Origin: Terriglobales bacterium
Lineage (GTDB): Bacteria > Acidobacteriota > Terriglobia > Terriglobales > Acidobacteriaceae
NCBI GenBank assembly: GCA_035573675.1
Contig: DATMAB010000024.1
Coordinates: forward strand, 1-64,000
Direction of reading: 5' to 3'
DNA length: 64,000 nt
In this document: positions 1-64,000 of the stretch, piece by piece
Layout of the letters: each line of letters starts with the position of its first letter
How positions within the stretch are numbered: position 1 is the first letter of the stretch
Program-made: the position numbers and the translations under genes
The notes under the pieces: model-generated
Told to the model about the DNA's origin: nothing
The model's database searches: none
What the model saw: only the letters and a program-made list of their open reading frames with translations

Positions 1-1823
1 CCGTAGCTGTACGTCAGACGCTGGCCCTCCGGCGTCACCACCACCGTCAGCCGGTTCAGCGCGTCGTACTCGAACCGGGCCACAGACGTGGCCGACCGGG
101 CTTCGGTGAGATTGCCGTTCTTGTCGTATTGGAAGGTGTATTCGCCGCCGCTCGACAGGGTTTGCTTCACAATCTGGTAAGACCCGTCGAGCAAGAGCTT
201 CTGCCCCGTCTGCGAGCCGTCCGCATTGAAGACCTTGATTTCGGTGAGGTTGCCCGCCGGGTCGTACCAATAGTCCACGCGCCCGCCGTTGCTGTACTCC
301 TGCCTCCGCCTTAGCCCCAGGCTGTCGAACTCCATCCCCACGGTTGTCCCGTTCCCAAAGTTGATCTCCAGCGGCCGGCCCGTCGGGCTGTACCGGAACG
401 TCGTCCGGTACCCCGGCTCATCCTCCGCTGCCGATACCAGCCCGTCTGCGGTGTATTCCAGCGCCAGGTAGCTTTCGCCTTGGTGAAACTCTGTCATCTC
501 ACCCGTCGTCGAGTACTGATACCCCCGCTGCCCTTCGCCATCCGAGGCGCTCGCCAGGTTCCCTCGTGCGTCGTACTCAAACGCAGCTTGAGAGCCGTCG
601 CTCAGTGTGATGCGGCTCAAGTTGCCCATGGCGTCGTACTGATATTGGGCGGTTGTCTCTCCTCCGAGCAAGTTCCGTCGGAAGATCAGCCGATGCTCGC
701 CGTCGTACTCAAGCTGATGCTGCAACTGGCCATTCTGGCGAATCTCCGTGACGTTGTGAGCGGCATCTAGGCCGATGGCCGTCTCTTCACCCAAGGCGTT
801 AACGATTCTGGTCGTGATTCCCTCTGCATTCTGAAAGTAGCGGCTGGTCAGGCTCTTCCGGTCGACCACCGTCGTCGCCCGCGCGGCATCGTCGTAGGTA
901 TAGCTAATCCGGCCCGAAGGCAGGTCCACGGCCTGTACCCGTCGGTCGGACATATACCACACCTTGAAATTCTCCCGGCCCAGCGGATCAACTGCGCGAT
1001 GCAGCAAGTCCTGGCCGGTGTATTGGTAGGTCCAGAGGTTGCCGCCCAAATCCGTCGCCTGCGTCAGCAATCCTTTGTCGTCATAGCCGTACAAAACCCG
1101 GCGATTCGCATCATCCCGAACCTCCACCACCCGCCCGGCAGCGTTGCGTACCAACTCCGCAAAATGCCCGGGATTCTCTATCCGTGACAGCAAACCACCG
1201 GCGTAGATCAGTCGCACCTCGTTTCCATTACGATCTGCTACCTTTGTCAGTCGGTACACATTTCCTATCAGCGAATACTCGCGGACCTGCCCGGTGCGCA
1301 TCCGGCTCACCAGCGTTCCAGTCTCGCTCCTGGTCAGCCGAACATGGTCAGAGGGCAAGTCCGGTGAGAGCACGAATTCGTTGCCAGATTCGGCAAACCG
1401 GACTTCCACGCCCGTCTCGCTGAACAAAGTCGCGATTCCGTTTCTCATCTCGATGGTTTCCGCCGCTGACAAATGCCAGCCCGGCCCGAACTCTACGCTG
1501 CCCCGCCCGGCCGAGTCATGGACCCGTGCTATTACGAGTGGCATCCGGCCCACGGTCACGAGGTCGCGCCTGACAAACGTCAGGTTCCCGCGTCCTACGT
1601 TCACGAAGTTCACCTGCGCGCCATAGAAGATCGACTGCTCGTTGGGGAAGTAGATGTTCGCCCTCCGCCGCTGGCCGAACTCCGCCAGAAAGTGCAGGTA
1701 CGGCTTCAGTTCCTCCAGGTTGCCGCCATACCCCTGCGCCGACACGGTTTCGGGAGGCGATGAAACCAGGACGTAGGAAACGAAAACTAGAATCAGCAGG
1801 GCCCCGATAGCCACTCGTGGCAT
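1..1823 (-). CDS. Exported RHS/YD-repeat protein, 3' part cut by window edge
   Basis: I translated this frame by hand; it stays open from an ATG at 1823 to the left edge, about 607 codons, so the C-terminus is missing. The N-terminus (MPRVAIGALLILVF...) is a signal peptide with likely cleavage after VSA near residue 30. Residues about 40-130 resemble the region that precedes RHS repeats (FVNVGRGNLTF, GPGWHLS). From about residue 190 on there are many YD-type repeats such as YGYDDKGLLTQ, YQYDAMGNLSRI, FQYDKNGNLTEA and FEYDALNRLTVV. RHS repeats build a beta-cage shell that can enclose a variable C-terminal domain, often a toxin; whether one follows cannot be seen. No VgrG, PAAR or immunity gene lies in the visible part. 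The start is preceded by a weak AAAGGGTGA. Confidence 0.85.
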   Translation of the reverse strand, partial: MPRVAIGALLILVFVSYVLVSSPPETVSAQGYGGNLEELKPYLHFLAEFGQRRRANIYFPNEQSIFYGAQVNFVNVGRGNLTFVRRDLVTVGRMPLVIARVHDSAGRGSVEFGPGWHLSAAETIEMRNGIATLFSETGVEVRFAESGNEFVLSPDLPSDHVRLTRSETGTLVSRMRTGQVREYSLIGNVYRLTKVADRNGNEVRLIYAGGLLSRIENPGHFAELVRNAAGRVVEVRDDANRRVLYGYDDKGLLTQATDLGGNLWTYQYTGQDLLHRAVDPLGRENFKVWYMSDRRVQAVDLPSGRISYTYDDAARATTVVDRKSLTSRYFQNAEGITTRIVNALGEETAIGLDAAHNVTEIRQNGQLQHQLEYDGEHRLIFRRNLLGGETTAQYQYDAMGNLSRITLSDGSQAAFEYDARGNLASASDGEGQRGYQYSTTGEMTEFHQGESYLALEYTADGLVSAAEDEPGYRTTFRYSPTGRPLEINFGNGTTVGMEFDSLGLRRRQEYSNGGRVDYWYDPAGNLTEIKVFNADGSQTGQKLLLDGSYQIVKQTLSSGGEYTFQYDKNGNLTEARSATSVARFEYDALNRLTVVVTPEGQRLTYSY

Positions 1824-1902
1824 GGCTCACCCTTTCGACGGCCGAAGATTGCGCGCCACCCTACTCCAATTTCTGACCCTTGCTACACCCACCCCGGTTT
1901 TT

Positions 1903-1918
1903 GTTCCGCTATCGGAAC
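1903..1918. promoter_or_regulatory. 6-bp inverted repeat upstream of the RHS gene
   Basis: GTTCCG, loop CTAT, CGGAAC: a perfect 16-nt hairpin or operator 80 bp upstream of the RHS start. It lies in the 361-bp gap 1824-2184, which otherwise holds only the two inverted repeats listed next and no convincing ORF. The GTTC...GAAC arms recall dyad operators but match no operator I can name. Function is inferred only. Confidence 0.3.
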
Positions 1919-2064
1919 ACAGCCCTTGCGCCGAACGAATTAGCACTTGACAGGTCGTTTTCTATGTGATTTAATGACCAAGTGTGAATATCACTATGAG
2001 AATCGAGGAGGAGAACCGGAACTGCTAACCCCTTTGTTTCAGAGACTTTGCCTCTAAGTCCTTT

Positions 2065-2088
2065 AGATCCCGGGACCCGCCGGGATCT
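2065..2088. terminator. 9-bp stem, possible nadE terminator
   Basis: AGATCCCGG and CCGGGATCT form a perfect 9-bp stem with a 6-nt loop, about 97 nt downstream of the nadE stop on the minus strand. A second dyad, TCCGAC/GTCGGA at 2156-2180, sits right after the nadE stop. Neither is followed by a T-run, so factor-independent termination is uncertain; the larger one could be a dispersed repeat. Confidence 0.35.
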
Positions 2089-2184
2089 CGGCCCGTAACC
2101 CGATGATTCCATTGGAGGCCTATAGGGGGGGAGGGGTAACCCAGCACGGATTAACTCCGACGTCAATCCCCCTTGTCGGACAGC

Positions 2185-3828
2185 TTACCGCTGCTCCGAT
2201 TTCTGGGCGATGGGGAAGCGGCGGCCGAAGCCGAAGGCCTTGGGCGAGATCTTCAATCCGGGCGCGGCCTGCTGGCGCTTGTACTCGGCGCGGTCCACCA
2301 TGGCCAGGACTTTGGCGATCAGCGCCGGGTCGAAACCGCGCTCGCGGGCGATCTGCTCGGCGCTGTGGTTGTCCTCGACGTAGTCTTCGAGGATGGCGTC
2401 CAGCACTTCGTAGGGCGGCAGGCTGTCGGTGTCTTTCTGGTCGGGGCGCAGCTCGGCCGAGGGTGGCTTGTCGATAGTGGCCTGCGGGATGAGCGGGCGG
2501 CGCGAGTTCACATAGCGGGCCAGACGGTAGACCTGGGTCTTGGGGACGTCGGAGAGCACGGCCAGGCCGCCCACCATGTCGCCGTAGAGGGTGCAGTAGC
2601 CCACGCCCAGCTCGCTCTTGTTGCCGGTGGAGAGCACGATGGAGCCGAACTTGTTCGAGAGCGCCATCAGCAGCGTGCCGCGGACGCGTGCCTGGATGTT
2701 TTCTTCCGTGATGTCTTCGGGGCGGCCGGCGAAGACGTCTTTCAGGCAGGCGCGGAAGGATTCGAAGATCGGCGTGATGGGCAGAACTTCGAAGCGGATG
2801 CCGAGATTCTTCGCCAACGCGCGCGCGTCTTCAATCGAGCCCTGGGAAGAATACGGCCCGGGCATGCCCACGCCCAGCACGTTTCGTGCGCCGACGGCCT
2901 CGACGGCGATGCAGGCGGTGAGCGCCGAGTCGATGCCGCCGCTCAGCCCGACCAGCGCGCTCTGGAAGCCGCACTTGCGCATGTAGTCGCGCGTGCCCAG
3001 GATGAGCGCAGACCAGGCGGCCGCGTCATCGCCCTCGATCTGGGCGCGCCTGTCGCCGGTCATGGTTTCGGTGTCGAACACGACAAGGTCTTCTTCGAAT
3101 GATGCGGCCTGAGCAACCACCTGGCCGTCGCGGTCAAGCACGAAGCTGGAGCCGTCGAAGATGAGGCTGTCGTTGCCGCCCACCTGGTTCACCATCACCA
3201 CCGGCGCCCGGTGCTGGGTAGCGATGGCCTGGAGCATGCGCCGGCGCAGCTCGCGCTTCCCCTCCCAGAAAGGAGAGGCGCTGATGTTGAGGATGAAGTT
3301 GCCGCCGGCGCGCATCAGCTCTTCGACCGGGTCGACGTTGTACAGGCGGCGGCGCCAGAAGTGCTTGTCGTTCCAGGCGTCCTCGCAGATGGTGAGCGCC
3401 ATGCGGCGGCCGCAAAAGTCGAACAGGTCCTGGCGGCGGGCGGGCGCGAAGTTGCGCCATTCGTCGAAGACGTCGTAGGTGGGCAGCAGCATCTTGGACT
3501 GCTGGAAACGCACCGCGCCGTTCTCCAGCAGCAGGGCCGAGTTCATGACGGGTTTGCCGGTCTCGGCTTCGGCGGGCGTGACCGCGCCGCAAATCACGGC
3601 GATGCCGCGCGTTTCGGCGGCGATGCGCTCCACTGTCTCCTGGTTGCGGGCGACGAAAGCCGGCCGCTCGACCAGGTCACGCGGCGGATAGCCGCAGACG
3701 GAAAGTTCCGGGAAGAGGATCAGGCCGGCGCCGGCGGCTTGCGCGCGGCGTGAAAACTCGATGATCCTGGCGGCGTTACCCGCGAAGTCGCCGACCGTAG
3801 GGTTGATCTGGCCGAGGGCGATCTTCAC
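2185..3828 (-). CDS. nadE: Glutamine-dependent NAD+ synthetase
   Basis: Converts deamido-NAD to NAD with ATP and ammonia from glutamine, the last step of NAD synthesis, in the cytosol. 547 aa, the usual size of the two-domain enzyme. The N-terminal nitrilase-like glutaminase domain shows the Glu-Lys-Cys triad: E41 (FPELS), K112 (QSKMLLP) and C148 (TICEDAW). The C-terminal synthetase domain carries the SGGIDS P-loop at about 296-301 and STGNKSE. The open frame extends 60 codons upstream, but that part is arginine/proline-rich and overlaps the previous gene; the GTG at 3828 gives the family start (VKIALGQINPTVGD). It is the last gene of a four-gene minus-strand set, 64 bp after the exported protein. 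Confidence 0.96.
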   Translation of the reverse strand: MKIALGQINPTVGDFAGNAARIIEFSRRAQAAGAGLILFPELSVCGYPPRDLVERPAFVARNQETVERIAAETRGIAVICGAVTPAEAETGKPVMNSALLLENGAVRFQQSKMLLPTYDVFDEWRNFAPARRQDLFDFCGRRMALTICEDAWNDKHFWRRRLYNVDPVEELMRAGGNFILNISASPFWEGKRELRRRMLQAIATQHRAPVVMVNQVGGNDSLIFDGSSFVLDRDGQVVAQAASFEEDLVVFDTETMTGDRRAQIEGDDAAAWSALILGTRDYMRKCGFQSALVGLSGGIDSALTACIAVEAVGARNVLGVGMPGPYSSQGSIEDARALAKNLGIRFEVLPITPIFESFRACLKDVFAGRPEDITEENIQARVRGTLLMALSNKFGSIVLSTGNKSELGVGYCTLYGDMVGGLAVLSDVPKTQVYRLARYVNSRRPLIPQATIDKPPSAELRPDQKDTDSLPPYEVLDAILEDYVEDNHSAEQIARERGFDPALIAKVLAMVDRAEYKRQQAAPGLKISPKAFGFGRRFPIAQKSEQR

Positions 3829-3892
3829 CCATTCAGTGTACCCCGCGGCTGGGGCGCAACCAAGTTGCGAGGCAGTTTGCCGGAAGCCGGAG

Positions 3893-4918
3893 TTATTGCG
3901 GATTGGGGCCGGGCCCGGGCAGGCGGCCGGCGGGATCGTTCGGGCCGGGCTCGGGAAGGATGACGGGGCCCCCGCCGGTGTTGTCGGGCTGGTCGATGGG
4001 CGCCTCACCCGCGCGGCGCAGCGTGGGCTGCTTCTGCGGCTGGGCCGCGGGCTTGGGTTGGGCCTCGGGGTTCTGCGCGGCCACTTCCGTCGCTCCCTCC
4101 GGCCTCACGTCGACTTCTTTCTCCGTGCGGACGATCTTCTCGCCGGTCATCTTCATGGTCTTGACCTGCACCACTTCATCGCCCACGAAGCGGATGAACT
4201 CCACATCCTGCGGCGGCTGGCCGTAAATCCACTCTTCGTACTCGATGTCGGCTTCCTTCTCGCGGATCTTGCGCGGCGGCCGCCCCTTGGAGAAAGTGAC
4301 CATTTCGCGGTTCATGCCCACCAGAACCTCGTGCTTGAGGATGGCCTCCTTGGCCTTGGGCGGAAGGGTATCTACATAAGCCTGCAACGGGCTGTGGGAG
4401 GAAAAGTCAAAAACCGGCTTCAGCAGTTCCTTGACCTGGTCCACGGTAAGGCTGGGCACGTAGCCCTTGAACTGCAGCACCACCATGGAACCGGGAGAGA
4501 AATCGGGCGGCGCCTGGGCGACCGGCGCCGAACCGGCTGCGCCCTGGAGCTGGATGCGCTGGTACCACTTCTTCTTCTTGACCGGACCGCCGTTGATCTC
4601 AAAGACGATGTTGTCGTCGCGGATCTCCATCTTGGTGATGCGGGCGCGGTCGCCGGGCTTGGCGGCGACGCCGTGCTTCATCAGCGCCTGGCCCAGTTCC
4701 CTCTCCGAGGGAGCCAGCGTCCCGTCGGGGCGGAGCACCAGTCCCTTCTGGCCCATGGGGAACGGCTTGCGCACGTAGACGAGTTCGGAACTGAGGCCGC
4801 GCAGCAAGTCGAAGCGCTGCTCTTTGGTCAGCCGTCCGGGCTTCTGATCGGCAGCGGCCGGGGCCACGAGGAGAGGAGCCAGCAGGCAGGCAACGAGGAT
4901 ATGGCGCGAGGAGGCCAT
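3893..4918 (-). CDS. Exported protein of unknown function with SmpA-like segment and Pro-rich tail
   Basis: 341 aa. I do not recognise the family. It has a signal peptide (HILVACLLAPLLVAPAAA), a middle region about 85-200 with beta-rich segments, and residues about 200-260 whose layout (VLVGMNREMV, KGRPPRK, YEEWIYG, VEFIRFVGDEV) recalls the SmpA/OmlA-type fold found in envelope assembly lipoproteins; this is a resemblance, not a firm assignment. The last 70 residues are rich in Pro, Gln and Gly (low complexity). No lipobox Cys is seen, so it is probably periplasmic. It lies 51 bp after the CPBP protease gene and 64 bp before nadE in the same direction. Confidence 0.75.
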   Translation of the reverse strand: MASSRHILVACLLAPLLVAPAAADQKPGRLTKEQRFDLLRGLSSELVYVRKPFPMGQKGLVLRPDGTLAPSERELGQALMKHGVAAKPGDRARITKMEIRDDNIVFEINGGPVKKKKWYQRIQLQGAAGSAPVAQAPPDFSPGSMVVLQFKGYVPSLTVDQVKELLKPVFDFSSHSPLQAYVDTLPPKAKEAILKHEVLVGMNREMVTFSKGRPPRKIREKEADIEYEEWIYGQPPQDVEFIRFVGDEVVQVKTMKMTGEKIVRTEKEVDVRPEGATEVAAQNPEAQPKPAAQPQKQPTLRRAGEAPIDQPDNTGGGPVILPEPGPNDPAGRLPGPGPNPQ

Positions 4919-4969
4919 GACGCCGCTTCCTCCCTAATGATTCGCCTGAGCAGGAAGTTTTTCAAGTGC

Positions 4970-5929
4970 CTACGGGCCTGGGGTGGGAGTGGCTGGCGCC
5001 AGCGACCCGGTTTGCAGGGACGAAACGGACGGTCTGGGAGGCGTCAGCCGCACAAGCACGAGCAGTCCCAGGGCAATGACCAGAGCGCCGGTGGCGCTGG
5101 CCTCGATGCCGTAGCCGCCGCCGGTGAGCCAGAGTGGTCCTTCGGCCGTGCCACGCACGACGACGGCGAACTGGGTGACGCCGCTCACCGGCAGTCCGAA
5201 TACCAGGCCCAGAGCGGCATTCCAGCCGAAGTGGATGCCCCACGGCATCCACAAACCGCCGGTGCGCAGATAGGCGAGCGCCAATACGGCCCCGATGAAG
5301 ATGGTATTCCATGTTCCCCAGCCCAGCAGCTTCGCATGGGGATTGCCGGCGTGGACCAGACCGAACAGCGCCGAAAAAAACACAATCGCCCCAACCGCGC
5401 CGATGGCTTCCACCAGACGCTGGAAGGGATAGCCGCGGAAGGCCACTTCTTCCAACATGGCCGCGGTGAGGAGCACCCACAGATCGACAATCACAAACCA
5501 AACCACGGCTGGTCCAGCAATGACCTCGAACCTGAGGTGGCCCAGTGCGGCGATGGCGCCGACGGCCAGCGCAATCATGCCGGCTCCGAGCGCAGTTCCA
5601 ATCAGGCTCTCGCGCAGCCAAGGACGGTCCACACCCAGACCCATGGCAGCCAAAGGACTGCCCTCCACCTGATCGAGCAGGCGCAGCATGGCGCAGAAGG
5701 CCGCGAGCGAAAGGGCCAGAGCCAGCGGACGGTATACGGCCTCCGCCGCCCCGATCGAGGTCCAGCCCGCCGCGCGCGCGACGACGCTGGCGGCGATGCC
5801 GGCCAGGATGTTGGCCAGAACGAAAACGATGGCCGCGAGGACGAAGCGCCAACTGGGACGCAGGCGGCCATCGGGCGCACGGAAGAGTCCGCCGGGAGGA
5901 AAGCCGCCGTGAGCGGGAAGAATCTGCAT
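4970..5929 (-). CDS. CPBP-family intramembrane metalloprotease
   Basis: 319-aa multi-spanning membrane protein with the three CPBP/CAAX-protease motifs: EEVAFR (EExxxR), FGLVH (FxxxH) and HFGWN (HxxxN). These residues bind the catalytic metal inside the membrane; bacterial members cleave or modulate membrane proteins or bacteriocins, and the substrate here is unknown. The ATG at 5929 was chosen because it has an AAAGGAT Shine-Dalgarno and starts MQILPAHGG; the 84 codons upstream in the open frame are an arginine-rich shadow of the kinase gene. Starts 5 bp after the GHMP kinase stop, so they are surely cotranscribed. Confidence 0.88.
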   Translation of the reverse strand: MQILPAHGGFPPGGLFRAPDGRLRPSWRFVLAAIVFVLANILAGIAASVVARAAGWTSIGAAEAVYRPLALALSLAAFCAMLRLLDQVEGSPLAAMGLGVDRPWLRESLIGTALGAGMIALAVGAIAALGHLRFEVIAGPAVVWFVIVDLWVLLTAAMLEEVAFRGYPFQRLVEAIGAVGAIVFFSALFGLVHAGNPHAKLLGWGTWNTIFIGAVLALAYLRTGGLWMPWGIHFGWNAALGLVFGLPVSGVTQFAVVVRGTAEGPLWLTGGGYGIEASATGALVIALGLLVLVRLTPPRPSVSSLQTGSLAPATPTPGP

Positions 5930-5934
5930 TCTGC

Positions 5935-6948
5935 CTATCCTTTCGTGCGCACCTGGAGCCCGCGACGGGCGACCCGCGCCGGCAGCATGACTGCGCCGTG
6001 GTCGGCGAGAGCGGCGGCCACGCCGCGACGCGCGCCAGGCTCCATGAGGAACAGGACGCAGCCGCCGCCGCCGGCGCCGCACACCTTGGCGGCCCGAGCG
6101 CCATGGCGGCGAGCGACAGCAATCAGGCGCTCGATCAAGGGTGTGGTGATGGCGGGGGCATTGGTCTTGCGCAGCTTCCATTCCGCGGCCAACAGGCGCG
6201 CCACCGAGTCCCAGTCGCGCGCGGTCAGGGCGTCACGCATGGCGCGGGCGATGGCTGCAATCTCCTCGAAGTTGCGGAACACGCGCCGGTCGCCATCGAG
6301 GTGGGCCTTGAAGACCTCCCAGTTATTGACGCCGGACTGGCGCGGCGCGCCGGTGTAGGCCAGCAGGAAACGGGCGTCCAGCTCGGCGGCGGCCACGGGC
6401 AGCGCGTGGCGATGGACGCCGTCGGCGTCCAGATGGATGGCGTTCACGCCGCCATAGAGCGCCGGGTAGTAATCCTGGCAGCCGGTAGGGACGCCGATGA
6501 GCTGCGCTTCGACGTTTTGCGCGAGAACGCGCAGGGCTTCGCGCCCGAGGCTGCGTCCCGTGAATCGCGCCAGAGCTGCGGCAGTGGCAATCATCAGCGC
6601 GGAGGAACCGGAGATACCGGCGCCCGCGGGCGAAGCGGAGTCCGTTTCCAACCGGAATCCGCCGCGAGGACGGAAAAAGCGCACCAGATGTGCGGCCAGC
6701 GGATGCTGGGACGTGCGGGCGCGCAGGAGCGCGTCGAGCGAGGCGAAGCGCTGTTCCCTGCCCGTGTCGAGCGACCGCAGGTGGATTGTCTTCCCGGGCA
6801 ACGCGGCGATCGTGCACCGAGTGAGCGTAGTAAGCGCAAAATTCACCGTCACCGCGCCGGCATGGAACAGGTAGAGCGGCCAGATGTCCATGGTGCCGCC
6901 GGCGAGATCGGCGCGGCAGGGCGCAGTGGCGGTGATGGCGCGGGGCAC
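5935..6948 (-). CDS. GHMP-family sugar kinase
   Basis: 337 aa. GHMP kinases phosphorylate small metabolites such as galactose, heptose-7-phosphate, mevalonate or homoserine. Visible motifs are the N-terminal APCRADLAGG substrate motif, the ATP-binding PAGAGISGSSAL at about 107-118 and the C-terminal KVCGAGGGGC glycine loop. The substrate cannot be told; the DLAGGTMD start and overall look are closest to the galactokinase / D-glycero-D-manno-heptose kinase branch. The GTG at 6948 is the start. First gene of the operon toward nadE; no sugar-nucleotide genes are adjacent. Confidence 0.88.
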   Translation of the reverse strand: MPRAITATAPCRADLAGGTMDIWPLYLFHAGAVTVNFALTTLTRCTIAALPGKTIHLRSLDTGREQRFASLDALLRARTSQHPLAAHLVRFFRPRGGFRLETDSASPAGAGISGSSALMIATAAALARFTGRSLGREALRVLAQNVEAQLIGVPTGCQDYYPALYGGVNAIHLDADGVHRHALPVAAAELDARFLLAYTGAPRQSGVNNWEVFKAHLDGDRRVFRNFEEIAAIARAMRDALTARDWDSVARLLAAEWKLRKTNAPAITTPLIERLIAVARRHGARAAKVCGAGGGGCVLFLMEPGARRGVAAALADHGAVMLPARVARRGLQVRTKG

Positions 6949-6974
6949 GGCTCAGAGTTGTACCACAGGGAGGG

Positions 6975-7095
6975 AATTCGGAAATTTGGTAAACGGCAAA
7001 TTTGGTGATGTGGTCATTGGCAATGCCACTGCACGCGAAGGCCCGCCTCGGGCAAGAGATTACCCAACTACCAAATTACGAAATTACCAAATGCC
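6975..7095. repeat. Imperfect inverted element of AT-rich 7-8 bp units
   Basis: Left arm 6975-7014 contains two copies of an AAATTTGGT-like unit; right arm 7059-7095 contains the complementary ACCAAATTACGAAATTACC pattern. Together they can fold into a long imperfect hairpin with a GC-rich centre. It fills the spacer between the kinase start and the nuoB stop and ends one base before the stop codon of nuoB. Base composition is much more AT-rich than the surrounding genes. Confidence 0.65.
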
Positions 7096-7096
7096 G

Positions 7097-7657
7097 TCAG
7101 GCCAGGTTCAGCGCCCGCTTGAACGAGCCGCGCTCGTTCTGAATCTTCTGCTGCAGGAGGGTGATGGCGTAGATGAGTTGCTCCGGGCGCGGCGGGCAGC
7201 CGGGGACGTACACGTCCACGGGAATGACCTGGTTCACGCCCTGAACCAGGGCGTAGTTGTTGAACACGCCACCCGAGGTGGCGCAAGCGCCCATGGAGAT
7301 GACCCACTTAGGCTCGGGCATCTGCTCCCAAAGCTGGCGGATGACCGGGGCCATCTTCTGCGAGACGCGGCCGGCGATGATCATCAGGTCGGCCTGCCGG
7401 GGCGAAGGGCGGAAGACCTCGGCGCCGAAACGGGCGATGTCGAAACGCGAAGCGCCCATGGACATCATCTCGATGGCGCAGCAGGCCAGGCCGAAGGTCA
7501 TGGGCCACAGCGAATTCTTGCGCACCCAGTTCACGGCATTGTCGAGCTGGGTGAGGATGACGCCTTCGGGCTGGTCGGAACCCAGAGAAAGCTCAGGCAA
7601 GGGAGAGGGCGCGGTGGCTCCTCCGATGGGATGCCGGGCTCGATCGCGGTCGTCCAT
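7097..7657 (-). CDS. nuoB: NADH-quinone oxidoreductase subunit B
   Basis: 186 aa. NuoB carries the N2 [4Fe-4S] cluster that hands electrons to quinone in respiratory complex I, in the peripheral arm at the membrane. The four ligands are all present: C59-C60 (LACCAIE), C125 (GACATSGG) and C154 (PGCPPRPE), with the FDIARFGAE and [10 protein letters not shown] signatures. Length is normal; the 30-residue N-terminal extension is low in conserved features. No other nuo gene is within reach on either side, so it is an isolated copy. Repeat elements flank it on both sides. Confidence 0.95.
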
Positions 7658-7735
7658 GTGTTCATTCTAGCGAGCACCCGTGGTCGCTGGCTAGGCGCAA
7701 GCTGGCAAAATGTCGACGGAGCAAGCATAGTCCAA

Positions 7736-8100
7736 CTTGCCGGTGGGAGAGCCAGGCTTTTAGACATCCTCCACCGGGGTCTTGGCAGGAAACGGAGGAA
7801 AAACCAAGGTTCCGCGGGCCCGCTCGGTCCGCGTCGCTCCCTCGCGGGCCCTCGGGATGACAATTCATCTGGGACCCCTTGCGGCGCGGCTGAAGCCGCG
7901 CCCTTTCAAGACAGGATGTCAACAGAGCCGAATAACCTCTTGAAGCCTGGCTAGGGGCCCGTGTGCGCGGGTTAAAGCCCAGCTCTCCCACCGAGAAACC
8001 TTCGAACGCTGTCGACTGTAGCCGCGTTGTTACGCCGGGCCTATGCCCGAGGCTAGCGACCCTTGTACCCGGGCTAGAGCCCGGACCACCGAAAAGCCTG
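7736..8100. repeat. Spacer packed with dispersed hairpin repeats
   Basis: The 455-bp gap 7658-8112 has no credible gene. It holds a string of inverted repeats: CCGGTGGGAG/CCTCCACCGG arms; GGGCCCGC/GCGGGCCC at 7816-7851; GGCGCGGC-TGAA-GCCGCGCC at 7883-7902; GGGTTAAAGCCC at 7969-7980; CGGGC-CTAT-GCCCG at 8036-8049; CCGGGCT-AG-AGCCCGG at 8069-8084. Read on the minus strand, 7783-7866 gives a CHPEGPRGS-type peptide, the pattern produced when a common dispersed intergenic repeat is translated by mistake. The nuoB promoter should also lie here but I cannot point to it. Confidence 0.7.
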
Positions 8101-8112
8101 CGAATAACCTCC

Positions 8113-9144
8113 CTAGGGATTCAGCACGATTTTCCCGAAGTGCTCGCTCTTCTCCATGCGTTCGTGGGCGGCACGGACCTCGCGCAGCGGGAAGCTTTTG
8201 TCGACCACGGGCTTCAGTCGTCCTTTGAAGACGTGGCCGAGCACGGCGTGCAGCTCGCCCATGGTACCCATGTAGGAGCCCAGGAACTGCAACTGGCGCG
8301 AGTACATGAAGCGCAGGTCGAACTGGGCTTCGGGGCCGGTGGTGGCGCCGCAGGTGACGATGCGCCCGCCGGGCTTAAGCGACTTCATGCTCTCCAGCCA
8401 AGTGGCCTTGCCCACGTGCTCGAAGACCAAGTCCACGCCCGCCTTGGCGGTGATCTTCTTCACCTCTTCGGAGATGGTCTGCTGGTAGTGGTCAATGGTG
8501 TAGTCGGCGCCCAGGTCGCGGGCGCGTTCAAGCTTGGCCTCGCTGCCCGCAGTGGCGATGACGCGCGCGCGGAACAGCTTGCAGATCTGGATGGCCGCAG
8601 TGCCGATGCCGGAGCTTGCGCCCAGCACCAGCACCATCTCGCCCGGCTGGATGCGGGCCAGACCGACCAGCATGTGCCACGCCGTGAGGAACACCAGCGG
8701 AAGGCTCGCGAGTTCATCCCAGGTGAGCGTGACTGCCTCGGAGGGCACCGGGATAACGTTCACGGGGTTGACGGCCACCAGTTCGCAGTTGCCGCCATCG
8801 ACACGGTTGCCCAGCACGGTGAACTGCGCACACAGGTTCTGGCGGCCACCTGCGCAGTAGGCGCACTGCCCGCAGTAGACCATGGGCGCGAGCACCACCC
8901 GCTGGCCCGCTTTGAGGCTGGAAACGTATTCGCCGACCTCGACAATCTCACCCGAGACGTCCGAGCCGTTGATGTGCGGCAGGTTCACGCCCGGCAGTCC
9001 TTTCCGCACCCAAAGGTCGAGGTGGTTCATCGCGCAGGCCTTCACCCGCACCAGCACCTGGTCCTTGCGCAGGACGGGATCGGGCACGTCCTCGTACTTC
9101 AGGACTTCCGGACCTCCGAACTGGTGGAAGCGGACGGCTTTCAT
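8113..9144 (-). CDS. Zinc-containing medium-chain dehydrogenase/reductase
   Basis: 343 aa. NAD(P)-dependent alcohol dehydrogenase or quinone-oxidoreductase-like enzyme. N-terminal GroES-like domain with CAMNHLDLW (catalytic zinc side) and the structural zinc lobe CGQCAYC...C at about 93-110; Rossmann domain from about 150 with the GASSGIGTAA dinucleotide loop. The start is the ATG at 9144, preceded by a strong AAGGAG; the longer frame runs into repeat DNA. Substrate unknown; the MKAVRFHQFGGPEVL start is shared by many quinone-reductase-like members. Single-gene unit. Confidence 0.9.
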   Translation of the reverse strand: MKAVRFHQFGGPEVLKYEDVPDPVLRKDQVLVRVKACAMNHLDLWVRKGLPGVNLPHINGSDVSGEIVEVGEYVSSLKAGQRVVLAPMVYCGQCAYCAGGRQNLCAQFTVLGNRVDGGNCELVAVNPVNVIPVPSEAVTLTWDELASLPLVFLTAWHMLVGLARIQPGEMVLVLGASSGIGTAAIQICKLFRARVIATAGSEAKLERARDLGADYTIDHYQQTISEEVKKITAKAGVDLVFEHVGKATWLESMKSLKPGGRIVTCGATTGPEAQFDLRFMYSRQLQFLGSYMGTMGELHAVLGHVFKGRLKPVVDKSFPLREVRAAHERMEKSEHFGKIVLNP

Positions 9145-9182
9145 GAGGGGCTCCTTCGTGTAAGCGCAACAGAAAAAATCTA

Positions 9183-9206
9183 CCACGGAGACACGGAGGC
9201 ACGGAG
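9183..9206. repeat. Three degenerate octamers (xCACGGAG)
   Basis: CCACGGAG, ACACGGAG and GCACGGAG in tandem, followed by AAAT, in the leader of the dehydrogenase gene. It is one of several short tandem families with unit length 7, 8 or 9 in this window. Confidence 0.7.
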
Positions 9207-9215
9207 AAATGGGGG

Positions 9216-9310
9216 CTAGCAATTGGCAGTTGGCACTTGGCAATTAGGCACTGCGGTTCAGTTGCGACGTCCAAGGGCTAAATGCTAAGTGCCAATTGCT
9301 GAGTGCTGCC
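9216..9310. repeat. AnTTGGC heptamer element, copy A (imperfect hairpin)
   Basis: Left arm 9218-9250 starts AGCAATTGGCA and continues as AnTTGGC heptamers; right arm 9275-9310 reads GCTAAATGCTAAGTGCC followed by AATTGCT, which is the reverse complement of the same pattern. The arms are separated by about 25 unrelated bases. It lies between the divergent dehydrogenase and xdhC genes. Two further copies are at 12044-12171 and 22379-22489, all beginning CTAGCAAT. Confidence 0.75.
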
Positions 9311-9317
9311 CGTCGCT

Positions 9318-9346
9318 TTGACTTGCCCGCTCCCTGCGCCCATAAT
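9318..9346 (+). promoter_or_regulatory. Sigma-70-type promoter for xdhC
   Basis: TTGACT at 9318-9323 and CATAAT at 9341-9346 with an ideal 17-bp spacer, 27 bp before the xdhC ATG. It is the best consensus promoter seen in the window and lies immediately after repeat copy A. Confidence 0.65.
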
Positions 9347-9373
9347 CAAGCGGTAAACAGCAGGTCAGCAATC

Positions 9374-10240
9374 ATGGACCTCTACGAAGAGATCGTGCGG
9401 CTGAGGCGCGAAGGGCGCAAAGGGGCACTGGCGACCATCGTGAACGTGCGCGGCTCCATTCCTTCGTTCCGCACCGCCAAGATGCTGGTGCGCGATGACG
9501 GGTCGATCGTGGGCACGATCGGCGGCGGCTGCGTGGAGGGCGAGGTGTGGCAGGCGGCGCGCGAGGTGATGGAGAGCGAGAAGCCGCGCACGCTGACTTT
9601 CAACCTGAACGCCGACCCCAAGTATGACTCCGGCCTGGTGTGCGGCGGGACGCTGGAAGTGTTCGTGGAGCCGGTGCTGCCACCGGCCACGCTCTACCTG
9701 TTCGGCGCCGGGCATGTGGGGCAGCACCTGGCGAAAGTGGCGCGCATCGCCGGTTTCGAAGTCGTGGTGACCGACGACCGCGAGGCCTACGCCAATCGGG
9801 AGCGCTTCCCCGAAGCCGACCAGATCCACGCCGAGGACTTCGAACAGGTGATGGCGCGTCTGGAGCCCAACGAATCTTCGTACATCGTCATCGTCACCCG
9901 CGGGCATCGGGACGACATGCGGGTGCTGCGCTGGGCGGTGGAGACGCGGGCGCGGTACGTGGGCATGATCGGCTCACGGCGCAAGATGATTGCTATCTGC
10001 CGCGAACTGGAACGGCAGGGCGTGGCCCGCGAGAAGCTGGAACGCGTGTACTCGCCTGTGGGCCTGGACATCGGGGCCATCGCGCCGGAAGAGATTGCGG
10101 TCGCGATTGTGGCCGAGCTGATCGCCGTCCGCCGCAAGGCAGAGATTCCGCTGCCCCACCTCCGCTGGTCAAAGCAGAAGAAATCTGCCGACGAAGCCAC
10201 TCCGGCCGTCGAGCAGGATGTGGCGGAAGAAAGCTCCTAG
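9374..10240 (+). CDS. xdhC: XdhC/CoxF-family molybdenum cofactor maturation protein
   Basis: 288 aa. XdhC-type proteins bind, protect and help sulfurate the molybdenum cofactor before insertion into xanthine-dehydrogenase-family enzymes. N-terminal XdhC domain has GSIPSFRTAKMLV and GTIGGGCVEGEVW; the C-terminal Rossmann domain has LFGAGHVGQHLAKVA, VTRGHRDDM, GMIGSRRK and PVGLDIGAIAPEEIAVAI. The ATG at 9374 fits the domain start and the promoter; the open frame begins 26 codons earlier in repeat DNA. The TAG stop lies inside a heptamer repeat. The MobA-like gene follows 97 bp on. No molybdoenzyme structural gene is in the window. Confidence 0.9.
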   Translation: MDLYEEIVRLRREGRKGALATIVNVRGSIPSFRTAKMLVRDDGSIVGTIGGGCVEGEVWQAAREVMESEKPRTLTFNLNADPKYDSGLVCGGTLEVFVEPVLPPATLYLFGAGHVGQHLAKVARIAGFEVVVTDDREAYANRERFPEADQIHAEDFEQVMARLEPNESSYIVIVTRGHRDDMRVLRWAVETRARYVGMIGSRRKMIAICRELERQGVAREKLERVYSPVGLDIGAIAPEEIAVAIVAELIAVRRKAEIPLPHLRWSKQKKSADEATPAVEQDVAEESS

Positions 10241-10295
10241 CTTCTAGCTTTTCGTCCGGCGACTCGCAACTCGGTACTCGGTACTCTCAACTTAC
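10232..10295. repeat. Two heptamer tracts over and after the xdhC stop
   Basis: AGCTCCT, AGCTTCT, AGCTTTT (10232-10252) and then CTCGCAA, CTCGGTA, CTCGGTA, CTCTCAA (10263-10290). The first tract supplies the last codons and the TAG stop of xdhC. The tracts have different unit sequences but the same 7-bp period. Confidence 0.7.
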
Positions 10296-10337
10296 TCTTC
10301 CCTACACGATTCCCGGCACCTCTGTTAATGTTCTGGC

Positions 10338-10940
10338 ATGGCGATAGCGCCCAGCTTCTGCGGCGTGGTACTGGCGGCGGGGGAGTCGCGCGATGGCCGC
10401 GACAAGGCTCTGCTGACCTACGGAGGCCGCACTTTCCTGGCGGGGGCGATCGAGGCGCTGCGCCCGCACACCGATATGGTCCTGGTGGTGGTGGGTCGCA
10501 ATGCCGAGTTGCTCAGTCCCGTCGTCTATGCCGCCGGGGCCTTCCTGGTGGAAAACCCGGAGCCGGAGCGCGGGCAGTTCGGCTCGCTGCAGGCCGGGCT
10601 GCGCGAAGTCCTGAACCGCGGGCGGGACGCCGCCATCGTGATGCTAGTGGACCGCCCCCCGGTGGCGGAGGCGACCATCGCCCAACTGCGGCAGGCTTTC
10701 CTGCACGCCGCCGGCCGGGGACGCTGGGCCGTGGTGCCCGAGCACAACGGCAAGCACGGGCATCCGCTGGTCGTCGGGAGGGAGATGATCGAGGCGTTCC
10801 TGCAGGCCCCGGTCAACTCGACCGCGCGCGAGGTGGAGCATTCGTTGCTTGACCGCATCGAGTACGTAGCCGTGTCGGACCCAATGGTGACTTTCGATGT
10901 GGACAGCCCGGAAGATGACGCGCGACGGGCAGCTTCCTGA
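10338..10940 (+). CDS. MobA/MocA-like molybdopterin nucleotidyltransferase
   Basis: 200 aa. Family members add CMP or GMP to molybdopterin, giving the dinucleotide cofactor used by molybdoenzymes. The nucleotide-binding start VVLAAGESRDGRDKALL fits LAAGxSxRxGxxK, with D where Met is usual. VDRPPVAEATI is the metal-binding region and GHPLVVGREM the substrate loop. Pairing with xdhC supports a MocA-type (cytidylyl) role for xanthine-dehydrogenase-type enzymes; this is inference from context. A TTAATG lies 7 bp before the ATG. Confidence 0.82.
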   Translation: MAIAPSFCGVVLAAGESRDGRDKALLTYGGRTFLAGAIEALRPHTDMVLVVVGRNAELLSPVVYAAGAFLVENPEPERGQFGSLQAGLREVLNRGRDAAIVMLVDRPPVAEATIAQLRQAFLHAAGRGRWAVVPEHNGKHGHPLVVGREMIEAFLQAPVNSTAREVEHSLLDRIEYVAVSDPMVTFDVDSPEDDARRAAS

Positions 10941-10948
10941 CAGCTTCA

Positions 10949-10975
10949 ACGCAGAGACCACCGAGATCGCAGAGA
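10949..10975. repeat. Three degenerate nonamers ending in GAGA
   Basis: ACGCAGAGA, CCACCGAGA and TCGCAGAGA in tandem between the nucleotidyltransferase stop and the HAD start; same style of degenerate tandem unit as the other spacers. Confidence 0.6.
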
Positions 10976-10985
10976 AAGACATCGA

Positions 10986-11684
10986 TTGCAAGAAAACCGT
11001 TGCCTAGCCGCTCGCGACTTTATCGCATCCGTCCTAGCGCTGAATCCGGCAAACGCCGCGTTCGACTGCGATGGCACCTTGTGGTTGGGCGACGCCGGCG
11101 CGGACTTTTTCTACTGGGAACTCGACCGCGGCCTGCTTCCGCCCGAGGTCGCGGCCCGGGCGCGCAAGCGTTATTCCATCTACGAGGAAGGCCGCGTGGA
11201 TGAGGCCGTGATGTGTGGCGAGATGGTCACGCTGCACAGGGGACTGGAGGAACGCATGGTGGCGCAGGCGGCGGAGGAGTTCTTCGCTGAGGTCGTCGAG
11301 CCACGAATTTTCTCCGAGATGCGGGAGCTGTTGGCAGGGCTGCGCGACACGGGTCGCGAAGTGTGGGCCGTGTCTTCCACTGCGGAGTGGGTAGTGCGAG
11401 CAGGCGCACGCCGCTTGGGCATTGCCGCCGATCGCGTGCTCGCGGCCAGTGCTGTGGTCGAAAACGGCCGGGTGACGGACCGGCTGATCCGCGTCCCCAC
11501 CGGCGCAGCCAAGGCGCAGGCGTTACGCGAGGCCGGTGTAACCGCGCTCGATGCTGCCTTCGGCAACACTCTGCACGATCTGGCGATGTTGGAGATGGCG
11601 CGGCACGCGTTCGCAATCAATCCGCGACCGGAGCTGGAGAAGGTAGCTCGCGAGCGCGGTTGGACCATCTACCGGACTCACTGA
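10986..11684 (+). CDS. HAD-superfamily phosphatase, PSPase-like (IB type)
   Basis: 232 aa. Motif I is AAFDCDGTLW (DxDGT with the nucleophilic Asp), motif II is VSSTAEW, and the late motif is AAFGNTLHDLAML, where the usual GDS/GDxxxD acidic centre appears as GNTLHD. The cap between motifs I and II is helical. Closest in layout to phosphoserine-phosphatase-like HAD-IB enzymes; substrate unknown. The only usable start is TTG at 10986 because an in-frame stop lies at 10938 and no ATG or GTG precedes motif I. Its 3' end overlaps the convergent IscU-like gene by 7 bp. Confidence 0.82.
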   Translation: MQENRCLAARDFIASVLALNPANAAFDCDGTLWLGDAGADFFYWELDRGLLPPEVAARARKRYSIYEEGRVDEAVMCGEMVTLHRGLEERMVAQAAEEFFAEVVEPRIFSEMRELLAGLRDTGREVWAVSSTAEWVVRAGARRLGIAADRVLAASAVVENGRVTDRLIRVPTGAAKAQALREAGVTALDAAFGNTLHDLAMLEMARHAFAINPRPELEKVARERGWTIYRTH

Positions 11685-12037
11685 CGCAGGCTACTGAGGG
11701 CGGCGCGCAGAGCGTCCACCACCAGATGGCTGGCATGCAGGGATTCGTTCGGCAGCCCGCCGATGCCCTCCACGATCTGCTCGCGGCGCAGGGCGCGGGC
11801 TTCGGCCAGCGACTTGCCGCGCAGCCATTCCGTCAGGAGCGAACCGCACGCGATAGAGGGTACGCAGCCACGGGTGCGGTAGCGGACGTCCATGATGCGG
11901 CCGTCTACTACCTTGAGCGTCAGCAGCATGAGGTCGCCGCAGGCGGGGTTCTCGACTTCGGCGCGCGCATCGGCGTCGGCGATCTCGCCCACGTTGCGCG
12001 GGTGCTCGAAGTGGTCGAGAAGTTGCGGCGAATACAT
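11678..12037 (-). CDS. IscU/NifU-N-like Fe-S cluster scaffold, third Cys absent
   Basis: 119 aa. Family members assemble transient Fe-S clusters for delivery to apo-proteins. The fold start MYSPQLLDHFEHPRNVGE, the NPACGD motif (C33, D35) and the RGCVPSIACGS segment (C58, C64) are present. The third scaffold ligand, the Cys of the HC motif in IscU, is replaced: the sequence reads LHASHL with H101-A102. The protein may hold a cluster differently or act in another branch (SUF or a dedicated carrier). No cysteine desulfurase is adjacent. A repeat element begins 7 bp upstream of its start. Confidence 0.85.
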   Translation of the reverse strand: MYSPQLLDHFEHPRNVGEIADADARAEVENPACGDLMLLTLKVVDGRIMDVRYRTRGCVPSIACGSLLTEWLRGKSLAEARALRREQIVEGIGGLPNESLHASHLVVDALRAALSSLRQ

Positions 12038-12043
12038 GACGTG

Positions 12044-12171
12044 ATTCTAGCAATTGGCACTTGGCAGTTGGCATTTGGCCGTCAATCGGGAAACGACGTT
12101 CACTCGCAAATAGGGGAACTGACCAGGCCCTTGGCCGGCTAGGTGCCAAGTGCTAACTGCTCAGTGCCGCT
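12044..12171. repeat. AnTTGGC heptamer element, copy B (imperfect hairpin)
   Basis: Left arm at 12049-12080 is four clean heptamers AATTGGC, ACTTGGC, AGTTGGC, ATTTGGC; right arm at 12142-12170 reads GGTGCCAAGTGCTAACTGC, the complementary pattern. It separates the divergent IscU-like and radical SAM genes. The right arm ends just before the TATAAT of the radical SAM gene, so the element may contribute its upstream promoter region. Confidence 0.75.
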
Positions 12172-12173
12172 TC

Positions 12174-12179
12174 TATAAT
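12174..12179 (+). promoter_or_regulatory. -10 box TATAAT directly before radical SAM start
   Basis: Perfect TATAAT ending 6 nt before the GTG at 12186. Transcription would begin at or next to the start codon, implying a leaderless mRNA. No good -35 at 17 bp; that region is repeat DNA. Confidence 0.55.
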
Positions 12180-12185
12180 GCGCAG

Positions 12186-13352
12186 GTGGGCGTGCGCTAT
12201 TTGGAGTTCGCCAAAGGTGTGTTCCGGCCCCGGCGGCTGGAGTCCGTCTTCCTGTTCGTCACCTCCACCTGCAACTCGCTCTGCCGCACGTGCTTCTACT
12301 GGGACGAACTCAACCAGGGGCGCGACCTCACCTTCGAGCAGATCGAGCGCCTGAGCCGGACGGCTCCTCCCTTTCACAAGCTGTGGCTCTCGGGCGGCGA
12401 GCCCTTCCTGCGCAAGGAACTGGCGGAGATCATCGAGCTGTTCTATGGGAACAACGGCGTGAGGCACGTCAACCTGCCGACCAACGGCCTGCTGCCGGCG
12501 AAGCTCGAGCAGGTGATGGACCGGGTGCTGGAGCGCTGTCCCGAGCTGACCATCGACCTGAACTTCTCGCTCGACGGGCTGGCCAACACACACGACGCCA
12601 TCCGCGGCGTCCCCAACAACTTCCACAAGACGCTGGCCACGATCGACCTGGCGGCGCGCAGGTGGAAGGGCGTGCGCCGCCTTCGGCGCAACGTGGTGAG
12701 TTGCGTGACCGCCGAAAACTACCAGGAACTTGTCGCGCTCGGCCTGAGGATGCTGGCCGAGACTGAAAGCGACGGGCATTACTTCGAGATCATCCGCGGC
12801 AATCCCATGGACCCGAAGCTGAAGCGCCTGGACCGCGACGAACTCCGACTTTTGCACCAGCGGTTGATGTGGATCCACGAGCGCTATGCGGAAAAGCTCT
12901 TCGCCCATCTTGCATGGCCGGCACGGCAGTTCGCCCGGCTTTACTACCTTGGCCACGTGCGCTTCCACTTCGAGCTTCACCAGCAGAATCACTACGGCAA
13001 CCGCGCCTGGCCCATGCCCTGCACTGCCGGACAGACCACCCTGGTCATCGACCACGACGGACATTTCCGCTCCTGCGAGCTGCGAGCGAAACTGGGCCGC
13101 GTGCAGGACTTCGATTGCGATCTGGGCGCAGCGCTGGCCTCCGACGCCATGCAGCGCGACGTCCGGTCCATCCCCGGCGACCAATGCTGGTGCACGCATT
13201 CCTGCTGGATCCACTCCTCGGCCAAGTTCAGCCCGAAGGTGCAGTTGTTCCACATTCCGTGGGCGTACCTGAAGCACCGCTGGCAGCGGCTGCCCGAAAC
13301 GGAGATTGCCGAACTGGAGCGCTTCCGGGTGGGCGATGCGCCCGCCGCCTGA
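12186..13352 (+). CDS. Radical SAM protein with Cys-rich C-terminal region
   Basis: 388 aa. The CNSLCRTC motif (C29, C33, C36) binds the [4Fe-4S] cluster that cleaves SAM; SGGEPFLR is the SAM-binding loop. The C-terminal part has PMPCTAGQ, RSCELR and GDQCWCTHSCW, which look like ligands for an auxiliary cluster (SPASM-like). The substrate is unknown; such proteins modify peptides, cofactors or lipids. GTG at 12186 is chosen from the promoter position; GTG at 12192 is equally possible, and the frame upstream is repeat DNA. The periplasmic-binding-like gene follows after 30 bp. Confidence 0.85.
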   Translation: MGVRYLEFAKGVFRPRRLESVFLFVTSTCNSLCRTCFYWDELNQGRDLTFEQIERLSRTAPPFHKLWLSGGEPFLRKELAEIIELFYGNNGVRHVNLPTNGLLPAKLEQVMDRVLERCPELTIDLNFSLDGLANTHDAIRGVPNNFHKTLATIDLAARRWKGVRRLRRNVVSCVTAENYQELVALGLRMLAETESDGHYFEIIRGNPMDPKLKRLDRDELRLLHQRLMWIHERYAEKLFAHLAWPARQFARLYYLGHVRFHFELHQQNHYGNRAWPMPCTAGQTTLVIDHDGHFRSCELRAKLGRVQDFDCDLGAALASDAMQRDVRSIPGDQCWCTHSCWIHSSAKFSPKVQLFHIPWAYLKHRWQRLPETEIAELERFRVGDAPAA

Positions 13353-13369
13353 AGCGCTCCGCCTGTCCT

Positions 13370-13375
13370 TATACT
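13370..13375 (+). promoter_or_regulatory. -10 box TATACT directly before the binding-protein gene
   Basis: TATACT ends 7 nt before the ATG at 13383. As for the previous gene, the likely start point is the ATG itself. A GGGAG also lies between, but only 2 nt from the ATG, which is too close for a normal Shine-Dalgarno. Confidence 0.5.
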
Positions 13376-13382
13376 GGGAGCG

Positions 13383-14198
13383 ATGCCGCAGGACCTCACA
13401 CCCCGTCGCGTTGTCTGCCTGCAGCCCAGCGCCACGGTGACCATGGCCGGGCTGGGACTGCTGGACCGCGTGGTGGCGTGCACGAAGTGGTGCGTGGACG
13501 TATGCCCCGAAGCCGCCGGCAACGGGCGCATGGTTGTGCAGGACTCGTGGTCGGCGCAGGCCGAGGAGATCCGCGCCGCCCGCCCGGATCTGGTCGTTGC
13601 GTCGGTTCCCTACCGCGCGGAGGCGCTGGAGGAGATCCTGCGCGCCGGCGTTCCGTTCCTGGCGTTTGCGCCCCGGACGCTGCAAGACGTTTGCCGCGAC
13701 ATCGCCGCCCTTGCCGGCGTGATGGGCGCAGCCGAAAACGGCCGCCGGATGATTGACGACCTCGAGCGTGAGGTCGCCGCAGTCCGGGCAAAGACCGCAG
13801 GTCTCACTCGGCCGCACGTCTTCTGCGAGGAGTGGGGCAAGCCCATCATCCGCTCGCAGCGCTGGGTGGCGGAGCTGGTGGAGGCGGCCGGGGGCGAGTT
13901 CCTGGGAGAGCCGGGGGCAAAGACCGAGGCGGCGAGCGTCGCTGCCCAAGATCCCGAAGTGATCGTCGCCGCCTGGTGCGGGGCAGGCGACCGTGTGCCG
14001 CTCGAGAAGATCATCCGCGACCGTGGCTGGCAGCAGACCAGCGCCGCGCGCAACCGCCGCGTCTTCTGCATTCCTGACGAGTACCTGAATACGCCCGCCA
14101 CGACTCTGCTGATGGGACTGCGAGCACTCGCCGCCATCCTCCACCCCGAAATTTTCCCGAAGTTGCCCGCCCGCGTGCGGCGCATGGAAGCGTCGTAA
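13383..14198 (+). CDS. BtuF/FepB-like substrate-binding protein without signal peptide
   Basis: 271 aa. Fold features of class III periplasmic binding proteins for cobalamin or iron-siderophores: RVVCLQPSATVTMAGLGLLDRVVACT at the start, then ARPDLVVASVPYRAEALEEIL, and a C-terminal RNRRVFCIPDEYLNTPATTLLMGLRALA. It begins MPQDLTPRRVVCL with no signal peptide or lipobox and no upstream start that would add one, so it is probably cytosolic. No ABC permease or ATPase is adjacent. It may bind a corrinoid or metal complex in the cytosol, perhaps together with the preceding radical SAM protein; that is inference. Confidence 0.8.
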   Translation: MPQDLTPRRVVCLQPSATVTMAGLGLLDRVVACTKWCVDVCPEAAGNGRMVVQDSWSAQAEEIRAARPDLVVASVPYRAEALEEILRAGVPFLAFAPRTLQDVCRDIAALAGVMGAAENGRRMIDDLEREVAAVRAKTAGLTRPHVFCEEWGKPIIRSQRWVAELVEAAGGEFLGEPGAKTEAASVAAQDPEVIVAAWCGAGDRVPLEKIIRDRGWQQTSAARNRRVFCIPDEYLNTPATTLLMGLRALAAILHPEIFPKLPARVRRMEAS

Positions 14199-14259
14199 GT
14201 GTGCGGCCGGCCGCTTGCGTTCCACAGCAATCCACAGGCTGCCTTTTCCAGCGGTGTGG

Positions 14260-14265
14260 TTAAAT
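14260..14265 (+). promoter_or_regulatory. -10-like TTAAAT before the GAF gene
   Basis: TTAAAT ends 7 nt before the ATG at 14273, the same spacing as the two preceding genes. A perfect 12-bp palindrome GCGGCCGGCCGC lies at 14203-14214, after the previous stop. Confidence 0.4.
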
Positions 14266-14272
14266 AAACCAT

Positions 14273-14752
14273 ATGTCCGTGGCCACCCGGCACGAAGAGC
14301 TTCTGGCCGAACTGGAACGCCTGGGGACCGCTGCGAAATCGTCGCAGGAATTGATGCGCGCTGTGGTGGAGCGCCTGGCGCGCCTTCCCGCATACAACTG
14401 GGTGGGTTTCTACATGCTCGATCCCGCCGATCCCAAGACCCTGGTGCTGGGCCCGTTCGTCGGCGCCGACACACCGCACAAGCGTATCCCGCTGGACCAA
14501 GGCATCTGCGGGGCGGCAGCGGCCAGCGGGCAAACACTAGTCGTGGACGACGTGTACGCCGATCCCCGCTACCTGGCGTGCTCGCTGGAAACGCGCTCGG
14601 AGATCGTGGCTCCGGTGTTCGTCCACGGCCGGGTAGCGGGCGAAATCGATATCGACAGCCATACCCCCGCCGCGTTCGGCCCGGAAGACCGCGCCCTAGT
14701 CGAGAGAAGCGCGGCCATCATCGGGCACTACCTCGAGAAGAACGCCGCATGA
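14273..14752 (+). CDS. GAF-domain protein, free methionine-(R)-sulfoxide reductase-like
   Basis: 159 aa, a single GAF domain, the size of fRMsr. fRMsr reduces free Met-R-sulfoxide using cysteines in the GAF pocket. Two of the three known positions are present with the correct 24-residue spacing: C79 (QGICGAAA) and C103 (LACSLETRSEIV). The first Cys of the E. coli enzyme falls on H69 here. YNWVGFYML and EIDIDSHTPAAFGPEDR also match the family. Overlaps the mutT start by 4 nt (ATGA), so both are co-translated; the pair fits defence against oxidised metabolites. Confidence 0.82.
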   Translation: MSVATRHEELLAELERLGTAAKSSQELMRAVVERLARLPAYNWVGFYMLDPADPKTLVLGPFVGADTPHKRIPLDQGICGAAAASGQTLVVDDVYADPRYLACSLETRSEIVAPVFVHGRVAGEIDIDSHTPAAFGPEDRALVERSAAIIGHYLEKNAA

Positions 14753-15153
14753 AGCAAGTGGCTGCGGCGCTCATCGTTCGCAACGGCAAGCTGCTCATCT
14801 GCCAGCGCACGCAGTACCAGTCCATGCCGCTGAAGTGGGAGTTCCCGGGCGGCAAGATCGAGCGCGGCGAGCAGCCGCGCGACGGCCTGGTGCGCGAACT
14901 GGAGGAGGAGCTGGGCATCCAGGCGCGGGTGGGCGACGAGGTGGCGCGGCTGCGTCACACCTATGCGAGCGGCGCCGCCGTCGAGCTGCGCTTCTTCCTG
15001 GTGGAGCACTACGAGGGCGAGCCGGAGAACCGCATCTTCCGCGACGTGCAGTGGGTGGACCGCGCGGCCCTGCCTTCCTATGACTTCCTCGAAGCCGACC
15101 TGGAGCTGGTGAAGGACATCGCAGCAGGCAAGATCCTGCCCCAGCACGCCTAA
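14749..15153 (+). CDS. mutT: MutT-type Nudix hydrolase (8-oxo-dGTPase-like)
   Basis: 134 aa. MutT-type enzymes hydrolyse oxidised nucleotides such as 8-oxo-dGTP. The Nudix box is complete: GGKIERGEQPRDGLV then RELEEELGI. The preceding KWEFPGG and the QWVDRAALPSYDFLEADLELV end are typical of the MutT/NUDT1 branch. The start overlaps the GAF stop (ATGA at 14749-14752). The longer open frame upstream is the GAF gene read in another frame. Ends 14 bp from the convergent NRAMP gene. Confidence 0.9.
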   Translation: MKQVAAALIVRNGKLLICQRTQYQSMPLKWEFPGGKIERGEQPRDGLVRELEEELGIQARVGDEVARLRHTYASGAAVELRFFLVEHYEGEPENRIFRDVQWVDRAALPSYDFLEADLELVKDIAAGKILPQHA

Positions 15154-15167
15154 CGTGGTCCGCCGTT

Positions 15168-16406
15168 TCAGCTCATCCACACTAAAACCAACGTGAGCAG
15201 CGCAGTTCCACCGGCCGTGACCCAGGCGACCCCGTTATACAGGCGCGAGTTGACGTGATTCCCCATTAGGTCTTTCTTGTTCACCAGCTTGATCATGAAG
15301 AAGAGCACAAAGGGCAGCAGCACGCCGTTCACGACCTGCGAGAGAACCGTGATTTTCAGCAGGGGAAAGTCGGGCCAGAGGATCACACCCGCGCCGGCTA
15401 CGATCAGGGCAGTGTAGAGCCAGTAGAAGGCGGGCGCTTCCGAGAACTTTTTGTCGATGCCGGATTCCAGACCCAGCCCCTCGCACACGGTATAGGCGGT
15501 GGAGAGCGGCAGGATCGAGGCCGCGAACAACGAGGCGTTGAACAAGCCGAAGGCGAACAGGATGGAGGCGTACTTGCCGGCCAGCGGGCGCAGGGCGTAG
15601 GCGGCGTCGGCGGCGTCGTGGATCTCGGTATGGCCCGCCTGATAGAGCGCCGCGCACGCGATCACAATGAACCCGGCGACGATCGGAGCCACGATGGCGC
15701 CGACAATCACGTCGATCCTGGCCAGTTTGTAGGTGCGCACAGTCACGCCTTTCTCCACGACCGAGGCTTGCAGGTAGAACATCTGCCAGGGAGCGATGGT
15801 GGCGCCGATCATGGCGGTGACCATGTAGAGATATCCGGCATCCGTGAAGGGCATGCGGGTGGGCCGGGGCACAGTGCTGACCAGCGCCTCCAGCCAATGC
15901 GGGCGCGAGAGGACGGCGGCTCCGATGTAAGCAACATAGAAGAAGACCGCAACTAGGAAGATCTTCTCCACACTCTTGTACGTGCCCTTGACGACCAGCA
16001 GCCATACCAAGAGGGCCGCGCCTGGAACTGAAATCCACTTCGGGACGTCGAAGAGCTCAAGGCTGGAGGCCACGCCGGCGAACTCGGCCACCACGTTGCC
16101 GAAATTGGTGACCACCAGGGCGAGCATCATCAGGAAGGTGAGGCGCAGCCCGAACTCCTCGCGAACCAAATCGCTCAGACCTTTGCCCGTGACCGCGCCC
16201 ATACGGGCCGCCATCTCCTGAATGACCACCAGCGCGATGATCATGGGCACGATGGTCCACAGCAACTGGTAGCCGTAGCGCGCCCCGGCGAACGAGTAGG
16301 TGTAGATGCCGCCGGCATCGTTGTCCACGTTGGAGGTGATGAAGCCTGGTCCTACGACTGCAAAGAACAGCAGGATCCGGGTCTTCCAGAGTTTGAGCCA
16401 TCGCAT
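15168..16406 (-). CDS. NRAMP-related divalent cation transporter with altered metal site
   Basis: 412 aa with about 11 hydrophobic helices; SLC11/NRAMP family from VGPGFITSNV and the overall helix pattern. The metal-binding DPGN of canonical Mn/Fe carriers is replaced by DNDAGG (residues 28-33), and the helix-6 MPH region reads IAPWQ (204-208), so the methionine ligand is lost. Such changes are known in NRAMP-related magnesium transporters, which take hydrated Mg2+. The upstream gene encodes a soluble MgtE-N/CBS protein in the same direction (72-bp gap), supporting Mg2+ as substrate; this is inference. Confidence 0.88.
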   Translation of the reverse strand: MRWLKLWKTRILLFFAVVGPGFITSNVDNDAGGIYTYSFAGARYGYQLLWTIVPMIIALVVIQEMAARMGAVTGKGLSDLVREEFGLRLTFLMMLALVVTNFGNVVAEFAGVASSLELFDVPKWISVPGAALLVWLLVVKGTYKSVEKIFLVAVFFYVAYIGAAVLSRPHWLEALVSTVPRPTRMPFTDAGYLYMVTAMIGATIAPWQMFYLQASVVEKGVTVRTYKLARIDVIVGAIVAPIVAGFIVIACAALYQAGHTEIHDAADAAYALRPLAGKYASILFAFGLFNASLFAASILPLSTAYTVCEGLGLESGIDKKFSEAPAFYWLYTALIVAGAGVILWPDFPLLKITVLSQVVNGVLLPFVLFFMIKLVNKKDLMGNHVNSRLYNGVAWVTAGGTALLTLVLVWMS

Positions 16407-16478
16407 TGGAACTTCCGCTACTCAAGAGAAGTCACAGAATAAACGCGGCGGGGAGAACAGGCCAGAAGAAAGCGCCTT

Positions 16479-17720
16479 TCAAAGCTTGGCCCGCATCAGC
16501 GTGATGACGTCGTCCGCCGTGATGACGCCTGTGAGACTGCCGTTCTCATCCACCACCGGCAGGCTGAGCAGGTTGTACTTGTCGAAGAGGGCGAAAATCT
16601 CCTTTTCCTTGGCCCCCGCCGGACAGGCCACCGGCTCGACCATCAATTGGCCCAGTTCGGCGTTGGGCGGGGCCAGCACCAGGCGAGCCAGCGGGACCAC
16701 CCCCAGCAGCTTCCGCGCCTGCCCGACCACGTAGATGGCGCTCAGGGTCTCGATGCCGCCTTCGAAGTGGCGCAGAAGTTCGATGGCGTCATACACGCGC
16801 GCCGTGCGCGGCATGGCGACGAACTCGGTCGTCATGTGGCCCGCAGCGGTATCTTCTTCGAACTGCAGAAGCTCGCTGACGTCCTGGCGCTCGTAGGGTG
16901 CCATTTCCTCCAGGATCACTTCGCTGGTTTCCTCGGGGAGGTCCTTCAGCAAGTTGGCGGCGGCATCCGGGTTCATCTCCTCGACGATGTCGGCGGCACG
17001 GTCCGAGTCCAGCGACTCGACGACCGAGATCTGCAGCTTGGGATCGAGTTCTTCCAGAGCCTCAGCGGCTACTTCTTCATCGAGCGTCTCGAAGACCGCT
17101 TCGCGCTCTGCGGGCGAGAGTTCCTCGACGATGTCGGCGATGTCGGCGGGATGCAGCCGGCCCAGGCGGTCGTGCGAGATCTTCAGCTTCACGCGGCGGG
17201 CCGGATCGGTTTCAATCAGGTCTACGAAGTCCCAGGGAATGACCCGCGGCGGGATGCGCGCCACCAGGCGTTCCACCAGCGGCGCCGGGACCACGCCGCG
17301 CAGCAGGCGACGCACGGCGCCGCGCGCACCCACATCCACTTCCGCAATGCGCAGCAGCAGCCCGCCGTTCGCCGGCTTTTGCTCCAGGTCCACGTCGTTC
17401 ACGCGCACCACCTTGCGCCCGTGCACGTCGATGATCTGCTGGTCGAGCAGGTCGCGGTCCAGCAGCAGCATGCCTTCGCTTTCCGCGAACACCGGCCAAT
17501 CGGCGGAAGGCAGAGCCGCGCGGACACGTCCCGGCCCGACCGCTGCGATGCCCTGCCGAGGCAGCAGCCGGTCGCCTTCGGAAGTGCGCACCACCAGGCC
17601 GTGGATGCGCGAGCGGTCCTCCTGCGGGCAGATGGCCACCTCGCGCACACGTCCGTGCAGCGTGCCGGCGGGTTCCTCCACCGGCACCCCGAGGATCTCG
17701 GAAAGCGCCAGAGGTGCCAT
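16479..17720 (-). CDS. Soluble PRC-barrel / MgtE-N / CBS-pair protein
   Basis: 413 aa, no membrane segment. Residues about 1-170 look like two PRC-barrel-type beta units (GRVREVAICP, QQIIDVHGRKVVRVNDV). Residues about 185-275 form an MgtE N-terminal helical superhelix (HPADIADIVEELSPAEREAVFETLDEE, SDRAADIVEEMNPDAAANLL). Residues about 285-410 are a CBS pair (GHMTTEFVAMPRTARVYDAIELL, LPVVDENGSLTGVITADDVI). In MgtE these cytosolic domains sense Mg2+ and gate the channel; here the channel domain is absent and the neighbour is a NRAMP transporter. Likely a trans-acting Mg2+ sensor for it. Confidence 0.88.
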   Translation of the reverse strand: MAPLALSEILGVPVEEPAGTLHGRVREVAICPQEDRSRIHGLVVRTSEGDRLLPRQGIAAVGPGRVRAALPSADWPVFAESEGMLLLDRDLLDQQIIDVHGRKVVRVNDVDLEQKPANGGLLLRIAEVDVGARGAVRRLLRGVVPAPLVERLVARIPPRVIPWDFVDLIETDPARRVKLKISHDRLGRLHPADIADIVEELSPAEREAVFETLDEEVAAEALEELDPKLQISVVESLDSDRAADIVEEMNPDAAANLLKDLPEETSEVILEEMAPYERQDVSELLQFEEDTAAGHMTTEFVAMPRTARVYDAIELLRHFEGGIETLSAIYVVGQARKLLGVVPLARLVLAPPNAELGQLMVEPVACPAGAKEKEIFALFDKYNLLSLPVVDENGSLTGVITADDVITLMRAKL

Positions 17721-17728
17721 CGGGCACG

Positions 17729-17747
17729 ATGTTACATGAAATGTTAC
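17729..17747. promoter_or_regulatory. Direct repeat ATGTTAC, 12-bp period
   Basis: ATGTTAC at 17729-17735 and again at 17741-17747, just upstream of the MgtE-N/CBS start, in the divergent spacer toward the RsbW-like gene. About one helical turn apart, it could be a regulator site. No recognisable M-box or other Mg2+ riboswitch fold is seen in this spacer. Confidence 0.3.
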
Positions 17748-17947
17748 GAGCCGCGAGCGCCCTCTGCACCGGCGATACTACAAAGGCACGGTCCGGCGGC
17801 GGCATCCGCGGTGCCCCATCCATTCGTTGACAACTTCCCGTTCCCGAGGGCAAACTAACGGATTCCTGCGCAGGCCACGGGTACGGGTGAGCGGTAGCTG
17901 GAGCCCTATCGAGCGATTGCGGGCGCCGGAACAAGGCAGGTACGGTT

Positions 17948-18397
17948 ATTCTGGAAAAAACCGACGAGCGCGTCACCTACACGCTGGACTCGACTCTCGA
18001 CAGCGTGAACACGGCCGAAACGGCGGCCGCGCGCATCGCTGCCAAGGTCGGCTTTGACGGCGAGAGTTGTGACCGCATCGCTATGGCGGTGCGCGAAGCG
18101 ACGGTCAACGCGGTGCTCCACGGCAACGCGTACGACCCTAAGAAGAAGGTCACGGTGTCTTATGAGAATACCGGCGGCCGCCTGACCATCCGGGTGGCCG
18201 ACCAGGGCAAGGGGCTGGACCCCGGCAACATCCCCGACCCCCTGAAACCGGAGAACCTGCTGAAGACGTCGGGCCGGGGCATTTTCTTGATGCGCGCATT
18301 CATGGATGAAGTGAATTTCCGGGATCTGAGCCCGGGAACCGAGATTACGCTGGTCAAACAGGTCAGCCAGGCGGAAGGCAAGGAGGAATCCAAGTGA
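17948..18397 (+). CDS. RsbW-like anti-sigma factor / serine kinase (GHKL ATPase)
   Basis: About 149 aa if started at 17948. GHKL ATPase fold: the N-box is [16 protein letters not shown], the G1 box is [11 protein letters not shown] and the G2 box is [14 protein letters not shown]. RsbW-type proteins hold a sigma factor and phosphorylate their antagonist, the STAS protein encoded next. The first in-frame ATG/GTG/TTG is GTG 18005, but starting there would delete the first beta-strand ([12 protein letters not shown]), which is typical of the family. The frame is open back to 17891 with no ATG, GTG or TTG; ATT 17948 or CTG 17951, 7-10 nt after GGCAGG, are the best candidates. Stop overlaps the next start. 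Confidence 0.85.
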
Positions 18398-18741
18398 GCA
18401 TGAAAGCCAGCACGCGGCAGTTGGACGGCATCACGGTGGTGGACTTCAGTGGTCGCATCACGCTGGGCGAAGGCAGCGTAGTGCTGCGCGACACCATCCG
18501 CGACCTGCTCAGCAAAGGCAGCAAGAAGATCCTGCTGAACCTGGGCGATGTCACCTACATCGACAGCTCGGGCATCGGGGAGCTGGTCAGCGCCTACACC
18601 ACGGTGCGCAACGGCGGGGGCGAGCTCAAGCTGCTCAACCTCACCAAGAAGGTGCACGACCTGCTGCAGATCACCAAGCTCTACACCGTCTTCGATATCA
18701 AGGACGACGAGGCAACGGCCATCGCCTCCTTCTCGAAGTAG
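18394..18741 (+). CDS. RsbV-like anti-anti-sigma factor (STAS domain)
   Basis: 115 aa STAS protein. [31 protein letters not shown] (the phosphorylatable Ser sits in DSSGIGEL) and [19 protein letters not shown] are diagnostic. Unphosphorylated STAS protein binds the RsbW-type kinase and frees its sigma factor. The GTG start overlaps the previous stop (GTGA), so the kinase and antagonist are translationally coupled. No sigma factor or PP2C phosphatase gene is adjacent. A strong hairpin follows the stop. Confidence 0.9.
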
Positions 18742-18754
18742 TAGGCGCGCCCGC

Positions 18755-18778
18755 AGCCGGCGGCCTATGCCGCCGGCT
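18755..18778 (+). terminator. Perfect 10-bp stem after the STAS gene
   Basis: AGCCGGCGGC, loop CTAT, GCCGCCGGCT, starting 13 nt after the stop codon. A CTTTTT follows only about 20 nt later, so it is terminator-like rather than canonical. Confidence 0.55.
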
Positions 18779-18891
18779 GAGCACTGGCCTGCCCGCTTTT
18801 TCGAGCACTCGCTCATCTTTCCCACATCTGCAGCCGGGAATTGAGCTACACTCCCTCCGGGCCCCGACTCCATCGCCTTTCAGGAGCCGCT

Positions 18892-19425
18892 GTGCGCTTT
18901 GCCCTCCAGTTGGCCTTCGCCGTCGCTCTTTTGACGGGCTCCGCCTCCGGCAAGTGCATCCCCGTCGAGCAGGCCCCGGACAAGATCGGGACCGAAACGT
19001 GCGTCGCGGGCACCGTGGTCCGGGTGACACAGGGCAAAAGCGGCACCTGGTTCGTGACCTTCTGCGAGGACTACACCAAGTGTCCCTTCGCCGTGGTCGT
19101 CTTCCCCCGCGACCTGCGCCGCATGGGCGATGTGCGGCAGCTTCAGGGCCGGACCATCGAGATCTTCGGCAAGATCAAGAGCTACAAAGGACAGGCGGAG
19201 ATCATTCTCAAAGACTCGCGTCAGTTGCGCGGCGAAGCCGCCAAACTCCCCCCGCCGCCCTCGACCTATGACGCCTCGCGCAAGGGCCGGTACAGCGCCG
19301 GCCGCTTCCGCAGCTCACCGCCGAAGCAGACCACCGCCAAGTCTGAGCGCAGCAGTGCCGAACTCACTCCCGACAAGCCGGCTTCCGGCGAGGGCGATGC
19401 GCAATCCAACGAGCGCCCGGACTAG
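18892..19425 (+). CDS. Exported OB-fold-like protein
   Basis: 177 aa. Signal peptide MRFALQLAFAVALLTGSASG, then an OB-fold-like domain (about 20-110) with the pattern GTETCVAGTVVRVTQGKSGTWFVTF...FPFAVVVF, TIEIFGKIKSYKGQAEIIL, seen in small periplasmic nucleic-acid-binding-like OB proteins. Two Cys pairs could form disulfides. The last 60 residues are Pro/Ser/Lys-rich. The GTG at 18892 is preferred to the upstream TTG because CAGGAG lies 5 nt before it and it gives a normal signal peptide. A TACACT at 18846-18851 could be its -10. Function unknown. Confidence 0.78.
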   Translation: MRFALQLAFAVALLTGSASGKCIPVEQAPDKIGTETCVAGTVVRVTQGKSGTWFVTFCEDYTKCPFAVVVFPRDLRRMGDVRQLQGRTIEIFGKIKSYKGQAEIILKDSRQLRGEAAKLPPPPSTYDASRKGRYSAGRFRSSPPKQTTAKSERSSAELTPDKPASGEGDAQSNERPD

Positions 19426-19431
19426 ACCCGG

Positions 19432-20592
19432 CTACACCAGCCCGCGGCGCAACTCTTCGAGCGAGTATTTGGTGTCGCGCCAGATGACGCCCCCGTGTCG
19501 CCAGGCGTGCCCGGCCGAGCGCAGCAGGGTGTAGGCGAACAGCAGCCCGGCCACCGGGTGCAGCAGGAAGTAGAGCGGATTCACGCCCAGGGGCGGAGCC
19601 ATGCGGACGTACAGCGTCGCGATGGCGGTGACCGCCACGGCGTAGCCCAGCCGGCTGCCGGCCGGAGCCAGCGGCACTCCAGCAAAGGGAGCGATGTTCA
19701 GCAGCAGCAGCAGGAAGGCGGCGCCCAGCGTCCGCGGCCAGCGGAACTCCATGAGGGCGAACATGTTTTTGGTCAGGTTGCGCACCACGCCCATGGCGCC
19801 GTGCGCCCAGCGCAGCGACACCAGGCCGTGACCGATGACGTTGCGCTGCGCGAATCCGCCCAGCTTGACCAGCTTGCCCAGTTTCATGTCATCGATCACT
19901 TCCAGCCGCAGCGTTTGGTGTGTCCCGATGGCTTCGTACGTCGTGCGCCGTACCAGATTGAAGGCGCCTACGCCCATATGGTCGCGCGTCTTCGGGTCCG
20001 CCACCTTCCACGGCCGGTGCCCGAAGATAAACAGGGACATGAAGAACGCCGTCATCATCCGCTCCCCCACGGTGTGCAGCTTCACCTCCGGGAAGAGGAC
20101 CAGATGATCGGCCCTCTCTTCCAGTGCGTAGGCCAGGGCGCGGCGCAGAGCGTCCGGACGGAAGACTACGTCGGCATCGGTGAACAGGAGCCACTCGCCC
20201 GAGGCCGTCGCCGCCGCCTTCCACATGGCATGGTTCTTACCCAGCCAGCCGGAAGGCAGCTCGCTGACGTGCAGCACACGCAGCTTGCCGGCGGAGGCGG
20301 AGGCAAGCTGATTCAGGATCTTCCCGGTACGGTCGGTCGAGCGGTCGTTCACGGCGATGACCTCGTAGTTTTCATACTGCAACTCGAGCAGCGACCCGAC
20401 CGCCGTCTCGACGTGATCCTGCTCGTTGCGTGCCGGCACGATGATGGTGACGCGCGGCTCCGGCTCCAGCCTTCTGTCCCATTCCGGCCGGGCGATGTCA
20501 GCCACCTGCCGCATGCCCAGGCCGATATCCAGCAGCCGGTGCAGCCACACCAGGGCCAAAAGCCAGCCCAGCACCAGGTGGAAGGTGGCCAT
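19432..20592 (-). CDS. Family 2 glycosyltransferase, membrane-anchored
   Basis: 386 aa. One N-terminal helix (1-25), a GT-A domain with VTIIVPARNEQDHV, VNDRSTDRTG, LFTDADVVF (DxD metal site) and DDMKLGKLV, and three or four C-terminal helices. The layout matches bacterial GT2 enzymes that glycosylate lipid-like acceptors at the membrane; the hopanoid-associated HpnB and carotenoid CrtQ-like groups have the same plan, but I cannot assign it to either. Its start overlaps the MFS stop (ATGA), so it is co-translated with the transporter. Confidence 0.85.
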   Translation of the reverse strand: MATFHLVLGWLLALVWLHRLLDIGLGMRQVADIARPEWDRRLEPEPRVTIIVPARNEQDHVETAVGSLLELQYENYEVIAVNDRSTDRTGKILNQLASASAGKLRVLHVSELPSGWLGKNHAMWKAAATASGEWLLFTDADVVFRPDALRRALAYALEERADHLVLFPEVKLHTVGERMMTAFFMSLFIFGHRPWKVADPKTRDHMGVGAFNLVRRTTYEAIGTHQTLRLEVIDDMKLGKLVKLGGFAQRNVIGHGLVSLRWAHGAMGVVRNLTKNMFALMEFRWPRTLGAAFLLLLLNIAPFAGVPLAPAGSRLGYAVAVTAIATLYVRMAPPLGVNPLYFLLHPVAGLLFAYTLLRSAGHAWRHGGVIWRDTKYSLEELRRGLV

Positions 20593-21935
20593 CAGAAGGC
20601 GCCCTCCAGCCGCGCCCGCCGGGCTTCCGTCTCACTCACGAAGTGCAGCAGCACCAACCCCACCAGGAAAAAGAATATGAGAGAAAGAATGGCCAGCCGG
20701 GAAGAACCCAGCCCCTGTTTCACCACTGCGAACGCCAGCGGTCCCCAGATGGAGGAAAACTTGGAGAAAACCGTATAGAAGCCGAAAAATTCGGCGCTTG
20801 CCGTTTCGGGAACCATGGAGGCGTAGAACGAACGGCTGAGCGCCTGCGAGCCTCCCAGCACGATGCCCACAATCATCCCCAGCACGAAAAACTCGGTCGC
20901 GGTGGTGATGAAATAGGCGTAGACCACCACGCCCGTCCACATCACGAGCGTAGCCATGATGGTGTGACGCGTGCCGATCCGTCCCGCCAGCCGGCTGAAG
21001 ACCAAGGCGCCCACGGTCGCGACGCCCTGAATGATGAGCAGCGTGAGCATCAGCTTCCACGCCGGGAGCTTCAGCTCGACCGTTCCGTAGGTCGTCGCCA
21101 GGTTGATCACCGTCTGGATGCCGTCGTTGTACAGCATGAACGCCACCAGGAACAGCACCAGATGCTTGAAGCGGCGCACCTTCAGCGTGGTCTTCCAGGT
21201 ACGCGAAATGCCTACCGCGGGATAGGCCAGCAAGGCCGGCCAGGAGCGGAAGCGTTCCGGCAATTCCCCGGTCGCGGGCGCTTCCCGCAGCAGGCGGGCG
21301 GTGAAGGCCGTGAAGCCGGCCCACCACAATCCCGCCGTCACCAGGCCGATGCGCACCGCCGCCTCCTGCGAGAGGCCGAGCTTTTGGTGCCCCGCCACCA
21401 GCGCCAGCGCGATCCCGAACTGCAGGCCGCCGCCGACGTAGCCGAAGGCATAGCCCTTGCCCGAGACCCAATCCTGTTTCTCGTCGCTGGCGATTTGCGG
21501 CAGGAACGCGTCATAGACGACGTTGCCATTCACGAACCCGATCTGCGCGACAAAGAAGAAGAACATGGTGCGGGCGACATCGCCGGTGTGCGTGAAGTAC
21601 AGCAGGACGGTGAACAGCGCGCCCAGGTAGGCGAAAAACAGCAGGAAGCGCTTCTTGGCGGCCGAAAAATCTGCGATCGAGCCCAGCACCGGCGCGCACA
21701 GGAAGGCCACGAAGTCGGTGGCGCCCACCAGCAATCCCCACAAGGCGTCGGCCTCGTAGCGCGTGCCGCGGAACGTCAGGCCGTCCGGCCCCACGATCAC
21801 GCTGGCGAAATAGATCGGCAGCAGCCCGATGGCGGTGGTGATGTAGGCGCTGTTGGCCCAGTCGTACATGCACCATCCGAAGATGGTGCGGGGATCGTCC
21901 TTGCGCGGCGCGGCAGTCGCGGCTTCCGAAACCAT
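20592..21935 (-). CDS. MFS transporter, UMF1/Atg22-like
   Basis: 447 aa, about 12 transmembrane helices. The start FGWCMYDWANSAYITTAIGLLPIYFA is the signature of the UMF1/Atg22-like family, and PVLGSIADFSAAKKRFL is the MFS loop motif. Yeast Atg22 exports amino acids from the vacuole; bacterial substrates are not known. Overlaps the glycosyltransferase start by 4 nt and begins 35 bp after queF. Confidence 0.88.
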   Translation of the reverse strand: MVSEAATAAPRKDDPRTIFGWCMYDWANSAYITTAIGLLPIYFASVIVGPDGLTFRGTRYEADALWGLLVGATDFVAFLCAPVLGSIADFSAAKKRFLLFFAYLGALFTVLLYFTHTGDVARTMFFFFVAQIGFVNGNVVYDAFLPQIASDEKQDWVSGKGYAFGYVGGGLQFGIALALVAGHQKLGLSQEAAVRIGLVTAGLWWAGFTAFTARLLREAPATGELPERFRSWPALLAYPAVGISRTWKTTLKVRRFKHLVLFLVAFMLYNDGIQTVINLATTYGTVELKLPAWKLMLTLLIIQGVATVGALVFSRLAGRIGTRHTIMATLVMWTGVVVYAYFITTATEFFVLGMIVGIVLGGSQALSRSFYASMVPETASAEFFGFYTVFSKFSSIWGPLAFAVVKQGLGSSRLAILSLIFFFLVGLVLLHFVSETEARRARLEGAF

Positions 21936-21970
21936 GCGAAGTCAGTGACTATAGCACGCGCGTTCGGGCG

Positions 21971-22372
21971 TCAGCCGCGCGTGCGGCTGCGCGGCCAGCG
22001 CGCTTCCACCACCGTGCCGATGCCGCCACGCGGCCGGAACTCCCCGCGCACCACGGCCCACTTGGGGCGCGCGGCGCGCACCACATCCTCCAGCACGCGG
22101 TTCACGATGTTCTCCTGGAAGATGCCCAGATTGCGGTAGGAAAGCAGGTACTCTTTGAGCGACTTCAGCTCCAGGCAGCGTCGGTTGGGAACGTAGCGGA
22201 TGGTGAGCACGCCGAAGTCCGGCAATCCGGTCTTGGGGCAGACCGAAGTGAACTCCGGGATGTCGATCACGATCTCGTAGCCGGGAAACTGGTTCGGCCA
22301 GGTCTCGATCTCGGGCATGCCGACCTCCAGGCCGGCCTTCGCGTGCTCGCTCGTGTAGTGGGGCTTGCGCAT
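21971..22372 (-). CDS. queF: NADPH-dependent preQ0 reductase
   Basis: 133 aa, the short single-domain QueF. Reduces the nitrile of 7-cyano-7-deazaguanine (preQ0) to the amine preQ1 in queuosine synthesis for tRNA wobble position 34. Catalytic C45 (TSVCPKTGLPDFG) with D52, and the QueF motif ELKSLKEYL for NADPH binding. LGIFQENIVNRV is also conserved. No other queuosine gene and no preQ1 riboswitch is seen; the upstream spacer is repeat copy C. Confidence 0.95.
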   Translation of the reverse strand: MRKPHYTSEHAKAGLEVGMPEIETWPNQFPGYEIVIDIPEFTSVCPKTGLPDFGVLTIRYVPNRRCLELKSLKEYLLSYRNLGIFQENIVNRVLEDVVRAARPKWAVVRGEFRPRGGIGTVVEARWPRSRTRG

Positions 22373-22378
22373 CAGAGC

Positions 22379-22489
22379 ATTCTAGCAATCAGCAGTTAGC
22401 AAATGGCATTTGGCATTTGTCCGCCGAAGGCTTGACGCCCCGGTTAGACGGATCAGCCTGACCGTTCAGGGGCCAAATGCTAATTGCTA
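22379..22489. repeat. AnTTGGC heptamer element, copy C (imperfect hairpin)
   Basis: Left arm 22381-22420 runs CTAGCAATCAGCAGTTAGC, then ATGGCATTTGGCATTTG; right arm 22470-22489 is GGCCAAATGCTAATTGCTA. It fills the spacer between queF and the beta-propeller gene. The TAG stop of the propeller gene is the end of the right arm. Confidence 0.75.
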
Positions 22490-23488
22490 CTTTCCCCACG
22501 CCATCCCGTCCGGCTCATTTCCGGTGGTGAAGGTCTGGAGCACTTTGCGCCCGGCTACGTCGATCACGGACACCAGGTTCGCGTTGGTGTTGGCGACGAA
22601 GGCGCGGCGGCCGTCGGGCGTAATGAGGATCCCGACCGGCACGGTGCCCACCAGCACCTCGCCGACGCGCGCCCGCGTCCGGGCGTCGAACACCGCGATG
22701 CGGTTCGAGCGCGCATTCGACACCCACACCTCCCGGCCATCGGGCGTAAATTTCACGCGGATGGGAAAATCCCCGCCGCTCGAAAAAGTGGCGACCACGC
22801 GGTCGGTGGCCACGTCGATCACCGAGATGCTGCCCGCGCCGCGATTGGTCACCCATACCTCGCGGCCGTCGGGCGAAACGTCGATGCCTTCGGCGCCGGC
22901 TGCGGTGGGCACAAAGGTCACCCTGTCGGACACGCGCTCGATGACGGTCACGCTGCCTGAGCCGATGTTGGCCACGTACAGCTTGCGCTCATCGGGCGTC
23001 GGCACCACCATGTGGCTCACCTGCTGGCTGGTCTTCCACGACTTAAGGATCTTCCCCGTCGCCGCCTCCAGTTCCAGCACCGCCTGCGCCCCTTCGCAGG
23101 TTACCCACAGGCGGGAGCCGTCACGGCTCACCCAGATTCCGTGCGGCTGGCGGTTCTCGCCCAGATCGTACGTGGCCTTCACTTTGCGCTCCGTCAGATC
23201 GAGCACGGTGATGGTGTTGCCCGGTTCATTACGCGGTGGCTCACCCTGGCGGAACACCCCGAAACTTCCGTAGTTGGAGACATAAGCGTACCGGCCGTCG
23301 GGCGAGGTGGCGGCCTCGTGCGGCCCCTTGCCCGTGGCCAGCTTGGCCACCACCGCGTAGCTGGCGGGATTCACCAGCGCGGCTTCATGGTCGCTCTTGT
23401 TCAACACCACCAGCACACTCTCCGCCGCCGCCAGCGGCGCCAGAAGCAGGAAAAGGGCGAGGGTCGTAACCGTCGTGCGAAGGGTCAT
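22487..23488 (-). CDS. Exported YVTN-type beta-propeller protein
   Basis: 333 aa with a signal peptide (TLALFLLLAPLAAAE). About seven repeats of the YVTN/NHL-like blade: SPDGRYAYVSNYG, SRDGSRLWVTCEG, PDERKLYVANIGSGSVTV, SPDGREVWVTNRGAGS, TPDGREVWVSNARSN, TPDGRRAFVANTNANL. Probably a periplasmic binding or scaffold protein; ligand unknown. No partner oxidase or transporter is adjacent. Divergent from the HlyD-type gene. Confidence 0.88.
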   Translation of the reverse strand: MTLRTTVTTLALFLLLAPLAAAESVLVVLNKSDHEAALVNPASYAVVAKLATGKGPHEAATSPDGRYAYVSNYGSFGVFRQGEPPRNEPGNTITVLDLTERKVKATYDLGENRQPHGIWVSRDGSRLWVTCEGAQAVLELEAATGKILKSWKTSQQVSHMVVPTPDERKLYVANIGSGSVTVIERVSDRVTFVPTAAGAEGIDVSPDGREVWVTNRGAGSISVIDVATDRVVATFSSGGDFPIRVKFTPDGREVWVSNARSNRIAVFDARTRARVGEVLVGTVPVGILITPDGRRAFVANTNANLVSVIDVAGRKVLQTFTTGNEPDGMAWGK

Positions 23489-23691
23489 CCGTCAGCTCCT
23501 TCCGAGGGAGTTCACAGCCTACCAGCTTCCCGCGCTCAGCTGCATCCCCCGGGTGGAGCATTGCCAGGGCGAACCCATCCTGCATCTAAACCCGCGAGCA
23601 GCACTGTCACAGACGCCGTGGCCTCGATTGGCTATACTGAATGCTGAGTTTACTTTCCATCGGGCATAGTGCCCGGGCTGGAGCGCTGCGA

Positions 23692-24912
23692 TTGCACAGT
23701 AAACGGATCCAGGTGATGGCGGGTGCGGGCGTGGCCGTGGTGCTGCTCGCGGCCTTCATCTCACTGCGCCAGACGCGGGTACCCGTCCGCGCGCAGACGC
23801 CGGCGCGCAAGTCCATCACCAGCACCATTGCCACCAACGGCAAGATCGAGCCGGTGGAGTACTTCGAGGCGCACGCCCCGGCGGCCACCACCGTCCGGCG
23901 GCTGCTGGTCCACGAAGGCGATGCCGTCCGCCGCGGGAGCCTGCTGCTGCAGCTGGACGATGCCGCGGCCCGCGCCGAAGTCGCCCGTACGCTGGCGCAA
24001 CTGCGCTCCGCCGAAGCCGACCTGGCCGCCGTCCGCAAGGGAGGCACCCGCGAGGAGGTGCTGACCAACGAATCGGAGCTGGTCAAAGCGCGTGCGGAAC
24101 TCGATGACGCGCAGCGCAACCTCGATGCCATGCGCAAGCTGCTGGAGCGCCAGGCCGCGTCGCCGGCGGAGGTGGAGGCGGCGGAGAACCGCGCCAGGCG
24201 CGCTCAGGCCCAGGTGACGCTCCTCGAACAGAAACTGGGCAGCCGCTACTCTCAGCCCGAAGTCGTCCGTGCCCAGGCGCGCGCCCATGAGGCCCGCGCC
24301 GCCTACCAGGCGGCCCTGAACGTGTTGCGCCAGGCGAATGTCGTGGCGCCGCGCGACGGTACCGTCTACTACCTGCCGGTGCGGCCGGGCCAGTACGTCG
24401 AGTCCGGAGACCTGCTCATCCAGGTGGGCGACCTGCGCAAGGTGCAGGTGCGGGCCTTCGTGGACGAGCCCGAGATCGGCCGCCTCGCCCGCGGCCAGAA
24501 AGTCGAGCTCACCTGGGACGCGCTCCCCGGCCGCACCTGGGAAGGCGAGGTCACCCGCGTGCCTTCCACCGTCGTGGTCCGCGGCACACGCACCGTGGGC
24601 GAGGTGGTATGCCAGGTCGACAACCAGGACCTCACGCTCCTGCCCAATGTGAACGTCAACGTCACTGTCATCACGGCGCAGCGCAGCGGCGCGCTCACCG
24701 TGCCGCGTGAGGCCGTCCACGTGGAAGACGGCAAGCACTTCGTGTTCGAGGTTGTGGGCGGCCACCTGAAACGGCGCGAAGTCGAAGTCGGCGTCTCCAG
24801 CCTGACCGACTCCGAGATCGTGCGCGGCCTCGACGAAAAGACCCTAGTGGCACTGGGCGCTGCCGATTCCGCCATGCTGCGCGACGGCCTGGCTGTGCGC
24901 GTCGAGCCCTAG
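23692..24912 (+). CDS. HlyD/MacA-type membrane-fusion adaptor
   Basis: About 406 aa. Periplasmic adaptor of a tripartite efflux or secretion system: N-terminal membrane anchor (VAVVLLAAFISL), a barrel-sandwich (NGKIEPVEYFEAHAPAATTVRRLLVHEGDAVRRGSLL), a long coiled-coil hairpin (about 85-200) and beta-barrel domains (VRAFVDEPEIGRLARGQKVELT, LTVPREAVHVEDG). The frame opens at ATG 23641, but a TATACT at 23633-23638 would start transcription after that ATG; TTG 23692 has GGAG 9 nt upstream and gives a positively charged N-terminus before the helix. GGGCA-TAG-TGCCC at 23662-23674 may be a leader hairpin. A TolC-type gene follows; no permease is adjacent. Confidence 0.85.
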   Translation: MHSKRIQVMAGAGVAVVLLAAFISLRQTRVPVRAQTPARKSITSTIATNGKIEPVEYFEAHAPAATTVRRLLVHEGDAVRRGSLLLQLDDAAARAEVARTLAQLRSAEADLAAVRKGGTREEVLTNESELVKARAELDDAQRNLDAMRKLLERQAASPAEVEAAENRARRAQAQVTLLEQKLGSRYSQPEVVRAQARAHEARAAYQAALNVLRQANVVAPRDGTVYYLPVRPGQYVESGDLLIQVGDLRKVQVRAFVDEPEIGRLARGQKVELTWDALPGRTWEGEVTRVPSTVVVRGTRTVGEVVCQVDNQDLTLLPNVNVNVTVITAQRSGALTVPREAVHVEDGKHFVFEVVGGHLKRREVEVGVSSLTDSEIVRGLDEKTLVALGAADSAMLRDGLAVRVEP

Positions 24913-24939
24913 CCGAACTTTCCCCCGCACTCCCTCGTT

Positions 24940-24945
24940 TACAAT
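24940..24945 (+). promoter_or_regulatory. -10 box TACAAT for the TolC-type gene
   Basis: TACAAT in the 76-bp gap between adaptor and channel genes, 43 nt before the ATG at 24989, which is itself preceded by AAGGTGA. The channel gene may thus be expressed separately from the adaptor. Confidence 0.45.
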
Positions 24946-24988
24946 CCATTCCTGTCGTTTGAATTCCTGCACATTCTCAAGGTGACCT

Positions 24989-26278
24989 ATGCGAGCGATG
25001 AAGCGAGTGGGCCTGATCCTCTCTGTGGCGGTGGTGTGCTCGATATCCGGCCTGGCGGAGCCGGTTCCCTTCCGCAGAGCGCTGGAGCTGGCGGTGCGCA
25101 ACAGCGGAACCATGGCCATCGCCAACGCCGATAAGGTCCGCGCTGAGAGCGAATACCTGGCTTCGCGCAACCTCTACCTGCCGCAGGTGGTCGTGGGCTC
25201 GGGTTTGGCCGCCACCTCGGGCTTCCCGCTGAGCATCGAAGGCTCGGCGCCGTCCCTCATCCGTGTGGTGTCCTCGCAGTTCCTCTACAACGCGGCCCAT
25301 CGGGAATTCGTGCGCGCCGCTAAGAGCGAGTGGTCCGCGGCCAGCCGCAAGAACGACGACCGCCGCAATGAAGTGTTGCTCGAGACCGCCCTCGCCTACC
25401 TGGAACTCGACAAGCTGGCGAGCGAGTTGGCCACGCTGCGCGAGCAGGAGAAATCGGCGGAGCGTATCGAACAGATCACCGGCGAGCGCGTGGCCGTGGG
25501 CGTGGATAGCGAGGTGGAGCGCACCCGCGCCAGGCTCGCCACGGCGCGCGTTCGCATGCGCCTGGCCGAAGTGCAGGGCGCCATCGACGTGCTGCGCTTG
25601 CGCCTGGGCCAGCTCACCGGGCTGCCGGCCGATAGCTTTGAAACCGACAGCGAATCCGTCCCCAGGCTTCCCGAGGTCCATCAGGAGGAAAACCTTGCCG
25701 CGCGCGCGGTCGAGAACAATCCGCTGGTGAAAATCGCGGACGACGAGGCCGCGGCGCAACAGTTCCGGGCCAAGGGGGAGCGCCGGGCCATGTATCCCAG
25801 CTTCAACCTGATCGCCCAGTACGCTATGCTGGCGCGTTTCAACAATTTCGACGACTTCTTCAACAAGTTTCAGCGGCACAATGGGACGTTCGGCGTCTCC
25901 ATCCGCTTCCCTTTTCTGGATTTCGCGCAGCGGGCGCGGGCCGAAGCGGCGGATTCGGAATCGGTGATGGCACAAAAGCGCGCTGAGGGCGTCCGCCAAC
26001 AAGTGTCGAGCGAGACGCTGCGCCTGCAGCGCGCCGTGCGCGAAGCCGCTGCGGCGCAGGAAGTAGCGCGGCTCGAGTACCAATTGGCACGCTCCGAAGT
26101 GGATGCCGTGCAGGGACGCATCGAGGTCGGCACCGCTTCCCTGCGCGACGAGCAGAACGCCCGGCTCACCGAAGCCGAGCGTTACCGGGCGTTTCTGGAT
26201 GCCAGCTTCGCGCTGGAAAAGGCGCAACTGGAACTGCTCCGCACTACAGGCGAACTGGAGGCCTGGGCGACTAAGTGA
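24989..26278 (+). CDS. TolC-family outer-membrane channel
   Basis: 429 aa with a signal peptide (VGLILSVAVVCSISGLAEP). Two tandem TolC-type repeats of long helices (FRRALELAVRNSGTMAIANAD..., and ARAVENNPLVKIADDEAAAQ...), with heptad-rich coiled coils about 100-215 and 305-420. Works with the preceding adaptor as an export conduit; the inner-membrane pump must be encoded elsewhere. Followed by two hairpins in a convergent spacer. Confidence 0.88.
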   Translation: MRAMKRVGLILSVAVVCSISGLAEPVPFRRALELAVRNSGTMAIANADKVRAESEYLASRNLYLPQVVVGSGLAATSGFPLSIEGSAPSLIRVVSSQFLYNAAHREFVRAAKSEWSAASRKNDDRRNEVLLETALAYLELDKLASELATLREQEKSAERIEQITGERVAVGVDSEVERTRARLATARVRMRLAEVQGAIDVLRLRLGQLTGLPADSFETDSESVPRLPEVHQEENLAARAVENNPLVKIADDEAAAQQFRAKGERRAMYPSFNLIAQYAMLARFNNFDDFFNKFQRHNGTFGVSIRFPFLDFAQRARAEAADSESVMAQKRAEGVRQQVSSETLRLQRAVREAAAAQEVARLEYQLARSEVDAVQGRIEVGTASLRDEQNARLTEAERYRAFLDASFALEKAQLELLRTTGELEAWATK

Positions 26279-26370
26279 GCAGTCACAAGTTCTCGGCGCT
26301 CGCACTGTTGCTCGGCACAGCTTCTGACGCCTTGCAAGCTGACGAGGGCTCCCGGCCAGCTTTATCGCGA

Positions 26371-26417
26371 CCCGCTTTCGGCGGGCAAACGAATGTGCAA
26401 CCCACGGCGTAAGTGGG
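26371..26417. terminator. Two hairpins between convergent genes
   Basis: CCCGC-TTTCG-GCGGG at 26371-26385 and CCCAC-GGCGTAA-GTGGG at 26401-26417, in the 145-bp spacer between the channel gene and hpnE. Placement suggests a two-way terminator; there are no long T-runs. Confidence 0.4.
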
Positions 26418-26423
26418 TGGGCC

Positions 26424-27818
26424 TCAGTCGAACAGCCGCATCAGCCCCGAGGGCTCAAAGTCTGGAACCAGGAAGCTCTCCGTCTGCCCTGCCGCGCGCG
26501 CCACTTCTTCCGCGGCCCGGTAGCCGCTGCGCACAGCACCCTCCATGGTGGCGGGCCAGCCGGTTGCGGTCCAGTCGCCGGCCAGGAAGACGCGCGGCCA
26601 CACCGTGGCGGTGCCGGGACGATATTCGTCCGAACCGGGCAGCGCCGAGTATGTCGCGTGCACTTCCTTGATGACGGTTGACTTCATGAGGCGCGCCTCC
26701 GCGGCTTTGGGGAAGAACTCTTTGAACTCGGCGAGCGCCAGCTCCAAAATCTCGTTGCGCGGCTTTTCAACCAGGGATTTGGACGAGCTGACCACGAGTT
26801 CCAGGTAACTGCCGTTCCCTTCCCCGGCGCGGCGTTCAAGGATGCGCGACTTGTGGAACATCCACTGGATGGTGCGGTCGAGGAGCACCGCGTGGTCGAG
26901 CTCGGTGACTTCGCGATCGAACCAGAGGTGGATGCCGGTGATGGGCGAGGTCGCAAAGCGCCCGAGCTGCGCGCGCAGCGGCTCGGCCTCGGGCTGCACC
27001 GGCAGCAAGCGCGCCGCCGCGTCGAAAGGCACCGCCAGCACGGCGAAATCGGCGCGCAAGTCACCCGCCGACGCTCGCAGCAGGACGCCATCGGCCTGCG
27101 GCTCGAATGACTCTGCCGTGGAGCGCAGGCGCACCTGTCCGCCCCGCGCCTCAAGGTATGCGATTCCGGCTGCGTAGAGTTCAGTCAGCGGCACGGTGGG
27201 CACACCCATGCGGCCCGCCGCGGCCGACTTCAAAAACGACTCGCGGAAAACCTGCGCCGCGTAGTGCACGGACATGCGGTCCAGGTCTTCGTTGAGCGCG
27301 CTGACCAGCACGACTTTCCAGAAACGGTTGATGGCGCGCTCGGTCTGTCCATGGCGCCGCAGCCAGCCGAGAAAGGGCTCGCCGAAATCAGCGGGAACCG
27401 ACGACAGGAAACGCAACATGGCGCGGCTGATGGCCAGCTTGTCCGCGAAGCCGAGCGACGAAGCCGCCAGGAACGACGGAACGGCATGCAGTGGCGCAGG
27501 CAGCCACGAAGGCGCGAGCACCGTCTGCCGCCCGCCGGGCTCGAGAAACGTGAGCCGGTCGTACCAGCGGATCTTCTGCTCGACGCCGGTGCGCCGGTAG
27601 AAGTCGAGGAGGTTGGTGCAGCAGGCGAGCACCACGTGCTGGCAGTTATCCACCACTTCCCCGGTGCCGGGATGCTGGTAGGAAGAGGCGCGGCCACCAA
27701 GGTAGGGACGGCGCTCGAGGAGAGTCACGCGAAACCCGGCTTCGGCCAGGGCGCAGGCGGCGGAGAGACCCGCCAGACCGCCCCCGACTACGGCTACAGT
27801 CCTGGCGGAAGGGGTCAT
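26424..27818 (-). CDS. hpnE: Squalene-forming FAD-dependent oxidoreductase HpnE
   Basis: 464 aa. Reduces hydroxysqualene to squalene in the three-enzyme HpnCDE route. FAD-binding start VAVVGGGLAGLSAACALAEAG followed by LLERRPYLGGRASSY, and the C-terminal FLAGDWTATGWPATMEGAVRSG typical of phytoene-desaturase-like flavoproteins. The ATG at 27818 overlaps the hpnD stop (ATGA); 47 codons upstream in the open frame belong to hpnD in another frame. Last gene of the hopanoid operon. Confidence 0.93.
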   Translation of the reverse strand: MTPSARTVAVVGGGLAGLSAACALAEAGFRVTLLERRPYLGGRASSYQHPGTGEVVDNCQHVVLACCTNLLDFYRRTGVEQKIRWYDRLTFLEPGGRQTVLAPSWLPAPLHAVPSFLAASSLGFADKLAISRAMLRFLSSVPADFGEPFLGWLRRHGQTERAINRFWKVVLVSALNEDLDRMSVHYAAQVFRESFLKSAAAGRMGVPTVPLTELYAAGIAYLEARGGQVRLRSTAESFEPQADGVLLRASAGDLRADFAVLAVPFDAAARLLPVQPEAEPLRAQLGRFATSPITGIHLWFDREVTELDHAVLLDRTIQWMFHKSRILERRAGEGNGSYLELVVSSSKSLVEKPRNEILELALAEFKEFFPKAAEARLMKSTVIKEVHATYSALPGSDEYRPGTATVWPRVFLAGDWTATGWPATMEGAVRSGYRAAEEVARAAGQTESFLVPDFEPSGLMRLFD

Positions 27819-28714
27819 CCGGTCAGGCGGCGCAGGAAGCCTCGCCCGAGCACGCCCAGTTTTTCGGCGAAGGAAAGACGCACGCGCGGGCCGAAGACGT
27901 CGAAGTTGCGCTGGGCCATCTTCTCCAGCAGGCGGCGATAGATGCTGACCAGCACCCACAGCGCGGGCTGGCTGTCCTCATCGACCAGCGGCAGCAGTTC
28001 GTCCGCGGCGCGATAGAATTCGCGGGCTCGCGCCGCTTCGAACTCGAGCACCGGCTTGAGGCGTGCTGGATCGAAGCCGTTGTTCAGTCCGCTCGCCAGC
28101 TCCTCGGGCGAGCAGCCGAAGCGTGCCAGGTCTTCGGCTGGCAGGTAAATGCGTCCCAGCGCGGCGTCCTCGCGCACGTCGCGCAGGATGTTGGTGAGCT
28201 GGAAAGCCATGCCGGTGCGCACGGCCAGCGGCTCGGCCGCGCGATCGCGGTAGCCGAAGATGCGGATGGTGACCAGGCCGACGACCGAGGCCACCTGATA
28301 GCAGTAGCGGGAAAGGTCGTCGAAGGTCTGGTAACGGATGGCGGGGGCGCCGGCCCTAGGCGCCTCGGCGATATCCATCTCCGTGCCGGCGATGAGCTGG
28401 TCGAGCAGCTCGACCGGAATCTGGAAGCGCAAGCGCGCATCGCCCAGCGCGAACAGCACCGGGTCGTCGGTCGAGTGGCCCTCGGCGACGTGGTGCATGT
28501 GCTCGCGCCATTCCGCCAGACGCCGGCGCTTTTCAGCCGGCGAGAGCGCGGGGTGGTCGGCGATATCGTCGGCGTGGCGCATGAAGGCGTAGACAGCGGA
28601 GAGCGCATCGCGCTTTTCGCGCGGCAGGACGAGAAACGCGAAGTAGAAGTTGCGGGCCGCCGATCGGGCAATGCCACGGCAGACCGCATAGGCATGGGCC
28701 ACTTGGCTGCTCAT
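27815..28714 (-). CDS. hpnD: Presqualene diphosphate synthase HpnD
   Basis: 299 aa. Joins two farnesyl diphosphates to presqualene diphosphate. Isoprenoid-synthase fold with two Asp-rich motifs: MRHADDIAD (D49, D50, D53) and QLTNILRDVRED, plus GRIYLPAEDL. Start ATG 28714 overlaps the hpnC stop (ATGA) and the stop overlaps hpnE, so hpnC-hpnD-hpnE are translationally coupled. Confidence 0.93.
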   Translation of the reverse strand: MSSQVAHAYAVCRGIARSAARNFYFAFLVLPREKRDALSAVYAFMRHADDIADHPALSPAEKRRRLAEWREHMHHVAEGHSTDDPVLFALGDARLRFQIPVELLDQLIAGTEMDIAEAPRAGAPAIRYQTFDDLSRYCYQVASVVGLVTIRIFGYRDRAAEPLAVRTGMAFQLTNILRDVREDAALGRIYLPAEDLARFGCSPEELASGLNNGFDPARLKPVLEFEAARAREFYRAADELLPLVDEDSQPALWVLVSIYRRLLEKMAQRNFDVFGPRVRLSFAEKLGVLGRGFLRRLTG

Positions 28715-29667
28715 CGCAACTTTCTCAGCGCCGCCTGCACCAACAGCCTGAGCTTGCGCGAGCGGGAGATCACGGGCCGCGCGCGCAGCACGTCGAAGCC
28801 CTGGCGTTCGATGGCGTCCAGGATCTCCTGTCCGCCGCGGGTGAAAAGTTCGATGTCGAGCGCCAGGTCCCGCTCGACCATGCCGGCAAGCGGCAGGCCG
28901 CGCGCGAACCACTCCCGCGCGCGTTCCACCTGGAATCGCATCAGGTCCAGGAACGCGGGCGTGGGCCGGTGCAGTGAGAGATCCTCCTCGCTGACGCCGA
29001 AGCGGGCCATGTCTTCGCGCGGCAGGTAGATGCGGCCTTTGGCCAGATCCACGGTGACGTCCTGCCAGAAGTTGGCGAGTTGCAAGGCGGTGCAGGTGAT
29101 GTCGGAAAGCTGCTGGCGCTCCGCATCGCGGTAGCCGCACACGTAAAGCACGATGCGTCCCACCGGATTCGCCGAATACCGGCAGTATCCCAGCAGGTCA
29201 TCGAAGGTGGCGTAGCGGGAAACGGTCTGGTCCTGGCGGAAGGCCTGGAGCAGGTCGGCAAAGGGCTGGCGAGGAACGTCGCAGGCGCGCACCGTTTCGG
29301 CCAGGGCTACGAACACGGGATGTCGCGGCGCACCGGCATAGCAGGCGTCGAGTTCGGCCTCCCACTCGTCGAGGAGCGCGAGCGCGGCCTGCGGGTCGCC
29401 GACCTCGTCGCCCAGATCGTCGGCGATGCGGCAGTAAGCGTACACGCTGTAAAAGTGCGGCCGCAGGCGCTCGGGCAGGAACCAGGTAGCGACGTGGAAG
29501 TTCTCGTAATGCGAGCGGGCCAGCCGACAGCAGTAGGCGCGCGCTTCCTCGAGCGAGGGGGCCTGCTGCGGAATGGCGTATTCCGCGGGCAGGCGCGCCC
29601 ATCCGCGTACGGAGGCTCCGAGCGCCCCCGTGACCTGGCTGGGACCGGACGTGACGGTGGAGGACAT
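28711..29667 (-). CDS. hpnC: Hydroxysqualene synthase HpnC
   Basis: 318 aa. Converts presqualene diphosphate to hydroxysqualene. First Asp motif IADDLGDE (D83, D84, D87), second QLANFWQDVTVD with KGRIYLPREDM. Sequence HYENFHVATWFLPERLRPHFYSVYAYCR is typical of HpnC as distinct from HpnD. The N-terminal 30 residues are an unconserved extension. Lies 33 bp after the second dehydrogenase gene. Confidence 0.93.
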   Translation of the reverse strand: MSSTVTSGPSQVTGALGASVRGWARLPAEYAIPQQAPSLEEARAYCCRLARSHYENFHVATWFLPERLRPHFYSVYAYCRIADDLGDEVGDPQAALALLDEWEAELDACYAGAPRHPVFVALAETVRACDVPRQPFADLLQAFRQDQTVSRYATFDDLLGYCRYSANPVGRIVLYVCGYRDAERQQLSDITCTALQLANFWQDVTVDLAKGRIYLPREDMARFGVSEEDLSLHRPTPAFLDLMRFQVERAREWFARGLPLAGMVERDLALDIELFTRGGQEILDAIERQGFDVLRARPVISRSRKLRLLVQAALRKLR

Positions 29668-29700
29668 CGGGTTGTCTCCGCAAGCTCCCGGCGGCTCGGG

Positions 29701-30738
29701 CTAATGGCCGGGGATGATTGCGGTCTTGATGTCACCGTTGCGGTTGAGCATGTGCCGCAGCACCTGCTGCAGGCGCGAGAGCGGCGCTTCGCCGGTGACG
29801 TAATCGCTGCTCTTGATTTTCTTCTCGGTGATGAGCGCGAAGGCACGGCGCACGGCTTCCGGCGTGTGGTGAAACGTAGCCTTGAGCGTAATCTCCGCGT
29901 AATGCAGGCGGTTGGTGTCGAGCTGCACCTTGGTGCCGCTAGCACATCCGCCGAAAAAGTTCACCGTGCCGCCCTTGCGAACCATGTCCACGGCCCACTC
30001 CCAGGCCTGCGGGCGGCCGACGGCCTCGATGACCACATCGGCGCCGCGACGGTCGGGGCTGATGGCGCGCACGGCCTCGACCGGATCGGCCACGGAAGTG
30101 ACCTGGATGATCTCATCGGCGCCGAAGCGCTTGGCGGCCTGCACTTGGGAATCGCGCTTGACCACGGCGATCACATTGCACCCGGTGAGCTTGGCCACCT
30201 GCACGAACATCAAGCCGATAGGCCCGCCACCGATGACGGCCACGGTATCTCCGATTTCGACTCCGGTTTCATGCAGTCCGCGCAGTACGCAGGCCAGGGG
30301 CTCGACCATGGCCGCCTCGACGAAGCTGACATTGGGCGGGATGGTAAGCGTGTTGGATTCCACGATGCGGCGCGGGATCTTGATGTACTCCGCGTAGGCG
30401 CCGTTGTTGAACAGCAGGTTCTCGCAGAGATTCTCCTGGTGCTTGGAACAATAGAAGCACATCTGGCAGGGGGCGGAGTTGAGCGCCACGACACGCATCC
30501 CCTTGCAGAAATGCTTCACGCCCGAACCCACTTCTTCGACGACGCCTGCCAGTTCGTGCCCGAACAGGGCCGGAGGCACAATCATGCGGGCGTGGTAGCC
30601 GCGCTGGTACACCTTCAGGTCGGTACCGCAGGTGAGCGCCACCTGCACCTTGATGAGAAGCTCGCCCTCCTCGACATGGGGGATGGGCACACGTTCGATT
30701 TTCACGTCCTCTTTGCCGTAGAGGACGGCTGCTGTCAT
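29701..30738 (-). CDS. Zinc-dependent medium-chain dehydrogenase in the hopanoid operon (2nd)
   Basis: 345 aa, sorbitol/threonine-dehydrogenase-like. Catalytic zinc side TCGTDLKVY and GHELAGVVEE, structural zinc lobe CQMCFYC...C, Rossmann loop VIGGGPIGLMFVQVAKL. ATG 30738 (with GAGCGGAAAG before it) is preferred to TTG 30750, which would overlap the previous stop. It lies between hpnG and hpnC with only short gaps, so it is very likely part of hopanoid synthesis or side-chain processing, but no such role is established for this enzyme. About 30 percent similar by eye to the preceding gene. Confidence 0.88.
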   Translation of the reverse strand: MTAAVLYGKEDVKIERVPIPHVEEGELLIKVQVALTCGTDLKVYQRGYHARMIVPPALFGHELAGVVEEVGSGVKHFCKGMRVVALNSAPCQMCFYCSKHQENLCENLLFNNGAYAEYIKIPRRIVESNTLTIPPNVSFVEAAMVEPLACVLRGLHETGVEIGDTVAVIGGGPIGLMFVQVAKLTGCNVIAVVKRDSQVQAAKRFGADEIIQVTSVADPVEAVRAISPDRRGADVVIEAVGRPQAWEWAVDMVRKGGTVNFFGGCASGTKVQLDTNRLHYAEITLKATFHHTPEAVRRAFALITEKKIKSSDYVTGEAPLSRLQQVLRHMLNRNGDIKTAIIPGH

Positions 30739-30746
30739 CTTTCCGC

Positions 30747-31871
30747 TCAAAGTTTTCGTCCTTCCGAGGGCTGCCCGGGCTGAATGACCACCTTCATAGA
30801 ATCCGGTCCGGGATGGGCAGCGAGTTCAAGCGCCGCGACCGCTTGCGGGAGGGGGAAGCGGTGGGTAATGAGCCGCTCCAGATCCATCTCCCGGCTGAAT
30901 ACAAAGCGCACCGATTCCTCCTGCAGGTCGACCGAGGCGCTGTAGGAACCCAACAACGATTTTTCGTCAACGCACACAGATGAAGGGTCGAACGCGGCCT
31001 GCGCGCGCACGGTCTGCGCGAACAGCAGCACGCGTCCGCCCGGCCTCGCGGCGTCCAAGGCAGGCTGAATCAGCCCGTTACCCGCAGCCGCGACAATCAC
31101 GGCGTCGGCGCCGCGGCCTTCGGTGCACTGGCGGACTTCCGCGGCCGGGTCGGCCTTGGATGCGTCCACCGTCCGTTGTATCCCGAAGCCTGAGGCTATT
31201 GTAAGCCTTCGGGCGTACAAATCGGAAGTTATAACTTCGGCGCCCGCGCGGCGGGCCAGAACGGCCAGAATGATGCCGATGGGCCCCTGCCCCAGGATGA
31301 GGACGGTTTCGCCCGGGACCAGCCGCAAGCTCTCGATGCCCTTCATGCAGGTGTTTACCGGCTCCACGAACGTGGCCTGTTCGAACGACACGTCGTCGGG
31401 GATGCGCACCAGGCCTCTGCGGACGATCCAGTCCATCACGCGGACGTACTCGGCAAAACCGCCGCCCGCGGGTTCGAAGCCGGCCGTGGTGCCCACCTTC
31501 TTGTACACCGGGCACTGCGCGAAGACCTTGTGCAGGCAGTAGAAACACTCGCCGCACGGGATGTGATGGAACGCCATGACGCGATCGCCGACCTTGAAGC
31601 CGGTAACACCGGCGCCCACGGCCGCCACCACGCCCGAAGTTTCGTGGCCGAAGATGCGCGGCGCAGAATGTGAGCCGGTTGAGATTTTCTTCAAGTCGGT
31701 GCCGCAGATGCCGCAGGTATGGACCCGCAAAAGCAGCTCGCCCGGCCCGATTTCCGGCACCGCCACGGTCTCGACGCGGACGTCGTTCACGCCACGATAC
31801 ACGGCGGCCTGCATGGTGGCGGGAAGGGCGCCGCGTTGGGGTTTTGGCTCGGTCTGAGCTGCGACGGTCAT
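30747..31871 (-). CDS. Zinc-dependent medium-chain dehydrogenase in the hopanoid operon (1st)
   Basis: 374 aa. Catalytic zinc motif TCGICGTDLKK with GHETSGVVAAVG, structural lobe CGECFYCLHKVFAQC, Rossmann loop ILGQGPIGIILAVLARRAG. An N-terminal 20-residue extension precedes the usual MQAAVYRGVNDVRVE start; an internal ATG there (MQAAVY) is an alternative start. Tandem with a related enzyme 8 bp downstream; both sit between hpnG and hpnC. The substrate may be a ribosyl- or polyol-hopane, or the pair may supply another metabolite; undecided. Confidence 0.88.
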   Translation of the reverse strand: MTVAAQTEPKPQRGALPATMQAAVYRGVNDVRVETVAVPEIGPGELLLRVHTCGICGTDLKKISTGSHSAPRIFGHETSGVVAAVGAGVTGFKVGDRVMAFHHIPCGECFYCLHKVFAQCPVYKKVGTTAGFEPAGGGFAEYVRVMDWIVRRGLVRIPDDVSFEQATFVEPVNTCMKGIESLRLVPGETVLILGQGPIGIILAVLARRAGAEVITSDLYARRLTIASGFGIQRTVDASKADPAAEVRQCTEGRGADAVIVAAAGNGLIQPALDAARPGGRVLLFAQTVRAQAAFDPSSVCVDEKSLLGSYSASVDLQEESVRFVFSREMDLERLITHRFPLPQAVAALELAAHPGPDSMKVVIQPGQPSEGRKL

Positions 31872-31901
31872 GCTCTCATCCCTATTGTCTCTCCAAAATG
31901 G

Positions 31902-32645
31902 TCACGCCGACCGCGCTCTTTCCTGAATGAAACTTTCAAATCCTTCCTCGGTAAACAGCACTTCCAATTGTCGGCAGAGAGCCTGTGCGGCCCGTTCGGA
32001 GTCTCGTGCCAGGCGTCGAAGCGTCGGCCAAAGGTAGGGGCGCAAAACCACGTGCACAAGGAAGGGCGCCGTCCGGAACTTCCCCACCGGATTCACGAAG
32101 CGGCCGAAAGGCGGCAAGCTGGAGTCCATCTCGTCGGAGATGGCCTTCAAGGCAAGGAACCCCACGCGACGCTGCTGCGCCAGTGCGGCCAGGGCGGCGG
32201 CTTCCATGTCCACCGCTTCCGCGGCGAAGCGCACACCGAGTTCGCGCTTCTGCTCGGGTTGTAAGACGCGATTGCTGCTCACGAGGGTGCCGCGGCCAGC
32301 CAGCGTGTCGAATCGCATGCCGGTTTCGGCGCTTACCACCGCCGCAGGACAAACCACATCCCCAACCTTCTCCTCCGGGCCCAGGGCCCCGGCGAAACCA
32401 GCAGACACCAGGACCTCGGCGCCAGTGCAGGAGAGCGCAGCGTCGGCAGTCATGCAGGCGGCGTCCCGGCCGATGCCGCCGCAGGCCACCAACTTCCCGC
32501 TCTTTTCGAAGAACACGGCGGTACTTCTCCAGTCGTCCCGAACCAGTGCAACTTTCTTGCTGGGCCACTCTTTCACCAAGGGCCGGACCTCACGCTCCAG
32601 GGCAGCGACGATGGCGACCTTAGGCACGAACGTATCCGTGGGCAT
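31902..32645 (-). CDS. hpnG: Adenosylhopane nucleosidase / hopanoid phosphorylase HpnG
   Basis: 247 aa, MTA/SAH-nucleosidase-like fold. HpnG removes adenine from adenosylhopane, giving a ribosylhopane intermediate. VAIVAALEREVRPLVKEW, CGGIGRDAACMTADAAL, VSAGFAGALGPEEKVGDVV and the purine-binding AVDMEAAALAALA are visible. ATG 32645 starts 26 bp inside the end of hpnA. The longer open frame upstream is hpnA in another frame. Confidence 0.9.
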   Translation of the reverse strand: MPTDTFVPKVAIVAALEREVRPLVKEWPSKKVALVRDDWRSTAVFFEKSGKLVACGGIGRDAACMTADAALSCTGAEVLVSAGFAGALGPEEKVGDVVCPAAVVSAETGMRFDTLAGRGTLVSSNRVLQPEQKRELGVRFAAEAVDMEAAALAALAQQRRVGFLALKAISDEMDSSLPPFGRFVNPVGKFRTAPFLVHVVLRPYLWPTLRRLARDSERAAQALCRQLEVLFTEEGFESFIQERARSA

Positions 32646-33612
32646 GGAACCAGTCGACGGCGCGGCGCAGCGCATCATCCGGCGGAACGATCTCCCAGCC
32701 CAGCTCGCGTTCCGCGCGCCGCGAGCTGACGAACATTCTCTTGCGGCCCATGCGCACGGCCTCAAGCGGCGCGCGTGGCTCGCGGCCGAACAGCATGCCG
32801 GTGAACAGCGTGTCCAGAGCGCCGAAAGCGCAGGCCACAGCGTAGGGCAGACGCACGCCCGGAGAGCGCAGCCCAGTGAGCGCCGCCAGCTTGTCCAGCA
32901 ACTGCTTGAGCGTGAGGTTTACCCCGCCCAAAATGTAGCGGCGGCCGGGCTGCGCCTTTTCGGCAGCCAGCACATGCCCACGCGCGACTTCCGCCACATC
33001 CACCAGATTCAGTCCCGTATCCAGGTACGCCGGAAAGCGACGGTTCAGGAAATCCACGATGATCTTCCCTGTAGGCGTGGGCTTGATGTCACCCTCGCCG
33101 ACGGGGGTAGTGGGATTGACGACGACCACATCCTGTCCGGCGCGCGCCGCTTCTATCGCTACCTGTTCCGCCATGAACTTGGAACGCTTGTAATGGCCGA
33201 TCATGTCGGCTAACGAGACCGGCGACTCTTCGTCGCCGGGAGTACCGTCCGCCGGAAAGCCCATGGTCGCGACGCTTGAGGTATAGATCACGCGGCGGAC
33301 ACCCGCAGTCCGGGCCGCCATGAGCAACGACCGGGTCCCTTCGACGTTCGACTGATACAGTTCCTCCGGCCGCCGCACCCACAGCCGGTAGTCGGCCGCG
33401 ACGTGGAACGCCAGCTCACAACCCTCGAGGCCACGGCGCAACGACTCCGGGTCGCGCAGGTCGCCGACGATCCGCTCGGCGGCCAGATCGTCGATGTTCC
33501 CCGTCGGGCTACCTGACCGAACCAACAGGCGCAACTCAGCCCCCGAGCGGGCCAGCACGTGCGCGACATGGCTACCGACAAACCCGGTCGAGCCTGTTAC
33601 AAAAGCCTTCAC
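32620..33612 (-). CDS. hpnA: Hopanoid-associated sugar epimerase HpnA
   Basis: 330 aa short-chain/extended SDR. NAD(P) loop VTGSTGFVGSHVAHVLA at the very start, VIYTSSVATMG and the catalytic YKRSKFMAE (Tyr-x-x-x-Lys). The family is consistently linked to hopanoid clusters; its reaction is not settled. GTG 33612 gives the domain start and the 36 codons upstream are Pro/Arg-rich spacer. Overlaps hpnG by 26 bp and follows hpnH by 37 bp. Confidence 0.92.
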   Translation of the reverse strand: MKAFVTGSTGFVGSHVAHVLARSGAELRLLVRSGSPTGNIDDLAAERIVGDLRDPESLRRGLEGCELAFHVAADYRLWVRRPEELYQSNVEGTRSLLMAARTAGVRRVIYTSSVATMGFPADGTPGDEESPVSLADMIGHYKRSKFMAEQVAIEAARAGQDVVVVNPTTPVGEGDIKPTPTGKIIVDFLNRRFPAYLDTGLNLVDVAEVARGHVLAAEKAQPGRRYILGGVNLTLKQLLDKLAALTGLRSPGVRLPYAVACAFGALDTLFTGMLFGREPRAPLEAVRMGRKRMFVSSRRAERELGWEIVPPDDALRRAVDWFHAHGYVRA

Positions 33613-33649
33613 CGTGGATCCGCACAAGCCGAAAGGCTTGCCCCGCACA

Positions 33650-34654
33650 TCAGCCGAAGAATGACCAGGCGAACATCTTCCAGGTGTCGCCGAAGCGGGC
33701 GTCCTTGCCGGTGGCGGCACTGGCCTCGTAGCCGCAGTGCACCAGGCAGTTCTCGCAGCGGGGATCGCGGCCGTAGCCGTATTTTTCCCAGGGCGTCTTG
33801 TGGATCAGGTCCGCGAAAGTGGCGTGGTGCGCGTCCGTCATCAGGTAGCAGGGCCCTTTCCACCCCTTGGTGTTGTAGGTGGGATTGCCCCAGGCCGTGC
33901 ACATGAGGTCGCGGTCGCCAGCAAGGAACTCCGCGTACACCGGCGAAGTGTTCAGCGGGAAGCGTCGGGCGAGCCGTTTGATCTCCTTGAACTTGTCGCG
34001 GATCCGGGCCCGATCGAGAAAAATCTCCTTGGTCTGGACGGCACTATAGGAGTAGCCGGGTGAGATCATGTGGCCGTCGACGCCCAGCCCTTCCAGGTAC
34101 TCGAACAGCGCCTCGATCTCGTTCATGTCGGTTTCCATGTAGACGGTGGTATTGGTGCAGACCTGGAAACCGTGCTCCTTGGCGCAGCGGATGCCGTCGA
34201 CGGCGGCGTCGAACACTCCCTCGCGCTCCACGGCGATATCGTGCGAGCGGCGCATGCCGTCGAGGTGCACGTTGAAGAAGAAGCGCTTCGAGGGCTTGAA
34301 CTCGTGGATGCGCTTGCGGATGAACATGCCGTTGGTGCACAGGTAGATATGCTTCCTGCGCGCCAACAGGCCTTCCACCAAGCGGCCAATCTCTTTGTAA
34401 ATCATGGGCTCGCCGCCGCAGATGGAGACAATCGGCGCGCCGCACTCATCGGCCGCGGCCAGGCATTGTTCCACCGGAACTACTTCGCGAATGGTGCTCT
34501 CGTACTCGCGGATGCGGCCGCAGCCGGTGCAGGTCAGGTTGCAGGCGTGGAGCGGCTCCAGCATCATGACCAGCGGGAAGCGCTCCACTCCCTTCAGCTT
34601 CTTGCCAATGATGTACTTCGTCAGGTCGTACTGCAGCGCCAACGGAAAACGCAT
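33650..34654 (-). CDS. hpnH: Adenosylhopane synthase, radical SAM HpnH
   Basis: 334 aa. Adds a 5'-deoxyadenosyl group to diploptene, the first step of the C35 side chain. Radical SAM Cys motif CNLTCTGC (C38, C42, C45), SICGGEPMIYKEI, and C-terminal RCENCLVHCGYEAS which may bind another cluster or metal. MRFPLALQYDLTKYIIGKKLKG is the typical HpnH start. Lies 53 bp after shc. Confidence 0.95.
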   Translation of the reverse strand: MRFPLALQYDLTKYIIGKKLKGVERFPLVMMLEPLHACNLTCTGCGRIREYESTIREVVPVEQCLAAADECGAPIVSICGGEPMIYKEIGRLVEGLLARRKHIYLCTNGMFIRKRIHEFKPSKRFFFNVHLDGMRRSHDIAVEREGVFDAAVDGIRCAKEHGFQVCTNTTVYMETDMNEIEALFEYLEGLGVDGHMISPGYSYSAVQTKEIFLDRARIRDKFKEIKRLARRFPLNTSPVYAEFLAGDRDLMCTAWGNPTYNTKGWKGPCYLMTDAHHATFADLIHKTPWEKYGYGRDPRCENCLVHCGYEASAATGKDARFGDTWKMFAWSFFG

Positions 34655-34707
34655 TCAGCCTCTCTTGAACCCTGTTGCTGCCTCTCGATGCCCTGTTGCG
34701 AGAACCT

Positions 34708-36687
34708 CTAGCTCGAACTCTTCCTCTGTGATGCGATCTCCTGCGCGTAGGTGGTCAGCGCCAGCAAGGGGAAATACTGCCGGTACAGGTGATACGCGAG
34801 ATAGAACACGCGCGGGAAACCCGTGCCGGTGTACTCTTTCTCGTCCCAGGAACCGTCCTTCCTCTGGGTGCGCAGCAGGTAGGCGATGCCGCGATGCACA
34901 GCGTCGCTGGAGTAATCGCCGGCGGCCATCAGGCCGAGAAGGGCCCAGGCGCTCTGCGAAGGCGTACTGGGACCGAGGCCGCGGGTGGCGGGATCGTCGT
35001 AGGAGCCACACGTCTCGCCCCAGCCCCCGTCGGGGTTCTGCACGCTGCGCAGCCAGACCGCGGCGCGCTGGATCCAGGGCTGCGACATGTCCTCGCCGAT
35101 GGCTTCCAGCCCGCGCAGCACCTGCATGGTGCCATAGATGTAATTCACGCCCCAGCGGCCGAACCAGGAGCCGTCCGGCTCCTGCTCGCGGCGGATGAAG
35201 GCGATGGCCCGCTGAACCTGACGGTCATGACGAGGCACACCGTAGGCGGCCAGCGCCTCCAGTACCCGCCCGGTGATATCCACCGTAGCCGGGTCGAGCA
35301 TGGCGTTGTGGTCGGCGAAGGGCACGTACTGGAAGACCATGCGATCGTTGTCCTTATCGAACGACGCCCAGCCGCCGTTGCGGCACTGCATAGCGCGCAC
35401 CCAGGCCAGGGCGCGCTCGAGCGATTCGTGCTGGTAGCGGCCGTGAGGATGGTTCACATGGCCCAACGCCAGAGCCACCATGGCGGTGTCGTCCACATCG
35501 GGATAGAACTCGTTGTTGAACTCGAAATACCAGCCGCCAGGCTGGGCCTTGGGACACTTCACCGCCCAGTCGCCGCGGTGCGTGACCTGCTTCTTGAGCA
35601 TCCAGTCGGCGGCGGCCACCAGGCGCGGGTCGTCGGGCGAGACGCCGCTTTCCCCCAGCGCGAACACCGCGTAGGCTGTGTCCCATACCGGGGACTTGCA
35701 GGGCTGCATGCGCAGCGTATCTTCCTCCTCGATGTGGAGCGCCTCGAACTCGTCCAATGCACGGATCATCTGGGGGTCATCCAGCGAGTAGCCCAGGCAG
35801 CGCAGCGCGATGATGGAGTTCACGATGCCCGGAAAGATGGCGCCCAGGCCGTCGCTCTTCTCCAGACGCTCGAGCATCCACTTCTCCGCCCGACGGATGG
35901 CGAGCGAACGCAGCGGGCGCACATGGACACGCTCGAACCAGTGCGTCATGCGGTCGAGGAACAGGAAGAAATTGCGCCAGCTCAGGATCTTCGGCGCCCA
36001 GCGCAGATGCAGATTGGCATGCTCGCGCCCGCCGACAAAGAGCTCCTCAACGCCCATCTCCTTCGGAATCTTTTTGAAGGGCTTCTTGGCATAAGCGATG
36101 GAGAGCGGCACCAGGATGGCGCGCGACCAGGAGGATATCTCGTACAGGTTGAACCAGAACCAGCGTGGGAAGAGCACGATCTCCGGCGGAATGGCGGGTA
36201 CGGCGAAGTAATCGTACTGGCCGAAGAAGCACAGGTAGATTTTGGTAAAGGTGTTGACCTCGGTGACGCCGCCGAGCTCGAGAATTTTCCGGCGAGCGCG
36301 CTCGAGCGCGGGGTGGCTGGCGGTGTAGCCGGCGAGCTTCAAGCCGAAGTAGGCCTTGACCGACGCACTGACGTTCGAGGGACCGCCATGGTAGATGCTC
36401 CAGCCGCCGTCGGCGTTCTGGTGCTGGAGGATGTAGCGCGCCGCCTTGGCGATGCGCACGGGATCGCCGGTTCCCAGCAAGGTGTGCAGCAGGATGTAGT
36501 CGGACTCGAGCGTGGTATCGGCCTCGAGTTCGCCGCACCAGTAGCCGTCCTCATGCTGGAGGGAGAAGAGGAACTTGCGCGCCGCGTCGCGGGCCGCGGC
36601 CACGCGGCTGAGGATGTCATCCAGCTTGGCCGGCGCACCGGAGGCCAGGGGGCGCCCGGCCGACGGCAGGTTTTGCATGCTGCTCAT
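34708..36687 (-). CDS. shc: Squalene-hopene cyclase
   Basis: 659 aa. Cyclises squalene to hopene and diplopterol at the membrane. The protonating DxDD motif is DVDD at 397-400; several QW repeats are seen (QHQNADGGWSIY, QCRNGGWASF, EQEPDGSWFGRWG, QNPDGGWGE, QRKDGSWDE), and the N-terminal QHEDGYWCGELE is typical. Start ATG 36687 overlaps the ispH stop (ATGA); the 50 codons upstream in the open frame are ispH in another frame. Confidence 0.96.
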   Translation of the reverse strand: MSSMQNLPSAGRPLASGAPAKLDDILSRVAAARDAARKFLFSLQHEDGYWCGELEADTTLESDYILLHTLLGTGDPVRIAKAARYILQHQNADGGWSIYHGGPSNVSASVKAYFGLKLAGYTASHPALERARRKILELGGVTEVNTFTKIYLCFFGQYDYFAVPAIPPEIVLFPRWFWFNLYEISSWSRAILVPLSIAYAKKPFKKIPKEMGVEELFVGGREHANLHLRWAPKILSWRNFFLFLDRMTHWFERVHVRPLRSLAIRRAEKWMLERLEKSDGLGAIFPGIVNSIIALRCLGYSLDDPQMIRALDEFEALHIEEEDTLRMQPCKSPVWDTAYAVFALGESGVSPDDPRLVAAADWMLKKQVTHRGDWAVKCPKAQPGGWYFEFNNEFYPDVDDTAMVALALGHVNHPHGRYQHESLERALAWVRAMQCRNGGWASFDKDNDRMVFQYVPFADHNAMLDPATVDITGRVLEALAAYGVPRHDRQVQRAIAFIRREQEPDGSWFGRWGVNYIYGTMQVLRGLEAIGEDMSQPWIQRAAVWLRSVQNPDGGWGETCGSYDDPATRGLGPSTPSQSAWALLGLMAAGDYSSDAVHRGIAYLLRTQRKDGSWDEKEYTGTGFPRVFYLAYHLYRQYFPLLALTTYAQEIASQRKSSS

Positions 36688-37664
36688 TCCGCAGCCGCGG
36701 CAGTGGGGGCGGCCGCGATCGCCTGAACAATCTCCGGAGGAAGTCCGAAGCGCACGTTCTCCGGCATGACCTCCACTTCCTGCACGTTCGTGAAACCGGC
36801 GCTGGCCAGGAAGGTCACAACTTCTTCCACCAGGCACTCGGGGGCCGAGGCGCCGGCGGTGAGGGCCACGGTCTTCACTGCCTCAAGCCATTCCGGCTGA
36901 ATGGCGCGATAGTTCTCGATGAGGTGGGCACGGGCGCCCAGCAACCCGGCCACTTCGACCAAGCGGTTCGAGTTCGAGCTGTTGTCCGAGCCTACAACCA
37001 GGACCAGGTCGGCATCGGCGGCGACGTGCTTCACCGCAAGCTGCCGGTTTTCCGTGGCGTAACAGATATCCTGCGCGGCCGGGCCTTTGATCTTGGGAAA
37101 CTTGCGCTCCAGGGCCTCGATAATGCCGCGGGTCTCGTCCAGGCTGAGCGTGGTCTGGGTGATGTAGGCGACGCGGTTGGGGTCGGGCACAGTGAGCGCC
37201 TCGACTTCCTCCGGCGTACTCACCACTTCGGTGACCAGCGGTGCTTCGCCGAGCGTGCCGATAACTTCATCGTGGTCGCGGTGGCCAATGAGAATGATGG
37301 TGTAGCCCTCGTTGGCGTACTTGACCGCCTCCACGTGCACCTTGGTGACCAGCGGGCAGGTGGCGTCGATTACCCGCAGACGGCGGCGCTGGCTGGCCTC
37401 ACGCACTTCGGGCGACACGCCGTGCGCGCTGTAGATGACGCGCTCGCCGTCGGGAACTTCTTCGACGCTATCCACGAAGATAGCACCCTTGGCGGCCAGG
37501 TCCTCTACCACATAGCGGTTGTGGACGATCTCCTTGCGCACATAGATGGGCGGGCCGAAGGTATCCAGGGCGATACGGACGATGTCAATCGCGCGTACGA
37601 CGCCCGCGCAGAAACCTCGGGGTTTCAGCAGGAGCAGCGTTTTTTCAACCGTGGCAACCGTCAT
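36684..37664 (-). CDS. ispH: 4-Hydroxy-3-methylbut-2-enyl diphosphate reductase
   Basis: 326 aa. Last enzyme of the MEP pathway, making IPP and DMAPP with a [4Fe-4S] cluster. The three ligands are C19 (GFCAGV), C103 (DATCPLVTKVH) and C201 (DICYATENRQ); the catalytic TEN motif is present. ATG 37664 has GGGAG 6 nt upstream and a TATACT promoter box. As first gene of the hopanoid operon it couples precursor supply to squalene and hopanoid production. Confidence 0.96.
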   Translation of the reverse strand: MTVATVEKTLLLLKPRGFCAGVVRAIDIVRIALDTFGPPIYVRKEIVHNRYVVEDLAAKGAIFVDSVEEVPDGERVIYSAHGVSPEVREASQRRRLRVIDATCPLVTKVHVEAVKYANEGYTIILIGHRDHDEVIGTLGEAPLVTEVVSTPEEVEALTVPDPNRVAYITQTTLSLDETRGIIEALERKFPKIKGPAAQDICYATENRQLAVKHVAADADLVLVVGSDNSSNSNRLVEVAGLLGARAHLIENYRAIQPEWLEAVKTVALTAGASAPECLVEEVVTFLASAGFTNVQEVEVMPENVRFGLPPEIVQAIAAAPTAAAAE

Positions 37665-37677
37665 CAGGCTCCCATCC

Positions 37678-37683
37678 AGTATA
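37678..37683 (-). promoter_or_regulatory. -10 box TATACT of the ispH-shc-hpn operon
   Basis: TATACT on the minus strand, 13 nt upstream of the ispH ATG, giving a leader of about 7 nt that still contains GGGAG. No good -35 at 17 bp. It is the only promoter-like site seen before the ten-gene operon; internal gaps are all 53 bp or less. Confidence 0.5.
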
Positions 37684-37803
37684 AGCGGGCCGCAGGGATT
37701 CCGGAAGCCAGAGGATAACTCGGCAGAGACCGGTATCCCCACTGTAAACCACACGAGCAGCAGGAATTAGCATCCGATGGGATGTCCGGCAGGGCGAATG
37801 GAT

Positions 37804-39510
37804 TCAGGCGTTGGTCTTGAGCAACTGCCGGGCATGGCGGCGGGAGGTTTCCGTCAGCCGGGCGCCGCTCAACATGCGGGCCAGCTCTTCGGTGCGCTCG
37901 GCTTCGGAGAGACGCCGGATGCTGGTGCGAGTGCGCCCGCCGGCCTCCAGCTTCTCCACCAAGTAGTGGTGGTCGGCGAAGGCGGCGATCTGCGGCAAGT
38001 GCGTAATGCACAGCACCTGATGGCCGCGGGCCAGCGCCTTCAGCTTGCGGCCGACGGCTTCCGCCGCGCGACCGCCGATGCCGGCGTCGATCTCATCGAA
38101 GATGAGGGTGCGGGAAGGAGTTCTCAGTTCCCGGTTCTCAGTTCTCAGTTTGGCAAGTGTCGCACCGGCTTCGACAGTAGCCTTGAGGGCCAACATCACG
38201 CGGGAAAGTTCCCCGCCCGAGGCGATTTTTTCTACCGGTCCCAAGGGCTCGCCGGGATTGGCCGCGAACAGGTAGGCGACCTGGTCGTACCCGCAGGCCG
38301 TCCAGCCGGCTTCGTCGGTGGCAGCTTCCACTTGAACGCGGAAGCGGGCCTTCATGGCCAGATCGGTGAGCTCGGCTTCGACCTGCTTTTCGAGCTGACG
38401 CGCGGCTGCTGTGCGCTGTTTCGAGGCGCTCCGGGCGGCGGCAACGTAGTCCTGGGCGGCGCCAGCAAGGTCCTGACGCAGGCGGCGCAGGACGTCGTCA
38501 CGGTTCTCGACTTCCTCCAGCCTGCGGGCGGCGTCGGCGCCGAAGGCCATGACAGCGTCGAGGGTGCCGCCGTACTTGCGCTTCAAACGGTCGAGCAGGG
38601 CGAGGCGGTCTTCCACCTCGGCGAGCCGCGCCGGAGAAGCCTGGATGCGTTCGGCGAAATCACGCAACTTGGCGCCGGAGTCCTCGGCAGCGATACGCGC
38701 GGTGTTAAGCGCGACCAGGTCGTCGCGGAAGGCCTTTTCGTCGTACGCGGAAAGCTCCTCGACGCGCCGTGCCGCTGCCCGCAACGACGACGCTGCCGAG
38801 CCTTCGCCCTCGTAGAGAAGCTCATAGGCCTGCCATGCCGCAGCGCGCACTTTTTCCGCGTCTGCCAGCAGGCGCTTCTCGGCCTCCAGGCGCTGGTCCT
38901 CCTCCGGCTCGAGCCTGGCGGATTCAATCTCCTTCTTCTGAAAGCTCCAGAGGTCCACCATGCGCAGGCGGTCCTGCTCGTCCCGATCCAGTTCGGCGAT
39001 GCGGTCGCGCAGGGACTTCCAGCGCCCGAAGGCTTCCGATAGCGGCGACACGTCGAGGCGCGCGAAGGCGTCGAGCAGGCGAAGGCGCTCGCTGGCATCG
39101 AACGCCAGGATAGATTCGTTCTGCGCGTGCACCCTGGCCAGGTGCACAGCAAGCTGGCGAAGGACGCCGACGGCGGCCGGCTGGTTGTTCACGAAGGCGC
39201 GCCCTTTGCCAGACGCAGCCACCTCCCGGCGCACGATGACCTCGCCGGGAATAGCGTCGAGGCCGTTGCCTTCGAGAACGGCGGCGACCGCCGCCTCCTC
39301 CACTTCGAAGACCGCACTGACCACGGACCGTCCGGCGCCGTGGCGGACGGCGTCGCTCGAGGCCTTCTCCCCCAACAACAGTGCCAGGGCATCAATGAGG
39401 ATGGACTTGCCGGCGCCGGTCTCGCCGGTGAGGAGGTTGAGTCCGGGGCCGAACTCGACTTCCACGTCCTCGATCAGAGCGTAGTTTTGGACGCGCAGTT
39501 CGGCCAGCAC
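37804..39510 (-). CDS. recN: DNA repair protein RecN
   Basis: 568 aa SMC-like ATPase for double-strand-break repair. Walker A GETGAGKSILIDAL near residue 30, long coiled coils about 150-350, signature ASGGELSRVMLALK, Walker B TLIFDEIDAGIGG, and THLPQIAAFADHH. Between ALK and Walker B there is an extra segment, AKLRTENRELRTPSR, encoded by a CTGAGAA heptamer repeat. GTG 39510 gives the family start VLAELRVQNYALI; upstream codons are spacer. Follows the haem-binding gene by 62 bp. Confidence 0.93.
   Translation of the reverse strand: MLAELRVQNYALIEDVEVEFGPGLNLLTGETGAGKSILIDALALLLGEKASSDAVRHGAGRSVVSAVFEVEEAAVAAVLEGNGLDAIPGEVIVRREVAASGKGRAFVNNQPAAVGVLRQLAVHLARVHAQNESILAFDASERLRLLDAFARLDVSPLSEAFGRWKSLRDRIAELDRDEQDRLRMVDLWSFQKKEIESARLEPEEDQRLEAEKRLLADAEKVRAAAWQAYELLYEGEGSAASSLRAAARRVEELSAYDEKAFRDDLVALNTARIAAEDSGAKLRDFAERIQASPARLAEVEDRLALLDRLKRKYGGTLDAVMAFGADAARRLEEVENRDDVLRRLRQDLAGAAQDYVAAARSASKQRTAAARQLEKQVEAELTDLAMKARFRVQVEAATDEAGWTACGYDQVAYLFAANPGEPLGPVEKIASGGELSRVMLALKATVEAGATLAKLRTENRELRTPSRTLIFDEIDAGIGGRAAEAVGRKLKALARGHQVLCITHLPQIAAFADHHYLVEKLEAGGRTRTSIRRLSEAERTEELARMLSGARLTETSRRHARQLLKTNA
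38119..38157. repeat. Heptamer tract translated in frame inside recN
   Basis: TTCTCAG, TTCCCGG, TTCTCAG, TTCTCAG and TTTGGCA on the plus strand. On the coding strand three 7-bp units make exactly seven codons, giving LRTENRE-LRT in the protein. It sits between the signature motif and Walker B. The unit resembles the intergenic heptamer tracts elsewhere in the window. Confidence 0.75.
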
Positions 39511-39572
39511 CGGGGTGGACCCTGAATCTGCGCGCAGGATAGCACGGAAGGCCGCGGCGAAATTCCACAGCC

Positions 39573-40082
39573 CTAGTCGGCCGTCGGAGGAGTTTCCCCC
39601 TTCGCGGGAGGTTGCGCCACGGATTCGGCGAGCCGCTGGCGCTGCTTGCGGCTCCAATCGCAGAGCAGGCGCACGTCGGCCTGGGAGAGCCGCGCTTCGG
39701 GGTGCATCCAGCGATAGGAGCGCAGCGGCATGCCGCCATCGGAGATCTCCTCGCAGATCTCATCGAGGATCTCGTCGGCCTCCGTGTGGCCGTAGGAGGC
39801 CCACTCGGAGAGATTCACATGCCTGCGGCCGTGATTGACGTCGTCAACCACCAGCCAGGAGACCGGCGCCACATGGCTGTACCAGGGCCACCGCGTCTGG
39901 TTGGAATGGCAGTCGCGGCAGGCGCGCTCGAATACTGCCGAGACCTCCGCAGGCACGGCGAGGCGCGCATGGACCGCGCGCGCGGGATCGCTGGCGGGAT
40001 TGGTCCTCTCCGGACGGATCAACTGCGCCACCACGAACAGGAATCCCAGAACCATCAAGGCGCGGGGCAGCAGTTTCTTCAT
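39573..40082 (-). CDS. Haem-binding domain protein (CxxCH)
   Basis: 169 aa. N-terminal membrane anchor or signal (LPRALMVLGFLFVVAQL), then FERACRDCHSNQTRWPWYSHVAPVSWLVVDDVNHGRRHVNLSEW, the hallmark of the small haem-binding family with one CxxCH (CRDCH). Conserved W, Y and H residues follow, and the C-terminus is Pro-rich. Probably a periplasmic c-type cytochrome-like protein; electron partner unknown. Divergent from tolQ. Confidence 0.85.
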   Translation of the reverse strand: MKKLLPRALMVLGFLFVVAQLIRPERTNPASDPARAVHARLAVPAEVSAVFERACRDCHSNQTRWPWYSHVAPVSWLVVDDVNHGRRHVNLSEWASYGHTEADEILDEICEEISDGGMPLRSYRWMHPEARLSQADVRLLCDWSRKQRQRLAESVAQPPAKGETPPTAD

Positions 40083-40225
40083 TTAGAAGCGCCGGCTCCG
40101 ATGCGACGGCCATGCGGCCGCGCGGCAGAAAATCCGTGCGGACGTAACCCAAGTGTAAAGCCCGGGCGGGGGCAGTGTCGACGGCCTGCCGCAGCGCGCG
40201 GTTCCTTGTGCGCGTCCGAGTTCCG

Positions 40226-40254
40226 TTGACCCTGTCGAAACCCTATGCTACGGT
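40226..40254 (+). promoter_or_regulatory. Promoter of the tol-pal operon
   Basis: TTGACC at 40226-40231, 17-bp spacer, TACGGT at 40249-40254 with an upstream TGC extension. Only 6 nt separate the -10 box from the GTG start of tolQ, so the mRNA is probably leaderless or nearly so. Confidence 0.6.
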
Positions 40255-40260
40255 GCGAGC

Positions 40261-40980
40261 GTGGGACATTTTCTAACGTACTCATCGGTTTTTTCCTTTC
40301 CGGCTGCGGCGGTGGGCGGTGAGATCATCAATCTGGTCGCGCAGAGCGGCCCGGTCGCCAAGGCAGTACTGGTCATCCTGCTCATCTTCAGCGTCATCTC
40401 CTGGGCCATCATGATCTCCAAGTGGAGCACGTTCAGCCGGGCGCGAGTGCAGAGCGCCCGCTTTGTGAAGGCCTTCCGCAAGGTAGGGCGGCTTTCGGAG
40501 ATGGCGGCGGTGGCCGAGCAGTTCCGGCCCAGCCCGCTGGTGGCGGTGTTCGAGAGCGGCTACCACGAGTATCACCGGCAGGCGGGGAATCCCTCGGGCG
40601 CGGTACGGAACCTGGCCGCCATCCAACGCGCTACGCAGATCGCGGCATCGGAAGAATTGACGCGGCTGGAGCGCCGCCTGCCGTGGCTGGCGACCACGGG
40701 TGCGGTGACGCCCTTCATCGGCCTGTTCGGTACGGTGTGGGGCATCATCGACGCCTTCCACTCGCTGGGAACCTCGGGAGCGGCTACGCTGCGTGCGGTG
40801 GCGCCGGGTATCTCGGAAGCGCTGATCGCCACCGCTGCCGGGCTGTTCGCCGCGATTCCGGCGGTGATCGGCTACAACCAGTTGACGCATTCCATCCGCG
40901 AGTTCGGCGCGCGCATGGACGATTTCGCGCTGGAATTCCTGAACGCGGCCGAGCGCCCGACGGCCGAACCGCGAGGCTGA
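40261..40980 (+). CDS. tolQ: TolQ/ExbB-family proton channel subunit
   Basis: 239 aa. Three transmembrane helices: AVLVILLIFSVISWAIMI, and the TTGAVTPFIGLFGTVWGIIDAF and ALIATAAGLFAAIPAVIGYN pair that surrounds the proton path. With TolR it energises TolA across the periplasm. GTG start at 40261 from the promoter position and lack of any upstream start. First gene of the Tol-Pal set, 3 bp before tolR. Confidence 0.93.
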   Translation: MGHFLTYSSVFSFPAAAVGGEIINLVAQSGPVAKAVLVILLIFSVISWAIMISKWSTFSRARVQSARFVKAFRKVGRLSEMAAVAEQFRPSPLVAVFESGYHEYHRQAGNPSGAVRNLAAIQRATQIAASEELTRLERRLPWLATTGAVTPFIGLFGTVWGIIDAFHSLGTSGAATLRAVAPGISEALIATAAGLFAAIPAVIGYNQLTHSIREFGARMDDFALEFLNAAERPTAEPRG

Positions 40981-40983
40981 GCG

Positions 40984-41409
40984 ATGGCATTTACCAACGC
41001 CCGGGGACGCACCGAGAGTTCGCTTTCCGACATCAACGTCACGCCGTTCGTGGATGTGGTGCTGGTGCTGCTGATCATCTTCATGATCACGGCGCCGGTG
41101 CTGCAATCGGGGGTAGAGGTCGCGGTGCCCAAGACGCGCACAGTGAAGGAGATCACCGAGGAGCGCCTGGTCATCTCCATCGACCGCAAGCAGCGAGTGT
41201 ACTTCGGCAACGATCCCATCAATATCAACCAGGTGGGCGCGCGGTTGCGGGAGCGCGTGCGTGATCCCGAGCGCCAGTCCATCTATCTGCGGGCGGACGA
41301 GAACGTGCCCTTCGGCGCCTTCGCCACCGTGATGGACGCCGTGAAGCAGGCCGGGATCACCAACGTCAGCATCGTCACCGAGCCGCTGAAAGAATCGGCG
41401 AGCAAGTAG
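40984..41409 (+). CDS. tolR: TolR/ExbD-family protein
   Basis: 141 aa. Single helix DINVTPFVDVVLVLLIIFMIT carrying the essential Asp in VDVVLVLL, then a periplasmic domain. Works with TolQ as the proton-driven motor. Tight spacing (3 bp) to both neighbours. Confidence 0.93.
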   Translation: MAFTNARGRTESSLSDINVTPFVDVVLVLLIIFMITAPVLQSGVEVAVPKTRTVKEITEERLVISIDRKQRVYFGNDPININQVGARLRERVRDPERQSIYLRADENVPFGAFATVMDAVKQAGITNVSIVTEPLKESASK

Positions 41410-41412
41410 CGC

Positions 41413-42174
41413 ATGGCCCTGAGCGCCGACATCTATGTGGAACGAGATCCGTTGGAGCGGCCGCTGGCCTTGTCCGTGGCGCTGCATGGATTCCTCTTCG
41501 GCGGCATGCTGCTCTACGCCGGGCTGTTCGGAGGATTCCACGGGGAGAGCTGGGGCGGCGCGGGCGGCGGTGGTGCGCTCAGCGCCACGCTGGTGAGCAA
41601 CGTACCCATCCCGCGGCCGCCGGCGGAGACAGAAAACGTGCTGGCGAACGAATCCGCCGGCCTTTCGGAGTCGCTGCCGCGCGAAAAGGAACAAGAACCG
41701 GAGGCGGTTCCCATCCCGGAGCCGGACGCGCGCGCCAAGCCCGAAAAACTGAAGCCGGTCGCGCCGCCCAAGTCCAACGTGATTCCGTTCGGCCAGGGCG
41801 GGCCGGTCAGCGGTCCCTATGGGGTTTTCGAGGCACGCGGCGCCAAGGGCGGCTTCGGCTTCACCGGCACGGGCGGCGACTTCGGCTCGCGTTACGCCTG
41901 GTACGTGGACGTGGTGCGGCGCAAGGTATCAGAGAACTGGCTGAAGTATGAGGTGGACCCGTCGATCGGGTCAGCGCGCCGTGTGTACATCACCTTCGAC
42001 ATCCTGCGCAACGGCCAGCCGGTCAGCATCGAGGTTTCCCAGTCCAGCGGCGTGCCCTCGCTCGATCAGTCGGCCCTGCGGGCCCTGAAACGCATCGACA
42101 CCTTCGGGCCCTTGCCGCCGGATTACTCGGGCTCCAAGGTCTCGGTGGAGTTCTGGTTCGATTACAGGAGATAG
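41413..42174 (+). CDS. TonB/TolA-like energy transducer
   Basis: 253 aa. One N-terminal helix (ALSVALHGFLFGGMLLYAGL), a Pro/Glu-rich linker (about 65-130), and a TonB-type C-terminal domain (VVRRKVSENWLKYEV, RRVYITFDILRNGQPVSIEVSQSSGVPSLDQSALRALKR). In this position it acts as TolA, linking TolQR in the inner membrane to TolB/Pal. The C-terminus is TonB-like rather than the classic proteobacterial TolA domain. Confidence 0.88.
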   Translation: MALSADIYVERDPLERPLALSVALHGFLFGGMLLYAGLFGGFHGESWGGAGGGGALSATLVSNVPIPRPPAETENVLANESAGLSESLPREKEQEPEAVPIPEPDARAKPEKLKPVAPPKSNVIPFGQGGPVSGPYGVFEARGAKGGFGFTGTGGDFGSRYAWYVDVVRRKVSENWLKYEVDPSIGSARRVYITFDILRNGQPVSIEVSQSSGVPSLDQSALRALKRIDTFGPLPPDYSGSKVSVEFWFDYRR

Positions 42175-42193
42175 CAGCCGGCTGCGATTCACG

Positions 42194-43555
42194 ATGAAGC
42201 ATGATCCTCAAACCCGTGCATGCATGATGAAACGACCTCTTCTGATTCTTCTTCTGATCCCGGCGCTGGCTGCGCCAGCGCGCCCCTACCAGGATTGGAT
42301 CCGCACCGGGACCGGCCTGGGGGTGGAGCGTGTGCGCCTGGCCGTGCCGGACTTCCAGCCCGGACCGGGCGGCACGAGCGGCGACGCACTGCGCAAGGTA
42401 TTCAACGACACGCTGTGGAACGACCTTTCGAATGCGGGAATCTTTGACGTCGTCTCCAAGAGCTTCTACCCGCTGGCAGTGCCGGGCAGCCCGGCACAGA
42501 TGCGGCCGGAAGCGTGGAGCAACCCGCCGCCCAGCGCGGGCATGGTCGCTTTCGGAAACTTCGGCATCGCGGGCGAAGACGCGGTCATGCAGGGCTGGCT
42601 ATACGACGTGAAGAATCCGACGTCACCGCTGGTGCTGGGCAAGCAGTACCGTGAGAAAGCTACGGAGGAGAACGCCCGGCGCATTGCCCATCGCTTCGCC
42701 AACGAGATCATCCTGCGGCTGGGTGGCGGCGTACCGGGCGTGTCGGAAAGCCGCATCGTCTTTATCAGCAATCGCACCGGCCACAAGGAAGTGTGGATCA
42801 TGGACTACGACGGAGCCGGCCAGCAGCAGCTCAGCAAGCTGGGCTCGATCGCACTCTCGCCCAAGATCTCGCCCGATGGGTCGCGGGTCGTGTTCACCTC
42901 CTACGCGCGGGGTGCGGTGGACCTGGCCATGTATTCGCTCGAACTCGGCCGCATGGTCAGCTTCCCGCGGTTCGCAGGCACGAACATTTCTCCGGCGTGG
43001 TCGCCGGATGGGAGCAAGATCGCGTTCTCCTCTTCGATGCGCGGCGATCCGGAGGTCTTCCTCGTGGACGCGAACGGGGCGAATCCCAAGCGCCTGACCG
43101 CTTTCCAGGGCCCCGACCTATCGCCCGCGTGGAACCCGAAAACAGGCGCCCAGATCGCCTTCGTGAGCGGGCGCACCGGGCTGCCGCAGATCTACATCAT
43201 GGACGCCGACGGCACCAACGTGCAGCGCATCACCGATCAGGGTTACGCCGTTTCCCCGTCCTGGTCGCCGAACGGGCAGCTGCTGGCCTTTTCCTGGAAT
43301 CGCAGATACGGGCCCGGCGCGCCCGGCGGACAGGACATCTATATAATGGACATCGCCAGCCGTCAGTGGGTGCAACTCACGCATGGCGCCGGCAATAACG
43401 ACTTCCCGTCCTGGTCGCCCGACGGGCGGCAGATCGTGTTTCAGTCCACACGCTCAGGACGGACGCAGATTTGGAGCATGCTGGCGGACGGCACCCTGCC
43501 CCGGCAACTGACTACGGCGGGCGAGAACTCACAACCCAACTGGAGCTTCAAGTAA
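42194..43555 (+). CDS. tolB: TolB periplasmic beta-propeller
   Basis: 453 aa. Signal peptide (RPLLILLLIPALAAPA), an N-terminal TolB domain (RVRLAVPDFQPG..., LSNAGIFDVVSKSFYPL), and a six-bladed propeller with WSPDGSKIAFSS, WSPNGQLLAFSW and WSPDGRQIVFQS repeats. Binds Pal and TolA. ATG 42194 is taken; ATG 42224 (MMKRPLL) would also leave a complete signal peptide, and neither has a clear Shine-Dalgarno. Confidence 0.93.
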   Translation: MKHDPQTRACMMKRPLLILLLIPALAAPARPYQDWIRTGTGLGVERVRLAVPDFQPGPGGTSGDALRKVFNDTLWNDLSNAGIFDVVSKSFYPLAVPGSPAQMRPEAWSNPPPSAGMVAFGNFGIAGEDAVMQGWLYDVKNPTSPLVLGKQYREKATEENARRIAHRFANEIILRLGGGVPGVSESRIVFISNRTGHKEVWIMDYDGAGQQQLSKLGSIALSPKISPDGSRVVFTSYARGAVDLAMYSLELGRMVSFPRFAGTNISPAWSPDGSKIAFSSSMRGDPEVFLVDANGANPKRLTAFQGPDLSPAWNPKTGAQIAFVSGRTGLPQIYIMDADGTNVQRITDQGYAVSPSWSPNGQLLAFSWNRRYGPGAPGGQDIYIMDIASRQWVQLTHGAGNNDFPSWSPDGRQIVFQSTRSGRTQIWSMLADGTLPRQLTTAGENSQPNWSFK

Positions 43556-43601
43556 CGCATCCAAGTGCATGCAAGCAGTTCTTTTCCAAAAGGAGGCTAC
43601 G

Positions 43602-44330
43602 TTGAGACGGAACACGAGGCAAGCCTGGATCATCGCGTCCCTGGCGGTGCTGCTGGCGCTGGGCGGATGCAAGAAGCGAACCGAAGCCCCGCCGCCGACC
43701 CCCGCACCTCCACCGCCGGCGGCTGCTCCCACGGCTTCCATCTCGGCCAGCCCGACCACCATCCAGCGGGGCCAGGCGGCAACCCTCACGTGGCATACCA
43801 GCAATGCCGACAGCGCGGTCATCTCCGGGATCGGGTCGGTAGCGGCCAGCGGCTCACAGGCGGTGACGCCGGAAGCTTCAACCACCTATAGCCTGACGGC
43901 CAAAGGTCCCGGCGGCGAGGCCAGCGACTCCGTGCGCATCACGGTGGCCGAGCCGACGGCGGCCGTCCCTTCGGCCACGGAGGCGGAACTGTTCGCGCGT
44001 AACGTGCAGGACGTCTTTTTCGACTACGACCGCTCCGACATCCGGCCGGACGCACAGCGCACACTGGAGGCCAATGCCCGATTCCTGAACGAGCACGCGA
44101 GTATTCCCTTCGTGGTGGAAGGACACTGCGATGAGCGCGGCTCCACCGAGTACAACCTGGCCCTGGGCGACCGGCGCGCCAACGCCGTGCGCGAGGCCCT
44201 GATTCGCCTGGGCGTGAATGCCAGCCGGATCCGAACGATCAGCTTCGGGAAGGAGAAGCCGTTCTGCATGCAATCCAACGAAGATTGCTGGCAGCAGAAC
44301 CGGCGCGGCCATTTCGTGTACCAGAAGTAA
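43602..44330 (+). CDS. pal: Peptidoglycan-associated lipoprotein Pal with Ig-like insert
   Basis: 242 aa. Lipobox LALGGC at about residue 24, a Pro/Ala linker, an Ig-like beta segment about 40-115 (SISASPTTIQRGQAATLTW..., ITPEASTTYSLTA-type strands), then the OmpA-like domain (VFFDYDRSDIRPDAQRTLEANA, VEGHCDERGSTEYNLALGDRRA) that binds peptidoglycan. The TTG at 43602 is chosen because AAAAGGAGG lies 6 nt upstream, the strongest Shine-Dalgarno in the operon; the frame begins 11 codons earlier at ATG 43569. Classic Pal lacks the Ig-like part. Confidence 0.92.
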   Translation: MRRNTRQAWIIASLAVLLALGGCKKRTEAPPPTPAPPPPAAAPTASISASPTTIQRGQAATLTWHTSNADSAVISGIGSVAASGSQAVTPEASTTYSLTAKGPGGEASDSVRITVAEPTAAVPSATEAELFARNVQDVFFDYDRSDIRPDAQRTLEANARFLNEHASIPFVVEGHCDERGSTEYNLALGDRRANAVREALIRLGVNASRIRTISFGKEKPFCMQSNEDCWQQNRRGHFVYQK

Positions 44331-44377
44331 CTCATCGGCGGCCGGGAGCGCACGCTCACGCCGCCCTGCTTCTTAAG

Positions 44378-44406
44378 CCGGCCCGGCGGGAGAACTGCCG
44401 GGCCGG
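44378..44406. terminator. Perfect 10-bp stem between pal and cpoB
   Basis: CCGGCCCGGC, 9-nt loop, GCCGGGCCGG; preceded by a smaller GAGCG-CA-CGCTC hairpin at 44346-44357. No T-run. In mid-operon position it could be a partial terminator or an mRNA-processing/stability stem that sets the cpoB level. Confidence 0.45.
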
Positions 44407-44428
44407 ACGCAATCATTCGAGTGCGGCT

Positions 44429-45244
44429 ATGACGAAACGCAGTCCCCGATTCCTGATCGCCCTGCTGGCGCTGGCCCTGGCCACACCGGCACTTGCCCAG
44501 AGCACTAAGGACCGCCTGATCCGCCTGCAGACCCAGGTGGAAGCCCTACAACAGCAGATGACGGCCATGCAGCAGCGGTTCGACGAACGCATGGGCGTGA
44601 TGCGCACGCTGACGGAGCAGAGCACGGACAGCGTCGCCAAAATGTCGGCGGCGGTCAGCCGGCTGGAAAAGACGCTGACTGAACAGACGGCGCAGCAGAG
44701 CGAGCGCACCGAGCAAGTGTCGCAGCAGGTGCAGGCCTTGCACGATTCCCTCGACGAGCTGAAGGCGCGGGTGGGCAAAGTGGCGGAGCAACTGGCCGCC
44801 ATGGAGCAGGCGCGGGCCAGCATCGGGGTGGAGCCGGCCACGCCGCCGGCCGATGCGCCGCCGCCCGACGTGCTCTACAATAACGCGCTGCGCGACTACA
44901 CCGCCGGCCGCCTGGACCTGGCTACCCAGCAGTTCACCGACTATCTGCGCTTCTATCCCACCGCGGAGCTGGCCGGCAACTCGCAGTTCTACCTGGCCGA
45001 CATCGATTACCGCCAGGGCAACTTCCAACGCGCCATCGAAGGCTACGATGTGGTCCTGGAAAAGTATCCGGAGGGCAACAAGACGCGGGCCGCCATGCTG
45101 AAGAAAGGCTACGCTCTGATCGAGCTGGGGCAGAAAGACGCGGGTGTGGCTGCCTTGCGCAAGCTCATTCAGCGCTTCCCGCGCTCGGTCGAGGCCACCT
45201 CAGCGCGCGACCGCCTGCGCAAGCTGGGCGTCGCAGCACGCTAG
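44429..45244 (+). CDS. cpoB: CpoB/YbgF cell-division coordinator
   Basis: 271 aa. Signal peptide (FLIALLALALATPALAQ), a long coiled coil (about 25-130: RLIRLQTQVEALQQQMTAMQQ...), and C-terminal TPR repeats (LYNNALRDYTAGRLDLATQQF, YLADIDYRQGNFQRAIEGYD, KKGYALIELGQKDAGVAALRKL). Links Tol-Pal with peptidoglycan synthesis during constriction. The frame upstream of ATG 44429 is out of context. Last gene of the operon. Confidence 0.92.
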   Translation: MTKRSPRFLIALLALALATPALAQSTKDRLIRLQTQVEALQQQMTAMQQRFDERMGVMRTLTEQSTDSVAKMSAAVSRLEKTLTEQTAQQSERTEQVSQQVQALHDSLDELKARVGKVAEQLAAMEQARASIGVEPATPPADAPPPDVLYNNALRDYTAGRLDLATQQFTDYLRFYPTAELAGNSQFYLADIDYRQGNFQRAIEGYDVVLEKYPEGNKTRAAMLKKGYALIELGQKDAGVAALRKLIQRFPRSVEATSARDRLRKLGVAAR

Positions 45245-45266
45245 CCCGCCCCGGCACGGTGCTACG

Positions 45267-46424
45267 TTACGGCGCCGGTGTGAAGCCGGTGAGCGGGTTC
45301 CCGTAATAACCCCACGTTTTCCACGCCAGCTTGTCCCACACTCCGTCCGGGGCGCCAATGAACGTGACCGGCACAATGATCTTGTCGCTGCCCAGCTTGT
45401 TGGCGGTGGCGATGCCGTTGTCCACGATCTTGCCATCATCCCCGACGGTGAACTTCAGCGACCGGGCCAGCCGCCCCTTGGTCAGAATCTTGAGCTCGTA
45501 CTCGCCCGGGTTGTCACTCAGCACGTGAATTCGTCCGGTTTTTCCGGGGCGGGGACTCCTATCTTCTCCGGTCTTGTCCCAGCCAGCCACGCTGTAGAAG
45601 GTGCATGTCACGCGCGTCCACTTGGCCGCCTGGGGAACGTTGTCGGCTACACTCCGCGTGGTCTCGATGGTTTCGCCGCTGCAACTGGGCGAGCCCACCT
45701 GCAGGTCTTGCAAGAAGATGAGGCCCACCTCCTTCCCCTTATAGAGCAGGTGAGGCTCGGCGGTAGAGAAGGGTTGCGGTGGCTCGCCCGGCCCGCTCGA
45801 GCGAACACCGCGGACCCAAAAGTCTGCCTTCAACAAGGGGAGGTTCCAACCGTGGGTTTCAGGGGAGAGGTAGATGTAGCCGGCGGGAAGGGTCCAGTCG
45901 TGATCCACGTAGTAAACGAATTTGTTGAGGGCCTTGGGACCGTGCTCGTTGGAGCGGGATTTCATCACCTTGGCCTTGCCGGTGAAGAGAGTCTTCACTC
46001 CGCCTTCGCTCAGCGGGTTGCGCAATTTGATGGCGAAGCTGACCGGCCCGACGTAGGTGGCGCTCTTCTCCTCGGGAATTCCGTCCCGGCCTCCGCACTT
46101 GGTTTTCATGGAGCGCCCTTGCGGAGTTTCTTCGGTCTCGCAGTCGAATTTCACCCACACTCCACGCCCCGGCAGCGTGACTTCCACAAAGAGCTGATCC
46201 CCGCTCTCGATGGGCCCGTTCACGCGAAACTCGGCCTTCGGGAGCCAGCTCCACATGTCGTAGTTCCCGCGATACTCGGCGAGGGTGTAGGCCGTGAAGA
46301 GCAGCGAGTCTTTCTGAATGGCCGGCCCTTCCTGGGCCAGGGCCCGGGGCGCTACGCTGCCAAGGAACAGCACGACCAACATTGGGAATGAGAGAGCTGC
46401 CGACGACCTGCGCTTCTGCATCAT
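45267..46424 (-). CDS. Exported protein of unknown family (tandem paralogue 2)
   Basis: 385 aa with a signal peptide (LSFPMLVVLFLGSVAPRALAQ). I do not recognise a domain. It is clearly homologous to the gene just upstream: shared blocks are FRVNGPI, QLFVEV, FDCET, LFTGKAKVMK, YYVDHDW, YKGKEV, SNPGEYELKI, RLARSLKFTVG, NGIATANKLGSDK and DGVWDKLAWKTWGYYGNPLTGFTPAP. The beta-rich pattern and even Cys number suggest a disulfide-linked periplasmic or surface protein. ATG 46424 has GAGG 6 nt upstream. Gap to the upstream paralogue is 89 bp. Confidence 0.78.
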   Translation of the reverse strand: MMQKRRSSAALSFPMLVVLFLGSVAPRALAQEGPAIQKDSLLFTAYTLAEYRGNYDMWSWLPKAEFRVNGPIESGDQLFVEVTLPGRGVWVKFDCETEETPQGRSMKTKCGGRDGIPEEKSATYVGPVSFAIKLRNPLSEGGVKTLFTGKAKVMKSRSNEHGPKALNKFVYYVDHDWTLPAGYIYLSPETHGWNLPLLKADFWVRGVRSSGPGEPPQPFSTAEPHLLYKGKEVGLIFLQDLQVGSPSCSGETIETTRSVADNVPQAAKWTRVTCTFYSVAGWDKTGEDRSPRPGKTGRIHVLSDNPGEYELKILTKGRLARSLKFTVGDDGKIVDNGIATANKLGSDKIIVPVTFIGAPDGVWDKLAWKTWGYYGNPLTGFTPAP

Positions 46425-46513
46425 CGCATCCTCACGAATACTCAAAAGAGATTGGAAATCGGTACTTACAACCGCGTTCGCAGTCCGCGAGCGGCCTGCC
46501 GCCGCTGCGCGAA

Positions 46514-47572
46514 CTACGGCGGCGCCGTGAATCCGGTTAAGGGATTGGCGTAGAAGGCGCCTGTCTTCCATGCCAGCCGGTCCCACACGCCGTCCTGGTT
46601 CCCTATCACCTTGACGGGCACGACGGTGACATCGTCACCCAGCTTATTGGCGGAGGCGATGCCGTTGTCAAAGCTGCCGTCGGCAGCCACGGTGAACTTG
46701 ATCGATCGGGCCAGCTCTCCCTTATAGACCATCTTGATTTCGTATTCGCCCGGGTTCGAACTCAGCTCATGTAACGGTGCGTCCTGGCTGATGTGCTGCG
46801 GATCCGGCTTCTTGCCGTACACATAGCGAAAGTCGCACGTGACGACGGACCAGTTAAACTTCGTCCTCGTGTCGGCTCCGTAGGTATCGGCGCTGCAGTC
46901 CTTTTCCTTCGCCACCTCCTTGCCCTGATAGAACAGGTGGAACGCATTGGGATTCGGATTCGTGCCGCGAAGCCAAATTTCTGCAAAGAAACGCGGCGGA
47001 AAGAAGTCAGGGACACCCTTTCCTTGCGCCAGGTAGATCAAGCCGATGGGGATGTGCCAATCGTAGTCCGTGTAATACAGGAAACTCCCGGGCGCGCTTG
47101 AGAACGGCGGGGCTACCTTGCCTACCTTGGCCTTGCCGGTGAACAGGGTGATGTCTGTACCCAGGACCTCATTGCGCATGCGGATCTTGAACTCGATCAA
47201 ACCGGTGTAAAAGACGCCCTTGTCCTGCGCAATATTGGCGCCACCGCACTCTTTCACCGCCCACCAATAACCCGCCTGGGTTGTGCCGGTCGTGCAATCG
47301 AACGTTTTCCAGGGCTTTTTGAGGCCCGGGGGAAAAACTTCCACATACAGTTGGCTTCCTGCAGCGATGGGCCCGTTGACCCGGAACGAAATCTGAGGCC
47401 ACCACCGAAGGACGTAGTCAGGGCAACTGCTGCAGGTGCTGGTGAAAGGCATGAACCGAACGGAATCCTTGACGATGGTGGGCTCGTCCTGGGCGAGGGC
47501 GGGCTGGATGGCCATCATCCCGGCGAGCAGGTGGGGCCCTGCGATTCGGCAGAACCTGAAGCCAAGCTTCAT
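46514..47572 (-). CDS. Exported protein of unknown family (tandem paralogue 1)
   Basis: 352 aa with a signal peptide ending IQPALAQ. Paralogue of the next gene, with the most conserved part at the C-terminus (SNPGEYEIKMVYKGELARSIKFTV, NGIASANKLGDD, DGVWDRLAWKTGAFYANPLTGFTAPP). Distinct features are an N-terminal CSSCPDYV and a longer FFPPRFFAEIWLRG segment. The ATG at 47572 has GAGGTG upstream. The open frame continues about 118 codons further, but that part is antisense-like ferredoxin DNA. Function unknown; the pair may bind each other or related ligands. Confidence 0.78.
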   Translation of the reverse strand: MKLGFRFCRIAGPHLLAGMMAIQPALAQDEPTIVKDSVRFMPFTSTCSSCPDYVLRWWPQISFRVNGPIAAGSQLYVEVFPPGLKKPWKTFDCTTGTTQAGYWWAVKECGGANIAQDKGVFYTGLIEFKIRMRNEVLGTDITLFTGKAKVGKVAPPFSSAPGSFLYYTDYDWHIPIGLIYLAQGKGVPDFFPPRFFAEIWLRGTNPNPNAFHLFYQGKEVAKEKDCSADTYGADTRTKFNWSVVTCDFRYVYGKKPDPQHISQDAPLHELSSNPGEYEIKMVYKGELARSIKFTVAADGSFDNGIASANKLGDDVTVVPVKVIGNQDGVWDRLAWKTGAFYANPLTGFTAPP

Positions 47573-47633
47573 GGGGCACCTCGGGAGGGAACGAATGATA
47601 CCGCAGGTAGCTTGACTCGGGTGCGAAAATCCG

Positions 47634-47957
47634 CTATTTCGTCCCTTCCCCCAGGTCGAGTGTGCGCAGGCAGTACTTGATTTCCTGGGCCAAGTCGGTG
47701 ACGCGCATGCCGCCCTTGACCATGAGCTTGCAGGAGAGGGCGACGTGGCTGGGGGTGCCTTCGCCGTGGTCATAGGTGACGCGGCAGTACTGGCAGTCCT
47801 CGTTCCAGCAGAATCGGCCGTAGGGGATGGTCTCGGGCGCAAGGAATTGGAACACGCGCAGCAGCATGTTGCCGTCGGGCACGATGAACTCCTTGCCCTT
47901 GATCTGGATTTTGACCATCCGCTCATAGGGGCGGAACAGCGGACCGGGCGTGCTCAT
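47634..47957 (-). CDS. 2Fe-2S ferredoxin-like protein
   Basis: 107 aa. Cysteine spacing C50-x4-C55-x2-C58-x17-C76 (FCWNEDCQYC...ALSC) is that of plant-type [2Fe-2S] ferredoxins. MVKIQIKGKEFIVPDG is the beta-grasp start; ATG 47918 there is an alternative to ATG 47957. Could serve an oxidoreductase; the nearby KorAB normally uses a ferredoxin acceptor, though usually of the 4Fe-4S type. The 266-bp spacer upstream to 48223 shows nothing else I can support. Confidence 0.82.
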   Translation of the reverse strand: MSTPGPLFRPYERMVKIQIKGKEFIVPDGNMLLRVFQFLAPETIPYGRFCWNEDCQYCRVTYDHGEGTPSHVALSCKLMVKGGMRVTDLAQEIKYCLRTLDLGEGTK

Positions 47958-48223
47958 AAAAGTGGGCGGAGGGATTCTAAACGTAGAGCGCCGACCGCGC
48001 AAAAACCGGCCGTGGCCGCAAACACGAAGGGCAGCCATTCCGCGTCCAGACGGTCGGGAGGCTGCCCTTCCGGACCTCGTCGGCCGGCGCCGGGGCACGA
48101 TGTATTGGCGACGCGGCCGTGAAGTCCAACCGTTTTCTCTAGGTGGAACCCGCGTCCCCGGGTAAAGTTGCGCCGCACCCCCTGGAGGAGCACAATGCCT
48201 GCAGGGCGTGGGCGGAGCGAGCG

Positions 48224-48478
48224 ATGAAAAGGAAAGAGCGCAGGACAAGTCAGCGCAATGCCAGGCGGAAAAACCGTAGGGACAGCGACCTGGTGAAAGG
48301 TGCAACCGAAGCGGAGCGTCCGGGCGAGCGGTTGCCCGTGTCCTTCACCGGGCAACTCGGCCACCGCGGCGTGGACGACCTCACCAAAGAGTTCGACACC
48401 GACTTTCCCGAACCGGGCCTGAGTCCGGAGCACTCCGGACAGGCAATCGCCGGCAAGGAAAAGAAGCGCCCGGCGTGA
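48224..48478 (+). CDS. Small basic hypothetical protein
   Basis: 84 aa if started at ATG 48224, which has GGAG 7-10 nt before it. The N-terminal 25 residues are very basic (KRKERRTSQRNARRKNRR), followed by an acidic, less biased part (RLPVSFTGQLGHRGVDDL, KEFDTDFPEPGLSPEHS). The non-repetitive C-terminal half and separate ribosome site argue for a real gene; the upstream part of the open frame (48143-48223) does not look coding. Possibly nucleic-acid binding. Convergent with korB. Confidence 0.5.
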   Translation: MKRKERRTSQRNARRKNRRDSDLVKGATEAERPGERLPVSFTGQLGHRGVDDLTKEFDTDFPEPGLSPEHSGQAIAGKEKKRPA

Positions 48479-48491
48479 GGCCTGCTGCTAC

Positions 48492-49535
48492 TTACCGCAG
48501 CTCTTCCATTACTTCGTCGAGCGCCTCGCGGGGTGGGCGGACCACCGACTCCGGCAGCGTCGCCAGGGGAGCGTCGGTGATGTGCAGGAGGTCCAGGAAG
48601 TTGGGCTTGTCGGGAGCGACGTAGAAGACGCCGGTCAGGACCTCGCCCCGGTCATGCGCTTCCAGCAGCGTGCGAATGGCCTCCACCTTGTTGGTCGGGT
48701 CGTAGTCCTCGTGCAGCTTGCGGAGGCGCAGGTGCGACCCGTCGTGCATGGTGACGTCGACTGTGGTCCCGGGATCGTATTCGACGTCGATTTCCTCGAA
48801 GTACGGGACGAAACTCACGTCGTGCACGGGCTCATCGTGCTCCTTCACGTACTTGTAGGACTTGGTGGAGCCTTCATGATCGTTGAACGTGACGCACGGT
48901 GAGATGACGTCCAACATGACCGTGCCATTGTGGGCGAGCGCCGCTTTCAGCATGGCGAGGAGTTGGCGCTTGTCGCCGGAGAAGGAGCGGCCCACGAAAG
49001 TCGCACCCAGCTCGATGGCCATGGCGCAGGTGTCGATCGCGGGCAGGTCGTTGACCACGCCGGTCTTGAGCTTGGAACCTAGGTCGGCGGTGGCGGAAAA
49101 CTGACCCTTGGTCAGGCCGTATACGCCGTTGTCCTCGATGATGTAGATCATGGGCAAATTCCGGCGCATGAGGTGGACGAACTGCCCCATGCCGATGGAA
49201 GCGGTGTCGCCGTCGCCGCTCACGCCGATGCCGCGCAGCGTTCGGTTGGCCAGCAGGGCCCCGGTGGCGATGGCCGGCATGCGTCCATGCACCGCGTTGA
49301 AAGAGTGCGAGCGACTCAGGAAGTAGGCCGGGCTCTTGGAGGAACAGCCGATGCCGGAGAACTTGGCCACGCTCTCCGGCTTGATGCCCATTTCATACAG
49401 GGCGTCGATGATGCGCTCGGAGATGGCGTTGTGGCCGCAGCCGGCGCACAGCGTGGTCTTGCCGCCCTTGTAATCAATCACGGTCAGGCCGATGCGGTTG
49501 GTCTTCTCCGCGGCCGGGGCGGGTGTGGTGGCCAT
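48492..49535 (-). CDS. korB: 2-Oxoacid:ferredoxin oxidoreductase, beta subunit
   Basis: 347 aa. Thiamine-diphosphate subunit: SGDGDTASIGMGQFVHLMRRN ... IIEDNGVYGLTKGQ is the GDG-N TPP/Mg motif. Four Cys for the [4Fe-4S] cluster: C30 and C33 (LCAGCGHN), C64 (GIGCSSK) and the one in ISPCVTFND. With KorA it interconverts 2-oxoglutarate (or a related 2-oxoacid) and succinyl-CoA using ferredoxin. Starts 2 bp after the korA stop. Confidence 0.93.
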   Translation of the reverse strand: MATTPAPAAEKTNRIGLTVIDYKGGKTTLCAGCGHNAISERIIDALYEMGIKPESVAKFSGIGCSSKSPAYFLSRSHSFNAVHGRMPAIATGALLANRTLRGIGVSGDGDTASIGMGQFVHLMRRNLPMIYIIEDNGVYGLTKGQFSATADLGSKLKTGVVNDLPAIDTCAMAIELGATFVGRSFSGDKRQLLAMLKAALAHNGTVMLDVISPCVTFNDHEGSTKSYKYVKEHDEPVHDVSFVPYFEEIDVEYDPGTTVDVTMHDGSHLRLRKLHEDYDPTNKVEAIRTLLEAHDRGEVLTGVFYVAPDKPNFLDLLHITDAPLATLPESVVRPPREALDEVMEELR

Positions 49536-49537
49536 AG

Positions 49538-51376
49538 CTACTTGCCCTCCTGGGAAACGATCTCGTCGGTGACAGAGCGGGCGTCAATGGGCAGCCCGTT
49601 GTAATGGCGCACGCTGCGCAGCCGCGGCGCCAGGGTGGGATCCAGGTCCACGCGCAGCAGGTCACGCATCTGGGCGTCGCGGTTCTGCTCCACCACGTAG
49701 ACGCGCTCGTGCCGGCGGACGAAGTCCTCCACCTCAGCGGTGAAGGGATAGGCGCGCAGGCGCAGGTAATCGGTTTCCAGGTTGTACTCTCCCCGGAGCT
49801 GGTCGCGGCTCTCGACAATGGCCCAGTGGGTCGTGCCAAAAGCGATGATGCCGACCTTGGCCTTGCCGTCGCCGCTGACCTCCGGCTTGGGCACGTGGCG
49901 CTTGGCGACCTCGAACTTCTTGCGCAGGCGGTCCATGTTGTTCTGGTAGTCGTCGGGCCGTTCGCTGTACTGCGCCTTCTCGTTGTGACCGCTGCCGCGC
50001 GTGAAGTAGCTGGCCTTGGGGTGGTCGGTGCCGGGCAGAGTGCGCCAGCCGATGGCGTCGCCATCCACGTCCTTGTACCGTGCGAAACCGCCCAGGCGGT
50101 CCAGATCCTCCTTGCCGAGAACTTTGCCGCGCTTGATGGGCGTCTCGGGATAGGGGAATGGATCGGCCATCCAGTTGTTCATGCCCAGGTCCAGATCGGT
50201 CATCACGAAGACCGGGGTCTGGAAGTGCTCGGCCAGCTCGAAGGCATCCCCCATCATCGTGAAGCACTCCTCCACGGAAGCGGGAATGACCATGATGTGG
50301 CGTGTGTCTCCGTGAGAGAGCGTGGCACAGAAACCGATGTCGCCCTGCATGGTGCGCGTGGGCAGGCCGGTCGAAGGACCGACGCGCTGCACATCCACGA
50401 TCACGCCCGGGACCTCAGCGTAGTAGCCAAGCCCTGAGATCTCGGCCATCAGCGAGATGCCAGGGCCGGAGGTCGAGGTCATGGCGCGCGCGCCCGCCCA
50501 GCCCGCGCCCATCACCATGCCCACGGCGGCCAGTTCGTCCTCAGCCTGCACGATGGCGAAGGTGGCTTTGCCGTTGGAGTCGACGCGGTAGCGTTTCATG
50601 TAGTCGATCAACGACTCACACAGGGAGGACGAAGGCGTGATGGGATACCAGGTGACCACGGTAACGCCGGCGAACATCGCACCCAGCGCGCAGGCAGCAT
50701 TGCCTTCGATGATGATCTTGCCCCGGGTCTTGTCCATGGGCGCGACGTGGTAAGGATCCGCCTTGGTGAAGGTCGCCTTGGCGTAGTCGTAACCTGCCTG
50801 CACGGCGCCCCAGTTAAGGTCGGCAGCCTTGACCTTCTTCTTGAATTGTTTGCGCAGCGCCTTCTCAATCTGCGCCATGTCGATGTCGAGCAAGCAGGCG
50901 GCCGAGCCCACGTACAGCATGTTCTTCACCAGCTTGCGCAACTTGGCTTCCGGGCAAACGGGAACAACCAGCTTGTCAAACGGGGCGGCGTAGAAGGTGA
51001 GATCGCTGCGCAGGCGGGCGAGGTTCAGGGGCTCGTCATAGAGCACGGCCGCACCCGGCGAGAGCGACATCACATCCTCCTGCGCCGTCTCCGGATTCAT
51101 GGCGATGAGGAAGTCGATTTCCTTCTTGCGCGCGATGTAGCCATCCTTGTTGGCGCGAATCGTGAACCAGGTGGGCAGGCCGGCGATGTTGGAGGGAAAC
51201 AGGTTCTTGCCGGAGACCGGCACGCCCATCTGGAAGATGGAGCGCAGCAGCACCATGTTGGCGGTCTGCGAGCCGGACCCGTTCACGGTCGCGACCTGCA
51301 GGCTGAAATCGTTGACAATGCGCTTCTCGCCGGAGCGGCTGGGAGCTTCCTGGACTGCCACATCCCCTATGGCCAT
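49538..51376 (-). CDS. korA: 2-Oxoacid:ferredoxin oxidoreductase, fused gamma-alpha subunit
   Basis: 612 aa. N-terminal gamma domain about 1-190 (GSGSQTANMVLLRSIFQMG), then the alpha (pyrimidine-binding) domain from about 220 (GNAACALGAMFAGVTVVTWYPITPSSSL, EDELAAVGMVMGAGWAGARAMTSTSGPGISLM). The fused form is common for the 2-oxoglutarate type in aerobic or mixed-lifestyle bacteria. ATG 51376 has AGGAAGG upstream and a TATAAT promoter box. Substrate 2-oxoglutarate is the usual one but pyruvate or branched 2-oxoacids are not excluded. Confidence 0.92.
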   Translation of the reverse strand: MAIGDVAVQEAPSRSGEKRIVNDFSLQVATVNGSGSQTANMVLLRSIFQMGVPVSGKNLFPSNIAGLPTWFTIRANKDGYIARKKEIDFLIAMNPETAQEDVMSLSPGAAVLYDEPLNLARLRSDLTFYAAPFDKLVVPVCPEAKLRKLVKNMLYVGSAACLLDIDMAQIEKALRKQFKKKVKAADLNWGAVQAGYDYAKATFTKADPYHVAPMDKTRGKIIIEGNAACALGAMFAGVTVVTWYPITPSSSLCESLIDYMKRYRVDSNGKATFAIVQAEDELAAVGMVMGAGWAGARAMTSTSGPGISLMAEISGLGYYAEVPGVIVDVQRVGPSTGLPTRTMQGDIGFCATLSHGDTRHIMVIPASVEECFTMMGDAFELAEHFQTPVFVMTDLDLGMNNWMADPFPYPETPIKRGKVLGKEDLDRLGGFARYKDVDGDAIGWRTLPGTDHPKASYFTRGSGHNEKAQYSERPDDYQNNMDRLRKKFEVAKRHVPKPEVSGDGKAKVGIIAFGTTHWAIVESRDQLRGEYNLETDYLRLRAYPFTAEVEDFVRRHERVYVVEQNRDAQMRDLLRVDLDPTLAPRLRSVRHYNGLPIDARSVTDEIVSQEGK

Positions 51377-51415
51377 GCCTTCCTATCCCTTTCAGAATCA
51401 ACAGGGTGAATTTTT

Positions 51416-51421
51416 ATTATA
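51416..51421 (-). promoter_or_regulatory. -10 box TATAAT of korAB
   Basis: Perfect TATAAT on the minus strand, 39 nt before the korA ATG, in the 96-bp gap after accA. The leader contains an AT-rich stretch and AGGAAGG. No clear -35. Confidence 0.55.
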
Positions 51422-51472
51422 CGGCAGAGTGAGGGAAGCGCCGCACTCACGCACAGCGTGCTGTGACGCAGC

Positions 51473-52426
51473 CTAGCTCTCGGTGAAAAACTGCGCCATG
51501 CGGCGGAACTTCTGGTAGCGGCTCTCGAGCAGCTCAGCCGGCGGCAGTTCCAGCACGCTCTTGAAGTGACGCCAGAGGGCCGTATCCAGGAGCACGGCGG
51601 CATCTTCGTGGTTGGTGTGCGCGCCTCCCTCCGGCTCGGGGACGACTTCATCGACACACTGCAGTTCCATCAGGTCGCGCGCCGTAATGCGCAGGGCCTG
51701 CGCCGCCAGGTCCTTCTTCGAAGCGTCGCGCCACATGATCGACGCGCAGCCCTCGGGCGAGATCACCGAATAGATGGCGTTTTCCAGCATCAGCACGCGA
51801 TCGGCGACGGCGATGGCGAGCGCGCCCCCGGAACCTCCTTCGCCCGTGATGACCGTCAGGATGGGCGCCTGGATGCGCGCCATCTCGCGCAGGTTGCGGG
51901 CGATGGCTTCGGCCTGGCCCCGCTCTTCCGCGCCCAAGCCGGGATAGGCGCCGGGCGTGTCGACCAGCGTGATGATGGGCCGGCCGAACTTTTCCGCCAG
52001 CTTCATCAAGCGCAGCGCCTTGCGATAGCCTTCCGGGTTCGCCTGGCCGAAATTGCGATAGAGGCGCTGCTTGGTATCGCGTCCCTTCTGGTGCCCGATC
52101 ACCATGACCTCGTTGCCGTGATAACGGGCCATGCCGCACACCAGAGCCGGGTCGTCGCCGAATACACGGTCGCCGTGCAGCTCGCACCAGTCGGTGAAGA
52201 TGCGCTCCACGTAATCGAGCGTGTAGGGACGCTGCGGATGGCGGGCCAGTTCAGTCTTCTGCCAGGCCAGGTGCGTGTAGAACTGCTCGCGCAGCGCGGA
52301 CACCTGTTCGTGCAGATCCTCGAGCTGGCGGCGGGCTTCCTCGTTCGAACCCGCCATGGCGCGCAGGCGCTCGATCTGCTTCTCGATGTCCTCCAGCTCG
52401 CGCTGCGCTTTGGTGGTTGGCTCCAT
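51473..52426 (-). CDS. accA: Acetyl-CoA carboxylase carboxyltransferase subunit alpha
   Basis: 317 aa. Transfers the carboxyl group from biotin to acetyl-CoA, giving malonyl-CoA for fatty-acid synthesis. N-terminal helical part (about 1-65), then [68 protein letters not shown] and [39 protein letters not shown]. Length normal. 41 bp after dnaE; dnaE-accA adjacency is common in bacteria. Confidence 0.95.
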
Positions 52427-52467
52427 AGGGGCCGTGGTCGGGCCAGTGGTCAGGATCGCTCTGCCGG

Positions 52468-55400
52468 TCAGTCGATCACGCGGACGCTGCCACGGCCGCA
52501 GAGTTCCTCGACGCGGGCGATGAAGGTCCGGTCGGGGAGGACATTATAGCCTTCCGCCTCCATCACCACCATGAAATCCCCTTCGCGTTCCACGTCGAAC
52601 AACACGCGGGCGTCGCCGCGACGCTCGCGGCAGATGTTGTGCAAGGCATCGATCGTCTCTTCCGTGGCCACATCGAGCGGAATGCGGATGCGCAGCGACC
52701 GCGGCAGCTTGGGCTGGGCTTCTTCCAGCGGCGTGATCTCGCTGATGAGCAGGCGGGGAGCCGCGCCTTCCTCCACGCGCACTGCCCCTCGCACGAGCAC
52801 CGGGACATCCAGCTTCAGGCGGTCCTGCAGGCGGCGATAAGCTTCCGGGAACACCAGGACGTCAACCGAGCCCGCCATATCCTCCAATGTGCCCTGCGCG
52901 TAGAGTTCGCCCTTGCGCGAGCGCTGCACGCGGATGTTGGCCAGCACTCCGCCCGCGTGGATCTCATCTCGCCCCGTGCTCTGCTTGAGCGCGGCGATGG
53001 CGTCGCTATCGAGGGCGCGGAAGTCCGCCAGCTTGCTGCGGTACTTCTCCAGCGGGTGCCCGGTAAGGAAGAAGCCGACCACCTCTTTTTCTCCCGCCAG
53101 GCGCTGATGCTCGTCCCAGTCCGGCACGTCCGGCAGGCGGTCGGAGGAACGCTCGCCGGGCTCATCGAAGACGCCGAACAGCCCGTGCTGGCCGGCTTCC
53201 GCGTCGCGCTGCGTCTTTTGCCCGCGCTCGATGGCGCGATCCACCGCTTCCATGAGCTGCGCGCGGCGGCCCAGCGAATCCAGGGCTCCGCTCTTGATCA
53301 GCGATTCCAGGACGCGCTTGTTCATCAGCCGCAAGTCCACGTTTTCGCAGAACTCGAACAGGGAGTGGAAGCGTCCCAGCCGGGCGCGCGCCGCCAGGAT
53401 GGAATCGATGGCGCTGTGACCGACGTTCTTCACCGCCGCCAACCCGAAGCGGATGGCGCTGCCGTGCGGCGTGAAGTTGGCCTCACTCACATTGATGTCC
53501 GGCGGCTCCACCGAAATGCCCATCTCGCGGCACTCGTTGATGTACTTCACCACCTTGTCCGTGCTCCCGGTTTCCGAAGTCAGCAGAGCCGCCATAAACT
53601 CCACCGGGTAGTGGGTCTTCAGATAAGCGGTCTGGTAGGCGAGCAGCGCGTAGGCGGCCGAATGCGATTTGTTGAAGCCGTAGCCGGCGAACTGCTCCAT
53701 AAGATCGAAAATCTTCGCCACCTTGCGCTCCGGGAAGCCGCGCTGCACGGCGCCGGTGATGAACTTGTCGCGTTGGGCGGCCATTTCTTCGGGCTTCTTC
53801 TTGCCCATGGCCCGGCGCAGCAGGTCGGCTTCGCCCAGTGAGTAGCCGGCCAGACGATTGGCGATCTGCATCACCTGCTCCTGGTACACGATCACGCCCA
53901 GCGTCTCTTTCAAGATCTCTTCCAGCTCAGGCAGCTCGTAGTGGATGGCCCGACGGCCGTGCTTGCGTTCGATGAAGTCGTCGATCATCCCGCCCTGAAT
54001 GGGTCCGGGCCGGTAGAGCGCGTTGAGTGCCGTGAGGTCTTCGATGGAGGTCGGCTGGTAACGTCGCAATACGTCGCGCATGCCTTGCGACTCGAACTGG
54101 AACACGCCCGAGGTCAGCCCGCGATGGAAGACCTTCTCGTAGGTCTCACGATCGTCGAGCGGTTCGGCGTCGAGGTCGAGCGGACGTCCGCGGGTCTGCG
54201 CGATCAGGCGCAACGCGTCGTCGATGATGGTGAGCGTGGTGAGCCCGAGAAAATCCATTTTCAGCAGGCCCATCTTCTCGACTGCATTCATGTCGAAGGC
54301 GGTGACGATCTCATCGTTCTTGGTGCGGTGCAGCGGTACCAGCTCGATGAGCGGCTGCGGCGAAATCACCACGCCCGCGGCGTGCACACCGGCATTGCGC
54401 ACCATGCCCTCCAGCTTGCGCGCGGTATCGATCAGCTCGCGCACGCGCGGGTCGTCCTGGTACACAGCCTGGAGCCGGGGTGAGTCGCGCAGCGCCTGTT
54501 CCAGGGTGATGTTGATCTGCGCCGGAACCAGCTTGGCGATGCGATCGACCTCCGGATAGGGCATGTCCATGGCGCGTCCCACGTCCTTGATGGCTGCCTT
54601 GGCGGCCAGCGTGCCGAAGGTGATGATCTGGGCCACGTTCTCGCGGCCGTACTTGCGTGTCACGTACTCGATGACCTCGCCGCGGCGGTTCATGCAGAAG
54701 TCGATGTCGATGTCCGGCATCGAGACTCGCTCCGGGTTCAGAAAGCGTTCGAACAGCAGCCCGTTCTGCAGCGGATCGATATCGGTGATGCCCAGCGCAT
54801 AGGACACCAGCGAGCCCGCCGCCGAACCTCGTCCGGGTCCCACCGGAATGCGGTTCTCGCGGGCGTAGCGCACAAAGTCCCAGACGATGAGGAAATAGCC
54901 GGAGAAGCGCATCTGCCGGATGATGTCGATCTCGTGCGACAGCCGCTGCTCGTATTCGGTGAGCGGACGCCGCAGCCGACCCTGCCGGTCGAGCTCCCGC
55001 AAGGCCTCCATGCGCCGCGCGAACCCCTGCCGCGCGACGTGCTCGAAGTAACTGTCAAGCGTGAACCCGTCCGGCACTTCGAAGTGGGGGAACGGATTGG
55101 CCACCTTGTCCAGCTTCACGTGACAGCGCTCCGCGATGGCCAGTGTGCGGGAGAGCGTCTGCGGCGCTTCCTGAAAGAGGCGCAGCATCTCGTCATAGCT
55201 CTTCACGTAGAACTGCCTGGTCGCGAAGCGCAAACGGTTAGGGTCCTGGATGGACTTGCCGGTTTGGATGCAAATCAGCACATCCTGCGCGTGCGCGTCG
55301 TCCTCGCAGAGATAGTGGCTGTCGTTGGTGGCGACCAGCGGAGCTCCGGTCTCTTTTTCCAGACGGAACAGATCGGCGTGAATCTGCTGCTCCGCGGGCA

Positions 55401-55938
55401 GCCCCTGGTGGTCCTGGATTTCGAGGAAGAAGTTCTCCTTGCCGAAGACGTCGCGGTAGAAACCGACGGCCTCGCGAGCGGCGTCGTATTTCCCTGCCAG
55501 CAACAGCTCCGGAATCTCTCCCTTCAGGCAGCCGGAAAGGCAGATGAGGCCGCGACTGTGCTCGGCCAGGAACTTCTTGCTCACGCGTGGCTTGTAATAG
55601 AAGCCGTGGAGGGACGCCTCCGAGGTGATCCGGACCAGGTTGCGGTAACCCTCGTCGTTCTCCGCCAGCACCAGCAGGTGGTTGTAGCTGCTGTCGCCTT
55701 CCGAGGCGCGATGGTCTTCCTTCTTGGAGATGTACAGCTCACAGCCCAGGATGGGACGGATTCCCTGCGCGCGCGCCGCATTGTAGAAATGCACCGCGGC
55801 GAAGATGTTGCCGTGGTCGGTCACGGCCACGGCCGGCATGCCGTGCCCCTTCACGGTCGAGACCAGCTTCTCCACTTCGCAGGCGCCGTCGAGCAGCGAG
55901 TAGTCAGTGTGCAGATGAAGATGGACGAACTGGGACAT
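52468..55938 (-). CDS. dnaE: DNA polymerase III subunit alpha
   Basis: 1156 aa from ATG 55938. Replicative polymerase. N-terminal PHP domain ([22 protein letters not shown]), polymerase core with the catalytic [34 protein letters not shown] and [10 protein letters not shown], a helix-hairpin-helix region ([25 protein letters not shown]), and a C-terminal OB fold ([38 protein letters not shown]). The frame also has ATG 55956, but a TACAAT -10 box overlaps that codon (55955-55960), so the downstream ATG is preferred. Confidence 0.95.
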
Positions 55939-56012
55939 GCTGAGCTTGGTTTCCATTGTAGCCAGAACACACTGCGCCGAACATGCCGCAGATTGGTGCA
56001 GTTGCGGCGCGG

Positions 56013-57530
56013 CTAGCGCTTCTTCTTTTTCCTCGCAGGTTTCTGCTTGGCGGCCTTCTGGCGGGCGGGTTTGTGCACTGCTTTATTGGTCTTTGTCTTT
56101 TTCGCGGCCGGCTGCGAGTGAACGGGCTGTTTGCCCTTTTCCTTCTCCCCTGGCTTCTTGGCGGCGGGCGGTGCGGCCTTTGCGGGAGCCGGCTTCGCCG
56201 GTACCGGCTCGCCCTTCTTGCGCTTCTTCGTCGGAGGCGGTGGAGGGGGTGGCGGAGGGGGCGCGTACGGCTTCAGGAAGCGCACGATCTCTCCGTGCGA
56301 ACGCAAGCGGCCGTCCAGCAGGAGATGGAAGGCTTCCTCAGTCAGTTGTGCGTACTGCGGAAGCGCAGGCGTGATATGCATTTCCGCCATTTCCGGGAAC
56401 GGCAGCCGTTGCTTGAGCTGGCGCCACTTGCCGAAGAAGTTGCGGATTTTCTGCCGCACCGACTGCGCCCGCGCCGTGACCTCGAGGAACAGGATGGTCT
56501 CCGGAGGTGCTTCGCTCAGCAACTTCCAGGTCTTCGAGGGAGTGGCGGCTTCCTTGCCGCTCAGTCGCGCCGCCAGCTCTTTCGCATCCTCCTCCAGGTG
56601 GTTCCACTTCTCCACCAGAGTGCGCCGTGGAATCAGCTTCTGCATGGCGCTGATCTCGCGGCTTTCCAAACGTCGAGTGAGGAAGTAGATGGTGGCGGCC
56701 GAAGCATCCGGGGCGTAGCCGTGCTGCGCCATCAGCTCGCGCGTCTTTTGCATCTGCGCCAGCGAGTCGGCGTCCGCCTTGCCCACCGTCCAGTGCGGAC
56801 TCAACACCTTGAGCCAGCCCTCTTTTTCCAGAGCCCGCAGGATGACCAGAGGGTTCTCCTCGTAGGCAAGCTGTTCGATCTCCTGGCCGATGGCGCGCGG
56901 CAGGATGTTCTCGATGTACTGGTTCTCCTTGGCGGCGTCGTAGCGGGCCTGCGTGCGCTCCTCCAGGGTCCAGTGGAAGCGAGCGGCAAAACGCGTGGCG
57001 CGGATCAACCGCGAAGGCTCTTCCAGAAAAGAGTAGTTGTGCAAAATGCGCAGCAGTTTGGCTTCGATGTCGGCCACGCCGTTGGCGGGATCGAGCAGCA
57101 GGCCCCGCGAGCCTTCGTTCAGCGACAGCGCAATGGCGTTCACGGTGAAGTCGCGGCGGCGCAGGTCCTCAACGATGGTGGCCGCGGCGACCTCCGGAGG
57201 CTTGCCGGGCTTCTCGTATTTTTCCGAGCGCGCCATGGCGATCTCGGCGCGCACATTGCCCGGCAGCAACACCAGCAGTGAGCGCAACTCCTCATCGGCG
57301 CGTTCAATGACTGCTCCCGCTTTCTCCAGGTCGCGCTGCAGGCGCAGCGCGTTCCCCTGTACCGTGAAGTCGAGGTCGCGAATCGTGAAGCCGCTGATCA
57401 GGTCGCGGACCGCGCCGCCGGTGAGATACACGTTCATCTCATGCGCGCGCGCCGCCTGCTGCACCAGGCCCGCCGCGCGCTGCTGATCCGGCGTAAGCCG
57501 TGTTTCCATGGTGTAGATGTAATCGGCCAT
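56013..57530 (-). CDS. tRNA nucleotidyltransferase/poly(A) polymerase family protein with basic tail
   Basis: 505 aa. Class II nucleotidyltransferase: LTGGAVRDLISG at 37-48 and the metal-binding RDLDFTV at 51-57; the RRRDFTVNAIAL and LRATRFAARFHW motifs follow. Such enzymes add CCA to tRNA or poly(A) to RNA; which one cannot be told. After residue about 415 comes a run of ten prolines and then about 85 residues of Lys/Ala/Pro-rich sequence (KKRKKGEPVPAKPAPAKAAP...), like a histone H1 tail, which could bind RNA. ATG 57530 or 57509 (METRLTPDQ) could be the start. Its leader carries the structured element below. Confidence 0.88.
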   Translation of the reverse strand: MADYIYTMETRLTPDQQRAAGLVQQAARAHEMNVYLTGGAVRDLISGFTIRDLDFTVQGNALRLQRDLEKAGAVIERADEELRSLLVLLPGNVRAEIAMARSEKYEKPGKPPEVAAATIVEDLRRRDFTVNAIALSLNEGSRGLLLDPANGVADIEAKLLRILHNYSFLEEPSRLIRATRFAARFHWTLEERTQARYDAAKENQYIENILPRAIGQEIEQLAYEENPLVILRALEKEGWLKVLSPHWTVGKADADSLAQMQKTRELMAQHGYAPDASAATIYFLTRRLESREISAMQKLIPRRTLVEKWNHLEEDAKELAARLSGKEAATPSKTWKLLSEAPPETILFLEVTARAQSVRQKIRNFFGKWRQLKQRLPFPEMAEMHITPALPQYAQLTEEAFHLLLDGRLRSHGEIVRFLKPYAPPPPPPPPPPTKKRKKGEPVPAKPAPAKAAPPAAKKPGEKEKGKQPVHSQPAAKKTKTNKAVHKPARQKAAKQKPARKKKKR

Positions 57531-57559
57531 CGGGCTTGAGCCTGGTCTCCCGAAACAGC

Positions 57560-57659
57560 AAAAAGGGCCGCCCCAAAGGCGGGGCCGGGCCCCTCAAAAT
57601 CGACTGTAAGTGCTTTCGCGCAAAAGACTTAGCTGTGTTCCGCCGGAAAGCGCAAGCAC
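57560..57659 (-). ncRNA. Candidate small RNA or leader attenuator
   Basis: On the minus strand an extended -10 box (TGC-TATGCT, 57663-57668) is followed by a segment that folds well: GTGCTT (57654-57659) and GCGC (57650-57653) pair with AAGCAC (57610-57615) and GCGC (57618-57621), a 10-bp stem with a 2-nt bulge, enclosing a small TTCC-GGC-GGAA hairpin. Then comes a GC-rich terminator stem (CCGCC 57568-57572 with GGCGG 57578-57582) and five T at 57560-57564. It ends 29 nt before the nucleotidyltransferase ATG. It is either a free-standing RNA of about 100 nt or an attenuator of that gene. I do not recognise a known family. Confidence 0.5.
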
Positions 57660-57790
57660 CTCAGCATAGCACAAGGTTAACCGTTTGGCTACTCAGGGCT
57701 CACGAAGCGAACAACTCGGCCGGGCGAAGGTGCGACAATGGGCAGGGGCTGCCGCAGACGAGACCCTTCCTGTGGCGTGCCATTCGAGCC

Positions 57791-58276
57791 ATGCCGTCCA
57801 CCCACAAGAAAGTCGTGGTCTGCAAGCTGGATCGCGATTCCGTTCAGGGTTACGTGAATCCCACGGCTTTCGTCTCCGGAGGCAGGCTGGAGATGCTGAA
57901 CACCGCCGGACAGGTGGTGACGCTCGACCTGGCCGACGTCAAGGGCGTGTACTTCGTGCGCGAGTTCGCCGACCCCGGTTCGGTGGCCGCGCGCAAGACC
58001 TTTGCCACCCGCCCACGCGCCGAAGGCCTGTGGGTGCGCATGCGCTTCCGCGATAACGAGGTTATGGAGGGCCTCATGCCTAATGACCTCATGCAGGTCA
58101 GCGCCGAAGGCTACCTGGTGACGCCGCCGGACACGCGCTCCAACACACAGCGCATCTTCGTACCCCGTACGGCGCTGCTGGAAATGTCGGTGCTGGCCGT
58201 TATCGGCGGCCGCGCCGCAGCTCGCCGTCGGACAGCCGCGGCCGATGCGCGCCAGGTGCCGATGTTCTCCGAATAA
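57791..58276 (+). CDS. Conserved-looking hypothetical protein
   Basis: 161 aa, cytosolic, no signal peptide. Two similar beta-rich halves: VVVCKLDRDSVQGYVNPTAFVSGG..VVTLDLADVKGVYFVREF (about 7-60) and GLWVRMRFRDNEVMEGLMPNDL...YLVTPPDTRSNTQRIFVPRTALLEMSVLAVIGG (about 75-145). The PDTRSNTQRIFVPRTAL segment looks like a small beta-barrel effector module, but I cannot assign a family. The ATG at 57791 is the only start that excludes the leader region of the divergent gene. Function unknown. Confidence 0.72.
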   Translation: MPSTHKKVVVCKLDRDSVQGYVNPTAFVSGGRLEMLNTAGQVVTLDLADVKGVYFVREFADPGSVAARKTFATRPRAEGLWVRMRFRDNEVMEGLMPNDLMQVSAEGYLVTPPDTRSNTQRIFVPRTALLEMSVLAVIGGRAAARRRTAAADARQVPMFSE

Positions 58277-58345
58277 GACACCGCATTGCGTTAACCGCCC
58301 ATACCTTGCCGTCTGCCCTGGAAGCCTGCATCTCGTGCCGGACGG

Positions 58346-58351
58346 TACAAT
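58346..58351 (+). promoter_or_regulatory. -10 box TACAAT of lpxD and a 15-codon upstream ORF
   Basis: TACAAT ends 9 nt before an ATG at 58361 that opens a 15-codon frame ([15 protein letters not shown]) ending at 58408, across the lpxD ATG at 58395. A transcript starting near 58358-58361 would begin almost at that ATG. The short frame may couple or dampen lpxD translation; this is inference from position only. Confidence 0.4.
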
Positions 58352-58394
58352 CACGACGGAATGACTGCGCCAGCCGGGCGCGCGGACAAGTGCC

Positions 58395-59414
58395 ATGAAA
58401 CTTTCTGAGATTGCCAGCAGATTAGGAATACCGCTGACGGATTCCGGAGCGGCCCAGATCGAGATCACCGGCCTCGCCGGCATTGAGGAAGCCGGGCACG
58501 GTCAACTCACCTTCGTGGCCAACCCGAAGTACGCCGCTGCTGCCCGAACCACCCGGGCCTCTGCGGTCATTGTGGCGGAGGACTTCCCCACCCTCGACAA
58601 GCCGACCTTGCGGACCAAGAATCCGTATCTCGCCTTCGCGCGCGCCCTTGAGCTTTTCTATCAGCCGCCGCGCTACGCTCCCGGCGTGCATCCCACGGCC
58701 GTGGTGCATCCTTCCGCGCGCATCGGCAAGAACGCCTCCGTCGGTCCCTACGTCGTCATTGACCAGGATGTGGAGATCGGCGACGACGCCGTCCTGCTCG
58801 CGCACGTGGTCATCTATCAGGGTGCGCGCATCGGCCACAATTTCTTCGCCCATGCACACGCGGTTGTGCGCGAGCACTGCCGCCTGGGAGACAACGTGAT
58901 TCTGCAGAATGGCGCGGTCATAGGCGGGGACGGGTTTGGCTTTGCCAAGGACGACGCCGGACTCTGGCAGAAGATCGTCCAATCAGGTCCGGCCGTCCTG
59001 GAAGGTGACGTGGAGGTGCAGGCGAATGCTTGCGTCGACCGTGCCAGCGTCGGCGAGACCCGTGTCAGGCGCGGCGCAAAAATCGACAACCTGGTGCAGG
59101 TGGGCCACGGCTCCCGCGTCGGTGAGGACACGCTGCTCTGCGCACAGGTCGGCCTCGCCGGCTCCACGGACGTAGGCAAGAACGTCATCCTCGCCGGACA
59201 AGTGGGTGTTGCCGGACACTGCCGCATCGGCGACGGCGTGGTGGCGACCGCCCAAAGCGGCATCCCCAACGACGTGGAAGACGGCAAGACCATCAGCGGT
59301 TATCCGGCCATCGAAAACAAGCAGTGGCTGCGTTCGGTCGCGGTATTCAACCGTCTGCCCGAACTGGCGAAGACCGTGCGCGAACTGGAGCAGAAGCTGG
59401 CCGCGAAGGGCTGA
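58395..59414 (+). CDS. lpxD: UDP-3-O-acylglucosamine N-acyltransferase
   Basis: 339 aa. Third step of lipid A synthesis, adding an R-3-hydroxyacyl chain. N-terminal uridine-binding domain ([23 protein letters not shown]), then a left-handed beta-helix of hexapeptide repeats ([31 protein letters not shown]...), [13 protein letters not shown] and a final helix ([16 protein letters not shown]). Shows that the organism makes LPS. No lpxA/B/C or fabZ is adjacent. Convergent with plsC. Confidence 0.95.
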
Positions 59415-59425
59415 GCGCCCTTACT

Positions 59426-60130
59426 TCAGCGCCGCTCCGGCGGCAACGGCTCGGCTATCTTCTCCCGGACCGCTTCCATCAGGGCTTCGCGGCTCGGGAA
59501 GTCCTTCGGGTCGACGGGGTCATGGAAGATCAGAGTTGCTGTGCCTTTCCGAATTACCAGGCTTCCCTTCGCCATGATCTCGAACGTTCCCAGGATGGTC
59601 ATGGGCACAATGGGCACGCCCGTATCCATAGCCAGATAGAACGGTCCCTTCTTCAGGGGTAGCAGCTTCCCGTCCCTGGAGCGTGTGCCCTCGGGAAAAA
59701 TCGTCATATGGATGCCTTGGCGCAGGACGTCGGCCGCCGCCTCCAGGCTGGCGATTGCGGCTTCGCGATTGGAGCGGTCCACCGGCACAAGTGAGCCCAG
59801 GCGCATTGCTCGCGACAGCAGCGGGATGCGGAATAGCTCCTTCTTGACCAGCACCGACGTCCTCCCCGGGATCAGCGGCACCACGATGGGCGGATCCACG
59901 TTGGATACGTGATTGCACATGAAGATGTAGGCGCGGTTCTGGTCCAGCCGCTCCCGGCCCAAGATCTCAACCCGGATTCCCGCCAGCCTTATCCCCAGGA
60001 AAGCGGCGCGTGTGCCCATCCAGTAGAGAAGATCGATCTTGCCGGTAAGGAGCGTCCACGGGAAGCCGATCAGGGCAATGAGCGGAGCAACCAGGGTGTA
60101 GAAGCCGAAGGCTACCAGGCTGCGCAGCAT
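59426..60130 (-). CDS. plsC: 1-Acylglycerol-3-phosphate acyltransferase
   Basis: 234 aa. Makes phosphatidic acid by acylating lysophosphatidic acid. One or two N-terminal helices (FYTLVAPLIALIGFPWTLL), the catalytic HX4D motif NHVSNVD (H74, D79), MRLGSLVPVDRSN, and the FPEGTRS phosphate-binding motif. End of a minus-strand operon, 7 bp after the M61 peptidase. Confidence 0.92.
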   Translation of the reverse strand: MLRSLVAFGFYTLVAPLIALIGFPWTLLTGKIDLLYWMGTRAAFLGIRLAGIRVEILGRERLDQNRAYIFMCNHVSNVDPPIVVPLIPGRTSVLVKKELFRIPLLSRAMRLGSLVPVDRSNREAAIASLEAAADVLRQGIHMTIFPEGTRSRDGKLLPLKKGPFYLAMDTGVPIVPMTILGTFEIMAKGSLVIRKGTATLIFHDPVDPKDFPSREALMEAVREKIAEPLPPERR

Positions 60131-60137
60131 GGCGAGC

Positions 60138-61931
60138 CTAGGGCGCGGTCGCGGCTTCGTCCGGCTGGCTGGCCAGCCAGGCGGCGCGCCGCCGGCGCTG
60201 TTGTGGCGTGGCCGAGGGCAGCGCGACGAGGGCGAACGATTCCTCGTCGCGACCGCCCAGCTTGATCTTCAGCTCGCGCGAGCCCTTGCGTCCGGTCACC
60301 CGCAAGCGGAGCGTCTCGCCGACTTTCATCCCCGCCAGCCGGTCTTCGAACTCGCCGCTGAATGGCTTGCCGTTGACGGTCAGGATGGTGTCGCCCGGAC
60401 TCAAGCCCGCACGCTCGGCTTCGCTCCCCGCTTCGACGGAAACCACGACCGACGGCTGGTCGAAGTTGCGCACCGTCAGGAATCCCGGGTCCACCACCGT
60501 GGTCTTGCTGCGCTCCAGCTTCAGGCCCACGGTATCGAACAGTTCGTTGTAGGGCAATTCCTGGGCCGCCGCCACGTAATCGCGGAAGAACTCCGAAAAG
60601 TCCGCGCCGGTCACCGCCTCGGCTGCCTGCTGCACGCCCGCCGAGTCCGGATAGGATCGGGCCTGGTTGGCATAGTTCCGATTCATCCACTGCAACACGT
60701 CGCGCAGCGATTTCTTCCCGCCCGAGCGCTCGCGCACCGCCAAATCGAGCAGCACACCCAGGATGCGCCCCTTATTGTAGTAATTGACGCTGCGTTCCGG
60801 CGTGCGATACTGCGGATACTTGTCAAACCAGGTGTCGAGACTGGCCTCCTCCACCGACTGCACCAGGTGCGCAGGCCTTAGCTCCAGGGTGCGGATCTCC
60901 TTGGTCAGCTCGTTGAGGTACTGGGCTTCGCTCATCAGGCCGGCACGGAGCAGAATGAGGTCCGCCACGGTCGTCGTGACCCCTTCGGCGAACCACAGCG
61001 ACACCGTGTAGTTCTCCCGCGTGTAATCAATCGGCTCGAGCGACTGCGGCCGCAGCCGCTTCACGTTCCACAGGTGGAAGAACTCGTGGGCGGTCGCGGC
61101 CGTGAACTCCAGCGGGTTCTCACGCAGGTACTCGGCGCTTACGTCGATGGCCGTGGAGTACGCGTGCTCCATGCCGCCCCCGCCGTGTCCGCGTGGAAAG
61201 TGATAGAGAAACAGATACTCAGTGAACGGCCGATCGTCCATCCACCACACCCCGGCGGTGACGATCTGTCGCACCCAGCGTTTGATCTGATCGACGTCGT
61301 AGTCCGCCGGATCGGCGTCAATCACGATGCGATAGCTGGCGCCACCCTCTTCGAACGACGTCTCGCGGAAGCTGCCGATCTCGACCGGGCCATCCACCAA
61401 ACGGTCATAGTTGCGGCCGGTGTAGACGCCGGGGCGCAGCATGGGTAGCGCCGTGGCGATGCGCCATCCTGCGGGTATGTCGACGAAGGTCACGGTCATG
61501 GGCGCGTCGCGCGAGTCCACCGGATACATCAGCACCATGGCCAGGTTCAGGAACACGTGCGTGCCGTTGGCGTGGCTGCCGAAAGGACCCGGGAGCTCGG
61601 CCAGGATCTCGTACTCGATATCGGCGCCGCTCTCCGCCCGGCTCACGCGCCAGGTTGTCTTGTCGACCTTGCGCACCGGCAGCGGCTGCCCGGCGGCATT
61701 CTTCGCCGTCACCCGCCGTACGTACTGGGCGAAGTCGCGCACCTGGTAGAGCGCATTCCACACCGGCAGTTGCAAGTCGCGCTCCGCCGAGGTGCCGGCC
61801 ACGTGGACGCGCACTTGCAGAAGATGTTCGCGCGCCCGCGCCAGCGAGACCGTGTAGTCGACGGGCGGCGCAGCGACAGCCGTCGCCACCGCGACCCACA
61901 CCCAAAGGATGAGAGAGACGACGCGTCGCAT
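60138..61931 (-). CDS. Exported M61-family metallopeptidase with PDZ domain
   Basis: 597 aa. Signal peptide (VSLILWVWVAVATAVAAP). N-terminal beta domain, then the gluzincin zinc site HEFFH (282-286) with VSLWFAEGVTTTVADL supplying the third ligand, and a C-terminal PDZ domain about 480-565 (VSVEAGSEAERAGLSPGDTILTVNGKPFSG). M61 glycyl-aminopeptidases cleave N-terminal Gly and related residues. Start overlaps the mpl stop (ATGA), so it is co-translated with peptidoglycan recycling genes, hinting at a periplasmic envelope substrate. Confidence 0.92.
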   Translation of the reverse strand: MRRVVSLILWVWVAVATAVAAPPVDYTVSLARAREHLLQVRVHVAGTSAERDLQLPVWNALYQVRDFAQYVRRVTAKNAAGQPLPVRKVDKTTWRVSRAESGADIEYEILAELPGPFGSHANGTHVFLNLAMVLMYPVDSRDAPMTVTFVDIPAGWRIATALPMLRPGVYTGRNYDRLVDGPVEIGSFRETSFEEGGASYRIVIDADPADYDVDQIKRWVRQIVTAGVWWMDDRPFTEYLFLYHFPRGHGGGGMEHAYSTAIDVSAEYLRENPLEFTAATAHEFFHLWNVKRLRPQSLEPIDYTRENYTVSLWFAEGVTTTVADLILLRAGLMSEAQYLNELTKEIRTLELRPAHLVQSVEEASLDTWFDKYPQYRTPERSVNYYNKGRILGVLLDLAVRERSGGKKSLRDVLQWMNRNYANQARSYPDSAGVQQAAEAVTGADFSEFFRDYVAAAQELPYNELFDTVGLKLERSKTTVVDPGFLTVRNFDQPSVVVSVEAGSEAERAGLSPGDTILTVNGKPFSGEFEDRLAGMKVGETLRLRVTGRKGSRELKIKLGGRDEESFALVALPSATPQQRRRRAAWLASQPDEAATAP

Positions 61932-63358
61932 CAGGCGCTGGAGGGAACTTCCGAAAGGGTCTTGAACCGCTGGGGCAGCTTCTCGTAGATGCCGCCGAAA
62001 CCGCCGTTGGAAAGAATGGCCACCACGTCACCCGGACGCAGCTCCGGCGCCACTGCGGTCACGATGGCGTCGGCGTCAGCCAGATTTCGCGCACCGGTTC
62101 CGTGACGCCCGAGCTCCGCCACCACCCGCGTGAGGTCCAGCCGCTCTTCTTCGGGAATGGCCTCGGGACGGAACACGTCTGCAATCACTACCTGGTCGGC
62201 CAGCCCCAGGCTCTCCACCAGGCGCTCGGCGAACACGTTGCGGCGCAGCGTGTTGGAGCGCGGCTCGAACAGCGCCCAAAGACGTCTTCCCGGATAGCGT
62301 GTCCGCAGGGCGCGCAGTGTGCCGGCAATGGCGGTGGGGTGATGAGCGAAATCCTCCACGAAGGTCACACCGTTCACTTCCCCGCACACTTCCAGGCGTC
62401 GCTTGACGCCCTTGAAGTCATGCAGGGCGCCGGCGATGGTCGCTGCCGGAATACCGTATCCTGCCGCCACCGCAGCGGCAGCCGTCGCGTTCAACACGTT
62501 GTACTCGCCCGCCAGCGGAAGCTCGAACTGCGCCCAGGGCGAGCCTCCACGGAGCACCGACCAGCGTGTGCCCGCGGATTCATAGCGCACCTCGGTCGCC
62601 CGCCAGTGCGATCCTTCGCCAAACCCGTAGCGCTCCACCGTGCACAGCGCCCGTCCCACGCATTCCTCTACGTTCGCGTCGCCCTCGAAGGCAACGATCC
62701 TTCCCCGCCGCGGCACCAGGTTCACCAGCCGCCGGAAGGCGGTCTTCACCGCTTCCAGGTCGGCATAGATGTCGGCGTGGTCGAACTCCACCGAGGTCAG
62801 CACCGCAACATCGGGAAAGTAGTGCAGGAATTTCGGGCCCTTGTCGAAGAACGCCGTGTCGTACTCGTCTCCCTCCAGGATGAAATGCTTCCCGGGCTTG
62901 AACGCAAAGCTGGAACCGAAGTTCTCCGCCACGCCGCCTATCAGGAACGACGGGTTCTGGCCGGCTGTGTGGAAGATCCAGGCCAGCATGGCGGTGGTCG
63001 TGGTCTTTCCGTGCGTGCCGGCCACCACCACCGACTCCCGGCCCCGCAGAAAATACTCGTACAGGATTTGCGGCATGGAGCGCATCGGGATGCGCTGGTC
63101 CAGCACGTATTCCAGTTCCGGATTGCCGCGGGAGATGGCATTGCCCACCACCACCAGGTCCGGCCGCGGCTTCAGATTGCTCTCCGCGTACGGCTGCTGG
63201 ACGGGAATGGAGAGCGCGGCCAGCATGTCGGACATCGGCGGATACACGGCGGCATCGGAGCCCGTCACCCGCACGCCGCGCTGCTTCAGCAGACCGGCCA
63301 GCGAAGCCATGGCTGTGCCACAGATCCCGATCAGATGGATGTGCTGCTGCTCGGTCAT
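61931..63358 (-). CDS. mpl: UDP-MurNAc:L-Ala-gamma-D-Glu-meso-DAP ligase
   Basis: 475 aa Mur ligase. Attaches recycled murein tripeptide to UDP-MurNAc. HLIGICGTAMASLAGLL at the start, ATP loop GTHGKTTTTAMLAW at about 114, EGDEYDTAFFDKGPKFLHY, which is typical of Mpl as opposed to MurC, and EDFAHHPTAIAGTLRAL. ATG 63358 overlaps the LD-carboxypeptidase stop (ATGA). The longer open frame upstream is that gene in another frame. Confidence 0.93.
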   Translation of the reverse strand: MTEQQHIHLIGICGTAMASLAGLLKQRGVRVTGSDAAVYPPMSDMLAALSIPVQQPYAESNLKPRPDLVVVGNAISRGNPELEYVLDQRIPMRSMPQILYEYFLRGRESVVVAGTHGKTTTTAMLAWIFHTAGQNPSFLIGGVAENFGSSFAFKPGKHFILEGDEYDTAFFDKGPKFLHYFPDVAVLTSVEFDHADIYADLEAVKTAFRRLVNLVPRRGRIVAFEGDANVEECVGRALCTVERYGFGEGSHWRATEVRYESAGTRWSVLRGGSPWAQFELPLAGEYNVLNATAAAAVAAGYGIPAATIAGALHDFKGVKRRLEVCGEVNGVTFVEDFAHHPTAIAGTLRALRTRYPGRRLWALFEPRSNTLRRNVFAERLVESLGLADQVVIADVFRPEAIPEEERLDLTRVVAELGRHGTGARNLADADAIVTAVAPELRPGDVVAILSNGGFGGIYEKLPQRFKTLSEVPSSA

Positions 63359-64000
63359 GGTTTGGCGGCCGGCGCCGCCACCGGAGCCGGGGTCGTGGCC
63401 GCCTCCAGAACGGTGAGCCGGACTTCCTGCTTCACCTCCAGCCGGGCACGCACCCCGAAAGGCAGGGTGATGTTGCTGTGCGTCACGTGGCCGGAGCGCA
63501 GCCCGAACGCCACCGGAATCCCCAGATCGCCCACCACGCGCTTCACCACCTCGGTCAGACTGTAGGCTTGTTCGGGATGCTGCAGGCAATCCATCATCTC
63601 GCCGAACACGATGCCTCTTACGCCCGCCAGTTTGCCGGCATGTTTCAATTGCATGAGCATGCGGTCGATCTGGAAAGGCTTCACCGCCACGTCCTCCAGG
63701 AACAGAATGGTGTCCGTGGTGCGGATCTCATACGGCGTGCGCAGCGAAGCCACCAGAATCGAGAGGCAGCCGCCGTACAGCACACCCTCCGCCGTGCCTT
63801 CCACCAGGGGCGCTACCCCCGAGCCCGGCACGGCGGCCAGTTCCCAGTTGTTCTTGGCTCCCATCGCCGCCTTCCACGAAGCCAGATGCACGCCGTCGGA
63901 AGTGGCGAAGTCCTTGGTCACCATGGGTCCGTGGAAGGTCACCAGGTTGGCGCGGTCGGCGATCCGCGTCAGCAACGCGGTGATGTCGCTGTAGCCCACC
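63355..64000 (-). CDS. S66-family LD-carboxypeptidase, 5' part cut by window edge
   Basis: About 215 codons of the 3' part; the N-terminus with the catalytic Ser lies beyond the edge. VGYSDITALLTRI, TFHGPMV, PLVEGTAEGVLYGGCLSILVASLRTPYEI and FLEDVAVKPFQIDRMLMQLKHAG are typical of LdcA/MccF. The catalytic Glu (FLEDV) and His (GHVTHSN) are visible. LdcA trims murein tetrapeptide to the tripeptide that Mpl reuses, which explains the tight coupling with mpl. A Pro/Ala-rich tail follows the fold. Confidence 0.9.
   Translation of the reverse strand, partial: VGYSDITALLTRIADRANLVTFHGPMVTKDFATSDGVHLASWKAAMGAKNNWELAAVPGSGVAPLVEGTAEGVLYGGCLSILVASLRTPYEIRTTDTILFLEDVAVKPFQIDRMLMQLKHAGKLAGVRGIVFGEMMDCLQHPEQAYSLTEVVKRVVGDLGIPVAFGLRSGHVTHSNITLPFGVRARLEVKQEVRLTVLEAATTPAPVAAPAAKP

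What the first reader, a model, noticed from the sequence alone, without database searches (positions are those of the whole stretch)
15168..17720. NRAMP transporter without DPGN paired with a stand-alone MgtE-N/CBS protein
The transporter has DNDAGG and APWQ in place of DPGN and MPH, as expected for magnesium rather than manganese transport. The upstream soluble protein has the Mg2+-sensing half of MgtE but no channel, fused to PRC-barrel-like units. Together they suggest a two-component Mg2+ uptake system in which a cytosolic sensor gates a NRAMP carrier in trans.
Basis: partly seen in the sequence, partly recalled or inferred. Interest (0 to 1): 0.72.

Follow-up and report, generated by a model that had tools for sequence, protein, structure and literature searches.

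The report
NRMT metal carrier with MgtE-like sensor
A soil bacterium carries a two-gene metal-uptake unit (a membrane carrier plus a free-standing MgtE-type metal sensor) of a kind already described in 2014, but this copy lacks a side chain that a studied relative needs for magnesium, so it may not be a magnesium importer.

Summary
In detail: 15168-16406(-) is an NRMT-branch Nramp (DAGG / GATIAPW); 16479-17720(-) is a soluble PRC-like + MgtE_N + CBS-pair protein. The pairing and the feedback idea are in print: Shin et al. 2014 (PMC4072509) named NrmT, found the MgtE-like gene beside most members, and tested an Acidobacterium pair (partial Mg rescue, full Mn rescue, no gain from the MgtE-like protein).

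New here: (1) In 297 Acidobacteriota genomes both genes occur in the same 91 (limits set after seeing the tables), 24 times unlinked, which supports a partnership. (2) 'Magnesium rather than manganese' is doubtful for this copy: it has Ala where EleNRMT has Thr224, and T224A in EleNRMT leaves no detectable Mg2+ transport but spares Mn2+. Of 135 genomes 125 have Thr, 10 Ala. (3) The sensor has lost MgtE's plug helix and all six ATP-contact residues; in this genus it has Asn where 140 of 149 aligned sensors have Asp. (4) Four of 33 scanned relatives' loci carry an M-box riboswitch before the operon; this genome has none. A link of Ala-type carriers with CorA, strong among near relatives, failed in the wider sample. 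Gating in trans is not demonstrated.

The parts
15168..16406 (-). NRMT-branch Nramp carrier, 412 aa
   Evidence: Pfam Nramp 329 bits; EleNRMT 7qia 359 bits; model matches 7qia with TM-score 0.86
16308..16319 (-). TM1 motif D30-A-G-G33 (canonical DPGN)
   Evidence: D30 aligns with EleNRMT D55; D30 and G33 invariant in 37 aligned carriers
15786..15806 (-). TM6 motif G201-A-T-I-A-P-W207; Ala202 (15801-15803) stands where EleNRMT has Thr224
   Evidence: alignment; 125 Thr against 10 Ala among 135 genomes
16479..17720 (-). soluble sensor-like protein, 413 aa
   Evidence: no hydrophobic segment; in the same 91 of 297 genomes as the carrier
17226..17720 (-). N-terminal half with two beta-rich, PRC-like units (about residues 1-80 and 84-165)
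   Evidence: strands in the model; PRC 18.7 bits at residues 88-114, sub-threshold, 57 of 66 relatives at E <= 0.01; the fold of the first unit was not tested on its own
16851..17156 (-). MgtE_N domain (residues 189-290), with E220, D252 and N256 at the places of T. thermophilus MgtE E59, D91 and D95
   Evidence: 97 bits; site letters
16482..16850 (-). CBS pair (residues 291-413); ends without the MgtE plug helix

Best explanation
A two-gene divalent-metal uptake unit of the NrmT kind. The carrier is an NRMT-branch, LeuT-fold transporter (shown by sequence and model). The partner is the cytosolic half of MgtE on an added PRC-like half (shown). Most likely it dimerises through its CBS pair, closes when cytosolic metal binds between its MgtE_N and CBS domains, and in that state docks on the carrier's cytosolic face through the PRC-like units and throttles uptake (all inferred). 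In most relatives the carried ion is probably Mg2+ (inferred from the Thr pocket and from M-box leaders in some). In this genus the carrier has lost the Thr that EleNRMT needs for Mg2+, so here it more likely carries Mn2+, or Mg2+ only poorly (inferred from one homologue's mutant).
For: Same 91 of 297 genomes hold both genes, 22 on different contigs and 2 far apart on one contig, so it is not only shared transport by an operon. Sensor model matches MgtE cytosolic domain 2yvy, Z 20.1 over 236 residues. Equivalents of MgtE E59, D91 and D247 are kept (that these bind Mg2+ is recalled). M-box just upstream of the sensor in L048, L054, L056, L084. Ala at the EleNRMT T224 position and loss of Mg2+ but not Mn2+ transport in EleNRMT T224A. 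A. capsulatum pair prefers Mn. Both genes under purifying selection.
Against: Co-expression of the A. capsulatum MgtE-like protein did not change Mg rescue, and C. acetobutylicum carriers worked without it. The ATP-contact residues, the plug helix and most recalled Mg sites of MgtE are gone, and N256 replaces a conserved Asp, so this sensor may no longer respond. The genome already has a canonical Nramp with DPGN/ATVMP, so a second Mn importer would be redundant. The ion is judged from one mutant of a protein about 48% identical. Whether A. capsulatum ACP2977 itself has Ala or Thr could not be read. 19 of 71 named loci show a sensor without an NRMT in the stretch held.
Confidence: 0.45

Rival explanations
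1. One reading: a Mg2+ importer gated in trans by its Mg2+ sensor in this genome too, with Ala202 tolerated (for example through backbone and water-mediated coordination).
For: NRMT branch, partner with MgtE's sensing half. M-box leaders in 4 of 33 related loci. EleNRMT paper places Mg2+ mostly through water and the backbone carbonyl of Thr224 (passage). No MgtE channel in the genome.
Against: EleNRMT T224A has no detectable Mg2+ transport. No M-box in this genome. The genome has a full-length CorA as an alternative Mg importer. A. capsulatum result.
Confidence: 0.3
2. The MgtE-like protein does not gate the carrier; it acts elsewhere (a chaperone or buffer, or a regulator of another target) and is co-inherited because both serve the same metal.
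For: Sensor and carrier are unlinked in 24 of 91 genomes. Shin et al. also considered a chaperone role and saw no effect of co-expression. The plug helix that transmits the signal in MgtE is absent.
Against: No genome of 297 keeps one without the other; in 61 near relatives 4 are discordant, all of them under 90% complete.
Confidence: 0.2

Closest known systems
NrmT with adjacent MgtE-like gene (Shin et al. 2014, PMC4072509), including A. capsulatum ACP2976/ACP2977
   Same: Same two genes, same order in A. capsulatum (MgtE-like gene upstream), same phylum, no M-box at this locus
   Different: TM6 Ala here, as in 10 of 135 genomes; ACP2977's residue was not read. Asn256 in the sensor. The PRC-like half is not mentioned in the passages seen.
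EleNRMT (SLC11/NRAMP family; PMC8806188; PDB 7qia)
   Same: Best sequence and structure match; D55, E133 and Q379 equivalents kept
   Different: Thr224 is Ala202 here
MgtE cytosolic domain (T. thermophilus, 2yvy; PMC5529423, PMC8104411)
   Same: MgtE_N plus CBS pair, Z 20.1
   Different: No channel, no plug helix, added PRC-like half, six of six ATP-contact residues replaced in the window protein

Membership tests
Nramp (Pfam PF01566) | match over the curated cut-off | tested here: met
   329 bits, cut-off 29.8
NRMT branch | closest to EleNRMT, away from canonical Nramps | tested here: met
   359 bits against 97 for the next chain; TM-score 0.86 against at most 0.80
NRMT branch | binding-site signature DxxG on TM1 and TxxA/T on TM6 (PMC8806188, passages) | tested here: inconclusive
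   DxxG met (D30-A-G-G33); TM6 reads AxxA instead of TxxA/T. The branch placement stands, the ion prediction does not follow
NRMT branch | transports Mg2+ | not testable with these tools
   no transport assay
NrmT/MgtE-like gene pair | MgtE-like soluble gene beside the carrier | tested here: met
   72 bp upstream, same strand
NrmT/MgtE-like gene pair | sensor regulates the carrier | not testable with these tools
   published co-expression test showed no effect on Mg rescue
MgtE channel | MgtE transmembrane domain | tested here: not met
   no hydrophobic segment; no PF01769 match in the genome
MgtE cytosolic sensor | MgtE_N + CBS-pair fold | tested here: met
MgtE cytosolic sensor | ATP-contact residues Y170, R187, D188, N203, V207, F227 (PMC5529423, passages) | tested here: not met
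   A, A, R, V, A, L in the window protein

The most novel reading that the evidence does not exclude
A small set of NRMT carriers has naturally made the EleNRMT T224A change, about three times on the tree, and so moved from Mg2+ towards Mn2+ while keeping the MgtE-type sensor: a magnesium-type sensor would then gate a manganese carrier and set the cell's Mg:Mn balance. In this genus the sensor has changed as well, at a highly conserved acidic position (N256).
Probability: 0.22. Interest if true: 0.62.

Novelty: new member of a known kind. Interest (0 to 1): 0.36.

Why it matters
It corrects a tempting inference: an Nramp without DPGN/MPH beside an MgtE half is not by itself evidence of magnesium transport. 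The strict co-occurrence strengthens a 2014 proposal for which the searches here found no follow-up on the MgtE-like partner, and the natural Thr/Ala split among otherwise similar pairs offers a clean comparison for asking which ion the carrier moves and what the sensor reads.

Tried and rejected
CorA association. In the near relatives with a readable carrier, 7 of 8 Ala-type and 4 of 45 Thr-type genomes have a full-length CorA (Fisher p 1.6e-5; adding genomes with a second, MgtE-like match, 8 of 8 and 7 of 45, p 7.3e-6). In the phylum sample it is 1 of 3 and 58 of 88 (p 0.28), in the union 7 of 10 and 61 of 125 (p 0.33), with only 2 to 3 independent pairs on the tree. Not claimed. CorA was counted at E <= 1e-40; weaker, partial matches (G016, G054 and G058; G054, G062, G202, G225, G239 and G256) were left out. 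G171 is Ala-type with no CorA; G290 is Ala-type with no CorA but has a second, Thr-type carrier.

Other Mg importers of this genome: a P-type ATPase frame of 933 aa matches the Mg-ATPase model at 230 and 195 bits, under its cut-off of 610.75; its ion was not settled.

Riboswitch here: no M-box in the genome; near the operon, at E <= 10, only two weak matches to unrelated families.

Fusion of sensor and carrier: two long open frames (G306, G185) were compared by hand with the sensor's frame and differ from it; no systematic search was made.

Mg-site bookkeeping: the Mg2+-site residues of T. thermophilus MgtE (E59, D91, D95, D214, E216, D226, D247, D250) are recalled; searches gave no paper in which I could read them.

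Fold of the N-terminal half: the structure comparison covered mainly residues 255-413; a known fold is neither shown nor excluded for the first beta unit.

Literature: searches listed no paper later than 2014 on the MgtE-like partner; the library holds open-licence papers only.

The TM6 residue of A. capsulatum ACP2977 could not be read; no locus here bears that name.

Full report
What is there. On the minus strand a 413-aa soluble protein (16479-17720) is followed after 72 bp by a 412-aa membrane carrier (15168-16406); by their open frames the neighbours on both sides run the other way. The carrier is an NRMT: Pfam Nramp 329 bits, EleNRMT as best solved relative by sequence (359 bits, next 97) and by predicted structure (TM-score 0.86 by query length, other Nramps at most 0.80; model pLDDT 81, pTM 0.84). 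The soluble protein has MgtE_N and a CBS pair; its model (pLDDT 84, pTM 0.42, so domain placement is uncertain; residues 171-184 under 50) matches the MgtE cytosolic domain 2yvy with Z 20.1 over 236 residues, rmsd 3.6. Its N-terminal half holds two beta-rich units; the PRC match is sub-threshold in the window protein but 57 of 66 aligned relatives hit PRC at E <= 0.01. The genome, an Acidobacteriota judging by its nearest named relatives, has no MgtE channel domain, one CorA, and one other Nramp, with canonical DPGN and ATVMP motifs.

Already described. Shin et al. 2014 (PMC4072509; passages seen) defined NrmT, found a gene like the MgtE cytosolic domain near most members, suggested cytoplasmic feedback or a chaperone role, and noted that many such genes lie under Mg riboswitches. 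They tested the A. capsulatum pair ACP2976/ACP2977: a strain without Mg importers was rescued only with low millimolar Mg, co-expression of the MgtE-like protein did not improve this, and a Mn-transport defect was fully rescued.

Co-occurrence. In 297 Acidobacteriota genomes (291 of them at least 90% complete and at most 5% contaminated) I counted carrier rows of at least 216 bits and sensor rows whose match begins at query residue 80 or earlier. These limits were set after seeing the tables, and both tables were cut at their weak end. The same 91 genomes have both; none has one alone. Forty-three pairs are within 600 bp on one strand (29 sensor first, 14 carrier first), 24 within 8 kb, 2 far apart on one contig, 22 on different contigs. 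By my reading, 11 families hold genomes with both and genomes with neither. Among the 61 near relatives, counted by hand have both, 1 only the carrier (G010, 88% complete), 3 only the sensor (G025, G046, G048; 73 to 82% complete) and 4 neither. Of the 80 loci kept from 159 relatives in named genome contigs, 71 have at least 1500 nt after the sensor: 52 show an NRMT downstream on the same strand (47 within 600 nt) and 19 do not within the stretch held.

Magnesium link in relatives. M-box riboswitches (114 to 120 bits, gathering score 44) stand just upstream of the sensor in L048, L054, L056 and L084, 4 of 33 loci scanned. This genome has none.

The pocket. EleNRMT D55, E133 and Q379 correspond to D30, E108 and Q357, all invariant in 37 aligned carriers. 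EleNRMT T224 corresponds to A202. In EleNRMT the T224A mutant has no detectable Mg2+ transport and still carries Mn2+, with an at least two-fold higher Km (PMC8806188, section 10 read). Of 135 genomes with a readable main carrier, 125 have Thr and 10 Ala (G000, G001, G002, G008, G016, G024, G030, G056, G171, G290). The tree of 120 rows, 9 of them Ala, needs three changes, two of them forced by well-supported branches. G290 has a second, tandem copy with Thr. The window carrier also has Q208-M209 where 122 of 122 Thr-type rows have M-Q; its congener G001 has M-Q (rows are loci, some from the same genome).

The sensor's sites. T. thermophilus MgtE numbering was fixed by six ATP-contact residues named in PMC5529423 (passages), which all fell on the right letters. 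All six are replaced in the window protein. Across 149 aligned sensors the MgtE letter survives in some rows (Y170 in 30, R187 in 32, F227 in 7), so the loss is not uniform. Of the Mg-site residues (recalled), E59, D91 and D247 are kept here as E220, D252 and D404 (in the 149: E 93 or D 29, D 114, D 124). D226 is Asn in 124; D214, E216 and D250 are mostly changed; the plug helix is missing. The D95 place is Asp in 140 of 149 but Asn256 here and in G001, and in no other row. So the acidic site between MgtE_N and CBS survives in part, while the nucleotide site and the channel-facing parts are gone: the sensor may still close on metal, but not by MgtE's plug mechanism. This last step is inference.

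Alternative importers. Ala-type carriers looked tied to CorA among near relatives, but the wider sample does not bear this out (numbers under Tried and rejected).

Verdict. A well-conserved member of a known two-gene uptake unit, with an unusual pocket that makes the claimed ion doubtful. The partnership is better supported than before; the ion and the gating are not shown.

Noticed in passing
window 15780-15785 (minus strand, carrier residues 208-209): The window carrier reads Q-M where 122 of 122 Thr-type rows and its congener G001 read M-Q, right after the TM6 metal motif. Real change or assembly fault not settled.
   Followed up: partly
L229 and L268 (genome G290, contig C4): Tandem NRMT copies, one Ala-type (GATIAPW) and one Thr-type (GTTITPW).
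   Followed up: no
L164-L177: A more distant NRMT group, 34 to 38% identical to the window carrier, with the carrier gene before the sensor gene and a sensor match that mostly begins after residue 50.
   Followed up: partly
L190, L193, L198, L199, L201, L202; L196, L197: Further Nramp-like groups in the same phylum with other TM1/TM6 motifs (DDDPSG[IV] with GT[TS]ISPY; DNDAGAV with GTTIAPW).
   Followed up: no
L038, L050, L068, L069, L074, L077, L078, L079, L085, L086, L098, L101, L104, L109, L111: Sensor gene with no NRMT in the 5000 nt that follow it; what lies there instead was not examined.
   Followed up: no
window 16851-17156: The MgtE_N part also resembles FliG middle domain weakly; 64 of 66 aligned sensors match FliG_M at E <= 0.01.
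   Followed up: no
L067: Record titled Bifidobacterium breve MAG, but its NRMT falls among acidobacterial ones in the tree; probably a mislabelled bin.
   Followed up: no
window 18005-18741 (+): Two small genes that read like an anti-sigma kinase and a STAS antagonist run divergently from the sensor (named by eye, no family search).
   Followed up: no
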